The position numbers were made by a program, and so were the translations under genes. Positions 1-64,000 of a stretch of DNA of 64,000 nucleotides are shown one piece after another (position 1 is the first letter of the stretch; each line of letters starts with the position of its first letter). A model generated the notes under the pieces. The model had not been told where the DNA came from. It did not search any database and worked only from the letters and a program-made list of their open reading frames with translations. The DNA lies in the NCBI RefSeq assembly GCF_009712425.2, contig NZ_VCJR02000002.1, positions 682,001-746,000 of the forward strand. The letters run 5' to 3'. This stretch comes from Aquisalinus luteolus (GTDB taxonomy: Bacteria; Pseudomonadota; Alphaproteobacteria; Caulobacterales; Parvularculaceae).

Positions 1-1091
1 CCACGGATGAGAAGGGTGCCGTCATGATGCTCGGTCACCGGCGCGGCCAGGCGGAAGGCATCCGCGATTTTCTCGCCGCCCGTACCGTTGATCGCGGGCT
101 TGCCGCCACCGATGATGACGGGCGCGATGAAGGCCCAGACCTCGTCGACCAGACCCTCGTCGAAGAAAGCGCCGAGTACGGTGCCGCCGCCCTCGACCAT
201 CACGGACAGGAAGCCTTTGGACGCCAGCAGTTTCAGCACGTCGGACAGCGCCGGGCGGCCATTGGCGGCAGGTTTCAGGCGGATGACTTCGACGCCGCGA
301 TTCTCCAGTGCCTTCACTTTGAGCATCGGCATTGCGCCGGTGCTGATCACCATGGCCTTGCCGGGCGTTGTCGAGCGGAACACTTTTGCGTCCACCGGTA
401 CGCGTCCCCGGGAATCGAGAATGACGCGCACCGGGTGGCTTGCATCCTTGCGGCCTGCGGGCAGGGCCGGGCGGGCAGTCAGCGACGGATCGTCCTTTAG
501 CACGGTCTCGGCCCCGACCAGGATGGCATCGGCGGCATGGCGCAGGTCGTGGGCGCGCAGGCGTGCAGCGTCCGACGTGATCCACTTGGAATCGCCGGTC
601 TTCGTGGCGATGCGCCCGTCGAGGCTGGCGGCATATTTTGCGATTACATAGGGCAGGCCCGTGCGCTGGCGGTGCAGCCAGAAGCGGGCGAGTTCGCGGG
701 CCTCCGGCTCACACAGCCCGCTTTCGACGCGGATACCGGCCTCGCGCAGGCGCTTTGCGCCACCGGCGGCCAGCGGATTGGGGTCCGCGACGGCATAGAC
801 GACATGGGCGATGCCGGCCTTCATTAGCGCTTCGGTGCACGGCCCGGTGCGGCCGGTGTGATTACAGGGCTCCAGCGTGACATAGGCGCTCGCGCCCTTC
901 GCCTCCTCGCCGGCCTCGCGCAGGGCCGCAACCTCTGCATGGGCGCCGCCCGGGCGGGCATGAAAACCTTCGCCGATGATACGACCGTCCTTGACGATGA
1001 CGCAGCCGACCATCGGGTTCGGAGAGGTGTATCCCTCCGCCCGTCTGGCGAGATCAATCGCGCGCATCATGTAGGAGCGGGTGTCGCCCAT
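1..1091 (-). CDS. ribD: RibD, bifunctional diaminohydroxyphosphoribosylaminopyrimidine deaminase / 5-amino-6-(5-phosphoribosylamino)uracil reductase (3' end outside window)
   Basis: Catalyses the second and third steps of riboflavin synthesis (deamination, then side-chain reduction) in the cytosol. Translating leftward from the ATG at 1091 gives an open frame of 363 codons to the window edge without a stop, close to the roughly 367 residues of E. coli RibD, so only a few codons are missing. The N-terminal deaminase carries the zinc site HAE at residues 51-53 and PC...PC at 75-85 (EPCNHTGRTGPC). The reductase half has KYAASLDGRIAT and the glycine-rich VMVEGGGTVLGAFF. The start is preceded by AAAGAGG and lies about 125 bases downstream of an FMN riboswitch, so FMN very likely controls it. 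The remaining rib genes would be further left, outside the window. Confidence 0.93.
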   Translation of the reverse strand, partial: MGDTRSYMMRAIDLARRAEGYTSPNPMVGCVIVKDGRIIGEGFHARPGGAHAEVAALREAGEEAKGASAYVTLEPCNHTGRTGPCTEALMKAGIAHVVYAVADPNPLAAGGAKRLREAGIRVESGLCEPEARELARFWLHRQRTGLPYVIAKYAASLDGRIATKTGDSKWITSDAARLRAHDLRHAADAILVGAETVLKDDPSLTARPALPAGRKDASHPVRVILDSRGRVPVDAKVFRSTTPGKAMVISTGAMPMLKVKALENRGVEVIRLKPAANGRPALSDVLKLLASKGFLSVMVEGGGTVLGAFFDEGLVDEVWAFIAPVIIGGGKPAINGTGGEKIADAFRLAAPVTEHHDGTLLIR

Positions 1092-1214
1092 GAAAGCCTC
1101 TTTACTACAGTGCTTTCAGGGCGTGCCATGACAGTCAGGGCGCAAGGCGGGCGCGAGGGAAAACCCCGCAATACCAGCATGCACACCACGCCTTCTTCGG
1201 GCGTTGACTGCCAT

Positions 1215-1378
1215 CGAACCTTCTACCATCCGGACTGTGACCGTCGGCTCTGGAGTCTCACCAGATCCTGCATCCGCGGGATTTCTCCCGTTTCCGCTCG
1301 CGGGCTGACTGGACGGGCTTGGGTACCAAACTCTCCAGATTACCGCCGGTGGGGACTTTCACCCCGCCCCGAAAGTTC
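1215..1378 (-). promoter_or_regulatory. FMN riboswitch (RFN element) upstream of ribD
   Basis: Read on the minus strand the segment shows the hallmark conserved blocks of the FMN aptamer in order: GGGGCGGGGTGAAAGTCCCC, ACCGGCGGTAATC, AGCCCGCGAGCG, GGATCTGGTGAGACTCC, GAGCCGACGGTCACAGTCC and GGATGGTAGAAGG. The order, spacing and direction match the family and it faces ribD. FMN binding is known to switch off transcription or translation of riboflavin genes. The 125 bases between aptamer and start codon are the expression platform; I could not resolve whether it is a terminator or a ribosome-site sequestering stem. Confidence 0.96.
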
Positions 1379-1479
1379 ATTTCTGACCGGGAATATAGGG
1401 ACATGAGGCGGGCTTGGCAATATTGCCGGTCACACGTTGGGGTGGTAGCGTTTCCGGGAGGGACGTGGAGTTCGAGGGT

Positions 1480-2628
1480 ATGAGTTTCTTCATTCAGTTT
1501 TTCCTGATGGTCATGCTGGTGATCCAGGGACATCAGGGGCAGCTGCCCGTGACTACCGATATGGCGAGGCAGCCTGATCACGAGGAAGCGCTGGCCGATT
1601 TCGAGCAAGCGGTCGAAGACAGGCTGTTCTGGAAAGCACTTCACTATGCGGGAAAGGCCTATAATCTCGCTTCCGAAGCTGATTTGCCGCCACAGGAAAT
1701 GGCGCGCTATGCCACTGCCTTTGGCAACGCCAAGGCTGAAACCGGCGGATTTCACGATGCACGCGACCTGTTCGGCGAGTGTGCCGAGCTCCTTGCCGGG
1801 TTGAAGGATTTCACGGCCGAGCGTGCCTTTTGCATCCTGCGCAAAGGTGAGTTGACCGGCATCATGGGCGAGACTGAAGAAGGGCTGGCCCTGATCGACC
1901 AAGCGGTGAGGATTGCAGAGGCCGGCCCGCAAAGCCGGGAGGCGCGGCGCGTCAGTGTCCTCGCCCGGTTCATGGATATCGTTATCGCCTATGATGGCAC
2001 CGTAATGGACGAGGACCATGAGCGCGCGCAATATGAAAAGGCGCTCGCGCTTCTGCCTGAACTGGAAGAGCTGATGGGAAAGGGCGAGAAACACCCGGCC
2101 TTCCTGCATGCGCTGATCGGAAGATATCTGTATGCGGAGGGAGAATTTCGCCAGGCCCTTGACCATCTGGTACCGGCGTTTGATGCTCTCGACCCTTATC
2201 CCAGCATGGGTGGTTTCACCTGGATCCTGCTGGAGGAGATCAAGGTCGCCGCGCAATGGCGCGTTGTTTCGCGTTATGATGATGCGCTGTATGTTCTCCA
2301 TGATGGCTGTGCGACGCTGGACCGCAATGGGATCACCACGGTTTGTATCGAGCGCAGCTGGTATCCGCCGATCCCGCCGGAGGCGGTCGAGCGAAACCAG
2401 TTCGGTTTCGCCGAGCTGACCTATGATATCGATATAGAGGGTAAGCCGCATAATGTGCGTGTGCTGAGGAGCTGGCCGGAAGACTATTTCGGTGAGACGG
2501 CAGCCTGGTATCTGGGTGCGTGGACCTTCAAGCCGCCGGTGACCGATGAGGGTGAGGTGGTCGCCGTGACAGGCGTGAATGAATTTTTCACTTTCAACCC
2601 TGAGAAGCTGTATGATGAAGAGTACTGA
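1480..2628 (+). CDS. Exported TPR-like protein with TonB-C-type C-terminal domain (paralogue 1)
   Basis: Hypothetical protein of 382 residues. The start at 1480 was chosen because it follows GTGGAG and opens with a hydrophobic stretch (MSFFIQFFLMVMLVIQG) that looks like a signal peptide or anchor; an upstream ATG at 1414 would add a less plausible leader. The middle is made of alpha-helical, TPR-like segments. The last 90 or so residues (CIERSWYPPIPPEA... VRVLRSWPEDYF... AWTFKPPV) resemble the TonB C-terminal fold seen in many secreted proteobacterial proteins. It overlaps the next gene, which has the same architecture, so the two probably arose by tandem duplication. There is no proline-rich TonB spacer or ExbB/ExbD neighbour, so an energising role is not indicated. 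Function unknown. Confidence 0.75.
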   Translation: MSFFIQFFLMVMLVIQGHQGQLPVTTDMARQPDHEEALADFEQAVEDRLFWKALHYAGKAYNLASEADLPPQEMARYATAFGNAKAETGGFHDARDLFGECAELLAGLKDFTAERAFCILRKGELTGIMGETEEGLALIDQAVRIAEAGPQSREARRVSVLARFMDIVIAYDGTVMDEDHERAQYEKALALLPELEELMGKGEKHPAFLHALIGRYLYAEGEFRQALDHLVPAFDALDPYPSMGGFTWILLEEIKVAAQWRVVSRYDDALYVLHDGCATLDRNGITTVCIERSWYPPIPPEAVERNQFGFAELTYDIDIEGKPHNVRVLRSWPEDYFGETAAWYLGAWTFKPPVTDEGEVVAVTGVNEFFTFNPEKLYDEEY

Positions 2629-3766
2629 ATGGCGCAAGGTGCTGGCGGCGCTAACGCTCTCTATGCTGATGGTCGGGGTGCATGCCCGGGCGCAGGATGA
2701 TGATGGCTCCTTCGCCTCTTCCTATCAGGCCTATATGCGGGCGGCGGAAAATGGGGACACAAAATCCATGGCCCGCTATGCCGGTGATGCCTATGAGCGG
2801 GCGCAAGAAGTGCTGGAGGCCGGCGACATCCAGCTTGGTTATCTCGCCGCGAATTATGCAGAGGCGCTGGTGCTGGATGACAAGTCGAGCCGGGCAGAGC
2901 CGGTTTTCAAGGACTGTATCGCCATCCTGAAAGACTATTTCCCGGAGACGGTGCCGGACGTGGCCTATTGCTGGGACGGTCTCGGCTGGTTCTATGTGAA
3001 CCGCAGCGATCCGGATGAGGCGAAAGAGGCGTTCGAGAATGCGCTGACCGTCGCCGCGATGCTGCCGGACGATGCCGAGCTGCGAAAGTATCGGGCGGAC
3101 GCGCATCTGGTGGCCGCGAACATCTATATGCCTCCGGGCGCGTACTATTTCAGGGACCGACTGGGAGAGCTATCACTGGAGCGGACCCGGTATCACGGCC
3201 AGCAGGCTGTCGCCTTGCTGCCTGAATTCTATGGCGATACATCGACAGCACTGGCAGCAGCGTGGATGCTTGTGGGACACGGTACTCCTGAGGAAGAAAG
3301 GGAGGAAGCAGCTGATGCCTATGGTAATGCGTGGCGTATGTATCGTGAGCTTGCAGGTGCTGAAGACCGGGAGACGATTGCCGCCTATGCCCGTTTTCGT
3401 GGCGCGAGTAACGATGTCTTTCGTGACGAGGATGCTCCGGACGACGAGGACCCGGCTTATCAGTGTGAATACACTCAACCCGATGGTACAATTATTACGG
3501 CTTGCATCAAAAAGCGTACCGAGCCTCGTTTTCCCAGCAATGTCAGAGATCTGGACGGCATTGTCGTCATAGAAATAATGTTTGATGTCGACGACACGGG
3601 TCAGGTACAGAACCAGCGCGTCATTTTCTCAAATCAGGATAAATTTATCCCCGCCTGTCTGACCGCGATGAGGACCTGGCGATATGAAAACCCGGTGAAC
3701 GAAGCAGGCGAGTCCGTTTCCATCCGTGATCTAACGGTAACTTACAAGTTTCAGATCATGAATTGA
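2612..3766 (+). CDS. Exported TPR-like protein with TonB-C-type C-terminal domain (paralogue 2)
   Basis: 384 residues. Start is ATG 2612 (or the adjoining ATG 2615); both overlap the end of paralogue 1 by about 15 bases and lead into a clear signal peptide ending near HARAQ. Helical repeat region in the middle (AENGDTKSMARYAGDAYERA, AEPVFKDCIAILKDYFPETV, AKEAFENALTVAAML), then a TonB-C-like end: CIKKRTEPRFPSNVRDLDG, VVIEIMFDVDDTGQVQNQRV, CLTAMRTWRYENPV. The pattern of a conserved Cys, a Pro-rich strand, then a W-x-[FY] near the end is shared with the preceding gene. Translational coupling suggests they work together, probably in the periplasm. Function unknown. Confidence 0.77.
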   Translation: MMKSTEWRKVLAALTLSMLMVGVHARAQDDDGSFASSYQAYMRAAENGDTKSMARYAGDAYERAQEVLEAGDIQLGYLAANYAEALVLDDKSSRAEPVFKDCIAILKDYFPETVPDVAYCWDGLGWFYVNRSDPDEAKEAFENALTVAAMLPDDAELRKYRADAHLVAANIYMPPGAYYFRDRLGELSLERTRYHGQQAVALLPEFYGDTSTALAAAWMLVGHGTPEEEREEAADAYGNAWRMYRELAGAEDRETIAAYARFRGASNDVFRDEDAPDDEDPAYQCEYTQPDGTIITACIKKRTEPRFPSNVRDLDGIVVIEIMFDVDDTGQVQNQRVIFSNQDKFIPACLTAMRTWRYENPVNEAGESVSIRDLTVTYKFQIMN

Positions 3767-3870
3767 TCCCTGACTGCCCGCCCTATTGCCCACCCCCTTC
3801 CTATTGCTCAACAGGGCTGGATTGACTAAGCAGGGCGCTCACGCAAGTTACCCTGACGGGAAGCCGATCC

Positions 3871-5352
3871 ATGGCCAAGAAACAGAAGGAATTCCGCCCC
3901 AAGGCGCGGGTGCCGCGCGGCTTTCGCGACCGGCTGGGCGAGGAGCTGATCGCCGAAAAGGCGATGCTTGAGCGCATCACCGACGTCTATGCCAGCTATG
4001 GCTTCGATCCGCTGGAGACGCCGGCCTTCGAATATACCGATGCGCTGGGCAAGTTCCTGCCCGATGTCGACCGGCCGAACCAGGGCGTGTTCTCGTTGCA
4101 GGACGATGACGAACAATGGATGAGCCTGCGCTATGACCTGACCGCGCCGCTTGCCAGATTTGTCGCAGAGAATTTCGACGGCCTCGCCAAGCCGTTCCGC
4201 CGCTATGCCGTTGGCCGTGTCTGGCGCAATGAAAAGCCGGGGCCGGGCCGCTTCCGCGAATTTACCCAGTGCGATGCCGACAGTGTCGGTGCGCCGGCGC
4301 CCCATGCCGATACCGAGATCGCAATGATGTTTGCCGATGCGGTCGAGGCGGCCGGTGTGCCGCGCGGCGACTATGTCATCCGCATTTCCGACCGCAAGTT
4401 GATGAACGGGCTGCTTGATGTTGCCGGATTGTCCGGTGAAGAACAGGCGGAGCAACGCCTTGTCACCCTGCGCGCCATGGACAAGCTCGACCGGCTTGGC
4501 GAGGAGGGCGTGCGCCAGCTGCTCGGCGAGGGCCGAAAGGACGAGAGCGGCGACTTCACCGATGGCGCGAAGCTTTCCGGCGACCAGGCCGATATCGTCA
4601 TGGCGTTCATGGCTGCGACGAAAGGCTCCAACGAAGAGACCGTCAGTGCCCTGAAGGATATCATTGGCGCCAGCGAAGCGGGGCAGGCCGGGATCGCCGA
4701 TATGGCGAGCATGGCGGAAACCCTGTCCGCACTCGGCTATGACGAGAAGAGAGTGCTGCTCGACATGTCGATCGTGCGCGGTCTTGAATATTATACAGGC
4801 CCCGTATTCGAGGCAGACCTGACTTTCGAGGTCGCTGATGAGAAAGGCCGTCCGGTCCGCTTCGGTTCCGTCGGTGGCGGCGGGCGCTATGACGATCTCG
4901 TCAAGCGCTTCAAGGGTCAGGAAGTGCCGGCGGTCGGCTGTTCCGTCGGTGTCTCGCGCTTGCTCTCCGCTTTGCAGGCGCGTGAAGGCGCGATGCCGAA
5001 AGCAACCGGTCCGGTCATCGTCACCGTCTTCGACAAGGCGCGCATGGCCGATTACCAGCTAATGGCCGCCGAGTTGCGGTCTGCCGGTATCCGGGCGGAG
5101 GTCTATCTCGGCGGATCGAATTTCGGCAAGCAGATGAAATATGCCGACAAGCGCGATGCGCCGGTTGCCATCATCCAGGGCGAGGATGAACGCGCCAATG
5201 GCGAGATCCAGCTGAAGGACCTGGTCCTTGGTGCGAAACTGTCCAAGGAGATCGAGGACAACAAGGCCTGGCGCGAGGACCAGCCGGCGCAATTCTCCGT
5301 GCCACGCGAAAAACTGGTCGAGGCCGTGCGCGAGGTTCTGGCGCGGCATTAG
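3871..5352 (+). CDS. hisS: Histidine--tRNA ligase
   Basis: Class II aminoacyl-tRNA synthetase charging tRNA-His in the cytosol; 493 residues, slightly longer than E. coli HisS. Motif 2 region is seen as LRYDLTAPLARF and VGRVWRNEKPGPGRFREF; the histidine A motif as DMSIVRGLEYYTGPVFE; the GSVGGGGRYDDLV loop and motif 3 (AVGCSVGVSRL) follow. The C-terminal 100 or so residues (VIVTVFDK... AELRSAGIRAEVYLGG... FGKQMKYADKRDAPVAIIQG) form the anticodon-binding domain. It stands alone between the TPR pair and the two-component genes. Confidence 0.97.
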   Translation: MAKKQKEFRPKARVPRGFRDRLGEELIAEKAMLERITDVYASYGFDPLETPAFEYTDALGKFLPDVDRPNQGVFSLQDDDEQWMSLRYDLTAPLARFVAENFDGLAKPFRRYAVGRVWRNEKPGPGRFREFTQCDADSVGAPAPHADTEIAMMFADAVEAAGVPRGDYVIRISDRKLMNGLLDVAGLSGEEQAEQRLVTLRAMDKLDRLGEEGVRQLLGEGRKDESGDFTDGAKLSGDQADIVMAFMAATKGSNEETVSALKDIIGASEAGQAGIADMASMAETLSALGYDEKRVLLDMSIVRGLEYYTGPVFEADLTFEVADEKGRPVRFGSVGGGGRYDDLVKRFKGQEVPAVGCSVGVSRLLSALQAREGAMPKATGPVIVTVFDKARMADYQLMAAELRSAGIRAEVYLGGSNFGKQMKYADKRDAPVAIIQGEDERANGEIQLKDLVLGAKLSKEIEDNKAWREDQPAQFSVPREKLVEAVREVLARH

Positions 5353-5504
5353 CCTGATCGCAGCCGACCCGGAATTGTCAGGTCCCGCTCTAGCCCTGAG
5401 GGCCGAAATACGTAATATTTTCAATCGGTACCGCTGTTGGTGCCAGTATCCCGGCCGTGCATCCCCCGAAATGCCGGCCGGTTCTGGGGCGAGAGTATTC
5501 TGGC

Positions 5505-7391
5505 ATGAGTGCCACTCAGATATTGATGATGCCGGGCCGCCGGCTGGCCGTGTCCATGGGGCTCGGCCTCGCCATGATGGCGGGTTTCGTCTTTATGGTG
5601 CTGCAGGCCCCGGGCGACGCACTGTTCCGCTCGCCGCTCGAGCTCGATTCCAGCTTCTGGACGCAATTCATCACCGGTGCCGGTGCCTATCTTATCGGGG
5701 CGCTCGTCTGGTCTCTGCGCCCGCGAGACCTCGCGGCGATGTTGTTCGCGATCAGCGGCCTTGCGACGCTGATGTTCACCTTCGGCGCCGGCATCGGCAA
5801 TTCGGTCATCGTGCCCTTGCCGGACTGGGCAGAGATCCTGTTCGTCCTGTTCAATGCCGGTGGCGCGTCATTGTTCGGGATCGTGATGATCGTCCTGTTT
5901 CTGGTTTACCCGGTCAGGTTGCCCCACTGGCGTCTATGGACGACACTGGTCGTCGGTGGTTTCGGCATCTGGACGCTGTTCGGGTTGACGATGATGTTCT
6001 CCGGCTCGACGCTTGTCCAGACGATCACCTTTACCGAGATGATCGGTATCTGCATCGTCGTCGCCCTGCAGATCAAGGCAACCGGTGGCCAGCCGCGGGA
6101 GCGTGCGATTGCCTGGTGGCTTGGCCTGTCGGTACTGTTCGGCGCCGGGCCGTTTATCGCGCTTGTCGCCATACCGAGCACGTTCGGTTTTGGGTCGCTG
6201 ATGGAAGCACGCTATGCCTTCATCTTCTTCCTGCTGATCTATATCGGCCTTGCCGTCGGGTTGACCCGCTATCGCCTGTTCCAGCTGGGCGAGTGGGCGT
6301 TCCAGATCCTGTTCTACACGATCGGTGCCGCGCTGTTGCTTGTGCTCGATGCGGTTCTGCTGCTGGCCTTGCCGCTGGAACAGGGGCCGGCCTTCGGTCT
6401 TGCCATCTTCATCATCGCGGTCGCCTATCTTCCCCTGCGGGACTGGATTGGCCGTCAGGTCCTGCGGCGTGATGCGTCGAGCACTGAGGAATTGTTCCGC
6501 GCCGTTGTCGATGTCGCCTTCGAGCCCAATGCCGAACAACGGGCCGCCGCATGGCAGCAATTGTTCCGCCGACATTTTCTCGTACTGGAATGCGAGACAG
6601 CCGATATCAGTCAGGGCGAGCCGGAAATCAGGGAAGACGGCCTGGCGCTTGCCTTGCCAGCCATGAAGGGACTTCCCGGCCTGCTGCTGCGCTATCCTTG
6701 GGAGGGGCGCGGGCTGTTTGCGCCACGGCATCGCGAGACAGCCTATCAGCTGATGCGCCTGATGCTGCAGGCCGAGGAAAGCCGCGTTGCCTATGATCGT
6801 GGCATGCAGGAGGAGCGCACGCGCATCGCCCGCGACATGCATGACAATATCGGCTCGCAATTGCTCAGTGCCCTGCACAGCCAGTCTGGGCCGCGCAAGG
6901 ACGTGCTGATCCGTGAAACGCTGACCGATTTGCGTGACATCATCAACAATGCCGGTGGAGAGGAGGCTTCGCTCGATGAAGCGCTCGCCGACCTGCGCGC
7001 CGAAACGGCAGAGCGGGCAGAGGCGGCAGGCCTGGCCCTCGACTGGCACAGCGATATTGCAGATGATGTGCAGATGACACCACAGGCGATACATGCCCTG
7101 CGTTCCGTTATTCGCGAAACCGTCAGCAATACGATAAAGTATGCGGGCGCCCGCCGCGTCGGCGTGTCGATCATGCAGGTGAACGGGTCGATCAGCGTAA
7201 CGCTGAGTGATGACGGCAAGGGGTTCGATCCGCAGACCATCGTGCCGGGCAATGGCCTGAAAAACATCGCCGATCGTATTGCCGGACTGGGGGGCACGTC
7301 ATCAATCGGCTCCAGCGAGGGCGGAACAACCATCGCAGCGCAGGTGCCGGTGCCTGCCTCAACAGGTATGAAGAAAGAGATCGAGGCATGA
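5505..7391 (+). CDS. NarL/DesK-type sensor histidine kinase with multi-span membrane sensor
   Basis: About 628 residues. Several hydrophobic segments fill the first 300 residues (for example GLGLAMMAGFVFMVLQ, FGIVMIVLFLVYPV, AALLLVLDAVLLLALPL) and form a membrane sensor, followed by a GAF-like linker. The HisKA_3 box is RIARDMHDNIGSQLLSALH with the phospho-acceptor histidine at residue 446. The ATPase domain shows NTIKYAGARRV (N box), LSDDGKGFDP (G1) and GNGLKNIADRIAGLGG (G2). ATG 5505 was preferred over the 5457 ATG since it starts just before the first membrane span. Its stop overlaps the start of a response regulator (ATGA), so the two form a cognate pair. The signal sensed is unknown. Confidence 0.9.
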   Translation: MSATQILMMPGRRLAVSMGLGLAMMAGFVFMVLQAPGDALFRSPLELDSSFWTQFITGAGAYLIGALVWSLRPRDLAAMLFAISGLATLMFTFGAGIGNSVIVPLPDWAEILFVLFNAGGASLFGIVMIVLFLVYPVRLPHWRLWTTLVVGGFGIWTLFGLTMMFSGSTLVQTITFTEMIGICIVVALQIKATGGQPRERAIAWWLGLSVLFGAGPFIALVAIPSTFGFGSLMEARYAFIFFLLIYIGLAVGLTRYRLFQLGEWAFQILFYTIGAALLLVLDAVLLLALPLEQGPAFGLAIFIIAVAYLPLRDWIGRQVLRRDASSTEELFRAVVDVAFEPNAEQRAAAWQQLFRRHFLVLECETADISQGEPEIREDGLALALPAMKGLPGLLLRYPWEGRGLFAPRHRETAYQLMRLMLQAEESRVAYDRGMQEERTRIARDMHDNIGSQLLSALHSQSGPRKDVLIRETLTDLRDIINNAGGEEASLDEALADLRAETAERAEAAGLALDWHSDIADDVQMTPQAIHALRSVIRETVSNTIKYAGARRVGVSIMQVNGSISVTLSDDGKGFDPQTIVPGNGLKNIADRIAGLGGTSSIGSSEGGTTIAAQVPVPASTGMKKEIEA

Positions 7392-8053
7392 AGAAAGTCC
7401 TGATCCTCGAAGACCTGGTCGATACGCGTCGCTGGCTTTGTGAACTGGCACGGCAGGCCGTCGGCGCCTGCGCCATATCGGAAGCCGGTGACATCCGCAC
7501 GGCCCTTCAGCTTGTTCGTGAGGAAACTTTTGACCTCGCCCTGATCGACCTTGGCCTGCCGGATGGCTCGGGACTGGATGTAATCCGTGCCGTGACGGAA
7601 AAGAACGGGGACACTATCCCCATCGTCATGACGGTAATCGGTGAGGATGCCTCCGTCGTCGCGGCGCTGGCCGCCGGGGCGCAGGGCTATCTGCTGAAGG
7701 ATACCGATGAAGGCCTGCTCGGCCGTCAGCTGTCGCAATATGCCGATGGCGTGCCGCTGCTGTCGCCTGCCATAGCCCGGCGCATCGTGACCCATTTCCG
7801 TGAGACCGGCCCGGCCGCCGAAGAAGATGGCACCTTGACCGACCGGGAGAAAAGCGTGCTGGCACTCATCGGCAGGGGTCTCAGGAATGCCGATGTCGCC
7901 ATCCATCTAGGCGTGGCGGAAAGCACTGTCGCCAGCCACATCAAGTCCGTTTACCGCAAGCTCGGTATCTCTTCCCGGGCAGAAGCGTCATGGCATGCGA
8001 CACGTCTGGGCTTGCGCCCCGATAGCGGTGACAGGGGTGGTAACGAGGATTGA
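7388..8053 (+). CDS. LuxR/NarL-family response regulator
   Basis: 221 residues, translationally coupled to the sensor kinase through a 4-base ATGA overlap. The receiver domain has LILEDLVD (acidic pocket), phospho-acceptor D54 in ALIDLGLPDGSG, and the conserved K in GYLLKDTD. The C-terminal helix-turn-helix is typical of LuxR proteins: LTDREKSVLALIGRGLRNAD, VAIHLGVAESTVASHIKSVY, RKLGISSRAEA. A transcriptional regulator activated by the adjacent kinase; target genes cannot be read from the sequence. Confidence 0.94.
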   Translation: MKKVLILEDLVDTRRWLCELARQAVGACAISEAGDIRTALQLVREETFDLALIDLGLPDGSGLDVIRAVTEKNGDTIPIVMTVIGEDASVVAALAAGAQGYLLKDTDEGLLGRQLSQYADGVPLLSPAIARRIVTHFRETGPAAEEDGTLTDREKSVLALIGRGLRNADVAIHLGVAESTVASHIKSVYRKLGISSRAEASWHATRLGLRPDSGDRGGNED

Positions 8054-8144
8054 TACCCTTCTCCCCCATTCGGGGGATGTTCCGCCACCGGAAAATAACG
8101 CACAGTCACATCACGCTTTCGGGGGAGAGCGTACCTATCGAATG

Positions 8145-8178
8145 TCCCGGCAATGGCCGCCCCAGGCAGTTGCCGGGA
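8145..8178. terminator. Possible terminator hairpin between convergent genes
   Basis: Perfect 9-base arms TCCCGGCAA (8145-8153) and TTGCCGGGA (8170-8178) lie between the response regulator and the oppositely oriented MarC gene. The downstream T run is weak (TATTCGTTT), so Rho-independent activity is uncertain. Confidence 0.4.
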
Positions 8179-8198
8179 TATTCGTTTGAGGGGAGGTG

Positions 8199-8864
8199 TT
8201 AGCTGCCGACCCGCTCCAGCACACCGACGCGGATGCCATCGAAAATGTATTGCGTCGACAACGCCATCAGCAGCATGCCGAGCAGGCGGGAAATCATGTT
8301 CATGCCCGTGCGCCCGAGCGCAGAAGAGATTCGCGCGGCAAAGCTCATGAAGGCAAAGCCGACGATCAGCGTGACATAGACAGAGGCGAGGACACCGGCG
8401 ACGGCGGCCATCTGATTGACCGAATCGGCAAAGCGCTCGCGATTGTCGCCCATCAGCAGCATGACGGTCGCGATGGCACCCGGGCCGGCGAGCAGCGGCA
8501 GGGCAATGGGGTAGAACGCGATATTGTCCCGAGAGGACGCTTTCGGGCCGGGGCGTTTGGCGTCCATCTCCTCGTCCGGGTCGAAGAACATGCGGAAACC
8601 CATGAGGAACAGCAGGAGGCCGCCGGCGGCGCGGAACGCGGCCATGGTGATGCCGAGATGGTGCAGCATGAACTGGCCGAAGAAGGCAAAGAAGGTCAGC
8701 ACACCGGCAGCGATGATCGCCGCGGACAGGGCGATCATGCGCTGCCGTTTCGGCTCTTCATGGCGCGTCAGCGAGGCAAAGATCGGCGTTACCATGACCG
8801 GATCGATCACGATGAACAGCGTCACAAAGGCCGCGACAAAAGATGTCAGAAAGGCTGTCAGCAT
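8199..8864 (-). CDS. MarC/UPF0056-family inner-membrane protein
   Basis: 221 residues with about six membrane segments: FLTSFVAAFVTLFIVIDPV, IALSAAIIAAGVLTFFAFFG, AFRAAGGLLLFLMGFRMFF, FYPIALPLLAGPGAIATVML, then two more near the end. The opening LFIVIDPVMVTPIFASLT and the PLLAGPGAIATVMLL block are family signatures. The family was named for marC of E. coli, but the original multiple-antibiotic-resistance assignment did not hold up and transport activity is not established. It is monocistronic here. Confidence 0.9.
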   Translation of the reverse strand: MLTAFLTSFVAAFVTLFIVIDPVMVTPIFASLTRHEEPKRQRMIALSAAIIAAGVLTFFAFFGQFMLHHLGITMAAFRAAGGLLLFLMGFRMFFDPDEEMDAKRPGPKASSRDNIAFYPIALPLLAGPGAIATVMLLMGDNRERFADSVNQMAAVAGVLASVYVTLIVGFAFMSFAARISSALGRTGMNMISRLLGMLLMALSTQYIFDGIRVGVLERVGS

Positions 8865-8920
8865 GGGCGAGGCCCTTACGCCCCTTTATCGGGGAAGTCC
8901 ACACACCGTGGCAGAATATT

Positions 8921-9604
8921 TCAAAAGATCGACAGGATATCTTTGAGTGGTTTCTTCTTCAGCGCATGGGCGGGCACGGTGGCGTCGCCTGCCGGCTTGC
9001 CGACCACAAGGATCAGATAGGGCTTTTCCGTATCCGGCCTTTTCAGGATCCTGTTGAGGAAACTCATCGGGTTCGGCGTGTGGGTCAGCGTTGCGAGGCC
9101 TGCCATGTGCAGCGCGGTGATCAGCATGCCCGTCGCGATGCCGACGCTTTCGTGGATGTAGTAGTTCTTGCGGGTCTCGCCTGCCTCCACGCCGCCGCGG
9201 CGCTGGGCGAAGATGCAGATCAGCCATGGCGCGTCGGTCAGGTGTTCCTTCGTGGCATCAGTGCCAATGGGGGCGAGGGCATCGAGCCATTCGGCGCCGG
9301 CGCGGCCCTCATAGAAGGCGCGCTCTTCCTCTTCGGCGGCGTCACGGATCTGGGCCTTGATATCCGCTTCGCCTACCAGCGCGAAATGCCATGGCTGGTG
9401 GTTGGCGCCGGACGGGGCAGTGCCCGCTGCGGCGATACAGGCCTCGAGAATGTCCTGCGCGACCGGCTCGGTCGAGAAATCCCGGATCGAATGGCGGCGG
9501 CGGATCTGTGCAAGAAACGCCTCTGCCTTCGTGCGCATGTCAGTCTCGGATAAATCCTGCCAGTCGCCCAGCTCAACAAGAGGAATGTGTTTTTCGTCGG
9601 CCAT
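8921..9604 (-). CDS. Nitroreductase-fold flavoprotein of the iodotyrosine deiodinase (IYD) subfamily
   Basis: 227 residues from the ATG at 9604; upstream in-frame starts would add a non-conserved leader. FMN-binding motifs are [10 protein letters not shown] and [15 protein letters not shown]. What marks it as IYD-like is the substrate lid: E94, Y98 and K119 occur with the same spacing (Y to K 21 residues) as human IYD E157, Y161 and K182, and T176 in LTHTPN falls where human T239 contacts FMN N5. The C-terminal [19 protein letters not shown] also matches IYD. In known members this set directs reductive dehalogenation of halotyrosines with FMN. Spacing is read directly; the substrate is inferred, and nitroreduction of another phenol is possible. 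Confidence 0.85.
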
Positions 9605-9695
9605 GTTTGTTGATCCGGTAACGGCTGAGTATCGGCCCATCCTAGACTGTCTGGCCGGGAAGTGAACAAGCACGGCTCAGAAGCGTTCTGCATGC

Positions 9696-10925
9696 ATGGA
9701 AAACAGTGATACGCCCGCTCCCAAGCTCTCCCGTTCCATTTCCCTGCCCTGGCTCGTCTTTTATGGTGTCGGCACGATCCTGGGGGCGGGCATATTCGTC
9801 GTTATCGGCAAGGTGATCGGCGAGGCGGGGGCTCTGACCCCGATAGCCTATCTCATTGCCGGTCTCGTCGCCTTCGCTACGGCGCTCTCCTATGCCGAAA
9901 TCGCGGCGCGCATCCCCACAGCCGGCGGTCCGATTGACTATGTCGAGCGGGCGTCGGGCCTGAAGCATCTGGGCTCGCTTGCCGGCTGGGGGCTGGTGGC
10001 GGCGAACACTGTTTCAGCCGCGACCATCACCAGCGGTTTCATCGGCTATCTCGGCGTCTTCATCGACTTGCCGGACTGGCTTGTGGCGATCGGTATCATC
10101 ATCGCGCTCGCGTCTCTTGCCGCGGTGGGAATGAAGGCGAGCACCATGTTCATGGCCATGACGACGATCATCGGCATGGTGACGCTGGTCGCCGTAGTCT
10201 GGGCCGTGCGCGACGGGCTCGCCGCAACACCGGTCATGCTGGCAGAAGAACTGGGCGGCATTTCGAGCATGGCAGCAATCGGCCTGTTCGGCGGGACGTT
10301 CCTTGCGCTTTATTCCTTCATCGGTTTCGGCGACATGGTGCTGACCGCGGAAGAAGTGAAAAAGGTCGAGAAGACCCTGCCGCGCGCCATCGTCATCGCC
10401 TTTGCTATCGTCTTTGTCTTCTATCTGCTGGTTTCTTCGGCAGTGGTCGGAGCCGGCCCGACCGAACAAATCGCCGAGGCGGAAGCCCCGCTGGTCGCGG
10501 TGGTCGAGCGTGCAGGCTGGCCCGCCTGGCCGGTCGGCATCGCCAGCCTGTTCATCATCGTCAATGGTGCGCTGACGCAGATCATCGGCGCGGCGCGGCT
10601 GCTGATGGATATCGGCCGCGACGGGCGCGGGGCGCCGGGTGTGTTCGGCCAGATCAACCAGCGCACGGGCACGCCCGTGGTCGCGACAATAGCCATCGGT
10701 ACTATCGTGATGCTGCTCGCCGTCTTCGTGCCGCTGAAACAGCTGGCCGAAGCGACCAGCCTGATCATTCTCATCGTCTTTGCTGCAGTGAATCTGTCCT
10801 TGCTTGCGTTAAAAGCCAAATCCCAGCCCGACGGGGTGCCGAACATGTGGATCGGTGTACCGATCATCGGCGCAGTAACAAGTGCCGGTGCGGTGGCGAC
10901 GCAAATCTTGTTGTGGGTTTCGTGA
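9696..10925 (+). CDS. APC-superfamily amino acid permease
   Basis: 409 residues with about twelve hydrophobic segments. The first helix is broken by GTILGAGIFVVIGKVIGEAG, the substrate-binding GxG motif of APC transporters. Other family marks are AFATALSYAEIAARIPTAGG and the region FIGFGDMVLTAEEVKKVEKT with the acidic residues after TM6. No C-terminal extension. It probably moves amino acids or amines across the inner membrane, but the substrate cannot be deduced. It diverges from the IYD-like gene (92 bases between starts), so both may share a control region. Confidence 0.9.
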   Translation: MENSDTPAPKLSRSISLPWLVFYGVGTILGAGIFVVIGKVIGEAGALTPIAYLIAGLVAFATALSYAEIAARIPTAGGPIDYVERASGLKHLGSLAGWGLVAANTVSAATITSGFIGYLGVFIDLPDWLVAIGIIIALASLAAVGMKASTMFMAMTTIIGMVTLVAVVWAVRDGLAATPVMLAEELGGISSMAAIGLFGGTFLALYSFIGFGDMVLTAEEVKKVEKTLPRAIVIAFAIVFVFYLLVSSAVVGAGPTEQIAEAEAPLVAVVERAGWPAWPVGIASLFIIVNGALTQIIGAARLLMDIGRDGRGAPGVFGQINQRTGTPVVATIAIGTIVMLLAVFVPLKQLAEATSLIILIVFAAVNLSLLALKAKSQPDGVPNMWIGVPIIGAVTSAGAVATQILLWVS

Positions 10926-10935
10926 GGCCTCTGGC

Positions 10936-12849
10936 CTATCGCCTGCCGAACAGGCGTTCAATGTCGGCGAGCTTCAGCTCGACATAGGTCGGGCGGCCAT
11001 GATTGCATTGTCCGGAATGGGGGGTTGCCTCCATCTGACGCAGGAGGGCGTTCATTTCTTCCGTGGTCAGACGGCGCCCGGCACGGACGGAGCCGCGACA
11101 GGCCATGTTGCCGCAAATCTCCTGCAGTTTCTCTTTCAGGGCCAGCCCTTCGCCGAGCGAGGAGATTTCCTCGGCTAGCGAGCGAACCATGCCCTGTACG
11201 TCCGTCTTACCCAAGAGGGCTGGCGTTTCGCGCACGATGACCGCGCCGTCGCCAAACGGTTCCAGCTTCAGGCCAAGCTCTGCGAATTCCCCGGCTCGCT
11301 CGGTCAGGGCATCGGCCTCTGCCTGATCGAGTTCCACGACTTCCGGGATCAGCAGCCCTTGGCTGGCGACACCGCCCTGGGCCAGCGCCTTTTTCATGCG
11401 CTCATAGACGAGGCGTTCATGGGCGGCATGCTGGTCGACGATGACGAGGCCATCCTGTGTCTGCGCGACAATATAAGTCTCGTGCAGCTGGGCGCGCGCC
11501 GCGCCGAGGGGGTAATTCCTTGGTGGCTCTTGCGGGGCGTGTTCCGGCTCCGGCTCATGGCGGGCGGTGGGCGTGTCAAACCCTGAAAAGCTCTCTCCGC
11601 TTTCCTCTGCTCCGCCTGCAGGGGCATAACTCTCCGCAAACGGATTGTCGCGGTTGAAGTCATCACGCCGGAAGCTTTGCGGGCTGGCGCCGCTGTAGCG
11701 CTGTTGCGGCTGGTAGCTGCCCTGAAGGGGGGCTGCACTCTGCTGGCCTTCCGTCTGCATACGGCCAAGCGCATAACCTGCGACGGTGGTCGAGGCGCGG
11801 TGGCCGGCCTCTGCCAGCGCATGACGCAGGGCAGAAACGATCAGCCCCCTTACCATCCCGGCATCGCGGAAGCGTACTTCCGTTTTCGCCGGGTGCACGT
11901 TCACATCGACCTGGGATGGCGGCATGTCGAGAAACAGAGTCACGGCGGGGTGCCGGTCGCGGGCGAGGAAGTCGGCATAGGCGCCGCGGATCGCGCCGAT
12001 GATCAGCCGGTCCTTCACCGGGCGGCCATTGACGAACAGGAACTGCTTGTCGGGCAGGCCGCGGTTGAAGGTCGGCAGCCCGGCAAAGCCCGTCAGCCGG
12101 ACATCCTCGCGGGTGGTGTCGAGGGCCAGCGCATTGTCGCCAAAATCACGGCCCATCACGGCGGCCTGGCGGGCGAGCGCGCCCTCCCGCGTGTCAGGCT
12201 CGGCCTTGTAGTCGAACATCTTCCGGCCGTTGGACGACAGGGCAAAGCCGACATCATGGCGGGCCATGGCGAGCTTCTTCAGCACTTCGGAGATCGCCAT
12301 CGTCTCGGCCCGGTCGGTCTTGAGGAATTTCAGGCGAGCGGGTGTCGCGTAGAAAAGATCGCGCACCTCGATCCGCGTGCCGTGACCGGCGAAGGCTGCA
12401 GGCGCGGGGCCATCGAGCTTGCCGCCGTGCACGGAGAGTTTCGCCGCGTTCAGCCCCTCGGGTCGCGACAGGATATCCAGCCGGGCAACGGCGCCGATGG
12501 AGGGCAGCGCCTCGCCGCGAAAGCCCATGGTAGCGATATTGGTCAGGTCGTAGTCGCCGGCATCGGACGGGGCGAGCTTCGACGTCGCATGCCGTTCGAT
12601 CGCCAGCAGCATCGAAGCTTCGTCCATGCCGCAGCCATTGTCGGTGACGCTCATCGACGCCTTGCCACCATCGCGAATGTCGATCTCTATCCGCGTCGCC
12701 CCGGCATCTAGGGAGTTCTCGACCAGTTCCTTGATCACCGCCGCCGGTCGCTCGATGACCTCGCCTGCGGCGATGCGGTTGACGGCATCTGGCGGCAGGC
12801 GGTGGATCGCCGGGCGGGGATTGTCGGACTTTCGGGCAGTGGCACTCAT
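10936..12849 (-). CDS. mutL: DNA mismatch repair protein MutL
   Basis: 637 residues. The GHKL ATPase N-terminus is complete: [31 protein letters not shown] (catalytic Glu and Asn), DNGCGMD, HATSKL and [13 protein letters not shown] proline/serine/glutamine-rich linker at about 340-450 leads to the dimerisation domain. That domain carries [12 protein letters not shown], which fits the endonuclease metal motif DQHA(X)2E(X)4E, together with [12 protein letters not shown] and CNHGRPT. E. coli MutL lacks these, so this protein probably nicks DNA itself in a MutH-free repair system. Neither mutS nor mutH is nearby. Confidence 0.96.
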
Positions 12850-12901
12850 CAGGCCATTATGCGCCCCGGGACTGATTCGTTAACAGCGGCGCTTTTCCAC
12901 A

Positions 12902-13750
12902 CTAATTGCGCGGATCGAGACCTGAAAAGTCGAACAGGGCGGGGTCGAGCATGTGGCCGGGCTTCACGTGGGACAGGGCGCGGAATATCGTTTCCTTGCG
13001 GCCGGGGCTCTTGCGTTCCCACTCATCCAGCAATTGCTTCATCGCCTGGCGCTGGAGCCCGTCCTGCGAGCCGCAAAGGTCGCAGGGGATGATAGGAAAG
13101 GACAGGGCAGCGGCGTATTTGGCCAGGTCGTCCTCGGCACACAGGGCGAGCGGGCGCAACACGGTCAGGTCGCCTTCGTCGTTGAGCAGCTTGGGCGGCA
13201 TCGCAGCGAGGGTGCCGCCATGGAACAGGTTCAGCAGGAACGTCTCCAGCGCATCCTCACGGTGATGGCCGAGGACGACGGACGTGCAGCCTTCCTCCCG
13301 CGCAATGCGATAGAGATTGCCCCGGCGCAGGCGTGAGCAGAGCGAGCAATAGGTCTTGCCCGCCGGAACCTTCTCGGTGACGACGGAATAGGTGTCGCGA
13401 TACTCGATCCGATGGGTGATGCCATGCTGGTTGAGGAAATCCGGGATGGTGCTGGACGGAAAGCCGGGCTGGCCCTGGTCGAGATTGCAGGCGAGCAGGT
13501 CTGCCTGCAACAGGCCCTGCGCCTTCAGGTCCATCAGGATACCGAGCATCGCCCAAGAATCCTTGCCGCCAGACAGGCAAACCAGCCATTTTTCCGGTTT
13601 AGCGGGCTGACCATCTTGCTGCATGCCATAGGTGTCGATCGCCTCACGAGTCAGGCGGTTCAGGCGCTTGCGCAGCTTGTTGAAGGCGGTCGTCTGCGGC
13701 GCGTGACGCAGCAGGGCGATGGCATCCGGGTGGTCGAGAAGGTCCGTCAT
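12902..13750 (-). CDS. ttcA: TtcA-type tRNA 2-thiocytidine synthetase
   Basis: 282 residues. PP-loop ATPase motif [15 protein letters not shown], followed by the cysteine pair in [14 protein letters not shown] that binds the 4Fe-4S cluster, and a second conserved C-x2-C ([14 protein letters not shown]). The [18 protein letters not shown] stretch is a family signature. TtcA inserts sulfur at cytidine 32 of certain tRNAs in an ATP- and cluster-dependent reaction. It is transcribed in the same direction as mutL (52 bases upstream of it) and may share its message. Confidence 0.92.
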
Positions 13751-13793
13751 GCCATCGCCTTTAGCGGTTCTGCGGTATGTTTACCAGCGCCTC

Positions 13794-14405
13794 CTACCAG
13801 CGCCGGTAGGCAAAGGCATTCAGTGCATCGCGAGCGAGGCGCACATCGAACTGGCGCTCGTCGATATACCGGCGCAGGCGGCGAATGTCGCCGGAGAGGT
13901 CATCGAGCCGACTGCGATATTCATTTTCCGGCAGTTTCGTCCCGTCCTTGCGCTGGCGCTTGCGCAGATCTTCTATATCGTCTTCCTTGTCGTCGATCTG
14001 GGCATACAGACTGTTCAGGGCATTTTCCGCCGAGCGCAGGTTCGATTCGAGGCGATAGAGCTCGCGGCCTTCATTGTACGCAGCGAGGAATTCCGGCTCC
14101 AGCTCGACTGGGCAGACATTGCTGTAGCTTGATCCGCGCGAGCCGACTTCAAAGCCGTTGCGCGGCGTGCAATAGGTTCGAAGCCCGTCTTCATAGCCGC
14201 GATTATAGGCTGTCAGGTCTGCTTCCACGCCATATTCACGACACTGATTAACGCGGGTTTCCAGTGTCGAATAAGCCGCACCGTTGACCCCGTCATTGGC
14301 CCCGATTGCTGCCCAGTTGGCGGTCAGGCAGTCATCCTCTGACATCGACACGCAGCCGCCAAGCGCGACGCAGGCGATGAATAGTCCGGTCAGTTTCTTG
14401 AACAT
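13794..14405 (-). CDS. DUF2799-type lipoprotein
   Basis: 203 residues from ATG 14405, which follows a good ribosome site (GGGAGG); a longer frame upstream has no such site. Signal peptide with lipobox VALGGC, so a lipidated envelope protein. The body contains repeating patterns around Cys residues (DDCLTANWAAIGANDGVNG, NQCREYGVEADLTAYNRGYE, DGLRTYC) typical of DUF2799, then a long charged coiled-coil region from about residue 120 (LESNLRSAENALNSLYAQID... DDLSGDIRRLRRYIDERQFD). Function not known. Confidence 0.8.
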   Translation of the reverse strand: MFKKLTGLFIACVALGGCVSMSEDDCLTANWAAIGANDGVNGAAYSTLETRVNQCREYGVEADLTAYNRGYEDGLRTYCTPRNGFEVGSRGSSYSNVCPVELEPEFLAAYNEGRELYRLESNLRSAENALNSLYAQIDDKEDDIEDLRKRQRKDGTKLPENEYRSRLDDLSGDIRRLRRYIDERQFDVRLARDALNAFAYRRW

Positions 14406-14513
14406 CGTGGTTCCTCCCTTCGACCCTCTCTTTACATGACAGAATAGCAATGTGGCGGCACTGTGTCAGCATAATGTGCACGGGCGGGATGATAATCACG
14501 AACGGGAGCGCCC

Positions 14514-14548
14514 AAGAAAAAAGCCGCCCGCATTGCGGACGGCTTTTG
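14514..14548 (-). terminator. Rho-independent terminator of the ileS-lspA-DUF3035 operon
   Basis: Read leftward, a stem built from AAGCCGTCCGC and GCGGGCGGCTT with a short AAT loop is followed by TTTTTTCTT. It sits 24 bases after the DUF3035 stop codon. Confidence 0.85.
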
Positions 14549-14571
14549 AAAAGTCCAGTTTCCCGAAAGTT

Positions 14572-15129
14572 CTAGCGGATGCCAGGCAGGTTCAGGATTT
14601 TCGCATCGCGCTTGATCGTCACTTCCTGACCGCCGGTGACGTTCTCGATGGACTGGCGGCGTTTTTCCAGCCAGTCATTCGGATCGTCGACACGCAGCGG
14701 TGCGGCTTCGTCATCGATCGTACCGTTGTTCACTTTCCAGAACAGCAGGCGGTTGGCGAGGCTGTCATCCTTTTCGGCCCAGCCGCCATTTTCGGCAGAA
14801 AGGATCGAACGGATGTTCGGATCTACATCGAGTGCACCGGATTGCTGGATCAGGACAAGCTCACCCTGGCTCGGTGGCTGGGAGGTCTGGTCACCGACGA
14901 GCAGCTGCTGGGCGCGTTGCGACGGGGATTGTTCCTGTGGGCGCGTCTCACCGGGCTTTGGCGGGCGCAGGGAATAATCCGGCGGAATGGTCAGCGGGGC
15001 CTTGGTGACGATGGCAAACTCGTCCGGCGGGTTTTTGCCGCCGCCAATGGCAGAGCGCAGGCTGGAGCAGCCGCTGGCGGCCAGGCCAACAAGGGCAATG
15101 GCCAGAACCGTGCGATAAAACGCTTGCAT
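14572..15129 (-). CDS. DUF3035-family lipoprotein
   Basis: 185 residues from ATG 15129, preceded by AGGGAG; upstream in-frame codons would destroy the signal peptide. MQAFYRTVLAIALVGLAASG leads to lipobox LAASGC, so it is anchored as a lipoprotein, presumably in the outer membrane. The mature part has the family core PPDEFAIVTKAPLTIPPDY and SLRPPKPGETRP, then a Gln/Ser-rich segment. DUF3035 genes regularly follow lspA in alphaproteobacteria, as here, and the protein would itself need LspA processing. Biochemical role unknown. Confidence 0.88.
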   Translation of the reverse strand: MQAFYRTVLAIALVGLAASGCSSLRSAIGGGKNPPDEFAIVTKAPLTIPPDYSLRPPKPGETRPQEQSPSQRAQQLLVGDQTSQPPSQGELVLIQQSGALDVDPNIRSILSAENGGWAEKDDSLANRLLFWKVNNGTIDDEAAPLRVDDPNDWLEKRRQSIENVTGGQEVTIKRDAKILNLPGIR

Positions 15130-15190
15130 GGGTAACTCCCTGTAACTTCTGGCGGACACTATAACGCCGCTGTTCGCCGGATAAAAGCCG

Positions 15191-15808
15191 TTAACCGTGC
15201 TCTTGTCCAGCCTTGCTTGACTTGCTTGCCGCTTTCTCACGTTCGAGGCGTGGAGTCACGAAGAATGCGTCATAGAGCAGGCAGGCGACGCCAACATTGA
15301 TGCCCGCATCGGCGATATTGAAGACCCAGGGGAAATAAAGCCCTGAAAAATCAAGGAAATCGACAACGGCGCCATAGACGATGCGGTCATAGGCATTGCC
15401 CAGCGCCCCGCCGATGATCAGCCCGACACCCAGCGCCGCGACCCGCCGTTTCAGCGAGGCGAGCCAGTAAATCAGCGCGATCGAGACACCGACCTGCAGG
15501 ATCGACAGGCCAATGCGGGAGGTCATGCCCCCCGCGAACAGCCCGAAACTGACGCCGCGATTCCACACCATGGTCAGGTCGAAAATCTGCGAGATCTCGA
15601 TCTGGCCGCAATAACGCGGGTTGGTCGGCGAGCAGAGCGGGCCGGCGAGCGTGTCATTGCGCAGGACGAGGAACTTCGTCAGCTGGTCGAGGACGATGAC
15701 CACGGCAGAAAGAATGAGCGCGAAATGGGCATATGAATTCCTTGCGATCTGGTGGCGCCAGATCCGGAACCGTTTGCCCGGCCGCAATCCTTTCTTGCCG
15801 CTTGCCAT
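15191..15808 (-). CDS. lspA: Lipoprotein signal peptidase II
   Basis: 205 residues, longer than the usual 160-170 because of a basic N-terminal extension (MASGKKGLRPGKRFRIWRHQ) and a charged tail. Four membrane segments. The two catalytic aspartates are D150 in AVVDFLDF and D167 in FNIADAGINVG; NRGVSFGLF and GGALGNAYDRI are also conserved. It cleaves prolipoproteins after lipidation at the inner-membrane outer face. It starts 3 bases after ileS ends, the classic ileS-lspA arrangement. Several substrates with lipoboxes are encoded in this window. Confidence 0.96.
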   Translation of the reverse strand: MASGKKGLRPGKRFRIWRHQIARNSYAHFALILSAVVIVLDQLTKFLVLRNDTLAGPLCSPTNPRYCGQIEISQIFDLTMVWNRGVSFGLFAGGMTSRIGLSILQVGVSIALIYWLASLKRRVAALGVGLIIGGALGNAYDRIVYGAVVDFLDFSGLYFPWVFNIADAGINVGVACLLYDAFFVTPRLEREKAASKSSKAGQEHG

Positions 15809-15811
15809 CCG

Positions 15812-18709
15812 CTAGCCCGCCACCTTGTCATGGGCGGCAACAGCATCCTCGCAGCGATTGCACAGTTCGTGGGTTTCGGTGACCTCCGGCAGTATGCGCC
15901 AGCAGCGCGAGCATTTCCCGCCATCTGCACGGGCAGGAACGACACCGATGCCGGCGATGTCTTCCATGCGGAAGGCGTTCGCCGGAACCGGATCGCCGGT
16001 CAGCGTGATGGCAGAGGTGATGCACAGCTCGGCCATGTCGACGGAGGAGGCTGTCTCCAGCGTTGCCTTGTCCTCGATATGGACGACCGGGGCGGCTTCG
16101 AGCGAGGCACCGATGCGCTTCTCGCGGCGTTCCACTTCCAGCGCGCCGGTGATGACGCGGCGGACCTTGCGGATTGTGCCCCATTTCCCGGCCAAGGCCT
16201 CGTCTTTCCACTCTTCCGGTGCCTGCAGGAACAAGCGCAGGTGAACGGAAGAAGCAGACTGTTCCGGATGGCGGGAGAGATAGGCCTCTTCCGCCGTGAA
16301 CGGACAGATCGGCGCGAGCCAGCGCATCAGGTAGTCGAGCAGGATATTCATCACCGTGCGCGCGGCCATGCGGCCCGGATCGTCCGGGCGGTCGCAATAA
16401 AGGCTGTCCTTGCGGATATCGAGATAGAGCGAGGACAGGTCGATGGAGCAGAAATCCGACAGGCGACGCCAGACGGTCTTGAAGTCATAGGCCTGGTAGG
16501 CCGCCGTGATCTCGCCATCCAGCTTGTGCAGCAGGTGCAGCACATAGCGCTCCAGTTCCGGCATGTCCTCCGGCTCGACTTCCTCCGTAGGCGCATAATT
16601 GGCAACGGCGCCGAGCAGGTAGCGCAGCGTGTTGCGCAGCTTGCGATAGCCGTCAACGGCGGAGCCGATGATCTCCTCGCCGATGCGCAGATCTTCGGAA
16701 TAGTCGGCACTGGCGACCCAGATGCGCAGGATGTCGGCGCCGTATTTCTGGGTGACTTCCGCCGGGTCGGTCACATTGCCCTCGGTCTTGGACATCTTCC
16801 GGCCCTGCTCGTCGAGGACGAAGCCATGGGTCAGCACCGCCTTGTAAGGCGCGCGACCGCGTGTGCCGCAGCTCTCCAGCAGGGACGACTGGAACCATCC
16901 GCGATGCTGGTCGGAGCCTTCCAGATAGAGGTCGGCTGGTGCGGTCAGGTCGTTGCGGCCTTCCAGCACAAACGCGTGGGTCGAGCCGGAATCGAACCAG
17001 ACATCGAGGATATCCTCGACCTTCTCATAATCCTCGGCCTTGTACTTGTCGCCGAGGAAGTCCTGCGCCGGGGTATCGAACCAGGCATCGGCACCGCGCT
17101 CTGCGATCGCCATGCGGATGCGGTTGTTAACGGCCTCATCGTTCAGCGGCTCGCCGGTCTTCTTGCTGGCAAAGATGGTGATCGGCACGCCCCAGGCACG
17201 CTGGCGGGAGACCAGCCAGTCCGGGCGGCCCTCGACCATGGTGCGGATGCGGTTGCGCCCACTTTCGGGATAGAACTTTGTGTCGGCGATGGCTTGCAGT
17301 GCTGTGTCGCGCAGGCCGCCTGTGCCAGTCCCGCCCATGCGGATGAACCATTGTGGTGTCGCCCGCCGGATGACCGGCGCCTTGGATCGCCAGGAGTGGG
17401 CGTCGCGGATCGTCGTCAGGCCACGGGCCAAAAGCGTGCCCTGTTCGGCGAGCAGGCGCATGACTTCCGGGTTCGCCTTGCCGGGTTCGCCAAGCTTCTT
17501 GCCGGAGGTGCGGATGATGTCGAGACCGCGCAGGGGTTCGGGCACTTCATCCGTGTAGCAACCGCTTTCGTCGACAATCTGGCGGATGTCGCCGGTCGAG
17601 CGGCCCGACGCGACGAAGACGTTGTAGTCGTCCTCGCCATGGGCAGGGGCGGTATGCACGAAACCCGTACCGGCATCGTCGGTGACGTGGTCACCGGCGA
17701 GCATGGCGATGTCGTGCTGCCAGAACGGATCGAGCCCGGCGAGCGGATGGCTCAGCTTGTAGGAAGCCGGGTCTTCGGCATCGGCGACGCGGGTCCACTC
17801 GGAGATCTTTGCGGCATCCTTGACGCTGTCGGCCAGCGCATCGGCGAGCAGCAGCTTTTCGCCAACCTTAGCATAAGGCGCAAAGCCCAGCTCTTCCTCG
17901 CTCATCACGGCGGTCACTTCGTAGACACCATAGGAGATCGAGGTGTTGTAGGAGACCGCCTGGTTAGACGGGATGGTCCATGGCGTGGTCGTCCAGATCA
18001 CGACGGAGGTGTTGTCGGCATTCTTGACCGGGAACTTCACCCAGATCACCGGCACCTTTCGGTCGTGATATTCGACCTCTGCTTCGGCGAGCGCGGTCTG
18101 TTCGACCGGCGACCACATCACCGGCTTGGCACCGCGATAGACGAGGCCGTTCTCGATGAACTTCAGGAACTCACCGACGATGGCAGCCTCGGAAGCGAAC
18201 TTCATCGTCGTATACGGGTCAGCCCAGTCGCCTTCGATGCCGAGACGGCGGAACTCACCCTTCTGGATGTCGATCCACTTGGCGGCATAGTCGCGGCAGG
18301 CCTGGCGGAATTCGGACGGCGGCACGTCGGCCTTGGCCTTGCCCTTTTCCTTGTATTGCTTTTCCACCTGCCATTCGATCGGCAGGCCGTGGCAGTCCCA
18401 GCCCGGCACGTAATTGGCGTTGAAACCCGACATCTGGCGCGAGCGCACGACGATATCCTTCAGCACCTTGTTCAGGGCATGGCCGATATGAAGGTGTCCG
18501 TTGGCGTAGGGCGGGCCATCGTGAAGGGTGAAGGCCGGGCGGTCCGCCGCCTCAACGCGCAGTTTCTCGTAGAGGCCCATCTCCTCCCAGCGTTTCAGGT
18601 GCTCCGGCTCTGCCTTGGGCAGGCCCGCGCGCATGGGGAAATCGGTGGTCGGCAGGAAAAGCGTATCGCGGTAGTCGCGCCCTGACGGCGCTTTCTTGTC
18701 ATCAGCCAT
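15812..18709 (-). CDS. ileS: Isoleucine--tRNA ligase
   Basis: 965 residues, normal for a bacterial type-1 IleRS. Class I signatures are PPYANGHLHIGHALNKVLKD (HIGH) and LDEQGRKMSKTEGNVTDP (KMSKS). The editing domain includes WTTTPWTIPSNQAVSYN. The C-terminus carries the zinc knuckle C-x2-C...C-x2-C (KCSRCWRILPEV, LCNRCEDAV), present in mupirocin-sensitive type enzymes. First gene of an operon with lspA and DUF3035. Confidence 0.97.
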   Translation of the reverse strand: MADDKKAPSGRDYRDTLFLPTTDFPMRAGLPKAEPEHLKRWEEMGLYEKLRVEAADRPAFTLHDGPPYANGHLHIGHALNKVLKDIVVRSRQMSGFNANYVPGWDCHGLPIEWQVEKQYKEKGKAKADVPPSEFRQACRDYAAKWIDIQKGEFRRLGIEGDWADPYTTMKFASEAAIVGEFLKFIENGLVYRGAKPVMWSPVEQTALAEAEVEYHDRKVPVIWVKFPVKNADNTSVVIWTTTPWTIPSNQAVSYNTSISYGVYEVTAVMSEEELGFAPYAKVGEKLLLADALADSVKDAAKISEWTRVADAEDPASYKLSHPLAGLDPFWQHDIAMLAGDHVTDDAGTGFVHTAPAHGEDDYNVFVASGRSTGDIRQIVDESGCYTDEVPEPLRGLDIIRTSGKKLGEPGKANPEVMRLLAEQGTLLARGLTTIRDAHSWRSKAPVIRRATPQWFIRMGGTGTGGLRDTALQAIADTKFYPESGRNRIRTMVEGRPDWLVSRQRAWGVPITIFASKKTGEPLNDEAVNNRIRMAIAERGADAWFDTPAQDFLGDKYKAEDYEKVEDILDVWFDSGSTHAFVLEGRNDLTAPADLYLEGSDQHRGWFQSSLLESCGTRGRAPYKAVLTHGFVLDEQGRKMSKTEGNVTDPAEVTQKYGADILRIWVASADYSEDLRIGEEIIGSAVDGYRKLRNTLRYLLGAVANYAPTEEVEPEDMPELERYVLHLLHKLDGEITAAYQAYDFKTVWRRLSDFCSIDLSSLYLDIRKDSLYCDRPDDPGRMAARTVMNILLDYLMRWLAPICPFTAEEAYLSRHPEQSASSVHLRLFLQAPEEWKDEALAGKWGTIRKVRRVITGALEVERREKRIGASLEAAPVVHIEDKATLETASSVDMAELCITSAITLTGDPVPANAFRMEDIAGIGVVPARADGGKCSRCWRILPEVTETHELCNRCEDAVAAHDKVAG

Positions 18710-18894
18710 GGTCGGTCAGTTCTGTCTGTCTCTAGGGGGAAGTCTCTAGCGCGGGTTACCGCGCGGCGCAAAAGGTTTCGCCCGGACTCAAGCAGCCGAT
18801 ACGGCGCCGGAGGCCGGGCCGGTAATTCGCTGGGAGAATATGCTTGCCAGGCTGCACATGAGGAACAGCTTTTACGGATCATGACATCAGAGGC

Positions 18895-18927
18895 AAGAAA
18901 AAAGGCCCGGAGCGTCCGGGCCTTTTA
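18895..18927. terminator. Bidirectional Rho-independent terminator
   Basis: Stem AAAAGGCCCGGA / TCCGGGCCTTTT with a 4-base loop, 20 bases after the DUF3011 gene stop on the minus strand. The A/T tails on both sides allow action in either direction. Confidence 0.85.
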
Positions 18928-18946
18928 GATTCGATGGTTGCCGCTC

Positions 18947-19699
18947 CTAGTAACGGCGACCGCGGTCCCTGTCCCTGTCCCGGCCACGATCGTCATAGCC
19001 GGAATAGCGATAGGAGGTCAGCCATGCGCGGCCGCGCTCGTACTGGCAGATGATGTCGCGTTCGCGAGAACGATAGCCGCGGCCATAATCGTATTCCAGG
19101 CCGACGGTCCAGCCATAGCCATCGCGGTCAGGCGTTGCGAAGTTCACCTTGTCGAAGCGATAGCCGCGGCGGCCATCCTGGTTCAGGCGTTGGTTGGCAA
19201 CGGCGATGCAGCTGCGCACGGCATCATCGCGGCGGGCGGAAACATTGTCCCGGCCATAGCCACGGCCCGGGCGGTCATAACGGTCATTGTCGTAGCGGCG
19301 GTCACGGTCGTAACCACGATCGCGGTCATAGCCGCCGTTGTATCCACCGGCATAGACGACACCGAAATTGGCGCGGCAGCCATTGCGCACCCAGATGCGG
19401 TTGCGGTCATAGCCCCAGTCACGGCCTTCATAGCAGCTGGAGTTGGACTTGCGGTCCTGCAGGTAGACGCGCTGGACATTGCCGCCGAGATTGCAGGTCT
19501 CGTAGCGCATGTCGTCGGACTCGCAGTAAACGATGCGGGTCGATCCGCCATAGCGGTTATCACGGTCATAATTGGAGCCGACCTGAACTGATAGAGTCTG
19601 GGCCGAGGCGGCGCCGGTGATGGCCATGAGGCCGCCGGCAAGGACTGCGGTGATCGTAGAAAGCCTGAAACGGCTTGTGCGGGTAGGGGTATGGGTCAT
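18947..19699 (-). CDS. Exported DUF3011-type protein with Arg/Asp/Tyr repeats
   Basis: 250 residues. ATG 19699 was chosen over 19711 because GGAG lies at the right distance before it. Signal peptide ends near GAASAQ. The mature N-terminal half has the DUF3011 pattern: IVYCESDDMRYETC, YLQDRKSNSSCYEGRDWGYD, IWVRNGCRANF. A tyrosine/arginine/aspartate repeat region (GGYDRDRGYDRDRRYDNDRY) follows, then a second Cys-containing domain (VRSCIAVANQRLNQ... DIICQYERGRAWLTSYRY). The C-terminus is again RD-rich. Probably periplasmic or surface-associated; function unknown. Confidence 0.82.
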   Translation of the reverse strand: MTHTPTRTSRFRLSTITAVLAGGLMAITGAASAQTLSVQVGSNYDRDNRYGGSTRIVYCESDDMRYETCNLGGNVQRVYLQDRKSNSSCYEGRDWGYDRNRIWVRNGCRANFGVVYAGGYNGGYDRDRGYDRDRRYDNDRYDRPGRGYGRDNVSARRDDAVRSCIAVANQRLNQDGRRGYRFDKVNFATPDRDGYGWTVGLEYDYGRGYRSRERDIICQYERGRAWLTSYRYSGYDDRGRDRDRDRGRRY

Positions 19700-19873
19700 G
19701 GCGTTCTCCATGCTGGCGTTTCACTTATCCGCCCCCCGGCCCGTGAACTATGAACAGATTACCTGTCGATATTTTGCCATGATTAACGGAAATTAAGGCA
19801 ACAGAGTGGCGCCGCCGCGGCGGGGCGGCAGCGGTTCATACGTTTGCGTGATGATAGCGGTGACAATCGGAAA

Positions 19874-20818
19874 TTATTGCGTCAGCAGGCGGCGCGCCGT
19901 GGCGCTGTCTTCGGAAATCTGCGCTTTCAGCGCGTCGAGCCCGTCAAATTTCTGCTCTGGCCTGATGAAGTGGTGCAGCTCCACTTCCAGCGTCTCGCCA
20001 TAGATGTTGCCGTTGAAATCGAAGATGTAAACTTCCAGCAAGACGCCCTCGCCGTCGACGGTGGGGCGGGAGCCAAAATTGGCGACACCGTTATGAGTCT
20101 CACCGTTCAGGTTTACCTTCACGGCATATACGCCTTTCGCCGGTTCGATCAGGTCACCAAGGCGGATATTCGCGGTCGGGAAATCGAGCGTGCGGCCAAG
20201 CTGCTTGCCTTTTTCGACGATGCCGGTGACCGACCATGGCCGCCCCAGAATTCGGGCAGTGTCCTGCGGCCTGCCTTCCTTGATCGCGTCGCGGGCATCG
20301 GTGGAGGAGAATTTCTCGACCGCGCCCTTGTCGGCGACCGGTTTGACGATCATCGGTTCGATCCCCGCCTTGCGGGCCAACTCGTCGAGCATCTGCGCCG
20401 TGCCGGAACGCTTGCGCCCGAACTGGAAATCCGCGCCGACGGCGATGCCTGACAGGCCGAGAATATTGCCGAGGATATCCTCGACGAATTCGGCCGGGTC
20501 CAGCATCGACAGGCGGCGGTTGAAGGGCAGCAGGAAGACGGTCTCCACCCCCTGATGCCCCAGAAGTTCGATCTTCTTGTTCAGCGTCGTCAGCAGAAAA
20601 TTCTCCGTCTCCGGACGGAAGGCATAGCGCGGGTGTGGCTCGAAGGTGATCGCAGCCAGCGGCTTGCTCATGATCTCTGCCATCTTGCGCGCCTCGCCGA
20701 TCAGGGCCTGGTGCCCGCGGTGGACGCCATCGAGATTGCCCATTACGGCGACGGTACCGCGGAAGATATCTTCAAGTGGGCAGTCCATCGGGGCGTGGAT
20801 GACGGTCGCTTCGCTCAT
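19874..20818 (-). CDS. ribF: Bifunctional riboflavin kinase / FAD synthetase RibF
   Basis: 314 residues, normal for RibF. The adenylyltransferase N-terminal half has GNLDGVHRGHQALI (usually GNFDGVHRGH) and TFEPHPRYAF, with VGADFQFGRKRSGTAQML in the middle. The kinase half has GRPWSVTGIVEKGKQLGRTL, FPTANIRLGD and GVANFGSRPTV. It makes FMN and FAD from riboflavin, so with ribD it links both ends of flavin supply in this window. It follows the HAD phosphatase gene by 8 bases, so the two are likely co-transcribed. Confidence 0.96.
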   Translation of the reverse strand: MSEATVIHAPMDCPLEDIFRGTVAVMGNLDGVHRGHQALIGEARKMAEIMSKPLAAITFEPHPRYAFRPETENFLLTTLNKKIELLGHQGVETVFLLPFNRRLSMLDPAEFVEDILGNILGLSGIAVGADFQFGRKRSGTAQMLDELARKAGIEPMIVKPVADKGAVEKFSSTDARDAIKEGRPQDTARILGRPWSVTGIVEKGKQLGRTLDFPTANIRLGDLIEPAKGVYAVKVNLNGETHNGVANFGSRPTVDGEGVLLEVYIFDFNGNIYGETLEVELHHFIRPEQKFDGLDALKAQISEDSATARRLLTQ

Positions 20819-20826
20819 TTAAGCCC

Positions 20827-21690
20827 TTACCACTTCAAGGCTTCCATGGCAGCGGTCGCTGTCAGGCCGCGCTGGTCGAGCAGGTCGCCGACGAGCTGGC
20901 CATCGAGACGACCCTGATCGTTGCGGCCGATATCCTGCGAGATACCGTCGGCGATGAAAACGACGTCAAGATGCTGGCGGTTGGCGCCGAGAATGTCTGT
21001 GTTGAACCCGTCGCCGATGACGAGGATGCGTTTCGGTTTCTCACCGTCGCGGGCCTCGGCCAGACGCTCATAGGCAAGCTCATAGATCGGCGCGTGCGGC
21101 TTTCCGGCCATGATGACATTACCGCCGAGTTTTTCGTAGACTTCAGCCAGCGCCCCGCCGCAATAGATCAGGTCCTTGCCACGGCGCACAACAATATCCG
21201 GGTTGGCGCAGACAAAGGGCAGGTTCAATGCATGGGCCTTGCCGAGTAGTTCGTGATAGTCTTCCGGCGTTTCCGTCGCATCGTCGAAAAGCCCCGTACA
21301 CAGAATGAAGGCGGCGTCTTCCAGCTCTGTGTAGTCGATGCCAAACGCGTCGAAGATCGTGTTGTCCTTGTCCGGCCCCAGCTTGAAGGCGGGCTTGCCC
21401 TCGAAACTTCTCACCGCCGCCAGTGTCGCATCGCCTGAGGTGACGACCCCGTCATAGGCCTCGCGCGACAGGCCGAGGCTGTCCAGCTGGTCCGGGATGA
21501 CCGAGGACAGCCGCGGTGCATTGGTCAGGATGAAGACCGGGCCGTGCTTTGCACGGAATTGCGACAGTGCTTCTTCCACGCCGTCGAAAAGCTCTACACC
21601 ATTATGGACGACGCCCCACGCATCGCAGAGCAGGGCGTCATAGTCAGGGGCAATCTCGCGCAGGGCGCTGATAATTCTGGTTTCTGGCAT
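20827..21690 (-). CDS. TIGR01459-type HAD-superfamily IIA hydrolase
   Basis: 287 residues from ATG 21690. HAD motif I is LLCDAWGVVHNG, motif II is FILTNAPR, and motif III/IV is VIGDGFNTDILGANR with K in MAGKPHAPIYELA. It belongs to the NagD-like class with a C2 cap. Members of this alphaproteobacterial family are often encoded next to ribF, as here; a role in FMN or riboflavin-phosphate turnover has been suggested by that neighbourhood but is not shown. Substrate unknown. Confidence 0.88.
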   Translation of the reverse strand: MPETRIISALREIAPDYDALLCDAWGVVHNGVELFDGVEEALSQFRAKHGPVFILTNAPRLSSVIPDQLDSLGLSREAYDGVVTSGDATLAAVRSFEGKPAFKLGPDKDNTIFDAFGIDYTELEDAAFILCTGLFDDATETPEDYHELLGKAHALNLPFVCANPDIVVRRGKDLIYCGGALAEVYEKLGGNVIMAGKPHAPIYELAYERLAEARDGEKPKRILVIGDGFNTDILGANRQHLDVVFIADGISQDIGRNDQGRLDGQLVGDLLDQRGLTATAAMEALKW

Positions 21691-21732
21691 AGAGCCGAGG
21701 TAGCCCTGCACGGTGTGCCGGTCAAGCGGCGC

Positions 21733-22164
21733 CTATACCTCTACGGTCAGGTCCAGCGAGATGTTGGCGTTGAGGACCTTGGAGACCGGGCATCCTTCTT
21801 TCGCGCCGTGGGCGGCCTTTTCGACCGTTTCCTTGTTGGCGCCCTTTGCCACGATCCGCGTCGTCAGCTCGACCTTGGAAATCTCGAAGCCACCCTCAAC
21901 CTGGTCGAGGACGACAACGGCCTTGGTCTCGATGCTGTCCGGTGTGATACCTTCCTTGCCGAGCTCGGCGGAGGTTGCCATGGAAAAGCAGCCGGCATGG
22001 GCAGCGCCGATCAGCTCTTCGGGGTTCGTGCCCTTGCCATCCTCGAACCGCGTGTTGAAGCCATAGGGCTGGGCATCCAGCACGCCGGATTCGGTCGAGA
22101 TATTGCCCTTGCCGTCTTTCAGGCCGCCGGTCCACTGGGCTGATGCGTGTTTCTTGATCGACAT
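21733..22164 (-). CDS. OsmC-family peroxiredoxin-like protein
   Basis: 143 residues, full length for OsmC. The family cysteines are in AAHAGCFSMATS and AKEGCPVSKVLNANI, and NPEELIGAAHA is a clear family marker. OsmC proteins reduce organic hydroperoxides in the cytosol through the Cys pair. It lies downstream of a SRPBCC gene on the same strand, 55 bases away. The start is preceded by AGGGAGATCACC, a strong ribosome site. Confidence 0.93.
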   Translation of the reverse strand: MSIKKHASAQWTGGLKDGKGNISTESGVLDAQPYGFNTRFEDGKGTNPEELIGAAHAGCFSMATSAELGKEGITPDSIETKAVVVLDQVEGGFEISKVELTTRIVAKGANKETVEKAAHGAKEGCPVSKVLNANISLDLTVEV

Positions 22165-22219
22165 GGTGATCTCCCTTGTTGGTTCAGTAGGGAGATAGTC
22201 TGAGGCGGCCCAGAAGCAA

Positions 22220-22789
22220 TCAGTCCCGCGCCGGTTCCTGCCTTGTTGTCAGGTCTGGTTCCGGCGTGCCGGTATTGACGAGTCGGGCGAGGCGCGCCGC
22301 CTGTTCAACGATAACCCCGTCGACCGGCCCCGACCACGCATCCATATCAGCGTAACCGCCTACATTGTAATTGACCGTCAGCATGGTCTTTGTTTCGTCC
22401 TCCTCATCCGGCTGGATGATCCAGGACAGGGCACCGGTCACGCCGAGACCCTGCAATGGGCCCAGCGCACCGCGCATGACGAGGCGCTTGCCCTGCATTG
22501 CCGTAGCGATTTCCATATGTTTGACCTCATTGCCGTTCCAGCGCTCGCAGAAACAGCCGCCTGCGACGGGATCGAGGGAGAAATTCGCCGCATCCCCGGA
22601 CCATGAGTGATCCTTGTTCCACCATGTCGACGGCTCGGTGAGAGCGGCCCATGTCTCGTCGGGCGTCGCATTGAGCCTAAACTCTATGGCAATGGTAAAT
22701 CCTGTTTCGCTCTTGGTCTTCACCTCGGCCTGTGCCGTCGCGAACAGCGCGGTCGCTACGCAAATCCCCATTGCGATGAGTTTCATCAT
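22220..22789 (-). CDS. Exported SRPBCC (START-like) domain protein
   Basis: 189 residues. MMKLIAMGICVATALFATAQA is a signal peptide, unusual for a SRPBCC protein, so this one works in the periplasm. The domain is recognised from FRLNATPDETWAALTEPSTW, FSLDPVAGGCFCERW, LVMRGALGPLQGLGVTGALS and the long final helix. These folds bind hydrophobic ligands in a deep pocket. Either of two adjacent ATG codons may be used. The ligand cannot be told from sequence. Confidence 0.85.
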   Translation of the reverse strand: MMKLIAMGICVATALFATAQAEVKTKSETGFTIAIEFRLNATPDETWAALTEPSTWWNKDHSWSGDAANFSLDPVAGGCFCERWNGNEVKHMEIATAMQGKRLVMRGALGPLQGLGVTGALSWIIQPDEEDETKTMLTVNYNVGGYADMDAWSGPVDGVIVEQAARLARLVNTGTPEPDLTTRQEPARD

Positions 22790-22870
22790 GTCTGCTTCCT
22801 CGTAATCCTCTCGGAACTATATACTATATATATCGGACTGACGCTCAGCATTATTCGATGGACGGCATTC

Positions 22871-23242
22871 ATGAAACTATGGCGCAAATTCTGGCGCAGG
22901 GGCAGGCAGGAAGGCGGCTATGAAAAGATCATGCTGTTCGGCTGCCCGTGGATCGTGAAGTTCGATGTATATCTGATCCGTTATCTGACTGGCGACCATA
23001 TTCCCCCTCACAATGATCCGGCTCCTGACGGTTGGGAGCATCATCGTTTCAATATGGTGTTGAGAGATTGCGAGGAGGGCGGAAAATTCCAGTGTCAGAA
23101 TTTTCGCAGCGGGCGCTTTCTGGGCAAGCGCTGGATCAGGTTCAGACCTGATATCGAGACCCATTCCGTGAGCGAGGTGACAAAAGGCACGCGCTATATC
23201 TTCAGTGTAGGGTGGCTGCGGAAGTCGAAAACCAGTGCATGA
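22871..23242 (+). CDS. Small 2-oxoglutarate/Fe(II)-dependent oxygenase-like protein
   Basis: 123 residues from ATG 22871. The longer upstream frame is only antisense to the SRPBCC gene. A minimal double-stranded beta-helix can be seen: RYLTGDHIPPHNDP supplies H47 and D49 of the iron triad, DIETHSVSEV supplies distal H98, and R108 in KGTRYIFSVGW would bind the 2-oxoglutarate carboxylate. No other domain. An AT-rich stretch with TATACTATATATA at 22818-22832 probably holds the promoter. There is no strong ribosome site. Substrate unknown; a protein or small-molecule hydroxylase is possible. Confidence 0.75.
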   Translation: MKLWRKFWRRGRQEGGYEKIMLFGCPWIVKFDVYLIRYLTGDHIPPHNDPAPDGWEHHRFNMVLRDCEEGGKFQCQNFRSGRFLGKRWIRFRPDIETHSVSEVTKGTRYIFSVGWLRKSKTSA

Positions 23243-23272
23243 AAAAAGGCCCGGGATGTCCCGGGCCTTTCT
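23241..23272. terminator. Bidirectional Rho-independent terminator
   Basis: Stem AAAGGCCCGGGA / TCCCGGGCCTTT with a short loop, located between the convergent oxygenase (+) and OmpA-lipoprotein (-) genes and overlapping the oxygenase stop codon. The A and T runs on both sides suit both directions. Confidence 0.85.
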
Positions 23273-23299
23273 GCTTGTCTGTCATCTCTTCGAAGAGAA

Positions 23300-23962
23300 T
23301 TACGATTGAGCCGGTGCGATGCGGATCTCGACGCGGCGGTTTTGCTGGCGACCGGCATCGGTGCCGTTGTCAGCGACCGGGCGCGTCTCGCCATAGCCCA
23401 AAGCACGAATGCGCGGAACGTTGACGCCTTGGGCAGCCAGATAGTTGCCGACGCTTTCGGCACGACGGATCGACAGGTCGAGGTTATACTGGTCGGCACC
23501 GGTGGAGTCCGTGTGGCCTTCGACGAGAATGGTCGTCTGGTTGTATTTCGCCAGGATCGTAGAAATGTCGTTCAGCGTGTCATAGAAGGCCGGGCGGATA
23601 TCTGCCTGGTCGACGCCGAAGGTGATGGCGCCCGGCATGATCAGGTCGATATTGTTGCCGTTACGAACGACGCGGACACCGGAGGTTTCCAGGTCGGCGC
23701 GCAGTTCGGCCTCCTGACGGTCCATATAGTTGCCGATACCGCCGCCCAGGGCAGCGCCGGCAGCAGCGCCGATAGCGGCGTTCTTGGCGGTCTGTTCACC
23801 ATCGGAGGTGTTGGTCAGGGCGCCGGCAACAGCACCGACGACGCCGCCAATGGCTGCGCCACGGGCGGTGTTGGACGTTTTTTGCTGACCGGTATACGGG
23901 TCGGTTGTTGTACAGGCGGCGGCTGCGAGAGCCATGGCGCTGACAGCGATAAGTTTGCGCAT
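23300..23962 (-). CDS. YiaD-like OmpA-family lipoprotein with glycine zipper
   Basis: 220 residues. Signal peptide with lipobox (ALAAAAC), a double glycine-zipper region (GAAIGGVVGAVAGALTN and NAAIGAAAGAALGGGIGNYM), then a C-terminal OmpA peptidoglycan-binding domain: TFGVDQADIRPAFYDTLNDI, VEGHTDSTGADQYNLDLSIR, RAESVGNYLAAQGV, GYGETRPVADN. The lipid anchors it in the outer membrane and the OmpA domain grips the cell wall. It is divergent from groES, with a 382-base region between. Confidence 0.93.
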   Translation of the reverse strand: MRKLIAVSAMALAAAACTTTDPYTGQQKTSNTARGAAIGGVVGAVAGALTNTSDGEQTAKNAAIGAAAGAALGGGIGNYMDRQEAELRADLETSGVRVVRNGNNIDLIMPGAITFGVDQADIRPAFYDTLNDISTILAKYNQTTILVEGHTDSTGADQYNLDLSIRRAESVGNYLAAQGVNVPRIRALGYGETRPVADNGTDAGRQQNRRVEIRIAPAQS

Positions 23963-24139
23963 GGGAAAATCTCCTCAAATATCCTCGAATGGATATGGTT
24001 CATCCATACCCCTCAATCCAATTAGACGTGTTACGCGACGAATTTGTTCCCTCACAGCGTCATCAACGCCCATTTGTGAGGCTACAGGCATCGTCTACGC
24101 CGTCCTCTCGGTCGATGCCATCATTAACTTGGATCAAGG

Positions 24140-24191
24140 CAAAAATGTGCCCGCGATTGCGGCGGATTTCAGGGCGGGGGTCACATTTTTG
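24140..24191. promoter_or_regulatory. Inverted repeat upstream of the groE promoter
   Basis: Exact 10-base arms CAAAAATGTG (24140-24149) and CACATTTTTG (24182-24191), with CCCGC and GCGGG extending the pairing inward. It is 12 bases upstream of the TTGACA box and may be an operator or mRNA-leader relic. The rest of the 23963-24344 gap, apart from this repeat, the promoter and CIRCE, shows nothing recognisable to me. Confidence 0.45.
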
Positions 24192-24203
24192 TGGGCGGGC
24201 TTC

Positions 24204-24231
24204 TTGACAGTTTCCGGCTGCCCTCCTACCT
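24204..24231 (+). promoter_or_regulatory. Probable sigma-70-type promoter of groESL
   Basis: TTGACA at 24204-24209 is followed after 16 bases by CTACCT (24226-24231), a weak -10 box. It lies directly before the CIRCE operator, the normal order for HrcA-controlled groE promoters, where CIRCE overlaps the transcription start. Confidence 0.6.
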
Positions 24232-24236
24232 CGCTG

Positions 24237-24263
24237 TTAGCACTGGGGCAGGGTGAGTGCTAA
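24237..24263. promoter_or_regulatory. CIRCE operator (HrcA binding site)
   Basis: TTAGCACTG - 9 bases - GAGTGCTAA differs from the consensus TTAGCACTC-N9-GAGTGCTAA at a single base. It is placed 81 bases upstream of groES. HrcA bound here represses the operon until heat stress; hrcA is not in the window. Confidence 0.95.
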
Positions 24264-24344
24264 CGCCTCCTCCGTGTCGGTGCAGACAGTAATTCGCGCC
24301 CTTCAACCCGGAGGGCAAGCCATCCATCAAGGGAGACGAACTCA

Positions 24345-24632
24345 ATGGCTTTCAGACCGCTTCATGACCGCGTTCTCGTGCGTCGTATCGAAGAAGACAC
24401 GAAAACCGCCGGTGGCATCATCATTCCGGATACCGCAAAGGAAAAACCGCAACAGGGCGAAATCGTCGCTGTCGGCAACGGCGCCAAAAACGAGAATGGC
24501 GAGATCACGCCGCTCGACGTTTCCGCTGGCGACAAGGTCCTGTTCGGCAAATGGTCCGGCACCGAGGTCAAGGTCGACGGTGAAGACCTTCTCATCATGA
24601 AGGAATCCGACATCCTCGGCATTCTCGACTAG
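24345..24632 (+). CDS. groES: Co-chaperonin GroES
   Basis: 95 residues, full length. It begins [20 protein letters not shown], has the mobile loop [20 protein letters not shown], and continues [13 protein letters not shown]. It caps the GroEL cavity as a heptamer. First gene of the groESL operon, under the CIRCE element and TTGACA promoter upstream; groEL follows after 51 bases with ribosome site AGGAG. Confidence 0.98.
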
Positions 24633-24677
24633 GCCTCAGACCCAATAATCCAACGAAATCAACACTTTCAGGAGTAG

Positions 24678-26339
<1,662 letters not shown>

Positions 26340-26378
26340 GGAAGTCTCGCTCAACCATCCAGACATGTCTTCTGGACG

Positions 26379-26410
26379 AAAGGCGGCCTCTCGGGGCCGC
26401 CTTTTTGTTT
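26379..26410 (+). terminator. Rho-independent terminator of groESL
   Basis: Stem AAGGCGGCC / GGCCGCCTT closed by a CTCTCG loop, then TTTTTGTTT. It lies 40 bases after groEL and marks the end of the typical host-composition DNA before the AT-richer P63C gene. Confidence 0.92.
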
Positions 26411-26420
26411 GATCAAATTC

Positions 26421-27428
26421 TTAAACTGATAGCTCTAAGTTTTTGCCCTTTTTGGGTGCTGCTATGTTCAGCTTATTCATAAAGTCGTTCCAAGATCCAC
26501 TTGTTTTCATGAGCATGATTACGCCGTGCAAGTGCTGAGCTAGAGCTGGGTGGCCAACATCCTCGCTTAGCCACTGATGGTGACGAGCTTTTCGACGACC
26601 CTTCTCATCCTTTGGGTTTTTACGCTCTAGCTCTTCCAGAATTCCCGGCGCTAGACGGTCGTATACAATATCATTCGTGTACTTAGCTACTACTTGTGGC
26701 TTTCTGACCTGAACGCCTTTCCACTCCCAGCCTCTAAGGCGAAAAATTTGCTTGTAGAATTCATCCGGAAATCGTTTTGCCCACGCTGCAAGTTCTTTGG
26801 CGAGATATTTATCAAGGATTTTCTGTAAGGCTTGGCGGTCTCGAACTTCTTGATAACCAGTAGCTTCATCAACAAGGGCGATAATGCCGACATTGGCTAG
26901 GCCTCTCATCAAAACGTCGGAAGCTTTGATAATATGATGATAATTTGAAGGTATAGACTTTTCTTCCTCTACTAATGCATCACGGTATTTGAGATATACT
27001 TCCGCAACAGCAGGGAGCGCGGAGGCGTCATATCCAACGGCCTTGGAACCATTTTCGGTTCTGTAAAAAATCGGCTCGATTGCCTTCTTCAAATCATCGT
27101 CGACAAAGGGCTGCAAAACTTGTGCGCTAAGAAAGAATGGAAGCTTATCGACTGTGCTCAATACGCCTGTACCGGCTTTAGGCGACCTAGACCTGCCGAT
27201 ACCGCGCAGAAATGAAGCCTGACTGATTACCCTCGTTCCGTCCGGCAAAACAGCACAGTCGATTGACTTATCACCGATTGAGAATTCACCTTCAAAATGC
27301 GCTATTGGGGTGTCCTTGGCCCACCTTGCGGCTGCCGCTTTTCTGGCAATCTCTCTGCGCTGTTCAGGTGTAAGCGCTGATGCTCGGGCTTTTCCACCAA
27401 TCGATTTCGATTCATCTTTTTCAGACAT
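26421..27428 (-). CDS. P63C-domain protein of phage/mobile-element type
   Basis: 335 residues. The N-terminus GGKARASALTPEQRREIARK, AAAARW is a basic helical motif common in this family. The C-terminal third (LAAWAKRFPDEFYKQIFRLR... KYTNDIVYDRLAPGILEEL... HHQWLSEDVGHPALAQHLHG) matches the P63C domain, first described in phage and plasmid regulators alongside KilA-N and Bro domains. One sampled 60-base line is about half GC, against about 60% around it, and codon use is AT-rich, so it is probably recently acquired. No integrase or other phage gene accompanies it. It has a GGAGG ribosome site and a cluster of palindromes upstream, suggesting self-regulation. Precise role unknown. Confidence 0.82.
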   Translation of the reverse strand: MSEKDESKSIGGKARASALTPEQRREIARKAAAARWAKDTPIAHFEGEFSIGDKSIDCAVLPDGTRVISQASFLRGIGRSRSPKAGTGVLSTVDKLPFFLSAQVLQPFVDDDLKKAIEPIFYRTENGSKAVGYDASALPAVAEVYLKYRDALVEEEKSIPSNYHHIIKASDVLMRGLANVGIIALVDEATGYQEVRDRQALQKILDKYLAKELAAWAKRFPDEFYKQIFRLRGWEWKGVQVRKPQVVAKYTNDIVYDRLAPGILEELERKNPKDEKGRRKARHHQWLSEDVGHPALAQHLHGVIMLMKTSGSWNDFMNKLNIAAPKKGKNLELSV

Positions 27429-27438
27429 TCAAGCCTCC

Positions 27439-27493
27439 ATGCTTGCAAAAATGGTCATGCAAGCATATGCATGCAAATTTTTTATGCAAGCAT
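27439..27493. promoter_or_regulatory. Array of ATGC-N2-GCAT palindromes in front of the P63C gene
   Basis: Four copies of one 10-base palindrome lie in the 55 bases before the P63C start: ATGCTTGCAA at 27439, ATGCAAGCAT at 27457 (exact), ATGCATGCAA at 27467 and ATGCAAGCAT at 27484 (exact). Start-to-start spacings are 18, 10 and 17 bases. The copy nearest the gene abuts its GGAGG ribosome site. Such an array is typical of an operator bound cooperatively by a repressor. Confidence 0.7.
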
Positions 27494-27566
27494 TTTTTGT
27501 GCTGCTTTTCTCGGTGACGCGCTATCTGTATGGTAGGCCTTTATCGATTACCCGGAGGAAAAGCCC

Positions 27567-28361
27567 ATGCCGACCCTGTCCCGCCTGACCTTGAGCCTGC
27601 TGTCATTTACTGCCCTTGGCCTTGCCGCCTGCGGACCGGGCGAGCAATCGACAGAGGAACCATTTGGCGATGACATGGAGCGTGCAGCCGATGAGGCAGC
27701 TTCCTTCGACGAGATGGAAGAGGTCGATAATTCCGACGCCTATGTCTTCCGCTGTGGCGCGACACAGGTCGCCGTTCGTTTCCAGGGCGTGGAACGCATG
27801 GAAATGACAGTGGATCAGGAGGTCTACACCATGTTCAGCGTCGTTTCTGCCTCCGGCGCCCGGTTCCAGGCGGCAAATGATCCGAACACGGTGTTCTGGA
27901 CGCAAGGGAATACGGCCATGCTGACCCTGGCGGGGGAGGACTATCCCGAATGCAACCTGATCAGCGAACCGGAAGCGGTCGAGACCGGCGCTGTGGATAC
28001 GAATGCCGGTACAGGCGATCTCTATGCCGGGCCTGAGGGGCTTGGCGGCGGCGAATGGGTCGTCGAGGACATCAATGGCGGCGGTGTGATCGATTCATCG
28101 CGTACGACCCTCAACTTCGGTGAGGACGGACGCGTCGCCGGCATGGCCAGCTGCAACAATTTCAATGCGAGCTATGAGGCTGGCGAGCGCACCCTGACCA
28201 TCGGCCCGGCGGCTGCGACCCGCAAGATGTGCGCCGAGGCGCTGATGAACCAGGAAACCACTTTCCTGAATGCGCTGGAAAGCGTCAGTTCGTGGCAGGT
28301 CACGCCGGAAGGCGCACTGGAACTTTCCGGTGACGAGATATCCATCATCGCCCGGCGATAG
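27567..28361 (+). CDS. Lipoprotein with MliC-like and META domains
   Basis: 264 residues. Signal peptide and lipobox GLAAC place the lipidated Cys at residue 22. An acidic linker leads to a MliC-like lysozyme-inhibitor domain (AYVFRCGATQVAVRF ... NTAMLTLAGEDYPEC, with the conserved Cys pair), then a META domain from about residue 160 (WVVEDINGGGVI ... GRVAGMASCNNFNASYEAG ... ATRKMCAEALMNQE). MliC proteins block c-type lysozyme; META (HslJ-like) domains are linked to heat shock and novobiocin resistance. The two-domain fusion suggests envelope protection. Confidence 0.85.
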   Translation: MPTLSRLTLSLLSFTALGLAACGPGEQSTEEPFGDDMERAADEAASFDEMEEVDNSDAYVFRCGATQVAVRFQGVERMEMTVDQEVYTMFSVVSASGARFQAANDPNTVFWTQGNTAMLTLAGEDYPECNLISEPEAVETGAVDTNAGTGDLYAGPEGLGGGEWVVEDINGGGVIDSSRTTLNFGEDGRVAGMASCNNFNASYEAGERTLTIGPAAATRKMCAEALMNQETTFLNALESVSSWQVTPEGALELSGDEISIIARR

Positions 28362-28482
28362 ACGGATCTGAGGGCAGAAAATCAGGAAATCCGACCTTAC
28401 CGTTTAATTACGAAGGATTTAGTTGTCTCGGCGGACAGGCTGATATTCTATTTCTTTCGTATTTACGAGAAGGAGGGTTTCC

Positions 28483-29259
28483 ATGTTCAAGAAAATCATC
28501 GCCGGGATGGGCATCGCCGCCACAGCCGGGGCTCTGGCTCTGGCACCGCTTGCTGCGCAGGCCGGGGACGAGGGCAGCTACAAGCTGTTCACATCCAGCA
28601 TCAATGACGACAAGACCTGGGCCGTGGTCGACACCGCGACCGAGACGACAGTCGTCGCCGAGAAGAAGGGCAGTGAGGTGAGCATCGTATCAGGCGCCGA
28701 CGCCGACGCGCGCCTTGCCGCCGTTTATGATGCCATGCCGCATACAGAAGTCGTGGAGCTCAATGACGGCTCCGACATGCGGATAATTACCGGAAACGGC
28801 AAGCACAAGATCAAGGTGGTCGAGCTCGATGACGGCGACGGCATCGATGTGGATGTCGAGCAATTGCTGGAAAAAGCCGGTGTCGATATCGAGGGCAATA
28901 TCACGGTCGATACTGACGAAGGCCAGAAGGTCATCGTCGTGAAGACGCTGAAATCCGATGATGGCGAAACCAAAGATGTCAAGGTCGAGGTTATCCGCTC
29001 AGGCGAAGACGGCGACATGGTCGACATGCCGGAACCGCCGCTGCCGCCGGAAGCAACGTGGACGGAAGAAGGCGGCAAGAAGGTCGTCGTGAAAACCAAT
29101 CACAAGATGGTCTTTGACTTTGACAGCGATGATGGCGTCAACCGGTCTTTCATGAAGATGACAGGCGTCAGCAAGGAAGATGCGGTCGAGTTCATTGATG
29201 ATATCGAGGACCTGACGGCCAGCGAGAAAGACAAGATGAAAGCAGCGCTAGCGCTTTAG
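28483..29259 (+). CDS. Acidic exported protein of unknown function
   Basis: 258 residues with a very good ribosome site (AAGGAGGG). Signal peptide cleaves near AAQAGDEG. The mature chain is strongly acidic with Asp/Val-rich strands repeated several times: ITGNGKHKIKVVELDDGDGI, VDTDEGQKVIVVKTLKSDDG, KKVVVKTNHKMVFDFDSDDG. These suggest a beta-rich, perhaps calcium-binding periplasmic protein, but no known domain is recognised. The last 40 residues are helical (DDIEDLTASEKDKMKAALAL). Confidence 0.72.
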   Translation: MFKKIIAGMGIAATAGALALAPLAAQAGDEGSYKLFTSSINDDKTWAVVDTATETTVVAEKKGSEVSIVSGADADARLAAVYDAMPHTEVVELNDGSDMRIITGNGKHKIKVVELDDGDGIDVDVEQLLEKAGVDIEGNITVDTDEGQKVIVVKTLKSDDGETKDVKVEVIRSGEDGDMVDMPEPPLPPEATWTEEGGKKVVVKTNHKMVFDFDSDDGVNRSFMKMTGVSKEDAVEFIDDIEDLTASEKDKMKAALAL

Positions 29260-29320
29260 CGATGTTCACCGCGTCATGGTGCGTCCCCTAAAGCACCCAG
29301 CGCCATGACGACCACCGCAG

Positions 29321-29352
29321 AAGCCCTGTCCCGAAAACCGGGGCAGGGCTTT
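29321..29352 (+). terminator. Rho-independent terminator
   Basis: Stem AGCCCTGTCCC / GGGGCAGGGCT with loop GAAAACC, followed by TTTCGGTTTT. It closes the acidic protein gene just before the convergent rsmD stop. Confidence 0.8.
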
Positions 29353-29358
29353 TCGGTT

Positions 29359-29934
29359 TTATCCCTTGCGAAACAGAAAGCCGATCTGGGTGTCGCCAAA
29401 TATGCGCCTGTCGTCTTCGACATATCCATCGGGTACGGAGCGTTTCTCGCGTGTCGACTGCTCGACGATGACAAGCGCCGCGTCCGAGAGCCAGTTGCCA
29501 TCGCGCAGGGCGGCGAGGGCCGGGCCGGTCAGGTCATTACCGCCGGTCTTGTTATAGGGCGCATCGAGGAAGGCGACATCGAACGGCGCGCCGACACCTG
29601 CCGGCTTGGTGCCGAGATCGGTCGCCGAGCGGCGGTGGATTCGCGTATTGCCGAACAGGGAGAGCGCTTCGACATTGTCGCGGATGACACCGCGTGCCTC
29701 CGCATCTGTTTCGACGAACAGGCAGAAGGAAGCCCCGCGTGACATGGCTTCGAGACCCAGCGCACCGGACCCGGCGAACAGGTCGATCACCCTCAGACCT
29801 TCGAAATCCACGCCACGCCCGTTCTCGAGGATGTTGTAAAGGCTCTCGCGCACCCGGTCGGTCGTCGGTCGTGTCGACAGGCCTTTCGGGCTTATCAGCC
29901 CACGGCCTTTATGTTGTCCACCGATGATCCGCAT
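29359..29934 (-). CDS. rsmD: 16S rRNA (guanine966-N2)-methyltransferase
   Basis: 191 residues. It opens MRIIGGQHKGRGL and TRPTTDRVRESLYNIL, then VIDLFAGSGALGLEAMSRGA is the AdoMet-binding loop and FDVAFLDAPY the catalytic motif. The usual motif is DPPY or DPPF; here it reads DAPY. RsmD methylates G966 in helix 31 of small-subunit rRNA. Last gene of a five-gene leftward operon, 3 bases after the DUF429-like gene. Confidence 0.93.
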   Translation of the reverse strand: MRIIGGQHKGRGLISPKGLSTRPTTDRVRESLYNILENGRGVDFEGLRVIDLFAGSGALGLEAMSRGASFCLFVETDAEARGVIRDNVEALSLFGNTRIHRRSATDLGTKPAGVGAPFDVAFLDAPYNKTGGNDLTGPALAALRDGNWLSDAALVIVEQSTREKRSVPDGYVEDDRRIFGDTQIGFLFRKG

Positions 29935-29937
29935 GGC

Positions 29938-30840
29938 TTACTCCTTCCACTCCGACCCGATCAGGCCGGCACCGACAATCCAGCCCTCTTCGCGTAACAC
30001 CTGACCTATCGTTTTGTCGTCAAGGCTTACGGGCCGGTCCAGCAATGGCCTGAACCGGTCCGCCTTGTCGAGACGGGCAAAGGCGGCGGCGAGCGTGCGT
30101 ACCTGCGCGGCGTCTTTCACCTCACCGTCGCGTAAAGAGACAGGAAAAGCGGACGGGTAGATCTCCGCCAGAGTCACCGCCTTGTCGAGCGTCTCTGCAA
30201 AATCAGTCTCGAAAGGCCAGACAGCGATGTGCCGCTTCAATCCCGGGACGCGCCGCAGGGCCTCCAGCCGGGCGATGCCGAGCAGTGACTGGCTGCCGAC
30301 CGCGCCGGTATAAGCGAGCTTCCAGACCGGTTGCGCCCCGGCCATGATCGTCTCGGCACGGCGCTTTTCAGCAATACCGGCGGGCATCTTCTTCGGTCGT
30401 TTCGGCCCCAGCCCGTCATAACTCCGACCTGCAGGGTGGCCCCAGAAGGGGCTGTTCCCCTTGAAACACGACCGGTTGAGAAAGGCCGCGACATCGAACC
30501 GGTTGGAAGTGTTCTTCTCGTCATCCTCGATCAGTTCGCCGAGTACTCGCCACAGCGCCTGCCAATCGGCCTTTCCGGCAATCGCCCTTGCCGTACCGGC
30601 AGGGTAACCGAAGGCGAAGTCGAACCCGGCGAACAGGCGCCGCCCATCTTCTGCGGCCCTCACGCAGGCCGCCTTGATGACTTCCATGGCTTCGTGTCGT
30701 GTGCGGATATTTTCAGGCCTGGTGACGGCAACGCGTCCGCTGCGGCGGCTGGCGGTCGCGATCCAGATAGAATCCTTGCCCAGTTTGGGGCCATTGGCCG
30801 CCGACCAGTCGCAGACGAGATACTCGTCGAACAGTGGCAT
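29938..30840 (-). CDS. DUF429-like (RNase H-fold) protein, function unknown
   Basis: 300 residues. The opening EYLVCDWSAANGPKLGKDSI and the later FAGFDFAFGYPAGTARAI suggest an RNase H-type fold with the acidic residues D and D in strands 1 and 4, as in DUF429 proteins. Alphaproteobacterial homologues are often mislabelled as cobalamin or molybdopterin biosynthesis proteins; I see nothing to support that. It overlaps the pseudouridine synthase stop (TGATG) and precedes rsmD by 3 bases, so it is translated with RNA-modification genes. Confidence 0.7.
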   Translation of the reverse strand: MPLFDEYLVCDWSAANGPKLGKDSIWIATASRRSGRVAVTRPENIRTRHEAMEVIKAACVRAAEDGRRLFAGFDFAFGYPAGTARAIAGKADWQALWRVLGELIEDDEKNTSNRFDVAAFLNRSCFKGNSPFWGHPAGRSYDGLGPKRPKKMPAGIAEKRRAETIMAGAQPVWKLAYTGAVGSQSLLGIARLEALRRVPGLKRHIAVWPFETDFAETLDKAVTLAEIYPSAFPVSLRDGEVKDAAQVRTLAAAFARLDKADRFRPLLDRPVSLDDKTIGQVLREEGWIVGAGLIGSEWKE

Positions 30841-31664
30841 CAGAAATTGAGGCCCTCACTCAGCTTCGCGCCCAGCTGTTCCTTCAGCATCTTGGCCTTC
30901 ACCTCTTCCAGCCCGCCAACCGGCAGCTTGCCCAGCTGGAACGGTCCGTAGGCGGTGCGGATAAGGCGGTTCACCTGCAGGTTCATGTGGCGCATAACGT
31001 TGCGGATCTCGCGGTTCTTGCCCTCGCGGATCGCCACGGTCATCCAGGCATTGTCGCCCTGCTGCTGGTCGAGGGTTGCCTTGACCGGCCCGTACTCGAC
31101 GCCATCGACAGTCACGCCATCGGCCAGCGTGTCGAGCTGTTTCTGGCTGATCTTGCCCCAGGCACGCACGCGATAGCGCCTGATCCAGCCTGTCGAGGGC
31201 AGCTCCAGCGCCCGTGCGAGGGCGCCATCTGTCGTCAGCAGCAACAGCCCCTCGGTCGTCAGGTCGAGGCGACCGACGGAAATGACCCGCGGCATGCCGG
31301 CTGGCAGGGTGTCGAACACGGTGGTGCGGCCCTGCGGGTCCTTGTGAGTGGTCACCAGCCCGTCGGGCTTGTGATAGCGCCAGAGCTGCGTTTTTTGCGG
31401 GGCACCGACACGGGCTTCGTCGACGCGGATGTCTTCCTCGCCGGTGACCTTGAAGGCAGGCGTTTCCAGCACGACGCCGTTGACGGAGACGCGGCCCTCG
31501 GCAATCAGCGTTTCGGCATCGCGGCGCGAACACACACCGGCATGGGCGAGATATTTGGCGATGCGGTCGCCGCTCGCCTCGGCATCAGGGCTTTGCGGCG
31601 GCTTTTGCGGCTTTCGCGTCTGTGCGGGCTTTCTGTCTCGCGACGGCGTTTTCTTCTCCGACAT
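30840..31664 (-). CDS. RsuA/RluB-family pseudouridine synthase
   Basis: 274 residues from ATG 31664; a TTG two codons upstream is an alternative. A Lys/Pro-rich leader (KKTPSRDRKPAQTRKPQKPP) precedes an S4 domain (RIAKYLAHAGVCSRRDAETL, IAEGRVSVNG). The catalytic motif is SVGRLDLTTEGLLLLTTDG with the nucleophilic Asp, followed by TGWIRRYRVRAWG and REGKNREIRNVMRHMN. This is the RsuA/RluB/RluE/RluF group; S4 plus the basic leader favours RluB (23S rRNA position 2605 in E. coli), though 16S targeting is possible. The first 80 bases overlap the CPBP gene upstream. Confidence 0.9.
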   Translation of the reverse strand: MSEKKTPSRDRKPAQTRKPQKPPQSPDAEASGDRIAKYLAHAGVCSRRDAETLIAEGRVSVNGVVLETPAFKVTGEEDIRVDEARVGAPQKTQLWRYHKPDGLVTTHKDPQGRTTVFDTLPAGMPRVISVGRLDLTTEGLLLLTTDGALARALELPSTGWIRRYRVRAWGKISQKQLDTLADGVTVDGVEYGPVKATLDQQQGDNAWMTVAIREGKNREIRNVMRHMNLQVNRLIRTAYGPFQLGKLPVGGLEEVKAKMLKEQLGAKLSEGLNF

Positions 31665-32607
31665 GGGCAATTTCTTTCGCGTGGGCGTCCGGCTTGATCG
31701 TCAGGACGGCCACGGTGCTTAGCGCCAGACCGACGATGGTGACAACCCCTCCCTCAAGGCCGGAATCGCCACCGGTGATCCAGACTGGCCCGGTCGAGGT
31801 CGATGTCATCAGCCTGTCAGCCCCGATATAGGAGCCTGAGACGGCAAAGCCGAAGATGTTGCCTTGCGCGAAATTCCACATGGCGTGATAGCCGCAAATG
31901 CCCCACAGGCTTGCCTCGCGCAGGGCATAGAAGCCGATGAAGACGCTGTAGAGAACTAGGTTGAGCAGGAACAACGGCGTGACGTTTTCATTGCTGCCAT
32001 GGGCGAGGGTAAAGATCGCCGAGGAGATGATGAAGGCGACGATCAGGCCGTGGCGCGCGCCGACAGACTGGAACAAGAGGCCGCGGGCAGCCAGTTCCTC
32101 GGTAGAGCCCTGCACCGTCCAGCCGAGCAACAGCACCAGCAGCGGCCAGACCATGGTCCAGTTTGCAGGCACGGCAGGGGCCGTGCTCTCGACCATGCCC
32201 AAGGCTGTCAGGCCATAGGTCATGACCGCCATGATCGCGATGGCCAGCACCGACCCACGGGCGAACTTGACGAGACCGGGTCCGAAATTACCAAGGCCGA
32301 AGGAGGCGAGGGAGCGTTTCTCGAAGACGAGGATCCAGACAAGGATCGGGATCGCACAGAAAATGAAGGTCAGGAACAGGTAGATGCCCTGCGTCGTCGA
32401 ATCGAACGTCGCCATCATCGCGCTGAAATTTTCGAGGTCGAGAACGATGTCGTCCTGCAACAGGCCCGCACCCAGAAGCGCAAAGAAAATAAGCGCCCCG
32501 ATCGTGCTGCCGACGATGAAGAACAGCAGGATCAGCGGCACACCCCACCATGCGGCGGTCACGCGCTTGCCTGCTTCGGCCATCATGAAAAAGGTCGGTT
32601 TGCTCAT
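31585..32607 (-). CDS. CPBP-family intramembrane metalloprotease, paralogue 1
   Basis: 340 residues with about eight membrane segments. The Abi/CPBP motifs are STEELAARGLLFQSVGAR (EExxxR), IFTLAHGSN (FxxxH) and GYHAMWNFAQGNIFG (HxxxN). These form the metal site of the type II CAAX protease family. The C-terminal tail is Ala/Lys-rich and lies in the 80-base overlap with the pseudouridine synthase. It follows paralogue 2 by 17 bases, so both are made from one message. Confidence 0.9.
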   Translation of the reverse strand: MSKPTFFMMAEAGKRVTAAWWGVPLILLFFIVGSTIGALIFFALLGAGLLQDDIVLDLENFSAMMATFDSTTQGIYLFLTFIFCAIPILVWILVFEKRSLASFGLGNFGPGLVKFARGSVLAIAIMAVMTYGLTALGMVESTAPAVPANWTMVWPLLVLLLGWTVQGSTEELAARGLLFQSVGARHGLIVAFIISSAIFTLAHGSNENVTPLFLLNLVLYSVFIGFYALREASLWGICGYHAMWNFAQGNIFGFAVSGSYIGADRLMTSTSTGPVWITGGDSGLEGGVVTIVGLALSTVAVLTIKPDAHAKEIAHVGEENAVARQKARTDAKAAKAAAKP

Positions 32608-32624
32608 GCTTGTTCCCTCTTGTC

Positions 32625-33548
32625 CTAATCGGGGCGAGTGTTCCTCATGAGGCCGAAAAAGGCAATCAGGATAAGGACGAGTGTCAGGGCAATGACGACC
32701 AGCGATATCTCGGTCTGGGTTGCTTCAAGCCGCATCAGGCGCGGTGTCTTGTCGAGGGTGATGAACAGCGTGTTCGGCGAGACATCGTCGCTGATTGCCT
32801 TCATCCCGAAAATCTCGCTCTGGGTGAAGTTCCAGGCAAGGTGGAAGCCCCACACCCCCCACAGGCTGTTTTCGGCGATGGCATAAAGGCAGAGGAAGAT
32901 TGCCAGCAGGAAGATGCCTGCGAAGTAATAGCCATTCTCGACCCCGTTGCCGGCATGGGCGAGGGTGAAGATGACACAGGAGACAACGACGCCAAGGATG
33001 AGCCCATGGCGGTGGCCGACGGTCTGCAGCAGGAAGCCGCGAAAGATGATCTCTTCCGAGCCTGTCTGCACTGCCCAGGCCAGCGGCATCAGGACGAGGG
33101 CGGCGAGGAGGGCAGCAAGCGGGAAGTCACCGACCGCGATTTCCAGCGTTCCCACACCGGTGAGGATCAGTGTGGCCGCCCAGATGATCACTGCTGCCAT
33201 GCCGAACAGGACGCCGCGCAGCCCCTTGGCCATCGCCGATGGCTCCAGCCCGAGACTGGTGAAGGTTCGCTTCTCCCAAAACCGCAGCCATAGCCACAGG
33301 AAAACGAAGACGAGGATCGTGTAGCCGACCAGCATGAAGATCGCATCGGGCAGGGCGAACGGGTCTACGCTCGTGCTGGTGGTGCCCTGTCGGGCTTCCA
33401 TTTCGCGGGGATCGACAAGGGGGGAGAACAGGAAGTAGCCGACGATGCCCCCGCCGATCATGCAGGCAAAAGAGACGATGAGCGCGACCAGCCCCGGCGT
33501 GCGCCTTCTTGCCTGCGATACGCGGTTGAAAAATACGCCTGCCCGCAA
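32625..33548 (-). CDS. CPBP-family intramembrane metalloprotease, paralogue 2
   Basis: 307 residues. The start is a TTG at 33548, supported by GAGGGG eight bases upstream. Motifs EEIIFRGFLLQTVG, IFTLAHAGN and GFHLAWNFTQSEIFGM correspond one for one to those of the following gene, and the topology is alike, so the pair is a tandem duplication. In bacteria such proteins act in peptide processing, bacteriocin self-immunity or membrane stress; no bacteriocin gene is seen here. First gene of the five-gene operon. Confidence 0.89.
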   Translation of the reverse strand: MRAGVFFNRVSQARRRTPGLVALIVSFACMIGGGIVGYFLFSPLVDPREMEARQGTTSTSVDPFALPDAIFMLVGYTILVFVFLWLWLRFWEKRTFTSLGLEPSAMAKGLRGVLFGMAAVIIWAATLILTGVGTLEIAVGDFPLAALLAALVLMPLAWAVQTGSEEIIFRGFLLQTVGHRHGLILGVVVSCVIFTLAHAGNGVENGYYFAGIFLLAIFLCLYAIAENSLWGVWGFHLAWNFTQSEIFGMKAISDDVSPNTLFITLDKTPRLMRLEATQTEISLVVIALTLVLILIAFFGLMRNTRPD

Positions 33549-33628
33549 CAGCTTGCCCCTCAGCTTGCTACTTGCGATATAAAGGCGGTTTTCAACGGCT
33601 GAACATCATCCACAGGTTGCAAAGGCGT

Positions 33629-34087
33629 ATGCGTGACGACAATGACTATATGCGCCTTGCGCTGGCCGAGGCGGCAAAAGCTGCCGAAGCGGGGGAAGTG
33701 CCGGTCGGGGCCGTCGTTGTTGCGCCCGATGGGGACGTGATCGCAGCGGCGCATAATGCGCCGGTTGGCAGCCATGACCCGACCGGCCACGCCGAGATCC
33801 GCGCCCTGCGCGACGCCGCCCGGTTGATCGGCAATTATCGCCTCACCGATATGATGCTGTTCGTGACGCTGGAACCCTGTGCCATGTGCGCCGGGGCGAT
33901 CAGCCATGCCCGGATCGCCCGGCTCGTCTATGCCGCCGATGACCCCAAGGGTGGCGCCGTCATGCATGGGCCGCGCTTTTTCGAGCAGCCGACCTGTCAC
34001 CACAGGCCCGTGGTTGAGCAGGGGCCGTTCGGTGAGGACGCCGCCGCCATGCTCAAGGATTTTTTCCGCGCACGGCGAAAGTCATAA
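33629..34087 (+). CDS. tadA: tRNA-specific adenosine deaminase TadA
   Basis: 152 residues from ATG 33629; the frame continues upstream without good start evidence. Zinc site is [11 protein letters not shown] (H, with catalytic E) and [11 protein letters not shown] (two Cys). It converts adenosine 34 to inosine in tRNA-Arg(ACG), allowing CGU/CGC/CGA decoding, and is essential in most bacteria. The last part, [19 protein letters not shown], carries the usual TadA tail. Divergent from the CPBP operon. Confidence 0.95.
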
Positions 34088-34173
34088 TCAGCTGCAGATC
34101 AACTGCACCCGCCGCTTTCGGCAGCCGCCTGTCATCGTCATACTGGGGCAAAGCTGATTACCGGAGACATGAC

Positions 34174-35394
34174 ATGGATTTCGAGCATTCCCCCCGCGCC
34201 AAGGAGTATATCGAGAAGGTCCGCGCCTTCATGCAGGACCATGTAGAGGAGGGCGAGAAGGAGTATTTCCGCCAGTTGGCTGAATCGAGCGCGAAGGGCG
34301 AGCGCTGGTGTGTGCCGCCGGTGATCGAGGAGCTGAAGGCGAAGGCAAAAGAGGCAGGCCTGTGGAACATGTTCATGCCGAACCCTGATTTCGGCCCCGG
34401 TCTTTCCAATGCCGACTATGCGCCGATCGCCGAGCTGACGGGCCGCAGCCATATCGGGCCGGAAGTGTTCAACTGTGCCGCGCCTGATACGGGAAATATG
34501 GAAGTGCTGGAGAAATATGGCTCGCCGGAACAACAGGAAAAATGGCTGAAGCCGCTGCTGGCCGGGGAGATCCGCTCCGCCTTCCTGATGACGGAGCCTG
34601 ATGCTGCCTCCTCAGATGCCACCAATATCGAGACCCAGATCAAGGCCGATGGCGACCATTATGTCATCAATGGCCGCAAATGGTGGTCGTCCGGTGCGGG
34701 TGACCCGCGCTGCTCGATCTATATCGTCATGGGCAAGACCGATCCGGAAGCCGAGCGCCACCTCCAGCAATCGCAGATCCTGGTGCCCGCCGACACGCCG
34801 GGCGTGACGGTGAAGCGTCACCTGCCGGTCTTTGGCTATGACGACGCGCCCCACGGCCATATGGAAGTCGAGCTGAAAGACGTCCGTGTGCCGAAAGAAA
34901 ATATCATCCTAGGCGAAGGGCGCGGCTTTGAGATCGCGCAAGGCCGCCTCGGGCCGGGGCGTATTCATCACTGCATGCGGACTATCGGCGCCGCGGAGCG
35001 GGCGCTGGAGCTGATGGTCAAGCGCCTCGGCTCGCGCGAGGCCTTCGGCAAGCGCATCATCCAGCATTCGATCTGGGAACAGCGGATTGCCGAAGCCCGC
35101 GTCGATATCGAGATGACACGTCTTCTATGCCTGAAAGCCGCGTGGATGATGGACACGGTCGGCAACAAGGTTGCTCGCGGCGAGATCGCCATGATCAAGG
35201 TCGCCGCGCCGCGCATGGCGCTGAAGGTGATCGACGATGCGATCCAGGCCTTTGGCGGCGCCGGCGTGTGTGACGATTTCCCCCTCGCCAACATGTATGC
35301 GATGCAGCGCACGCTTCGCCTTGCCGACGGACCGGACGAAGTGCACTGCCGCTCCATCGCCCGGCTGGAAATGAAGAAATACATGAACCGTTAG
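34174..35394 (+). CDS. ACAD10/11-type acyl-CoA dehydrogenase
   Basis: 406 residues. Flavin and substrate motifs: [65 protein letters not shown] and [35 protein letters not shown]-type sequence (here [16 protein letters not shown]) and the following region are close to the dehydrogenase half of human ACAD10 and ACAD11. In those enzymes it works with a kinase domain to dehydrate 4-hydroxyacyl-CoA through a phosphorylated intermediate. The matching phosphotransferase is encoded separately at 42485-43531. Confidence 0.92.
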
Positions 35395-35404
35395 GTCGCC
35401 GGAC

Positions 35405-35926
35405 CTATCCGCATTTGCGGAAGTAGGACGCGCTGCCGCCTTCCTTCGCTTCGCGCACTTCCATCAGCTGCTCGCCGGGAAAGTTTTCATCCTCGAACGG
35501 CGTGATGACCATTTGGGCGAGCGGGCCAATAGTGTTCTTCACGATAAGCCCGCCGCCATACTGGTAGTCATAGTCGAGCACGGCAACGGTTGTTTCGGCC
35601 TCACCGAAAAAACCGCCAAGGCCGAAGCCCTGTTCGATCACGACAAAACCTTCATCGCTCCAGAAGAAGGTGTACATGCCACTGACCGTGATACTGCCGC
35701 CCTCGCCGCTGACAACGGCCGATTGCTCGCACGGAATTTCCGCCAGCGGGTTGATATAGACACTGTCGTCCAGCGCCATCTGTTCCCAGCTGCCTTCCAG
35801 CAGGCTTTCATCATCGGAGAAGTCATCGTAATCGGTGAACTCTTCCAGTTCTGGTGCGGCCTCCTGTGCGGTGGCACCGGCCACCATGGCACTGCCCAGC
35901 AATGCTGCCAGAATAATCTCTTTCAT
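35405..35926 (-). CDS. Small exported protein, paralogue of its upstream neighbour
   Basis: 173 residues. Signal peptide ends near VAGATAQE. An acidic stretch (ELEEFTDYDDFSDDESLLE) leads to GSWEQMALDDSVYINPL, a central CEQSAVVSG, GMYTFFWSDEGFVVIEQG and a C-terminal SASYFRKC. The pattern GSW - Cys - TFF..DG - KC end is shared with the gene 18 bases upstream, so the two are likely duplicated. A C-C disulfide is likely. Not assigned to any known family by me; periplasmic or secreted. Confidence 0.68.
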   Translation of the reverse strand: MKEIILAALLGSAMVAGATAQEAAPELEEFTDYDDFSDDESLLEGSWEQMALDDSVYINPLAEIPCEQSAVVSGEGGSITVSGMYTFFWSDEGFVVIEQGFGLGGFFGEAETTVAVLDYDYQYGGGLIVKNTIGPLAQMVITPFEDENFPGEQLMEVREAKEGGSASYFRKCG

Positions 35927-35944
35927 GGTAATCCCCCGTCAGTC

Positions 35945-36538
35945 TCAGTCACATTTCAAAAGGAACTTGCTGCTGTCCTGCGATTGCAGCTTCAACATGG
36001 ATTTGCCGTCATTGGCGATGGCTTCCATGCGATAGATCTTGACTTCACGCTCGCCGCCATTATGCGGAAAGTTGTGTATCGTCACGCCACCGGCAACACC
36101 CAGCCGGGAATGAACAAGCTTGTATAGTCCGGGGTCGGAGAAAGAGAAGACACTCGATGGCGAGCGGTGCAGCAGGTAGAGCCCGTCCGGTGCGTAGAAA
36201 AAGGTGAATTCCCCCTTCGCTTCTTCCAGGCCGTCTGGCAGCTTTGCATCGTCCATTTCGGATGAACACTTTACAACGCCGATATCGATGCTCGGCACAC
36301 CGGAGGCATCGGAGCGCTGCCAGCTGCCGAGGATCATGTCGGCACCCTTTGTATCGAACTCTTTCAGCTTCAAGCCGGAAATACCGGCCTCACTGTCTTG
36401 ATCGGCTTTCTTCTCGACCTTGAGCTCTAGCAATGAGCTCTGTGAAGCTGAGGCTCCGCCAGAAAAAAATGCCCCGCCAGCAACCAAAGCCACGGCGAAC
36501 TTGCCCGCCATAGCGGGCATGAGAAATCGTTTATGCAT
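35945..36538 (-). CDS. Small exported protein, paralogue of its downstream neighbour
   Basis: 197 residues from ATG 36538; the ORF extends upstream but the signal peptide (FAVALVAGGAFFSGGASAS) begins here. It shares the GSW(Q/E) start (ADMILGSWQRSDASG), a Cys in VKCSSEMDD, EFTFFYAPDGLYLLHR and the C-terminal SSKFLLKC with the 35405 gene. Probably forms an internal disulfide. Function unknown. It is the first gene of the pair. Confidence 0.66.
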   Translation of the reverse strand: MHKRFLMPAMAGKFAVALVAGGAFFSGGASASQSSLLELKVEKKADQDSEAGISGLKLKEFDTKGADMILGSWQRSDASGVPSIDIGVVKCSSEMDDAKLPDGLEEAKGEFTFFYAPDGLYLLHRSPSSVFSFSDPGLYKLVHSRLGVAGGVTIHNFPHNGGEREVKIYRMEAIANDGKSMLKLQSQDSSKFLLKCD

Positions 36539-36620
36539 GTGATCTTCCCCTTGCTCTCTTCGCCAGTATGCAATGCCATACCCAATGGGCAAACCCCCGT
36601 TTCGGGGGAGGGCCGAAAGA

Positions 36621-36653
36621 GAAAAGGCCCGGAAAGAGGTTCCGGGCCTTCTT
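36621..36653 (-). terminator. Rho-independent terminator
   Basis: Stem AAGGCCCGGAA / TTCCGGGCCTT with an AGAGG-type loop and, on the minus strand, TTTTCTCTTT. It lies 33 bases after the serine hydrolase gene, before the next leftward gene. Confidence 0.85.
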
Positions 36654-36685
36654 GATGTGCGGTGTTATTTCGAAGCGAACGAGCG

Positions 36686-37825
36686 CTAGTCAGCCACGAA
36701 AGTCTTCAGGAATTCTGCTGCCAGCGGATGGTCCTGCACGCGCGCATCCGCCAGCGTGTTGATATCGGTTCGGATGCCATCGGTATTGCCCAGCGCCACC
36801 AGCGTCCAGCCATCATCCGGCGCCTTGAGCAGCAGACCGGCATAGGCATCGGGCCACCAGCCGGTGTGCCAGACGAGGCGATGGCCCTCCCAGTCCTGTA
36901 CGAACCAGCCATAGGCATGTGGCGCAGGCGTGCCATCCAGATCGGTTGGCGGCGTCCACATCCGCTCTTTCAATTCTTCCGTCATGATGCGGTTCTCGTC
37001 GAGGGCGATGGAGTATTCGGCAAGCACCCTTGCGCTGGCGATGATGCCGGAACTGGCGTTCATTTCCGGATTGGGCAGGGGAGAGGGCTGAAGGCCGTCG
37101 CTGTCCTCTTCCAGCGGCACATGCATGAAGGGCGGTGCGAGATGGGTCAGAACATGGCCTTTATCTTCGTCGCGCCAGCCGGCAGCGATGTCGTTCAGGT
37201 TACCCTTGTCGATGACATATTGATCGACCCAGTCAACCCATGACCGGCCTGTCTGTTCCTCGACATAATTGGCGAGCCTGCCAAAGACGACGGGATTATA
37301 GAAAAAGCGTGTGCCCGGCTCGCCATTGACCCGGTGGGAGAGGACCTGACGCAGGGTAATTGGGGTGTCGCAACGTGGCGCTTCTATCACGGTGCCATCC
37401 TCCAGCGTGCCGCCGCCGAAGATGATGCCGGAGCCTGCCAGCCATTCGCAACGCCCGTCCCAGTCGCTCAACTCCGTGAAGTCATCATCGAGATCGATAT
37501 GGCCGTCGGCATCCATCTGCAGCAAGGTTGCGGCAGTGAAGGTCTTGGTGATCGAGGCGACGAGGTACGACGTATCAGCAGTCGTCGGCTCCTCGGCATC
37601 ATGGTCCTGCCAGCCGATGCCTTCGGCCAGAACGATCTCGCCATCCTTGACGAGAGCGACGGAGAAACTCAGCACGCGGTTGTCGCGGCGATACTCCTGC
37701 AGGAAATTTCTGAAGTCTTCCAGTTTCGTTTCGATCTGGCCGGGCGCGTCTTCCTGTGCGCTGACTGTCCCGGGAAGTATTGCGCAGAGCGAGGCGGCAA
37801 TGGTGCTGCAAAAATAGCTTTTCAT
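36686..37825 (-). CDS. Beta-lactamase-fold serine hydrolase (class C-like)
   Basis: 379 residues from ATG 37825. Signal peptide ends near VSAQ. Penicillin-binding fold motifs: S91-I-T-K94 (nucleophilic Ser and Lys), FFYNPVVFGRL (Y-x-N position), and WHTGWWPDAYAG (HTG in place of KTG). A class C-like acyltransferase or esterase rather than a resistance enzyme is favoured by HTG. It is periplasmic. Substrate may be a cell-wall peptide or an ester; not resolved. Confidence 0.88.
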   Translation of the reverse strand: MKSYFCSTIAASLCAILPGTVSAQEDAPGQIETKLEDFRNFLQEYRRDNRVLSFSVALVKDGEIVLAEGIGWQDHDAEEPTTADTSYLVASITKTFTAATLLQMDADGHIDLDDDFTELSDWDGRCEWLAGSGIIFGGGTLEDGTVIEAPRCDTPITLRQVLSHRVNGEPGTRFFYNPVVFGRLANYVEEQTGRSWVDWVDQYVIDKGNLNDIAAGWRDEDKGHVLTHLAPPFMHVPLEEDSDGLQPSPLPNPEMNASSGIIASARVLAEYSIALDENRIMTEELKERMWTPPTDLDGTPAPHAYGWFVQDWEGHRLVWHTGWWPDAYAGLLLKAPDDGWTLVALGNTDGIRTDINTLADARVQDHPLAAEFLKTFVAD

Positions 37826-37959
37826 TTTTATCCCTTCGTTGCGCCCCTTTAGGAACAGGTGAGGGGCGTGGACCGGCATGTCAATGGCCGGCTTGGAAAG
37901 AATGGAATCAAGGCTTGGCGCACACGTCCGGGCGGGGCATAAGCGTAGTTCCTATATAA

Positions 37960-39399
37960 ATGTGCGAGCTCAGAGTGTCCGAGAACCAACCCAAAGCCCA
38001 TTTCATCGGCCTGTGCGGGGCCGGCATGTCCGCCGTGGCGCATCTGTTGCAGCGGCGTGGCTATGAAGTCAGCGGCTCGGATGACGGCTTCTATCCGCCC
38101 GTCAGCGATTACCTGACCCGCATCGGGCTGGTGCTGGAGCCTGGTTATCGCGCGAGCAACATCCCCGCCGATGTCGAGCTCATCGTCATCGGCAAGAACG
38201 CCAGGCTGGTGCCCGAAACGAATGAGGAAGTCGCGCTCGCCCTCGATCAGTACAGGGACAAGGTCAAGTCCTTCCCCGAAGTGCTGGCGGATCTGTCGGT
38301 TGAGAGCGAGCGAATTGTCGTTGCCGGCTCCTATGGCAAGTCGACGCTGACGTCCATGATCGCCTGGGTGCTGATCCATGCGGGCAATGACCCGAGCTGG
38401 TTCATCGGCGCGATCCCGAAGAATTTCGACCACTCCTCAGGGTTGGGCAAGGGGACATTCGTATTCGAGGGCGATGAATATCCCAGCGCCAACTGGGATG
38501 ACCGGGCGAAATTCCTGCATTATGATCCGTCCACGGTGGTTCTGACCTCCGCCTGCCATGACCATGTGAACATCTATCCGACGCTGGAAAGCTATCACAA
38601 GCCCTTCGTTGCCCTGTTGCAAGGGCTCAAAAAGCGCGATGGCCGCCTGATCGCCTGCACCGGCGAGGACAACGCCCGCGCGTTTTACGAGGCCTATCCC
38701 GGCGAAAGGGTCAGCTATGCGCTGGGGCGTCCTGCCGACTGGACGGCAGAGGATATCGCGCTCGGCGAGATTTCCAGCTTCACGCTTGTCCATGAAGGTG
38801 AGCAACTGGGTACCATCGAGACCAGCCTGCTCGGCCGGCACAATATCGAGAACATCACCGGTGCGGCGGCGTGCCTGATCGGTGGTGGGTTTGTGACACT
38901 CGAGGAGTTCCGCGCCGGCATAGCCCGCTATAACGGGATCGAAAGGCGGCTCGACCGCAAGACAGACAAGAGCCTGCTGCCCGTCTATGAAGGCTTCGGC
39001 TCGTCATACGAAAAGGCACGCTCGGCGATCACCGCCCTGAAAGAGCACTACAAGGATCGCAGACTGACGATCCTGTTCGAGCCGCACACCTTCACCTGGC
39101 GCAACCGCGCAGCCCTCAGTCAGTACGCCACCGTCTTCGACGGTGCGGCGCGGATCTGGCTCTATGCCCCGCCGACACAAGGGGCCGGTACCCACGACCA
39201 GGTCACTCTCGATGAAATCCACGCAGAGGCGGTGAAGCATTACGATGACGTGCGTACCTTCGATGCGGAAAGCTACAAGACCATCCTCACCGATGCCGAC
39301 CCGGCGGGCGACGTGGTGCTGATCCTGTCCTCGGGCAGTTTCGACGGTTTGCTCAAGAAGGTCATCGCCGAGGCAGAGCTACGTTATCCCGTGTTATAA
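37960..39399 (+). CDS. Mpl-like Mur ligase (UDP-N-acetylmuramate peptide ligase family)
   Basis: 479 residues. The Mur ligase N-terminal Rossmann part is KAHFIGLCGAGMSAVAHLLQ. The ATP loop reads GSYGKST at 123-129 where Mpl and MurC normally have GTHGKTT. Substrate motifs VFEGDEYPSANWDDRAKFLH and HVNIYPTLESYHKPF match Mpl at equivalent places, and RRLDRKTDKSLLPVYEGFG, FEPHTFTWRNRA are conserved. Mpl recycles tripeptide onto UDP-MurNAc. Start ATG 37960 follows TATATAA with no ribosome site, so the GTG at 37975 is also possible. The altered P-loop makes a different substrate possible. Confidence 0.82.
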   Translation: MCELRVSENQPKAHFIGLCGAGMSAVAHLLQRRGYEVSGSDDGFYPPVSDYLTRIGLVLEPGYRASNIPADVELIVIGKNARLVPETNEEVALALDQYRDKVKSFPEVLADLSVESERIVVAGSYGKSTLTSMIAWVLIHAGNDPSWFIGAIPKNFDHSSGLGKGTFVFEGDEYPSANWDDRAKFLHYDPSTVVLTSACHDHVNIYPTLESYHKPFVALLQGLKKRDGRLIACTGEDNARAFYEAYPGERVSYALGRPADWTAEDIALGEISSFTLVHEGEQLGTIETSLLGRHNIENITGAAACLIGGGFVTLEEFRAGIARYNGIERRLDRKTDKSLLPVYEGFGSSYEKARSAITALKEHYKDRRLTILFEPHTFTWRNRAALSQYATVFDGAARIWLYAPPTQGAGTHDQVTLDEIHAEAVKHYDDVRTFDAESYKTILTDADPAGDVVLILSSGSFDGLLKKVIAEAELRYPVL

Positions 39400-39433
39400 T
39401 CAGTAGTCGGGATAATTTGAGATAAATTATCCC
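39385..39433 (+). promoter_or_regulatory. Pair of mutually exclusive hairpins after the Mpl-like gene
   Basis: Three segments can pair: TTATCCCG (39385-39392), CGGGATAATTT (39408-39418) and AAATTATCCC (39424-39433). The middle one can bind either flank: the first pairing is 8 bases, the second 10 bases with loop GAGAT. The first segment lies inside the last codons of the Mpl-like gene. This resembles an attenuator or a structured transcript end. No clear poly-T tail. Confidence 0.45.
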
Positions 39434-39502
39434 CGCGGTCTCAATTGATTTTATATGTCCTCCGTGCCCATCCTGTACTATCATGACGGGAGGAGAGAGG
39501 TC

Positions 39503-41014
39503 ATGCCACTATCGAAGCATGTATTGCTGATCCACGGCTGGAGCGCGCGTCGCTCGTCCATGGAGGATGTCGCCCAGCTGTTGCGCGACACCGGCTTCAA
39601 TGTCGTGCCGATGCTGCTCGGCGAATATCCATCGCTTTATGACGATGTGCGGGTGGAAGATGTCGCGCGGCGCATGGACAAGGTCATTACCGGGCTGCAG
39701 GCGGATGGAAAACTGGCGGCGCAGTTTCACGTTGTCGTTCATTCCACCGGGGCCTTCGTTACCCGCGAATGGATCGCCGATCTGTTCGCATCCGGAAAAC
39801 CTGTCCCGGTACAGAACTTCCTGATGCTGGCGCCCGCCAATCACGGTTCGCCGCTTGCCACCTATGGCCGCTCGGCGCTGGGGCGGATGCTGAAATTCAA
39901 CTTTTCCCGTGGCTTCCAGAGCGGGGAGGAATTGCTGCATGCGCTGGAGCTTGGCTCCGCCTATCAGCAGCAGCTCGACCTGCGCGACCGGCTGTCGCGC
40001 GACGGCGACACGGCGAGCCCCTATGGCAATGCCGCCAACAAGGTCCGGCCCTATGTCATCGTCGGGGCGCAACCGATCGACGGTACGACGATCCTCAATC
40101 AGAATGGCTGGGACGGCACGGTGCGCATTGCGGGTGCCAATTTCGACCCGCGCGGCGTGACGGTCGATTTCACCAAGGACAAGCGTAATCCGCAGATCAC
40201 GGGCTGGACGGTGCGCGGGCCGGAGAAGACCGCCTTTGCCGTGCTGCCCGACCGCACGCATCTCACAATCCTCAATCCGACGCGCAACTCCAAAAGCCTG
40301 TCCGACGATCCGGAGATCCGCGACCGCTTGCGCAAGATGATCGTCGAGGCGCTGAGCGTGGAAAATGCCGCGCAGTACAACAAGGTGCAGGCGGCGTGGC
40401 AGGCGGTGAACGACCATACCCGCCGCCTTGCCCAGAGCGGCGAGGAGGCGGAGGCACTGCGCCAGCGCGTGCTGAAAAAGGAAGGTGACCGCATCCCCTC
40501 GCGCTATAACGAGCACTACCAGATCGTGCTGGATGTGAAGGACGATACGCCCTTTCCCATCGGCGATTACTTCCTGTGGCTGACGGCACCGTCGCGCAAT
40601 GACCCTGCGCGCGGGCTGAAAGTCAGCGACAATATCACCGCCGCTGAGATCAAGGCGCATACGGATGTTCTGCGCAATGTCCATGTCAACCGCCGTGCCT
40701 CTCACCGCCGTGTACTGCATCTGGACCGGATGGAGCTGAAGAAGAAGGGCGGATTTTTCGATTCGCTCGATTACCGCCGCGAGCACATGTTCGTCGCCGG
40801 CATCACCGTCTCGGCCAGCGGATCGAAAATTTCCTTTTTCGATGGAGACACGAAACACGGCTCCGGCTTCATCCCGCTGCGGGCCGAGGAAACCAACAAC
40901 GACTATAATCACGATGACCGGTTCCTGCGCCGATACGCGACGCACTATATCGAGATCATCGTGCCGCGTATCGCCGACGATGATGTCTTCTCGGTAGAGC
41001 CTTACTCGGGGTGA
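39503..41014 (+). CDS. Alpha/beta-hydrolase with long C-terminal domain
   Basis: 503 residues from ATG 39503, which has a very strong ribosome site (GGAGGAGAGAGG). The hydrolase part has LLIHGWSARRSS (oxyanion loop), nucleophile S81 in VVVHSTGAFVTREW and ANHGSPLATYGRSALG, characteristic of lipase/PGAP1-like enzymes; DRTHLTILNP probably provides the His. From about residue 300 to the end is a separate region with no domain that I recognise (YQIVLDVKDDTPFPIGDYFL ... HMFVAGITVSASGSKISFFD), perhaps a beta-rich binding module. Cytosolic by sequence; no signal peptide. Confidence 0.82.
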   Translation: MPLSKHVLLIHGWSARRSSMEDVAQLLRDTGFNVVPMLLGEYPSLYDDVRVEDVARRMDKVITGLQADGKLAAQFHVVVHSTGAFVTREWIADLFASGKPVPVQNFLMLAPANHGSPLATYGRSALGRMLKFNFSRGFQSGEELLHALELGSAYQQQLDLRDRLSRDGDTASPYGNAANKVRPYVIVGAQPIDGTTILNQNGWDGTVRIAGANFDPRGVTVDFTKDKRNPQITGWTVRGPEKTAFAVLPDRTHLTILNPTRNSKSLSDDPEIRDRLRKMIVEALSVENAAQYNKVQAAWQAVNDHTRRLAQSGEEAEALRQRVLKKEGDRIPSRYNEHYQIVLDVKDDTPFPIGDYFLWLTAPSRNDPARGLKVSDNITAAEIKAHTDVLRNVHVNRRASHRRVLHLDRMELKKKGGFFDSLDYRREHMFVAGITVSASGSKISFFDGDTKHGSGFIPLRAEETNNDYNHDDRFLRRYATHYIEIIVPRIADDDVFSVEPYSG

Positions 41015-41105
41015 TCCTCGTCCTTCGAGGGTCACTGCGTGACCACCTCAGGATGAGGATCAGAAATGCTTACGCCTCACCCTGAGGTGCCCGGCTTTGC
41101 CGGGC
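41013..41105. repeat. Tandem REP-type palindromes overlapping two gene ends
   Basis: First unit: GATCCTC (41013-41019) pairs with GAGGATC (41055-41061) and encloses GGTCAC-TGC-GTGACC (41030-41044). Second unit: CCTCA/TGAGG (41075-41087) and GCCCGGC-TTT-GCCGGGC (41089-41105). The blocks TCCTTCGAGG and CCTCAGGATGAGG are typical of REP-like repeats scattered in alphaproteobacteria. It begins in the stop codon of the hydrolase gene and runs into the 3' end of the flavoprotein gene. Confidence 0.75.
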
Positions 41106-42309
41106 CACGAAGGGCAGCAAGCCCGGCGGCGCGGCCGGTGGCAAGGCAGGCAGTGATCAGATAGCCGCCGGTCGGGGCATCCCAGCCGATCATCTCCCCG
41201 GCACAATAGACACTGGGCAGGTTGCGAAGCATCAGGTTCTCATCGAGCGCGTCCCACGCGACGCCGCCAGCGGTGGAAATCGCCTCGTCCATCGGGCGAG
41301 CCGCTGCGATGGGCACCGGCAGGGCCTTCAGCGACTGCGCCAGCGCCTGCGCCTGCGTGTCGGCCATCACGTCAGGCGGTGTCAGCTCGCGCAGCAGGCC
41401 GGCCTTCACGCCGGTCAGGTTCAGCACCTTGCGCAGATGGTTCGACAGGGACTGCTTGCCGCGCGGGCGGGCGAGGCGTTCCTCGATCTCGCCCAGCTTC
41501 AGGTCTGGCAGCAGGTCGAGGGTCAGGGTAGCCTTGCCTGCTGTGGTCAATTCATCGACCAGCGCGGAGGATACCGTATAGACCGCACTGCCTTCTATGC
41601 CATGGCGGGTGACGACGAATTCGCCCCGCACTATGGTCTCGCCGACGCGCAGCGCCACCGGCTTGACCGGTTCGCCGCCATGCTTGCCGATAAAGTGTTC
41701 CGACCACGCTACATCAAAGCCGACATTGGAGGGGCGAAACGGGTCAAGAGGTACGTCCGCATGGTCGAGGACGGGAGCCCATTCGCCGTCAGACCCCAGC
41801 CGCCGCCAGCTCGCCCCGCCCATGGCAAGGATCACCGCGTCCGGCCTGGCTGTCACCGGCACGCCCTCGCGGGTGAAAGTCAGCGTGTTGTTGCTCCACC
41901 CGGTCCAGCGGTGGCGCATGTGGAAGGTCACGCCCATATCGGTCAGCCGCGCGACCCAGCGCCGCAACAGGGGAGAGGCCTTCATCGCCGTGGGAAAGAT
42001 ACGGCCTGACGACCCGGTGAACCACTCCGTCTCCAGCCCCTCCATCCACGCGGTCACGTCTTGAGGTCCGAAGTCTTCAAGATAAGGACGCAACCGATCA
42101 GCCGATGCTCCGTAGCGGGAGAGAAAGGTGTCATGGTCTTCGGAATGGGTGATGTTCAGCCCGCTCTTGCCCGCCATCAGGAACTTGCGGGCCAGCGTCG
42201 GCTTCTGGTCATAGACATGCACCTGCGCGCCGCCTCGGGCGGCGGCCTCGGCAGCCATCAGCCCGGCAGGGCCCCCGCCGATGATGGCGATATGTCTGGA
42301 CTTACTCAT
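41077..42309 (-). CDS. TIGR03862/BaiN-like NAD(P)/FAD-dependent flavoprotein
   Basis: 410 residues. The FAD loop is HIAIIGGGPAGLMAAEAAAR, then DQKPTLARKFLMAGKSGLNI, which is the family signature (LxxKxLxxGxGxCNxT type); the closing motif is GEMIGWDAPTGGYLITACLA. Homologues include HI0933/BaiN and are presumed oxidoreductases; the reaction is not established here. The C-terminal GPAKPGTSG and stop come from the REP element. A structured 128-base element lies 12 bases before the start, and no ribosome site is visible. Confidence 0.88.
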   Translation of the reverse strand: MSKSRHIAIIGGGPAGLMAAEAAARGGAQVHVYDQKPTLARKFLMAGKSGLNITHSEDHDTFLSRYGASADRLRPYLEDFGPQDVTAWMEGLETEWFTGSSGRIFPTAMKASPLLRRWVARLTDMGVTFHMRHRWTGWSNNTLTFTREGVPVTARPDAVILAMGGASWRRLGSDGEWAPVLDHADVPLDPFRPSNVGFDVAWSEHFIGKHGGEPVKPVALRVGETIVRGEFVVTRHGIEGSAVYTVSSALVDELTTAGKATLTLDLLPDLKLGEIEERLARPRGKQSLSNHLRKVLNLTGVKAGLLRELTPPDVMADTQAQALAQSLKALPVPIAAARPMDEAISTAGGVAWDALDENLMLRNLPSVYCAGEMIGWDAPTGGYLITACLATGRAAGLAALRGPAKPGTSG

Positions 42310-42320
42310 GGAATTGGGAG

Positions 42321-42448
42321 TGTTCCATACGTCTCAATCTGTCAAGGGCGGCTTCGCCGCCGCGAAGCGGTTTCACCCTTGACTGATTGAGACGTATGGA
42401 AACAATGGCGGCCAAGGCCTGTAAGGCAGGTTCTGCCTTACAGGCCTT
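42321..42448 (-). repeat. Branched palindromic intergenic element, copy 1
   Basis: Minus strand order: hairpin A (42448-42414; arms AAGGCCTGTAAGGCAG / CTGCCTTACAGGCCTT), link GGCCGCCATTG, then large stem B (42404-42321). B has 28-29-base outer arms (TTCCATACGTCTCAAT, then GTCAAGGG) with one mismatch and one bulge. Its loop folds into CCGC-TTC-GCGG and GGCGGC-GAA-GCCGCC, making a Y shape. It follows the phosphotransferase gene and ends 12 bases before the flavoprotein start. The core is shared with copy 2 at 57154-57279. Confidence 0.85.
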
Positions 42449-42484
42449 TGAGAGAATTCTTCTTGGCCAGTTAATACAGCTCCC

Positions 42485-43531
42485 TTACGCCCCGGCCTTT
42501 TTCGCAAACGCCCAGCCGGCCTGGCCCAGCATCGGGACGACCGCGCCGTATTTTGCCGCATTGGTCGAGGAGGCATTGCCTTGCAGCGCGCGCTTGTAGA
42601 CGCCCTGCACGATGCCGGAGAAGCGAAACAGGTTATACGCCATGCAGAAATTGAGGTCAGGCAGGGCGGATCGCCCGGTCGCGGCGCAATAGCGCTCCGA
42701 CGCCTCGGCGATGGTCGGGATGTTCATCGCATCGAAATCGACATCGGAATAGCCGAGCGTCGTGATCTGCGGCATCGACCAAGGCATCAGGAAGTAGGAA
42801 AAATCCGCCAACGGATGACCGAGGGTCGACAGTTCCCAGTCCAGCGTCGCGATGATCTTCGGCTCGCCCGGTGCATAGATTAAATTGTCTATTTTGTAGT
42901 CGCCATGGACAATGGTCGTCTCGTCATCATCCGGCACGGCACTCGGCAGCCAGTCGATGAGATTGTCGATCTCGGGGATCGCCGTTGTCTCAGCCGCCTT
43001 GTACTGTTTCGTCCAGCGCTCGATTTGCCGGGCGAAATAATTGCCGGGCTTGCCGTAATCGCCAAGGCCTGCCGCCTGATAGTCGATCTGGTGCAGGCGG
43101 GCGAGATTGTCGATCGCCTCGTTGAAGAAGCCGCGGCGCTCGTCAGGCGTCACATCGTCGATCACCTTGTCCCAGAAGATACGCCCCTCGACCATGTCCA
43201 TGACGAAGAACATGGTGCCGATGACACTATCGTCCTCACACAGAACATGAGTTTTCGGCACAGGATAGCCCTGCTGGCCCAGCGCGGTCATAATGCGGTA
43301 TTCGCGGTCGACCGCATGGGCGGACGGTAACAGCTTGCCCGGTGGCTTTCGTCGCAGGACGTATTTCTTTTCCGGGGTGGTCAGCAGATAGGTCGGGTTC
43401 GATTCTCCGCCGGCAAATTTGGAAACGCTCATCGGCCCGGCGAACCCGTCGACATGATCGTTCAGGTAAGCGGCCAGCGCCTCCTCGTCGAATTTCAGGC
43501 GGTCAGGTGTTTCTATCGTGCCGGTGGACAT
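42485..43531 (-). CDS. ACAD10/11-type phosphotransferase (APH fold)
   Basis: 348 residues from ATG 43531, preceded by AAGGAGA. APH-fold kinase motifs: AGGESNPTYLL, YVLRRKPPGKLLPSAHAVDR, catalytic TIVHGDYKIDNLIY (HGDxxxxN) and ATLDWELSTLGHPLAD (metal Asp). The sequence follows the N-terminal kinase part of human ACAD10/ACAD11 through to QGVYKRALQGNASS. Known relatives such as LvaA phosphorylate 4-hydroxyacyl-CoA. Its likely partner is the dehydrogenase at 34174-35394. A thioesterase gene is divergently placed next to it. Confidence 0.9.
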   Translation of the reverse strand: MSTGTIETPDRLKFDEEALAAYLNDHVDGFAGPMSVSKFAGGESNPTYLLTTPEKKYVLRRKPPGKLLPSAHAVDREYRIMTALGQQGYPVPKTHVLCEDDSVIGTMFFVMDMVEGRIFWDKVIDDVTPDERRGFFNEAIDNLARLHQIDYQAAGLGDYGKPGNYFARQIERWTKQYKAAETTAIPEIDNLIDWLPSAVPDDDETTIVHGDYKIDNLIYAPGEPKIIATLDWELSTLGHPLADFSYFLMPWSMPQITTLGYSDVDFDAMNIPTIAEASERYCAATGRSALPDLNFCMAYNLFRFSGIVQGVYKRALQGNASSTNAAKYGAVVPMLGQAGWAFAKKAGA

Positions 43532-43620
43532 GCGGGTCTCCTTTTGAGAAAACCTATTCACACCCTACATTGAGACGCAAGCTGATGACGCAGTTGCGGC
43601 AAGAGGAGGGCGGACAGCCC

Positions 43621-44067
43621 ATGAACAATAATGGAAAAGGCGCGGTCTCGCTGGAGACGGCATTCACTCGCGAGATTTTTGCTACGGTGCGCGATATTGA
43701 CGTGCTCGGACATGTCAACAACGCCGTCTACCTGCGTTGGGTGCAGGATGTTGCCGTGCGTCACTGGCGCAAGGTCGCGCCGCTGGACTTGCAGGAGCAG
43801 GTGATCTTCGTCGTTCTGCGTCACGAGATCGATTATCGCGACCCCATTACCACCGGCGACAAGGCGGTCATCTCTACCTGGCTCGGCAAGGCCAAGGGGC
43901 CACGCTTTGATCGTTATGTCGATATCCGCAAGGAAGGCGCGTCGAAATTCTCCGCCCGGGCGCTGACGACCTGGTGCATGAAGGACAAGAAGACCGGCCG
44001 CCCCCTGCGCATCACTGACGAGATTTTCGATATCTTCGGTCTCGACCCTGCCGAGTTCCGGGAGTGA
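43621..44067 (+). CDS. 4HBT-type (hotdog-fold) thioesterase
   Basis: 148 residues from ATG 43621, supported by GAGGAGGG upstream; an ATG at 43585 has none. The hotdog signature is ATVRDIDVLGHVNNAVYLRW with the catalytic Asp, followed by VVLRHEIDYRDPITTGDK. Such enzymes hydrolyse acyl-CoA thioesters. The divergent position next to the ACAD10/11-type kinase fits a role in hydroxy-acid or acyl-CoA metabolism, but is not proof. Confidence 0.88.
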   Translation: MNNNGKGAVSLETAFTREIFATVRDIDVLGHVNNAVYLRWVQDVAVRHWRKVAPLDLQEQVIFVVLRHEIDYRDPITTGDKAVISTWLGKAKGPRFDRYVDIRKEGASKFSARALTTWCMKDKKTGRPLRITDEIFDIFGLDPAEFRE

Positions 44068-44074
44068 GACGCTT

Positions 44075-44398
44075 CTAGTCGGCCGGCGGCGGGTGGATAC
44101 TGTCCATCTCCCGGGTGATCACCAGCTTGTCGATGCCGAACAGGCGATAGAGTTCGTCCAGCGCCTGCATTGCCTCGTCGAGGCGGGACTTGTCAATGAC
44201 ATGCAGGGAAAAGCCGCTTTTCGCCTCAATGCCAAACCCGCGGGCAATGTCCTTGCCGAAAGGTTCCGAGGGGACATGCGCCTCCGTCATCCGGAAGACA
44301 TTGGAAAACCAGTCCGGATGCATGCCGCGTATTTCGCCCAGCAGCAAGGCGGCCTCCGATGGCGGCAGGGCACAGTGGCCGAAAAATGAAATGGCCAT
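44075..44398 (-). CDS. Hypothetical protein, 107 residues
   Basis: Begins MAISFFGHCALPPSEAALLL and ends in HPPPAD. It looks soluble, with a likely alpha/beta core (SGFSLHVIDKSRLDEAMQAL, DELYRLFGIDKLVITREMDS). The codon use fits its neighbours and it has ribosome site CGAGGAGTGATTC. No family recognised. Convergent with the thioesterase gene (7 bases between stops). Confidence 0.62.
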   Translation of the reverse strand: MAISFFGHCALPPSEAALLLGEIRGMHPDWFSNVFRMTEAHVPSEPFGKDIARGFGIEAKSGFSLHVIDKSRLDEAMQALDELYRLFGIDKLVITREMDSIHPPPAD

Positions 44399-44519
44399 GA
44401 ATCACTCCTCGCTCCGATTGTTGTGATGGCCGTCATAACACCGCTGTTCTCGTCTCGTTACCAGTTCTGAAAATGACCGAGACTGACAAATGCGTGAAGT
44501 TGCAGTATAGAGCCTTCTC

Positions 44520-45026
44520 ATGGGGAGACTGATTAATGCGATATTCCTTGCCGGGTTAATGCTCGCCGCCTGCACTGGTGGTAACGATGAAACAGAAGCG
44601 TTGCTGACGCGCGATCATGTCTGGGGCTGGGACAATGGTGCAGGCTGTGACGGCCTGATCGATGCCTGGGTGATCCGCGATGGATGGATCGAGATGTTCC
44701 GCGATGGCGAACCTGTCGACCGCGCCCTGTTGCAGCACCGGGAGATTGAACGTGAAAATCATGCCGAAGGCGTGACCGGCGGCATCGACGGCACGGTCTG
44801 GTACTTCATCGCCCGCGACCCGGCCTCCCCCGGCGAGGTTGTCCAGCATCGTGTGCGTTTCACGGTCAGTACCGGCCCGCGCCGCGAGCCGTTCCTGTTT
44901 GCCCAGCCCCGGCGCACGCTGATGCATCCAGAGACGAAACAGGAGCGGCGGATCGAGGACCCCCGTAAGGGACAGAAGCTTTCGCCTTGCCCAGAGGGTA
45001 CGATCGCGCCTGCTGTCGACTGGTAA
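44520..45026 (+). CDS. Putative lipoprotein, function unknown
   Basis: 168 residues. Signal peptide with lipobox LMLAAC. Central region [20 protein letters not shown] resembles short secreted proteins with a conserved Cys pair (GCDGL ... SPCPEG near the C-terminus). No known domain. No strong ribosome site; the upstream 120 bases hold no obvious promoter. Confidence 0.65.
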
Positions 45027-45114
45027 AGCTGCCCGCATGACAGTTTCGAGAGGGGCGTTGCATGTGCGCCGCTTGCGCCCTATTTCCCGGGAAGCATACA
45101 CAGGAGCAAGATCC

Positions 45115-45639
45115 ATGACCGACACGACTGAAAAAGCCATTCTCGCCGGCGGCTGCTTCTGGGGCATGCAGGACCTGCTGCGCAAGGTGCCGGGCGTGCG
45201 CGACACCCGCGTCGGCTATACCGGCGGCACGGTGGACAATCCCACCTATGACCAGGTCAAGACAGGCCGTACCGGCCACGCTGAATCCATCGAGATCGCC
45301 TATGATCCGTCCGTGGTTTCCTATGAGAAAATCCTTGAATGGTTCTTCCAGATCCACGATCCGACAACAAAGGACCGCCAGGGCAATGACCGCGGCAGCC
45401 AGTATCGCTCCGCGATCTTCTATACTGATGAGGCCCAGAAAAAGATTGCCGAAGATGTGATCGATGCCGTTGAATCCTCCGGCAAGTGGCCGGGCCCGGT
45501 GGTGACCGAGCTGGTGCCCGCGCCGATGTTCTGGCAGGCGGAGGACTTCCACCAGGATTACCTCGAGCGTTATCCCAATGGCTATACGTGCCATTATGTG
45601 CGTCCGGACTGGACGCTGGACAGCGCCAAGGCCAGCTAA
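45115..45639 (+). CDS. msrA: Peptide methionine-S-sulfoxide reductase
   Basis: 174 residues from ATG 45115, preceded by AGGAG. Catalytic motif [15 protein letters not shown]; then [42 protein letters not shown] and [20 protein letters not shown] are family blocks. Repairs S-sulfoxides of methionine in oxidised proteins. No fused MsrB. Confidence 0.96.
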
Positions 45640-45706
45640 AAAACCAACTCGCCTTCCTTTCCCGATGGCCTATCTTTCAGGTCATCGAGAGAGAAGGAGA
45701 GGAAGC

Positions 45707-46579
45707 ATGGCCGATACGAAGATTTCGCAGGACATCATCAGGCTGTATGATGCCTTCACCCATGGCACGATGAGCCGTCGCGCCTTCATGGCGAAGCTGA
45801 CCGTGTTGACCGGGTCTGCCGCCGCTGCCTCGGCCTGCGTCCCCACCCTGCAGAACAATTATGCTGCCGAAGGCGCGATGAGCGCGTCGGAGGCCATGGC
45901 CGACTACAAATCCACCGTCACCTATCAGGCCGATGTGCCCGTCTCCGGCACAATGTTCACACCGGAGACGAAGGGCCCGTGGCCGGCGGTGATGGTGATC
46001 CACGAGAACCGCGGGCTTAATCCGCATATTGAGGATGTTGCCGCCCGAGTGGCGCAGGCAGGCTTCCTCGCCTTCGCACCGAACATGCTGTCGCCCTATG
46101 GCGGAACGCCAGCAAGCCAGGACGAGGCGCGGGACATGATCTACCAGATCGAGACGGAAACGGCGACGAACCGGCTTTTTGCTGGTCTTGAGTATCTGCG
46201 CACGACAGAAGGGGCGACCGGCAAGGTCGGGGCCGTCGGCTTCTGCTGGGGCGGTGGGCAGGTCAATCGTCTCGCCGTGCGCGACCCGAACCTCGATGCC
46301 GCCGTTGCCTATTATGGCAGCCAGGCCGATGCCGCCGATGTGCCGCAAATCGAAGCGCCGCTCATGCTCCACTATGCCGGGCTCGATGATCGCATCAATG
46401 CCGGGATCGAGGCCTATGAAGATGCCCTCGAGGCGGCGGGCAAGGACTACACGATCCACATGTATGAGGGCGTCAACCACGCCTTCAACAACGACGCCAA
46501 TGCCGCGCGGTACGATGCCGAGGCGGCGGCGCTGGCCTGGCAGCGGACCATCGATTTCTTCAAGGAACATCTGGCCTGA
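45707..46579 (+). CDS. Dienelactone hydrolase-family protein with Tat-type leader
   Basis: 290 residues. The N-terminal MSRRAFMAKLTVLTGSAAAA then ACV... matches the twin-arginine motif (S-R-R-x-F) followed by a lipobox-like Cys, so a Tat-exported, possibly lipidated enzyme. Catalytic triad: Cys in VGFCWGGGQ, Asp in YAGLDDRINAG, His in GVNHAFNND. It has strong ribosome site GAGAGGAA. The substrate is probably a dienelactone or related ester, unproven. Confidence 0.88.
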   Translation: MADTKISQDIIRLYDAFTHGTMSRRAFMAKLTVLTGSAAAASACVPTLQNNYAAEGAMSASEAMADYKSTVTYQADVPVSGTMFTPETKGPWPAVMVIHENRGLNPHIEDVAARVAQAGFLAFAPNMLSPYGGTPASQDEARDMIYQIETETATNRLFAGLEYLRTTEGATGKVGAVGFCWGGGQVNRLAVRDPNLDAAVAYYGSQADAADVPQIEAPLMLHYAGLDDRINAGIEAYEDALEAAGKDYTIHMYEGVNHAFNNDANAARYDAEAAALAWQRTIDFFKEHLA

Positions 46580-46621
46580 GGGTAAACTGAACCCTCATAT
46601 AAGACGACGTGTTTCTGGAAC

Positions 46622-46876
46622 ATGTCAGACACAGAGAAACGCCTTTACGCCGTCTATATCAAGGGCAATTCAGAGCCGGTGGAAACCCACTCACCGGATA
46701 TTCGCCAGTTCGATGACCGGCTGTTCCTTGTGCGGACGGATCAGACCCGCTCGCAGCTCTATCATGCGGTCAAGCGGCGCACGAACCCGGACACGCTCTG
46801 GGTCGCACCGCTGAAGGATCATCCCAAGTTCAAGGGCATGGCCGAAGGCACGCTGAAATGGCTGAGGTCTGAATAG
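46622..46876 (+). CDS. Hypothetical protein, 84 residues
   Basis: Begins MSDTEKRLYAVYIKGNSEPV and ends MAEGTLKWLRSE. A small soluble alpha/beta protein with no domain that I recognise. It has only a weak ribosome site. It lies 42 bases after the dienelactone hydrolase and may be co-transcribed. Confidence 0.6.
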   Translation: MSDTEKRLYAVYIKGNSEPVETHSPDIRQFDDRLFLVRTDQTRSQLYHAVKRRTNPDTLWVAPLKDHPKFKGMAEGTLKWLRSE

Positions 46877-46879
46877 ACT

Positions 46880-47533
46880 TCAAGCCGGGAACGCGACCCC
46901 GTCTGTTCCCTCTTCCCACTGGTCGAATTTCGGCATGATCGCCTTGAACCGGTCAGAGGCGAGAAAGCGCTCCAGCCAGTCCTTGACCGCGGGGATCGGC
47001 TGGTCGTCGAACCAGTCCTTGTCGACATGGGCATACTGGCGCACGAAAGGTAACAGGGCCATGTCGGCGACGCTGACCTCCTCGCCGAACAGCCAGCCGC
47101 CGCGGCCGATCAGGCTGTCCCACCCGGCGAGAATCTCCAGCGCAGCATCGCGCTGTTCCTCGGCGACGATATTCTCATCCGGATAGCGCACGGGATATTT
47201 GTAGCGGTCGAGATGACGCTTGAAGGGGCCGTCATTTTCCACGATCAGCGCTTCGACGGCGGGGCGGTTCTCCCGCCATGGCTGCAGCCAGTTTTCAGGA
47301 TCGCTCTGGCGCAGGGCCCAGAACATGATCTCGTCACTCTCCTCGATCACCCTGTCACCCGCCACAAGCACCGGCACCGTGCCCTTGGGACTTGCCTCCA
47401 GCATGGAAGGCGGCTTGTCGCGCAGCACCACCTCGCGCAATTCAACCGTCAGTCTGCTGATGGATATTGCCAGCCGGGCGCGCATGGCGTAGGGGCAGCG
47501 GCGGAAGGAATAGAGGACGGGCCTAGAGGTCAT
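46880..47533 (-). CDS. Glutathione S-transferase-like protein
   Basis: 217 residues. N-terminal thioredoxin fold (VLYSFRRCPYAMRARLAISI) with C-P-Y, and PKGTVPVLVAGD then IEESDEIMFWAL for glutathione binding. C-terminal helical domain contains FGEEVSVADMALLPFVRQYA. CPY points to glutaredoxin-like or omega-type activity. It overlaps the small membrane protein stop by 11 bases. Confidence 0.87.
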   Translation of the reverse strand: MTSRPVLYSFRRCPYAMRARLAISISRLTVELREVVLRDKPPSMLEASPKGTVPVLVAGDRVIEESDEIMFWALRQSDPENWLQPWRENRPAVEALIVENDGPFKRHLDRYKYPVRYPDENIVAEEQRDAALEILAGWDSLIGRGGWLFGEEVSVADMALLPFVRQYAHVDKDWFDDQPIPAVKDWLERFLASDRFKAIMPKFDQWEEGTDGVAFPA

Positions 47534-47942
47534 CGATCTCCTGAACTTTATGCTGTTGTATGGAATAAACTACGGGTGGCAGAAGAAATATGACTGCGGA
47601 CATTATTGCGTAAGGTATCCAGACTTTTGGAGGTGCGTATAGTAAGTACATCCAGATTGCAAACCACAGGGAGGAAAGGATTACATTGGCGAATGACATA
47701 ATGAATGCATTTCGCAAGTTTACAATTTTTAGCAAAAATGCGGGGAGGCAAAGCAAGGGTATGTACAAACCTGCAAAGTAAGCCCCCAGCCAGAACCCGG
47801 CAGCATAAACCAGCAGGAAAAAGAAATTGAGCTCTTCGAAGTTTCCCTGAAACCCCGGGGAAAACCTCCAGAATAAAGCAGTCACAATGACTGCGAGAGC
47901 AAACTCGATGACCCTACACCATATTATAATCTTGGTAGTCAT
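47523..47942 (-). CDS. AT-rich small membrane protein, function unknown
   Basis: 139 residues with four likely membrane segments: VIEFALAVIVTALFWRF, LNFFFLLVYAAGFWLGAYFA, FIMSFANVILSSLWFAIWMY, PYAIMSAVIFLLPPVVY. Its base composition and codon use are clearly AT-richer than those of adjacent genes, as are the 80 bases upstream, which suggests separate origin. It overlaps the GST gene. No family recognised. Confidence 0.62.
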   Translation of the reverse strand: MTTKIIIWCRVIEFALAVIVTALFWRFSPGFQGNFEELNFFFLLVYAAGFWLGAYFAGLYIPLLCLPAFLLKIVNLRNAFIMSFANVILSSLWFAIWMYLLYAPPKVWIPYAIMSAVIFLLPPVVYSIQQHKVQEIDDL

Positions 47943-48025
47943 GGGTACCGTATACTTAAAACCTCTAACTTATATTTTGAGCTTCGAAATCAGATTACAA
48001 GGCAAGTCAAAATCATAAGTTATTT

Positions 48026-48988
48026 CTAGCGCTGCTTCGTTTTCTCGGGTCTAGACCCGATATGGGTCTCGCCGCGCTCTCTGGCCAGCTGCACCTGCCG
48101 CTGACGCTCGGCGAAGCGGGCGAGTTCCTCTTCACTGCGCTCGCCGATGCAGTGCGGGCAGGAGAGGCCGGGCCGGTAATGCTCCGATGCCTTGTCTTCT
48201 GCCGAGATCGGCATGCGGCAAGCATGGCAGAGATCATAGTCGCCGACTTCCAGGCCGTGGCGCACCGACACGCGATTGTCGAACACGAAACATTCGCCGC
48301 GCCACAGGCTCTCATCCACCGGTACGGTCTCCAGGTATTTCAGGATGCCGCCTTTCAGGTGATAGACCTCGTCAAAGCCCTCGCGCAGCATCAGGCTGGA
48401 AGCCTTCTCGCAGCGGATGCCGCCGGTGCAGAACATGGCGACTTTCGGTTTCTTGCCTTCGGCCTTCAGCTTTTCGACATAGGCAGGAAATTCACGGAAC
48501 GACGTCGTGTGCGGATTATCCGCGCCCTCGAATGTGCCGATGGCGACTTCGTAGTCATTGCGCGTGTCGATGACGAGGACGTCCGGGTCCATGATCAGCG
48601 CGTTCCAGTCGCCGGGCTCCACATAAGTGCCGACCTGCTCGTTCGGGTCGACATCGCCGGCGCCGAGGGTGACGATCTCCTTCTTCAGGCGCACCTTCAT
48701 GCGATAGAACGGCTGTTCCTCCGCATGGGAATATTTCACCTCGATATCTGTAAAACGCCCGTCGCGGCGCAGCCAGTCCAGCACACGGTCGATGCCATCG
48801 CCCTGCGCCGCGATAGTGCCGTTGATGCCTTCTTTTGCCAGCAACAGCGTACCACACGCCCCGGCTTCCTCGCAGGCCGCGAGCAGGGGGCGACGCAGAT
48901 CCGCATGGTCCGGCAGCGACACGAATTTATAGAGGGCCGCAACGACCCACTGATTTCCTTCAGTCTCGGTCATTCCAGTCTCAGGCAT
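48026..48988 (-). CDS. trhO: TrhO/YceA-type tRNA uridine hydroxylase (rhodanese domain)
   Basis: 320 residues; ATG 48988 overlaps the purD stop and ATG 48973 is an alternative. N-terminal acylphosphatase-like domain ([20 protein letters not shown]), then a rhodanese domain with [20 protein letters not shown] and active Cys in [19 protein letters not shown]-terminal Cys cluster [10 protein letters not shown]...LSCPHCIG. TrhO makes 5-hydroxyuridine at wobble position 34 with O2. Its coupling to purD looks incidental. Confidence 0.92.
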
Positions 48989-50255
48989 CCCGGGCCAGCA
49001 TTCGCCAGCCTATATCGGTGCGGAAATAGCCGTCGGGCCAGTCGATCAGGCGGATCGCCTCATAGGCCCGCTCGACCGCCTCGCGCCCGTCCTTGCCGGT
49101 CGCGGTGATATTCAGCACACGACCGCCATTGGAGAGCAGGTGCACACCCTTGGCTTTTGTCCCGGCGTGGAAGACCTCCACGCCCGGAATCGCTTCCGCC
49201 GCACCGATATTGCGGATCTCAGAACCCTTCTCATATGCACCGGGATAGCCCTTGGCCGCATAGACGACGAGGGCGGCCGCTTCCTCCGACCAGCTGAAGG
49301 ACTTACCTGACAGATCGCCCCTGGCAGCGGCGAGCAGCACGGGCACGATATCGCTCTGCATACGGCGCATCATGATCTGGCATTCGGGGTCCCCGAAGCG
49401 GGCATTATATTCGATCAGCTTCGGTCCGTCTTCTGTCACCATCAGCCCGGCATAAAGCACGCCAACATAGGGCGTGCCCCGGGCGCGCATTGCCTTTATC
49501 GTTGGCTCGATGATGCGCTCCATGGTCAGCTGCTCGACTTCCGGGGTGAAGACCGGCGCCGGGGAATAGGCGCCCATGCCGCCGGTGTTCGGGCCGGTGT
49601 CGCCATCGAAGGCGCGCTTGTGGTCCTGCGAACCGATCATCTTCACCGCGCGCGTGCCGTCGGTGATAACGAAGAAGCTCGCTTCCTCGCCCTTCATGAA
49701 TTCCTCGATCACGATCTGCGAACTTGCACTGCCGAACTGGCCGCCCAGCATGGCGTCGATGGCATCGTGCGCTTCCTCGATCGTCTCGGCGATGACGACG
49801 CCCTTGCCGGCGGCAAGGCCGCTCGCCTTGATCACATAGGGCGCGGTCATCCTGGCGAGGAATTTCTTCGCGGCGTCGGCCTGCGTGAAAGTGCCATAGT
49901 GGGCTGTGGGGATCTCGAATTCCGCGCACAGGTCTTTGAGGTAAGCCTTGGAGGTTTCGATCTGGGCGGCCTTACGGCTTGGACCGAAGCAGGGGATGCC
50001 GTCGCGGGCCAGCCTGTCGGCGATCCCGGCGGCCAGCGGCGCTTCCGGGCCGACGACGACGAGGTCGACAGTTTTTTCCTTGGCAAAAGTCGCCAGCGCC
50101 TCGACATCGCTGTCCTTGATATCGACGCAGGTACCATGGGCGGCCATGCCCGGATTGCCGGGCGCGCAATAGAGCGTGTCGACCAGCGGGCTCTGGTCAA
50201 TTTTCCATGCCAGCGCGTGTTCGCGCCCGCCCGCACCGATGAGAAGGATTTTCAA
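48981..50255 (-). CDS. purD: Phosphoribosylamine--glycine ligase
   Basis: 424 residues. N-terminal [19 protein letters not shown], then [14 protein letters not shown] and the ATP-grasp region [19 protein letters not shown] with [20 protein letters not shown]. Second step of purine synthesis (glycinamide ribonucleotide). Full length; gene stands at the head of a two-gene leftward unit with trhO. Confidence 0.96.
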
Positions 50256-50334
50256 CGCCTGTCTCCGAAAGAATTAATATTACTCACCAAGATTTCACGT
50301 GATGCCTTATGCGCGCTCGGGCTAGGTAAAATCA

Positions 50335-51327
50335 ATGGCGGAACACGGGAAATTTGCGGCCGAGCCGGGTGAGCGCATCGGTGCTGATGAGGGTATTGCC
50401 GGGGAAGGAGCCACCCGGGACAGCCATTTGCGGCGGTGGACGCCCTGGGGCGGTGCCGTCATCGGCAATGTGGCCTTTCTGCTCATCTTCGGCCTTGTCG
50501 CGCGGGTTACGGTGCTGCCCGGCGTGCCCAACCCCGACGATACGATCCCCGTTTTCGTGCTGACACCGGAAGATTTGCTGCCCGAGCCTGAAGAAATGGA
50601 AGAGGACTTCTCGCCCCCCGAACCGGAAGAGGCCGAGGAGAACGCCTCCGTCAGCCAGGCGGAAGAGATACCGGACCTGGTCGAGGAGCCGCCTGTGCCG
50701 GTGGTCGCCGAAACGCCGGAACCGGAAACAACACAAGCGCCTCCGCCGACGCCGCGCCCGGCCCCTGCCGCGCCCTCACCCACAAACCTGCCGGATGTCG
50801 ACCTGCCCGAGGCACAGGCCGGTGGCCCTGCCGGTGTTATCGCCCTGCGGTGTAACGATATTTTTTCAGATCCGGACAAGGCAGCCGAATGCGCCGGACG
50901 GCCAGAGATCCGATCCGGCTGGACAAGAGGCGATGAAGACTGGTCCGGCATCGTCGCCTCATTGCGGCGCGGCGGTATCGATGTGCCGGATGATGGTCCG
51001 CTGATCGGCCCGCCGACTGATGACCTGCCCGAAGGGTCTGTCTGGTACGAGCCGTTCGACGAAGGGCTGCTGATCGGGCGTGACCGGGCCCGCTGGCTGC
51101 GCAATGAGCGCAAGTTCGACGAATGGAAAGGCGCCAGCATGGGCGTCAGCGAGCAGATGAGCCCGGTCGACAACATTTATTCCGGCATGGGCATCGACAC
51201 CCCATATTTCCTGGAGCGGTGGGAGCCGAGCTGGACCCTGCGGGACGATCCCTATGTCGACCCGAAAGTCATCGATGAACTGATAGCCGACCGGGAGCGA
51301 TACCGGCGCGAAGCGAGGGAAGAATGA
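50335..51327 (+). CDS. Membrane-anchored Pro/Glu-rich protein
   Basis: 330 residues. A 35-residue basic/acidic leader is followed by one membrane span (GGAVIGNVAFLLIFGLVARV), then a long acidic proline-rich stretch (PEDLLPEPEEMEEDFSPPEP to PPTPRPAPAAPSPTN) similar in style to TonB spacers. The C-terminal half (IALRCNDIFSDPDKAAECAG, GDEDWSGIVASLRRGGIDV) is soluble with a Cys pair, presumably periplasmic. No family recognised. The last codons overlap the start of a lipoprotein metallopeptidase by 4 bases, so the two are likely partners. Confidence 0.7.
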   Translation: MAEHGKFAAEPGERIGADEGIAGEGATRDSHLRRWTPWGGAVIGNVAFLLIFGLVARVTVLPGVPNPDDTIPVFVLTPEDLLPEPEEMEEDFSPPEPEEAEENASVSQAEEIPDLVEEPPVPVVAETPEPETTQAPPPTPRPAPAAPSPTNLPDVDLPEAQAGGPAGVIALRCNDIFSDPDKAAECAGRPEIRSGWTRGDEDWSGIVASLRRGGIDVPDDGPLIGPPTDDLPEGSVWYEPFDEGLLIGRDRARWLRNERKFDEWKGASMGVSEQMSPVDNIYSGMGIDTPYFLERWEPSWTLRDDPYVDPKVIDELIADRERYRREAREE

Positions 51328-52691
51328 ACAAGATTGTACCGGGTATTGCCGCAGCCATGGCGGTGCTGACGGGATGTAATACGGACCTGCAAAGGCGGCA
51401 GGAGTTTATCCCGCAGGCTGAGTTGCAAATGGTCGATGCCGACACGATGCGCGTTACCTATCGGCTCGCCCGGCCCGCGCCGGGGCTCGCCTTCCGCCGG
51501 GTGACCGATGGCCAGCGGGCTGAACGCTGGGTGCCGCTCGATGATGGCTTCGTGCTCAACCATGGCGGCGAGCGCGATTACGTCCAGCGCAGGGATGGCG
51601 AGTTGTTCACCGAGATCGCCTTCGATATCCCGGCGACCTTCATCCGACTGCCGCAGGATTATTCGCCCTTCATGCCATACAAGGACGGCGGGCTGCTGAT
51701 CCATTCCGGTCGCTTCCAGGCCTGCGTGCGCAGTTGCGGAATCGTTGAGGAAGGCACGGTCTTCCCGATGCAGCTGATCCCCGGCGAAGGCCAGCATATC
51801 ATTCTGGACGGGGAGGTCCTGACCGGTCCTGTGAGCTGGGACGATAAAGATGACGGCACCATGGTCTATCTCGGTGCCGCCGAGCCGATCGAGACGGACT
51901 ATGTCGTCGCCGTCGTCGATCAGGCCCTGCCGGATGATCTGAGCAGCGCTCTCGATGAACTGTTCCCTGAGCTGATGGTTTTCTATACGGGCAAGCTGGG
52001 CGCCCTTGAAGACCAGCCGATGCTGTTCGCGGCCCTCGACCGGCATACGGAGCCTGACGGCAACCCGTCTTCGAACAGCTATTCCAATCAGGGCGGCGTA
52101 CTGCCCGGTCAGGTCTTCATGCATATGAGTGGAGATGGCTGGCTGGAAACGGCGGAGGTGCGAGGGCCGCAGATCGTCGGTTTTGTCTCGTGGTTCTTCG
52201 CCCATGAGGCTGGCCATCTCTATCAGCGCGGGGCCGGGCGTGAATTCGACCTGAAAGTCGCGTGGATACATGAGGGCGGGGCGGATGCCTTTGCCGCTCT
52301 GGCGATGGAAGAACTGGATGCCGCACCCGCCGAGTATATCGCCCAGCGCAAGCAGCAGGCGATAGACAATTGCCTGCTGGGGCTGGCCGATGGCGATCTG
52401 CGCACTGCGCAGGATCGCGGCGCCTTCAACCTCTATTATGAATGCGGCATGGTCATGCAGCTCGCCGCGGACCGGGCGATCAAGGCACGCAGCGGCGGTG
52501 CGCAAGACCTGTTCACCCTGTGGGGCGTCTATCTGACCCGCGTAAAGGACGGCGCGCCATGGGCGGAGGAAACCTTCCTGCCTCTGATCGGGGAAATGGC
52601 CGGCGCCGAGACGCAGGCTTTCGCCGCGCGTATACTCGATGGCGATAGCAGCCTGACAGCACAGGAAATGCAGGCGGCAGTAGGATTGTAA
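51324..52691 (+). CDS. Lipoprotein gluzincin-type metallopeptidase
   Basis: 455 residues. Signal peptide with lipobox VLTGC. A 270-residue N-terminal region (possibly an M1-type saddle) precedes the zinc motif H294-E-A-G-H298 and, 18 residues later, WIHEGGADAF with third ligand E317, the HExxH-x18-E spacing of the M1/gluzincin clan. Translated by ATGA coupling with the Pro-rich membrane protein. Outer-membrane or periplasmic peptidase; the substrate cannot be told. Function inferred from the metal motif alone. Confidence 0.82.
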   Translation: MNKIVPGIAAAMAVLTGCNTDLQRRQEFIPQAELQMVDADTMRVTYRLARPAPGLAFRRVTDGQRAERWVPLDDGFVLNHGGERDYVQRRDGELFTEIAFDIPATFIRLPQDYSPFMPYKDGGLLIHSGRFQACVRSCGIVEEGTVFPMQLIPGEGQHIILDGEVLTGPVSWDDKDDGTMVYLGAAEPIETDYVVAVVDQALPDDLSSALDELFPELMVFYTGKLGALEDQPMLFAALDRHTEPDGNPSSNSYSNQGGVLPGQVFMHMSGDGWLETAEVRGPQIVGFVSWFFAHEAGHLYQRGAGREFDLKVAWIHEGGADAFAALAMEELDAAPAEYIAQRKQQAIDNCLLGLADGDLRTAQDRGAFNLYYECGMVMQLAADRAIKARSGGAQDLFTLWGVYLTRVKDGAPWAEETFLPLIGEMAGAETQAFAARILDGDSSLTAQEMQAAVGL

Positions 52692-52745
52692 GCCAGTCGC
52701 CCCGGCTGGTTGACCGGGCGCGGCGTTCCGGGGCAGGGTGAGGCC

Positions 52746-54182
52746 ATGAGTGCGACCCCAAATATCAGGGAATATTCCGTCTCCGAACTGTCCGGCGATA
52801 TTCGCCGGGTGGTCGAGGATTCCTTTTCCTATGTCCGTGTGAAGGGCGAGCTTGGCCGCGTGATGAAGGCCGGGTCGGGACACATGTATATGGACCTGAA
52901 GGATGATCGCGCGGTCATCTCCGGCGTCATCTGGAAAGGCAATGCAGGCAAGCTCGCGATCCGGCCGGAGCAGGGCATGGAAGTGGTCGCGACCGGTCGC
53001 CTGACGACCTTCCCCGGCCAGTCGAAATACCAGATTATCATCGAGTCGATCGAGCCTGCCGGTGCCGGTGCGCTGATGGCGTTGCTTGAGGAGCGCAAGA
53101 AGAAACTGCACGCCGAAGGCCTGTTTGACGAAGCGCGCAAGAAGCCGCTGCCTTATCTGCCATCGGTCATCGGTGTCGTCACTTCGCCATCGGGCGCGGT
53201 CATCCGCGACATCCTTCATCGCCTGCGCGACCGTTTCCCGGTCCATGTCATCGTCTGGCCGACCCTGGTACAGGGGCAGGGCGCAGCAGCGCAGATCGTC
53301 AAGGGGATCGAGGGCTTCAATGCCTTGCCGGAGGGGGGTGCCGTGCCGCGACCGGATGTGCTGATCGTCGCGCGCGGTGGCGGTTCGCTGGAGGATCTTT
53401 GGTGCTTCAACGAGGAGGAGGTCGCCCGCGCCGCGGCGGCCAGCGCGATACCGCTCATCTCCGCCGTTGGCCATGAGACCGATACGACGCTGATCGACTA
53501 TGTCTCCGACCGGCGTGCTCCGACCCCGACGGCGGCGGCGGAGATCGCCGTGCCGGTACGCAATGAATTGCTGGCAGAGCTTTACAACAAGGCTCGCCGG
53601 CTGACGGCGTGTACGGAGCGTACGTTCGAATCGCGCCGTGTCGCGCTCATCTCCGCCAATCGAGGGCTCGGCCGACCGGAGAAGGTGCTGGACATTCCCG
53701 CCCAGCGCCTCGACCGGGCAGAGGAGCGCCTGAGCGGTGCCCTGTCCCAACGGCTGGAGCGCGCAGGCAACCGGCTCGGCCTTGCCGCCTCCGGCATCAG
53801 GCCGCAGGCGCTGCAGGTCGCCTTGCGCCAGCATCGCCGCCAGCTTGACCCGTGCCGGGAGCGCCTGACGTCTGTCGGACAGCGCTTCCTCAAGCGCTAC
53901 GACGATCAGTTGACCGGCACGTCGAAACTGCTGGAAAGCCTGTCTTATAAAAACGTGATGCAGCGCGGCTATGCACTGGTGCTCGATGGCGAGGGACATG
54001 TGCTACGCTCTGCCGGTGAGCCACAGGCCGGGCAGGCGGCGGAAATCCGCTTCCATGATGGTTCGCGCCAGGCAGTGTTCGATGGCGAGGCGTCAGCGCA
54101 ACAGGCAAGGCCTGCAGCAAAAAAGACGGCGACTGCCAAGAAGTCCGGCAAGCCGCCGACCCAGAAGACCCTGTTCGACTAG
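52746..54182 (+). CDS. xseA: Exodeoxyribonuclease VII large subunit
   Basis: 478 residues from ATG 52746; an upstream frame start lacks support. OB-fold N-terminus (EYSVSELSGDIRRVVEDSF, YVRVKGELGRVMKAGSGHMY), then the catalytic region VIGVVTSPSGAVIRDILHRL, DVLIVARGGGSLEDLWCFNE and SAVGHETDTTLIDYVSDRRA. A long coiled coil follows, then LESLSYKNVMQRGYALV and a Lys/Ala-rich tail. It pairs with XseB, not in the window. Degrades single-stranded DNA. Confidence 0.96.
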   Translation: MSATPNIREYSVSELSGDIRRVVEDSFSYVRVKGELGRVMKAGSGHMYMDLKDDRAVISGVIWKGNAGKLAIRPEQGMEVVATGRLTTFPGQSKYQIIIESIEPAGAGALMALLEERKKKLHAEGLFDEARKKPLPYLPSVIGVVTSPSGAVIRDILHRLRDRFPVHVIVWPTLVQGQGAAAQIVKGIEGFNALPEGGAVPRPDVLIVARGGGSLEDLWCFNEEEVARAAAASAIPLISAVGHETDTTLIDYVSDRRAPTPTAAAEIAVPVRNELLAELYNKARRLTACTERTFESRRVALISANRGLGRPEKVLDIPAQRLDRAEERLSGALSQRLERAGNRLGLAASGIRPQALQVALRQHRRQLDPCRERLTSVGQRFLKRYDDQLTGTSKLLESLSYKNVMQRGYALVLDGEGHVLRSAGEPQAGQAAEIRFHDGSRQAVFDGEASAQQARPAAKKTATAKKSGKPPTQKTLFD

Positions 54183-54191
54183 GCACGACCC

Positions 54192-54548
54192 ATGACAGAT
54201 CTAAGCCTGTTTATCATCGCGATCATCATCGGCTTCTGCATCGCTGCGGCAGGGCGCATTGCGCAGGGCACGCGCCGGACCAGGGAGAAAGGCAGCCGCT
54301 ACAGCCTATGGCTCAACGCGGTTGGCGGCAGTATACTGATCTTCCTGCTCACCGGCTTGGTCTGGATCATGCTGGAGCCGAAGGTCGAGGCCCAGATCGC
54401 CCAGTGTGAGGCGATGATGGGCTATGACTGCGAGGATGCGAACCTTGCCCTTGTCGCCGTCCTGCTGATCGGCACCGGGGCGCTGATCCTCAACCTCGTC
54501 TTTTCGCTGGTCTTCAAGCTGATCCGCCAGCGGGGCAGCGCCAGCTGA
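54192..54548 (+). CDS. Small membrane protein with three segments
   Basis: 118 residues. Membrane segments LSLFIIAIIIGFCIAAAGRI, VGGSILIFLLTGLVWIML and LALVAVLLIGTGALILNLVF. A Cys pair (AQCEAMMGYDCED) falls in the loop between the last two. No family recognised. It begins 9 bases after xseA ends and probably shares its message. Confidence 0.68.
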   Translation: MTDLSLFIIAIIIGFCIAAAGRIAQGTRRTREKGSRYSLWLNAVGGSILIFLLTGLVWIMLEPKVEAQIAQCEAMMGYDCEDANLALVAVLLIGTGALILNLVFSLVFKLIRQRGSAS

Positions 54549-54550
54549 TC

Positions 54551-55276
54551 CTATTTCTTGCCGAAGATATCGCCGGTCGCCTTGATCATCGATGAGGCCG
54601 ACTGGGCGATATTCATCAGGCTTTCGATGGCAAGCGCCAGTTCCGGCACGTCCTGCGACAGGGCGTGATTATAAAGCCCGGCATTGCGCGCGAAGGACGA
54701 GGTGAAGATCCGGTAGTTGTAATAGAACGTTTCCACCATGCGATATTCACCCTGCGGCAGGCCTTCCAGCTTTTCCCGGTTTCGTTCATAGGCGGACATA
54801 TCGCGGGCGTGGGCGACATCGTTGATCGCCTGTGTGACGCCGTTCATCTCCCGCAAAAGCCGCATGATGAAATGGCGCAGGATGTCGCGCTGCTGGGCCT
54901 CGGTCGTCGCGGCCTTCATCGCCTCGGCCATCTGGACCTGTTCGCGCTCCAGCCAGTTGCCGAAGGAGGCAAGGTTAAAGCGCAGCTTGTCGAGGAAATC
55001 GAGTTTCTGCTCGATATCGATCAGCACCGGCTTGCACACATTGGACAGCTTGTTGGTCAGCCCCTTGTGCATGCGCACGACCGCGAACCGGCCGACGGAA
55101 ACGATGATCTTGGCGATTTCGTTGAACCCCTGGATATTCAGCGGGTCGACGCCCTCATAGCTGCTTTTCTCAAGCGAAACGGAAGACAGTCGCATATGGC
55201 TGCAATGGGTGCCGTCAAACGAGATGGCATCGCTGATCGCCATGCGGTCGACCACAAGATCAGTTTCAATGTGCAT
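54551..55276 (-). CDS. Conserved hypothetical protein, helical
   Basis: 241 residues. Mostly alpha-helical with charged amphipathic stretches (RMHKGLTNKLSNVCKPVLID, LEREQVQMAEAMKAATTEAQ, RHFIMRLLREMNGVTQAIND). No signal peptide or membrane span. No known domain recognised. It is convergent with the small membrane protein gene, with 2 bases between the stops. Confidence 0.65.
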   Translation of the reverse strand: MHIETDLVVDRMAISDAISFDGTHCSHMRLSSVSLEKSSYEGVDPLNIQGFNEIAKIIVSVGRFAVVRMHKGLTNKLSNVCKPVLIDIEQKLDFLDKLRFNLASFGNWLEREQVQMAEAMKAATTEAQQRDILRHFIMRLLREMNGVTQAINDVAHARDMSAYERNREKLEGLPQGEYRMVETFYYNYRIFTSSFARNAGLYNHALSQDVPELALAIESLMNIAQSASSMIKATGDIFGKK

Positions 55277-55410
55277 TAAGATACTCCCCAGACTGTTCCC
55301 ACGGGAGCCAGACTAACTACCGACCGGGTTATTTCAAGCCAAAATGCCCGCTTCATCCATCCTCTTGCACCCCCTCGCCAAGGCGGTTCAGTCCCGCTAA
55401 GATGAGACCC

Positions 55411-55638
55411 ATGAACATTCTGAACTCATTCAAGAGCGGCAAGGCCGTGCTGGAATATCTCGATGGCGATTTCGACGTGATCGAGCCGGGTGCCTATGTC
55501 GAATGCGCCGTGACGGGGAAGAAAATCCCGCTGGAAGCGCTGAAATACTGGAGTGTGGACCGGCAGGAGGCCTATGCCGATGCCGCCACGGCGAACGAGG
55601 CCATCATCAAGGCGATGCAGGAGGACGGCAAATGGTAA
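55411..55638 (+). CDS. DUF2093 protein
   Basis: 75 residues from ATG 55411 (ATG 55402 also in frame). The core YLDGDFDVIEPGAYVECAVT, GKKIPLEALKYWSVDRQEAY is the DUF2093 signature, an alphaproteobacterial family often found near lpxK. In many relatives it stands directly after lpxK; here it is several kilobases away and next to an M23 peptidase. Function unknown. Its stop overlaps the next start. Confidence 0.87.
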   Translation: MNILNSFKSGKAVLEYLDGDFDVIEPGAYVECAVTGKKIPLEALKYWSVDRQEAYADAATANEAIIKAMQEDGKW

Positions 55639-56630
55639 GGCGTGTTTCGATGATGCTGGCGGGTGCCGCTGCGACCGCCCTGTGTGTCACCATGGCGGTG
55701 GCGCAGGCCGATGACGACAAGGTCTCCAATGGCGGCGACGCGATGAAAGCCGCGCTAAAGGCGACCGGCTATCAGGGCGAGCCGGGCAAGATCGAATCCT
55801 CCCTCAACGACACGAAAATTGCCTCGCTGCAGATTGATGAGTTCAAAAGCAGTGTGTCCCGTGCCGACGCTGCCCAGATTGTTGGCGACCTGGTCCAGGG
55901 CGGGCTTGGTATCGGTCAGACCCTGCCGGGAGCGACTGTAACTCTCGATGGCCGTGATGTTGCCGTCGATGGGGAAGGTCGTTTCATTATTGGGTTCGAC
56001 CGCGATCATCCAAAGGCAGCCGAGGTCGTAATTTTGCTGCCCGATGGCAGTGCTCCCATACAGCGCGTTCTGGCGATCGCGCCACGCGATTTCCCGACTC
56101 AGAGCCTGACCCTCGACCAGAGCAAGGTATCGGGCTTTACCGAGGCGCAGCTGGAGGAGATTCGTGTCTCTACCGCCAAAAAGGACGCCGCTCGCGCCAA
56201 GCCAAGTCCGCGCACGGCGTATTGGGCCAACGGTTTCGTGTGGCCCGTCACGGGGCCTATCTCCGGCGTGTTCGGGTCCCAGCGCATCCTGAATGGTGAG
56301 CCGAAGAGGCCACATTCCGGTGTCGATGTCGCCGCGCCGACCGGCAGTGACATCGTTGCCCCGGCGGACGGCATCGTCACGCTGGCGGAGACAGGCATGT
56401 ATTTCGAGGGCGGTCTCGTCTTCATCGACCACGGCCAGGGCCTTGAAAGCGCGCTGATGCACATGTCCCGTGTCGATGTTGAGGCGGGCGACGAGGTCAA
56501 GAAGGGTGATGTCATCGGTGCTGTGGGTGCCACGGGCCGGGCAACCGGGCCGCACCTGCACTGGTCGCTGAAATGGCAGGACCGACTGGTCGACGCCCAG
56601 CTCGTCGTCGGCGAGATGCCGGACTCCTGA
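55632..56630 (+). CDS. M23-family (LytM) peptidase, exported
   Basis: 332 residues from ATG 55632, overlapping the DUF2093 end by 7 bases. Signal peptide ends near VAQA. A N-terminal region of about 200 residues (perhaps a carboxypeptidase-regulatory-like strand set) precedes the M23 catalytic domain: VFGSQRILNGEPKRPHSGVD gives the first His-x3-Asp, and ATGPHLHWSLKW the second His pair. It probably cleaves peptidoglycan cross-links in the periplasm, or acts on an unknown protein. Confidence 0.9.
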   Translation: MVRRVSMMLAGAAATALCVTMAVAQADDDKVSNGGDAMKAALKATGYQGEPGKIESSLNDTKIASLQIDEFKSSVSRADAAQIVGDLVQGGLGIGQTLPGATVTLDGRDVAVDGEGRFIIGFDRDHPKAAEVVILLPDGSAPIQRVLAIAPRDFPTQSLTLDQSKVSGFTEAQLEEIRVSTAKKDAARAKPSPRTAYWANGFVWPVTGPISGVFGSQRILNGEPKRPHSGVDVAAPTGSDIVAPADGIVTLAETGMYFEGGLVFIDHGQGLESALMHMSRVDVEAGDEVKKGDVIGAVGATGRATGPHLHWSLKWQDRLVDAQLVVGEMPDS

Positions 56631-56662
56631 TATCTGTAAAGACCTGATTATTGAGGCTTACC

Positions 56663-57106
56663 ATGATCCGCTTGCTGACCATTATCACTCTTGTTTTCTC
56701 ACTTGCTGCCTGCGGTGGCGGTGAGCCTGATTCCGCCGTGCCCACCGATGATCAGCCAGCAGTCGATGCCCCGGCAGAAGCTGGTGGCGAGACTGCCACG
56801 GACGAGGGCGCGCAGTCAGGCGGTCGGGATTACCTGAACAGTGAAGGGCAGGAGACAGGGGCCATGTGTGGTGGCCTTGCAGGCCTGACCTGCGCCAATG
56901 CCTCAGACTATTGCGCCTTTGATGAAGGCCAGTGCTGGATGCCAGATGCCGCCGGCACCTGCCAGCCCAAGCCGGAAATGTGCACCCAGCAATATGAACC
57001 TGTCTGCGGCTGCGACGGCGAGACCTATGGCAATGCCTGCTCGGCGGCCTCAGCCGGTGTCAGCATCATGAGCCAGGGCGAGTGCGCTGAGGGCGGTGAA
57101 GAGTAA
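56663..57106 (+). CDS. Kazal-type inhibitor lipoprotein
   Basis: 147 residues from ATG 56663. Signal peptide with lipobox SLAAC. An acidic linker leads to a Cys-rich part: MCGGLAGLTCANASDYCAFD, QCWMPDAAGTCQPKPEMC, then the Kazal core TQQYEPVCGCDGETYGNACS and SIMSQGEC. Kazal domains inhibit serine proteases by a tight loop; such bacterial lipoproteins probably protect the surface from host or prey proteases. The target is not known. Followed by the branched element at 57154. Confidence 0.88.
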   Translation: MIRLLTIITLVFSLAACGGGEPDSAVPTDDQPAVDAPAEAGGETATDEGAQSGGRDYLNSEGQETGAMCGGLAGLTCANASDYCAFDEGQCWMPDAAGTCQPKPEMCTQQYEPVCGCDGETYGNACSAASAGVSIMSQGECAEGGEE

Positions 57107-57153
57107 GTCTCTTAATCGCCGTACTCCATTGCAGAAGTTCCCTTTTTGGCAAT

Positions 57154-57279
57154 CAAGGTCTGTAAGACAGAAACTGTCTTACAGACCTTGGCCGATTGTC
57201 CTTACACCACCCATTCCTTGTCAAGGATGAACCGCTTCGCGGCGCCGAAGGCGTCCTTGACAATGAATGGGTGGTGTAA
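57154..57279 (+). repeat. Branched palindromic intergenic element, copy 2
   Basis: Plus strand order: hairpin A (57155-57189; arms AAGGTCTGTAAGACAG / CTGTCTTACAGACCTT, loop AAA), link GGCCGATTGTC, then stem B (57202-57279) with 26-base arms (TTACACCACCCATTC, then GTCAAGGA) holding one mismatch. The loop folds into CCGC-TTC-GCGG and CGCC-GAA-GGCG. It lies 48 bases after the Kazal gene and 22 bases before the end of the convergent ABC transporter gene. The core aligns with copy 1 at 42321-42448. Confidence 0.86.
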
Positions 57280-57300
57280 TAGCGGCTGGCGCTTCGCTTA

Positions 57301-59181
57301 TCAGTCTTCCCGGAACTGCAGCGCGGCGAGGCGTGAGTAAATCCCGCCCTGGTTGAGCAGTTCTTCATGAGTGCCCTGCTCGACGATCCGTCCACGGTCC
57401 ATCACGCAGATCAGGTCGGCATCGCGTACGGTCGACAGGCGGTGGGCGATGGCGAGAGTTGTACGCCCTTCGGTCAGCCGCCCTAGCGCTTCCTGCACTT
57501 TCCGTTCGCTCTCGGCATCGAGGGCCGAGGTTGCCTCGTCGAGCAGCAGGATCGGCGCATTCTTCAGGAAGGCGCGGGCAAGCGCGATACGCTGGCGCTG
57601 ACCGCCTGACAAATTGTTGCCGGCATCGCCGACGCGGGTCTGGTAGCCATCTGGAAGCGCACGGATGAACTCGTCCGACGCTGCCGCCTTTGCCGCCGCG
57701 ATCACCTGTTCCTCGCTTGCTTCCCAGTCGCCGAAGCGGATATTGGCCTCGACACTGTCGTCGAACAGCACCGCTTCCTGGCTGACAAGGGCGATGTGCT
57801 CGCGCAGGGATTTCAGCGTCAGCCCGCGCACATCCTGCCCGTCGATCGTGATGGTGCCCGCCGCGATATCATAGAGCCGGGGCAAGAGGTTGAAGAGGGT
57901 GGACTTGCCCGCGCCACTCTCGCCGACCAGCGCCACCATCTGGCCGGCGGGCACAGTCAATGAAAAGTCGTCGATCGCGGCCTCGCCACCCGGATAGGCA
58001 AAGCGCACATCCGCGAACTCGATACTCGCGCCCGTATCGCCGCCGGACAAGACCAGCTCCTTCGCATCTGGCGCATCGGTAATTTCCGGCTTGCGGTCGA
58101 TGACCCAGAAGATGCGCTCCAGTGCGGCAAGGCCTTCCTGCAAAACGGCGTTCAGCGTGCCGATGGACCGGGCCGGCTGCGACAGCAGCGTGAGGATGAC
58201 CACAAAAGCGATCAGCTGTTCGCCGGTCAGGTTCCCGGTCGAGAAGCGCCAGGCGGCGGCGCCGATCACGGCGGCAACGGCGATGGCCCCGACGACCATG
58301 ATCATCGGATCATTGGCCGAGCGCATCTGCACGAACCGGAACAGCAGCGAATGCCTCTCCTCGAAGGACGCATTGGCGCGTTTCTTCTCATACTCTTCGA
58401 GATTATAGGTTTTCACCATCCGTGCGCCGCGCATGGATTCGGCGAGCTGCCCGGTCATGTCGCCGATCTGGTTCTGCACGCCGGAGGCATATTTACGCAG
58501 GCGCCTGCCGATCCAAGTCACCGGCAGGCCGATGGTCGGATAGATCAGCGCGACGATCAGGAACAGGACCCAGTCATACAGCGCCATCATGGTCAGCAGA
58601 ACCAGCAGCCGGAAGATGTCGCGTATGGCATTCGGCACCCGGGTCAGGCTTTCGCGCAATGTCGTCGTGTCATTGGTAAAGCGCGAAACGAGCTGGCCAG
58701 AGCCGTCTTCGCGCGTCTGGGCGTAATCGTAGTTCAGGAAATTGCCGAACATCCCCTTTTGCAGGTCGCGCAGCACACCAATGGCCGCGGCGTTGGTCGA
58801 CAGGGAATAGAGATATTGCGAGCCGGCGTTAAGGCAGCCGGCGGTCAGCAACAGGACCGGACCCCAGACCATGACATTGGCCGGCGTCGGCTCAAGGGGA
58901 ATGTAGTCCATGAAGGACCGCCCGCCATCGGCCGCTGCCTGCCGTCCGGTGTCGAAGGAGGCGAAGACCCATTCGATGATCACCGGGAACAGGGCTTCGG
59001 CCACAGCGAGCGTGACCATGAACAGGACGGCGGAGCCAAGCTGTGGCCAGTAGCGCACCATGTAGCCGCGCCACAGCCGGACCATCAGCGACAGGGACAC
59101 GCCCTTTTTCTTATCCTCGATCTGCTTTTCGGCCACATGCTTCTCGTGAAAATGCCTTGTGAAACGGGACTTTGCGGTCAC
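57301..59181 (-). CDS. MsbA-like ABC transporter (fused membrane and ATPase domains)
   Basis: 626 residues with six N-terminal membrane segments, then an ATPase domain: Walker A GESGAGKST near residue 412, LSGGQRQRIALARAF near 523, Walker B ILLLDEATSALD near 543. The closeness to waaA and lpxK suggests lipid A-core flipping, the MsbA role. An ordinary multidrug exporter remains possible. The gene begins 33 bases from the amidohydrolase stop on the same strand. Confidence 0.86.
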   Translation of the reverse strand: MTAKSRFTRHFHEKHVAEKQIEDKKKGVSLSLMVRLWRGYMVRYWPQLGSAVLFMVTLAVAEALFPVIIEWVFASFDTGRQAAADGGRSFMDYIPLEPTPANVMVWGPVLLLTAGCLNAGSQYLYSLSTNAAAIGVLRDLQKGMFGNFLNYDYAQTREDGSGQLVSRFTNDTTTLRESLTRVPNAIRDIFRLLVLLTMMALYDWVLFLIVALIYPTIGLPVTWIGRRLRKYASGVQNQIGDMTGQLAESMRGARMVKTYNLEEYEKKRANASFEERHSLLFRFVQMRSANDPMIMVVGAIAVAAVIGAAAWRFSTGNLTGEQLIAFVVILTLLSQPARSIGTLNAVLQEGLAALERIFWVIDRKPEITDAPDAKELVLSGGDTGASIEFADVRFAYPGGEAAIDDFSLTVPAGQMVALVGESGAGKSTLFNLLPRLYDIAAGTITIDGQDVRGLTLKSLREHIALVSQEAVLFDDSVEANIRFGDWEASEEQVIAAAKAAASDEFIRALPDGYQTRVGDAGNNLSGGQRQRIALARAFLKNAPILLLDEATSALDAESERKVQEALGRLTEGRTTLAIAHRLSTVRDADLICVMDRGRIVEQGTHEELLNQGGIYSRLAALQFRED

Positions 59182-59214
59182 CCGGCCTGTTTTGCAACCG
59201 GCAGCTATCGGTCT

Positions 59215-60558
59215 CTATTCAGCGGGGGCGAGGCCGGTAATGCCGTCGAGCTCGGAAAAGGCGGGCGGGGTCGCTTCTTCCTCTGACAGGGCGCGGCCTT
59301 TCACGACGATCATGCGCGGCGCGCCAAGGCGGGAGAAAACCTCCGAAAAGCTGCGGCCACGGAAGATGACGAGGTCGGCGGCCGCGCCCGGTTTCAGGCT
59401 GTTGCCATCCTGCAGGCCGATCAGCCGGTCGGGCACGGCGGCAACGGCATCGGCCCAAGGGCCCCAGCTCATGTCGGCATGGCCGATGCGGGCAGTCTCA
59501 CGGAACACCTCGACCAGGTCATGGTCGCCATAGGGGTGGAAGGCGTCACGGCAATTGTCGGACCCGAACGCAACCGGCACCCCGGCAGCGCGCAGCAGGT
59601 GGATCGGCGCCAGCCCGCGATAGACCGGTGTCGAGGCCGCGTCGCGGCCCAAGAGGTAGATATTGGTCATCGGCAGGGCAACGACGCCAATGCCAGCCTC
59701 GGCAACCCTGTCGGCGATCCGCTCTGCCTCGTCAGCCGGTTTCAGCGACAGCGAACAGCAATGGCCGCAGACGATATTGCCCTGCCAGTTCCGGTGGATC
59801 GCTTCTTCCGCGATCAGGGACAATCCGTTTGATGTCGGGTCAAGGTTTTCATCCGTGTGAAAATCGATGGGCAGGTCGTGCCGCTCGGCAAGGTCGAAAG
59901 CGCGCCTTACCTGCGCTGCCGCCTCAGGGCCGTGATAGAGTACAGGGCCGAGCACGCCATTATACTGCGCCGTCAATGCGGCGACCTCATCGCCATACTC
60001 ATCCATCAGCTTCGCTGCGCCTAGGGAGGCACAGGGCTGCAGCGCGATGCGGTCGGCCCAGCGTTCACGCAAATCGGAAAAGGCTTCCCATGTCGGCTGG
60101 GTGCGGCCCTTCTGGCTGTCGAGATGGGTGCGGATAGAGCGTGTGCCGTGGGCGAGGGCGCATTTCAGGGCGAACTCCATGCGGGCGTTCGCGTCCTCAT
60201 GGCTCCATGGCGCGGTGCGGTCGGCCTTCGCCGCTTCCTTGGCGCCGTTGAATGTGCCGTCGCGGTTAGGCGCGCGATGCCATGTCTGGGACTTGTCGAT
60301 ATGGGTGTGCAAATCTGCCATGCGCGTCCAGACATGGGCATTGCCAGCGCGGACCACAGCCAGTTGAGTTTCCGGGGCAGCCTCGGCGGGCCAGACCGCC
60401 TCGACCAGGCCCTTGGCGTCAATATCGAGGCTGACGCGATAGCAGCCATCCTGCGTCGGCTTCAGGCCCAGTTTTTCGGCAATCGCGACCGAAACCATGC
60501 CAATCGGCACGGTGGCATCGGCAAGGCGCCAGGGACCTGTTTGAGGAATCGATATCAT
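59215..60558 (-). CDS. Cytosine deaminase-like amidohydrolase
   Basis: 447 residues from ATG 60558. Metal ligands are ADLHTHIDKSQTWHRAP (HxH), DFHTDENLDP, GHCCSLSL and VAFGSDNCRDAFHPYG (metal Asp), following the CodA pattern. FKLKPG-like NSLKPGAAADLVIFRG is conserved. It likely deaminates a cytosine-like or related ring. No pyrimidine neighbours; it sits inside a lipid A-type cluster, which is odd. No strong ribosome site. Confidence 0.85.
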   Translation of the reverse strand: MISIPQTGPWRLADATVPIGMVSVAIAEKLGLKPTQDGCYRVSLDIDAKGLVEAVWPAEAAPETQLAVVRAGNAHVWTRMADLHTHIDKSQTWHRAPNRDGTFNGAKEAAKADRTAPWSHEDANARMEFALKCALAHGTRSIRTHLDSQKGRTQPTWEAFSDLRERWADRIALQPCASLGAAKLMDEYGDEVAALTAQYNGVLGPVLYHGPEAAAQVRRAFDLAERHDLPIDFHTDENLDPTSNGLSLIAEEAIHRNWQGNIVCGHCCSLSLKPADEAERIADRVAEAGIGVVALPMTNIYLLGRDAASTPVYRGLAPIHLLRAAGVPVAFGSDNCRDAFHPYGDHDLVEVFRETARIGHADMSWGPWADAVAAVPDRLIGLQDGNSLKPGAAADLVIFRGRSFSEVFSRLGAPRMIVVKGRALSEEEATPPAFSELDGITGLAPAE

Positions 60559-60724
60559 GAGCGTGGCAGGCTTCCTTCGATAGCGGGGCAGGCACACTAC
60601 CACAAATATGGTTTCCGCAAGCTTCTTTCTGATTAAAGGCCGTTCAGGAGCGCGTCAGTTTCTTTTGCGCTTGCAGCATAACATGCTAGGACCCGTACCC
60701 TGTTCAACCGGGCAATTTCTCTTC

Positions 60725-61465
60725 ATGGCCAAGAACGCAAAAGCAAATCCTTTCCTGATGTGGGTGCTCGGCTGGGCCGGGCCGGCCTGGATCAATCTCG
60801 TCAAATGGACGACGAAAACCGAGGTGATTGGCCGGGAAAATTTCGACCAGGTCATGAATTCGGAAGAGGGCTTCATCGTCGCCTTTTGGCATTCGCGCAT
60901 CCTGATGATGGTACCCATGCGCCAGCTGTATAAGGGAAAAAGGTTCTGGTTCATGATTTCAGAGCATCGCGACGGCGACATGATCGCGAGAGCCGTGGAG
61001 CGTTTCGACATCTCCTTTGCCCGGGGGTCGACCATGAACCAGCGCAAGAAGGACAAGAAAAAGGGTGGAGCCGACGCACTTCGCACTCTTCTGAAAGCCT
61101 TGAAAGAAGGTGAAGGAGTTGGGCTGACACCTGACGGCCCGCGCGGCCCGCGCCAGCGCTGCCAGGCCGGAGTGGCCCAGCTCGCCAGGTTGTCGGGGGC
61201 AAAGGTCTATCCCGTCGGTTATGCCTCGAAGCGGGCGAAAATCCTGGACAGCTGGGACAGGTTTCACATGCCTCTACCGTTTACAAAGGGGTGCTATGTT
61301 TTCGGGGAGGGAATTTGCGTCACCGGCAATACCCCGGAAGAGATGGAGGCCTCAAGGCTGGAAATCGAGGCCGCGCTGAACCATGTTACAAAAATCGCCG
61401 ACGAGACAATGGGCCATGACCCCGTCATGCCGGCAGAACACAGGGCCACGCGACAGGATCGATGA
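60725..61465 (+). CDS. DUF374-type lysophospholipid acyltransferase-like protein
   Basis: 246 residues from ATG 60725. The acyltransferase motif is FIVAFWHSRILMMVP with the catalytic His, later GLTPDGPRGPRQRCQAGVAQ. This family regularly precedes waaA in alphaproteobacteria and is presumed to acylate envelope lipids. The stop overlaps the waaA start by 4 bases (ATGA). Confidence 0.88.
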   Translation: MAKNAKANPFLMWVLGWAGPAWINLVKWTTKTEVIGRENFDQVMNSEEGFIVAFWHSRILMMVPMRQLYKGKRFWFMISEHRDGDMIARAVERFDISFARGSTMNQRKKDKKKGGADALRTLLKALKEGEGVGLTPDGPRGPRQRCQAGVAQLARLSGAKVYPVGYASKRAKILDSWDRFHMPLPFTKGCYVFGEGICVTGNTPEEMEASRLEIEAALNHVTKIADETMGHDPVMPAEHRATRQDR

Positions 61466-62811
61466 GTAACGACAATCCGACACCGCCGCCGGGCAAACCG
61501 GCCACGAATGCGCTTTCGCTGCGAACCTATCGTGCTGCATCGCGCATCATGGGACCGTTCGTGTCGATGGCACTGAAACAGCGCCTGAAAGAGGGCAAGG
61601 AAGACCCGGCCCGGCTTGACGAGCGCCGCGGTGTCGCCAGCGTTCCAAGACCCGACGGCCCACTTGTCTGGATCCATGGCGCCAGCGTGGGGGAGAGCCT
61701 GTCGATACTGCCCCTGGTGAAGCGTCTGGGCGAGGAGCATCCCGATTATCATTTCCTCGTCACCACTGGCACAGTCACGTCTGCCGAGTTGATGGCGGAC
61801 CGCCTGCCGCCACCGGCAATCCACCAATATGCGCCGATCGATCACCCGGCCTTCGTCACCAGTTTCCTCGATCACTGGCAGCCGGATGCCTGTCTCTTTG
61901 TCGAGTCCGAGCTGTGGCCGAACCTGATTCACCTGACGAAGGCCCGGGGCGTGCCCATGGCGCTGGTCAATGGCCGTATCTCCCCAAAATCCTATGCATC
62001 CTGGAAGAACCGCAAGGATGCCGCCCGCGAGTTGCTGTCCGCCTTTCAGGTCCTGATGGCGCAGGATACGCAGAATCAGGAACGCCTTGGCGACCTTCAT
62101 GGTGGCGAGGTGCACATGTTCGGAAATCTGAAGATGACGGCAGCGCCATTGCCGGCGACGGAGGAGGAGCTGGCAAGGCTGAAGGCACAGATGGAAGGGC
62201 ATTCGGTCTGGCTTGCAGCCAGTACCCATCCGGGTGAGGAGGAAATCGTTCTCAGTGCCCACGAGCGGGCCGTCGCCCGGTTCGACAGCCTGCTGACCAT
62301 CATCGCACCGCGCCACCCCAAACGGGGCGCGGAAATTGCCGCCAAATGCGAGGCGATGGGGCTGAATGCCGCCCGCCGTTCAACGGGCGACCCGATCACG
62401 GAAAAAACACAGATCTATATCGCCGATACGCTGGGCGAATTGGGGCTTTTCTATCGCCTGTGCGATATCGCGTTTGTCGGCGGGTCGATCACGGAGATCG
62501 GCGGTCACAACCCGCTGGAGCCGGCCCTCTTGAAATGCGCCATCCTTTATGGCCCCCACATCTTCAATTTCGCCGACACCTATCGCGACATGCGCGCCTC
62601 GGGCGGCACGGCGCTGGTGCGCAACGAGCGCGACCTGTCGGCCTCTATTGTCCGCCTGCTGATGGATACGATGACGCGCGAGGCGATGGCGGAAAATGCC
62701 GAGAGCTGGGCCGTCTCCAACGCCGAGGAAGTGCTGGGCGATATCGTCGGCGCGCTGGCGCCTGTCATGCCGGGGGCATCGCCTGTCACGATCGAAGTTG
62801 GTGCGAAATGA
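61462..62811 (+). CDS. waaA: 3-deoxy-D-manno-octulosonic acid (Kdo) transferase
   Basis: 449 residues. Signatures are WIHGASVGESLSILPLVKRL, YAPIDHPAFVTSFLDHWQPD and LFVESELWPNLI, then the C-terminal GT-B domain ending VGGSITEIGGHNPLEPALLK. It transfers Kdo to lipid IVA at the inner membrane. ATGA overlap on both sides indicates co-translation with DUF374 acyltransferase and lpxK. Confidence 0.95.
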   Translation: MSNDNPTPPPGKPATNALSLRTYRAASRIMGPFVSMALKQRLKEGKEDPARLDERRGVASVPRPDGPLVWIHGASVGESLSILPLVKRLGEEHPDYHFLVTTGTVTSAELMADRLPPPAIHQYAPIDHPAFVTSFLDHWQPDACLFVESELWPNLIHLTKARGVPMALVNGRISPKSYASWKNRKDAARELLSAFQVLMAQDTQNQERLGDLHGGEVHMFGNLKMTAAPLPATEEELARLKAQMEGHSVWLAASTHPGEEEIVLSAHERAVARFDSLLTIIAPRHPKRGAEIAAKCEAMGLNAARRSTGDPITEKTQIYIADTLGELGLFYRLCDIAFVGGSITEIGGHNPLEPALLKCAILYGPHIFNFADTYRDMRASGGTALVRNERDLSASIVRLLMDTMTREAMAENAESWAVSNAEEVLGDIVGALAPVMPGASPVTIEVGAK

Positions 62812-63833
62812 CGGGTACGCCCGGTTTCTGGTGGCATCCGGACGGGGCAGGGCATCCTGTGGCGAAGCTTCTGGGGCCGATTGCCTCTCTCTATCAGACC
62901 ATCGACAGAAAGAAACGGGCTTCCAGAATTCCCTATCGTGCCTCCGGGCCGGTAATCTGTGTAGGGAACGCCTCCATGGGCGGGGTCGGGAAGACGCCCT
63001 TTTCGATCCTTCTTTCCACATTGCTGGCAGAGTCCGGCCACAAGCCCGGCTTCCTGACACGGGGCTATGGCGGGTCGGAAAAAGGCCCGGTCGAGGTCAC
63101 CGCTAATCATACATACGCAGAGATGGGCGATGAGGCGCTGCTACTGGCCCATCATGGCCCGGTCATCGTCTCCCGCGACCGCGAAGCCGGGGCCCGCATG
63201 CTGTTCGCCTCGCAATCAGCCGATGTGCTGATCATGGATGACGGGTTCCAGAACCCGTCCCTGGTCAAGGATGTCTCGTTCCTACTCGTCGATGCCGAGA
63301 CCGGCTTCGGGAACGGCCTCGTCTTCCCGGCAGGCCCCCTGCGCGAGACACCCGAACAGGCAAAGGCTAGGGCGGATGCGGTGGTCGTCGTCACGCGCCA
63401 TGCGGAGGTGGAAATTCCTGCCGATCTTGCCGACTTCGCTGGCAGCCTGCCCCTGTTCAGGGCCTGGCTGGAACCGGTGGCGGCAGAACCGGGAAAGGTT
63501 GTTGCCTTCTGCGGCATAGGCCGGCCTGCAAAATTCTATGCGACGCTGGAACGGGCTGGATATACGCTTGCCGCCACACGCGATTTTCCGGACCATCATG
63601 CATGGAAAGCGGGCGACCTTTCTGAACTGCAAGCCCTTGCGGCGCAGCATGACGCACCATTGATCACCACGCAAAAGGATCATGTCCGCCTGCCCGTTGA
63701 CATTCGCGACAGTGTGAAGACGCTGTCGGTGCGTATGGCGGTTGACGATCCGGCACGGTTGGGCGAGTTGTTGGCGCCTCGACTGGGGGCGGCGGAAAAA
63801 GCAGGCAGGACTGACAGGGCAGGCAGCAGATGA
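62808..63833 (+). CDS. lpxK: Tetraacyldisaccharide 4'-kinase
   Basis: 341 residues from ATG 62808 (the longer frame is antisense-free but has no start support). P-loop GNASMGGVGKTPF at about 53-65, then FLTRGYGGSEKGPVEV, DEALLLAHHGPVIVSRDR and VLIMDDGFQNPSL. Phosphorylates the 4' position of lipid A precursor at the inner membrane. It overlaps waaA and the next gene by 4 bases each. Confidence 0.95.
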   Translation: MTGTPGFWWHPDGAGHPVAKLLGPIASLYQTIDRKKRASRIPYRASGPVICVGNASMGGVGKTPFSILLSTLLAESGHKPGFLTRGYGGSEKGPVEVTANHTYAEMGDEALLLAHHGPVIVSRDREAGARMLFASQSADVLIMDDGFQNPSLVKDVSFLLVDAETGFGNGLVFPAGPLRETPEQAKARADAVVVVTRHAEVEIPADLADFAGSLPLFRAWLEPVAAEPGKVVAFCGIGRPAKFYATLERAGYTLAATRDFPDHHAWKAGDLSELQALAAQHDAPLITTQKDHVRLPVDIRDSVKTLSVRMAVDDPARLGELLAPRLGAAEKAGRTDRAGSR

Positions 63834-64000
63834 GCCAATCGACCAATTTTCCCGAGCCGGTAAACCCCGCCGATCCCATGCGCTGGGATGGCGAGGCAGA
63901 GCTGCCCGAACGCCGCACCAATATGGATATCACCCTCAAGCACCAGTTCGAGGCGACCATCATGCACGGCATGTTCTCGCTGATGGAATTAATGGGCGTG
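63830..64000 (+). CDS. Probable lipid A acyltransferase (LpxL-like), 5' part only
   Basis: The frame opens at ATG 63830, overlapping the lpxK stop, and runs off the window after 57 codons: MSQSTNFPEPVNPADPMRWD, then TLKHQFEATIMHGMFSLMEL. The segment from TLKHQFEA resembles the N-terminal membrane-facing helix of LpxL/HtrB acyltransferases. Position after lpxK fits completion of lipid A acylation. The catalytic domain is outside the window, so the call is tentative. Confidence 0.5.
   Translation, partial: MSQSTNFPEPVNPADPMRWDGEAELPERRTNMDITLKHQFEATIMHGMFSLMELMGV

What the first reader, a model, noticed from the sequence alone, without database searches (positions are those of the whole stretch)
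57154..57279. A branched palindromic element in two copies whose stems covary
The copies at 57154-57279 (+) and 42321-42448 (-) share the order hairpin A, link GGCCG..ATTGT, branched stem B. Seen directly: in hairpin A, C/T at position 5 and G/A at position 13 each change together with their pairing partners. In the branch core, CGGC-GAA-GCCG becomes CGCC-GAA-GGCG, again a paired change, while CCGC-TTC-GCGG is unchanged. Three independent compensatory substitutions imply selection on folding, as RNA or as a DNA cruciform. The Y-shaped loop looks like the T-shaped ends of rolling-hairpin replicons, but nothing else links them. I know no described family of this form.
Basis: partly seen in the sequence, partly recalled or inferred. 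Interest (0 to 1): 0.8.

Follow-up and report, generated by a model that had tools for sequence, protein, structure and literature searches.

The report
Interspersed Y-tipped palindromic DNA repeat family
The two odd hairpins belong to a family of scattered DNA repeats in alphaproteobacteria whose stem letters change between copies yet stay paired, apparently because the two arms are copied from each other and the tip flips over, so the paired changes need not mean that a folded RNA is being preserved.

Summary
Confirmed, and larger than reported. The window's genome holds 34 sites with the core GTCAAGG…CCTTGAC (backward-pattern control: 1); in 34 of 34 at least 9 of the first 12 outer pairs form. 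Layout: hairpin A, a link, and a long stem B whose outer 17-20 bp vary between copies while pairing, ending in two small hairpins.

At orthologous loci in a second species (by inference Aquisalinus flavus) arms changed together: double/single changes 4/0, 6/0 and 4/6 at three loci. Of 12 locus pairs, three have the tip clearly inverted, four not, five are unresolved. Within the genome tips are 16 forward, 18 flipped.

Coupled arm change plus spacer inversion is the published signature of replication template switching, so covariation alone does not prove selection for an RNA fold. A covariance model finds the family in 24 of 119 relatives (five families of the order) and in 4 of 384 other genomes of the class. 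No Rfam family fits; the REP transposase family PF01797 is missing from 7 of 8 carriers.

Best reading: a new MITE-like palindromic repeat resembling Caulobacter CIR repeats. Its mobilising enzyme is unknown.

The parts
57154..57190 (+). hairpin A of copy 1 (17 bp, 3-nt loop)
57191..57201 (+). link, contains GATTGT
57202..57219 (+). left outer arm of stem B
57220..57226 (+). conserved GTCAAGG at the base of the tip
57232..57242 (+). first tip hairpin CCGC-TTC-GCGG
57243..57253 (+). second tip hairpin CGCC-GAA-GGCG
57255..57261 (+). conserved CCTTGAC, partner of GTCAAGG
57262..57279 (+). right outer arm of stem B
42414..42448 (-). hairpin A of copy 2
42384..42401 (-). left outer arm of stem B, copy 2
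42377..42383 (-). conserved GTCAAGG, copy 2
42349..42370 (-). two tip hairpins CCGC-TTC-GCGG and CGGC-GAA-GCCG, copy 2
42341..42347 (-). conserved CCTTGAC, copy 2
42323..42340 (-). right outer arm of stem B, copy 2

Best explanation
It is a dispersed, non-coding, MITE-like palindromic repeat (about 130 bp: hairpin A, link, Y-tipped stem B), a new family resembling the CIR type of alphaproteobacterial intergenic repeats, and it acts at the DNA level. Shown: many copies at unrelated places; at one window site the same gene pair lies together without the element in two relatives; arms that change together at some orthologous loci; a tip that inverts in place. Inferred: (1) the long inverted arms fold back in single-stranded or cruciform DNA during replication, and template switching copies one arm from the other (keeping stems paired while letters drift) and flips the tip; (2) the most conserved part, the base of the tip (TCAAGG/CCTTGA), and in many Aquisalinus copies a GANTC at the apex of hairpin A, are bound by protein(s) supplied in trans, at least one of which spreads the element; that enzyme is unidentified.
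For: Copies: 34 anchored sites, control 1; 34 of 34 have at least 9 of 12 outer pairs and two adjacent tip hairpins. For most copies similarity ends about 70-100 bp upstream and 70-80 bp downstream of the start of the tip, so what is dispersed is the element itself. At 57154 the flanking genes are 194 bp apart stop to stop, in G002 7 bp and in G005 34 bp. Orthologous loci, 20 outer pairs, double/single changes: 4/0 (L047/L158), 6/0 (L049/L159), 4/6 (L069/L156). Tip alignment score forward/inverted: L073/L163 2.5/32.5, L070/L157 4/28, L069/L156 5.5/19. Tips 16 forward, 18 flipped in the genome; 10, 5 and 1 undecided in G004. G-T pairs are 17 of 442 outer-stem positions, fewer than other mismatches, 28. 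Crude gene context: 11 convergent, 8 divergent, 14 co-directional, 1 unresolved; within the 14, element and genes point the same way in 6, opposite in 8 (tallied). GANTC at apex A: 15 of 33 own copies with a hairpin A. Template switching gives arm homogenisation and spacer inversion (abstract, PMC8604942).
Against: No mobilising enzyme and no target-site duplication was found; ends are not fixed to the base. The empty site rests on relatives whose matching stretches are 68-76% identical. L069/L156 has 6 single changes, and L157 has lost its outer pairing (3 of 12). Of 12 locus pairs, 4 tips align better forward and 5 are unresolved. Some stem replacements (L049/L159, L072/L164, L074/L161) could be conversion from another copy instead of template switching. 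The exact 7-mers GTCAAGG and CCTTGAC were demanded by my pattern; of 20 copies read from covariance-model hits in three other families only 5 keep both, most others having an unpaired first base, and a few changed on both sides, so the case for a fixed protein site is weaker than the pattern suggests. G-T exceeds A-C (17 to 6 in the genome; 23 to 11 over three sets), a weak hint of one-strand constraint. No replication data.
Confidence: 0.5

Rival explanations
1. A structured RNA (for example a 3' UTR stabiliser, attenuator or small RNA) whose helices are kept by selection.
For: Very strong covariation; stability z about -12; G-T pairs exceed A-C pairs in A-to-B orientation, 17 to 6 in the genome.
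Against: Tips are 16 forward and 18 flipped, so a given strand carries either of two reverse-complement tips; inversion in place at three orthologous loci; few G-T pairs; no clear strand bias relative to neighbouring genes (tally, crude); no Rfam family.
Confidence: 0.2
2. Stems are kept by selection on a DNA cruciform or hairpin recognised by a protein, with no need for template switching.
For: The base of the tip is the most conserved part, with the 7-mers met in several families of the order; orientation neutrality fits a DNA structure.
Against: Double changes without intermediates and inversion of the tip in place are not predicted by selection alone; only 5 of 20 model-found copies elsewhere keep both 7-mers.
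Confidence: 0.18
3. A REP/REPIN element moved by a REP-associated tyrosine transposase (RAYT).
For: Dispersed extragenic palindromes.
Against: PF01797 not found at E up to 0.001 in 7 of 8 carrier genomes including G000 and G004; controls rang in 5 of 14 genomes.
Confidence: 0.03
4. Terminal hairpins of a rolling-hairpin replicon or a relic of one.
For: Y-shaped tip and two tip orientations.
Against: Tens of separate chromosomal copies; no match of one copy (L054) in the phage or plasmid collections.
Confidence: 0.02
5. Transcription terminators.
For: Strong hairpins; 11 of 34 copies between convergent genes (tally).
Against: TTTT within 17-34 bases after the tip in 1 of 34 own copies, and in the mirror direction in 0 of 34; 8 of 34 between divergent genes.
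Confidence: 0.05

Closest known systems
CIR (Caulobacter CcrM-associated intergenic repeats, Chen and Shapiro 2003; seen only through passages of the reviews PMC2229807 and PMC10969869)
   Same: Alphaproteobacterial, about 110 bp, intergenic, two palindromic arms joined by a linker, GANTC at or near the terminal loop of one arm.
   Different: CIR sequences could not be compared; a Y-shaped tip, freely varying stems and tip inversion are not mentioned in the passages read; GANTC is central in hairpin A in 15 of 33 own copies, 4 of 14 in G004, 0 of 11 elsewhere.
RIME and Bru-RS repeats of Rhizobiaceae and Brucella
   Same: Palindromic repeats of about 100 bp in alphaproteobacteria (Bru-RS 103-105 bp, passages of PMC2267715; RIME recalled and from paper listings only).
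   Different: Sequences not compared here.
REP/REPIN elements with RAYT
   Same: Dispersed extragenic palindromes.
   Different: No Y1 transposase found in 7 of 8 carriers.
Template-switch hairpins (quasipalindrome correction)
   Same: Arm homogenisation and spacer inversion, as in the abstracts of PMC8604942 and PMC8794818.
   Different: A mutational mechanism, not a repeat family; here it would act on a whole dispersed family.

Membership tests
CIR | two long inverted repeats joined by a linker | tested here: met
   hairpin of 9 or more pairs, link and stem B in 33 of 34 own copies, though the hairpin of L070 is irregular
CIR | GANTC (CcrM site) at the terminal loop of one arm | tested here: inconclusive
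   15 of 33 own, 4 of 14 G004, 0 of 11 others with a hairpin A and an assigned orientation
CIR | sequence similarity to CIR1-CIR4 | not testable with these tools
   original paper not held
REP/REPIN | RAYT (PF01797) in the genome | tested here: not met
   not found in 7 of 8 carrier genomes
MITE | many dispersed short non-coding copies | tested here: met
   34 sites, similarity confined to the element for most; in the crude ORF map an ORF overlaps the tip in 8 of 34, taken as spurious
MITE | terminal inverted repeats and target-site duplication from a known transposon | tested here: inconclusive
   outer inverted arms in the f3 and f5 copies read; ends and duplications not resolved
Rfam structured RNA | match to a described RNA family | tested here: not met
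   nothing at gathering score on the element; permissive hits are weak

The most novel reading that the evidence does not exclude
A DNA-structure mobile element: an unknown protein recognises the Y-tipped hairpin as folded single-stranded DNA and moves it, possibly through a circular or hairpin intermediate. This would explain why hairpin A of Aquisalinus seems split into outer inverted arms around stem B in two other families (a circular permutation, seen by eye), while most other letters float freely.
Probability: 0.15. Interest if true: 0.8.

Novelty: new variant of a known kind. Interest (0 to 1): 0.6.

Why it matters
The family is a natural test bed for whether compensatory changes reflect selection on a fold or self-templated repair: arms, tip orientation and orthologous loci can all be scored. 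It is a warning that covariation statistics can be met by DNA-level arm copying. It may also lead to an unidentified protein that reads or moves such hairpins in alphaproteobacteria.

Tried and rejected
Rfam with gathering and permissive thresholds: nothing credible on the element; the whalefall-1 hits (below cut-off) are to another palindromic repeat, and the Cis8_sRNA hit lies about 1.2 kb from the element in L275. Plasmid and phage collections, one copy as query: no match. RAYT. The idea that the long upstream module and the Y element are one unit was dropped: of 12 A. flavus stretches with the module's motif, 2 have a Y element within 900 bp downstream, and 3 (L127, L129, L134) hold less than 900 bp downstream; decayed copies could be missed. 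The second window locus gave no empty site because only the upstream gene matched in relatives. Sequences of G001 and G003 were cut from the wrong place and are not used.

Rows dropped: 14 of 38 pattern sites in other genomes (1-6 of 12 outer pairs, taken as chance) and 1 of 17 in G004 (L157, 3 of 12); one further G004 pattern site was not fetched because its interior shows no tip hairpins. In the wobble, flip and GANTC counts 9 of 24 other-genome copies had no assigned orientation and were left out. The first, fold-based tip count (14 forward, 16 flipped, 4 undecided; two-branched tip in 24 of 34) was replaced by a direct search for adjacent hairpins (16 and 18; two hairpins in 34 of 34); by eye L062 is flipped, which would make it 15 and 19. 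Pattern search over the class: 114 of 385 genomes match, by eye mostly at the level of the backward control (not summed); of 29 loci looked at, 1 (L208) had a paired outer stem. Genome covariance searches were capped (at most 27 or 8 candidates scored per genome, stricter filters), so their counts are lower bounds. Literature: seven searches showed no description of this element in their listings; only passages (PMC2229807, PMC2267715, PMC10969869) or abstract and outline (PMC8604942, PMC8794818) were read. On rechecking I lowered the best explanation from 0.55 to 0.5, because one search showed that the 7-mer anchors are less fixed than my pattern made them look.

Full report
Observation. The two copies lie at 57154-57279 (+) and 42321-42448 (-) and fold with z of about -12. 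Beyond them, the outer arm of stem B has different letters in the two copies and pairs in both.

A family in the genome. The window is G000:C2:682001-746000 of a 3.68 Mb genome. The pattern GTCAAGGN{18,45}CCTTGAC occurs 34 times, the backward control once. All 34 were read with their flanks. Layout: hairpin A (commonly GCCTGTAAGGCAG, 3 nt, CTGCCTTACAGGC, but quite different letters in L059 and L075), a link often ending near ATTGT, the outer arm, GTCAAGG, the tip, CCTTGAC, the second arm. Some copies share arm letters as subfamilies, others have unrelated arms. Two adjacent small hairpins sit at the tip in 34 of 34. Similarity among copies stops just outside for most. Fourteen copies also have a separate long repeat 120-620 bp upstream.

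Pairing is real. Own arms pair at 82% (34 copies), 86% (16 copies of G004) and 91% (24 copies elsewhere) of 16 positions; arms taken from different copies pair at 45, 43 and 29%. The G004 and other sets were chosen for at least 7 of 12 outer pairs, which inflates their figures; the 34 own copies all passed and none was dropped. On 18 copies 28 of 47 pairs show changes on both sides; no shuffle of 500 reached any measure, and slid structures score 0.05-0.11 against 0.442.

Orthologous loci. G004 is in the same genus and by inference is Aquisalinus flavus. Twelve G000 loci share long flanking sequence, on one or both sides, with a G004 locus that holds an element. Where outer stems can be aligned over 20 pairs: L047/L158 has 4 double and no single changes, including two A-T/T-A exchanges that cannot pass through G-U; L049/L159 has 6 double and no single; L069/L156 has 4 double and 6 single; L046/L167 has 1 single; L073/L163 is identical. 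In L072/L164 and L074/L161 most of the stem is replaced (10 and 11 double, 2 and 3 single), which may be conversion from another copy. Tip orientation over 12 pairs: L163, L156 and L157 align clearly better as the reverse complement (32.5, 19 and 28 against 2.5, 5.5 and 4), four pairs better forward (L047, L072, L065, L064), five are unresolved. Across the genome 16 tips are forward and 18 flipped; in G004 10, 5 and 1 undecided.

What this says about mechanism. Of 442 outer-stem positions, 391 are Watson-Crick, 17 G-T, 6 A-C and 28 other. Coupled arm change and spacer inversion are the two results of template switching between inverted-repeat arms (abstract of PMC8604942); the same process has been proposed to create and maintain hairpins (abstract of PMC8794818). 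That reading needs no RNA function, and a tip that sits in either orientation with near-equal frequency argues against a strand-specific RNA. A crude gene map shows no clear strand preference. Copies are related, so these counts are not independent events.

Conserved letters. GTCAAGG and CCTTGAC were demanded by the pattern, and copies in other families of the order carry them with other stem letters. But of 20 copies that I chose from covariance-model hits in G095, G105 and G096, 5 keep both 7-mers exactly; most of the rest have an unpaired first base (CTCAAGG with CCTTGAC), and a few have changed on both sides, for example GTCAAGT with ACTTGAC. TCAAGG/CCTTGA is the most conserved part, not an invariant one.

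Distribution. The covariance model (18 sequences from G000 and G004) finds matches at E up to 1e-3 in 24 of 119 genomes, in all five families of the order sampled, 22 of them not used for the model. In an even sample of the class 4 of 384 other genomes match at 1e-4; the best, L275, is a complete A plus Y-tipped B. In the 8 copies read from G095 (family f3) and the 6 from G105 (f5) there is no separate hairpin A; similar letters flank B as outer inverted arms (for example CCTTACATCTCTTGG before B and GAGATGTAAGG after it). In most of the 6 copies read from G096 hairpins stand on both sides of B. I read this as a circular permutation of the same parts; this is by eye, without a statistical test.

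Mobility. At the 57154 site the flanking genes are 194 bp apart stop to stop; in G002 and G005 the same pair is 7 and 34 bp apart, so the element was gained in this lineage or lost in theirs. PF01797 is not found in 7 of 8 carrier genomes. I searched for no other transposase family.

Relation to known repeats. The nearest description is the CIR repeat: two arms, a linker, GANTC at an apex, intergenic (passages of PMC2229807, and PMC10969869). GANTC is central in hairpin A in 15 of 33 own copies and 4 of 14 in G004, none of 11 elsewhere. CIR sequences could not be compared, so membership is open. Whether the genome encodes CcrM was not tested.

Verdict. Real, present in five families of the order, and not in Rfam; a new variant of a known kind (dispersed palindromic repeat), with unusually clear cases of coupled arm change and tip inversion. 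The claim of selection on folding is not established by the covariation.

Noticed in passing
L054, L055, L072 and other G000 loci, 120-620 bp upstream of the Y element; not beside the two window copies: A second dispersed repeat of about 290 bp with a promoter-like start (CTTATCCCCGC, then TATAA or TATNCT), a CCGG-TGAGGA-CCGG hairpin and a closing GCCGTG/CACGGGC helix, in two subtypes; beside 14 of 34 Y elements; 12 stretches with its exact 22-base motif in Aquisalinus flavus; no Rfam family in the 8 loci scanned. It may be a multicopy non-coding RNA.
   Followed up: partly
L072:3470-3604, L058:3516-3654: Weak whalefall-1 matches (27.6-30.5 bits, below the 37-bit cut-off) to another palindromic repeat near the elements.
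   Followed up: no
L133: The 22-base motif of the long repeat also occurs once in a MAG labelled Planctomycetaceae, there without the TTATCCCC start; transfer, chance or mis-binning not examined.
   Followed up: no
1214-1380 (-): FMN riboswitch, 100.2 bits.
   Followed up: no
L089, L258: In these two copies from f3 genomes the tip carries three small hairpins instead of two.
   Followed up: no
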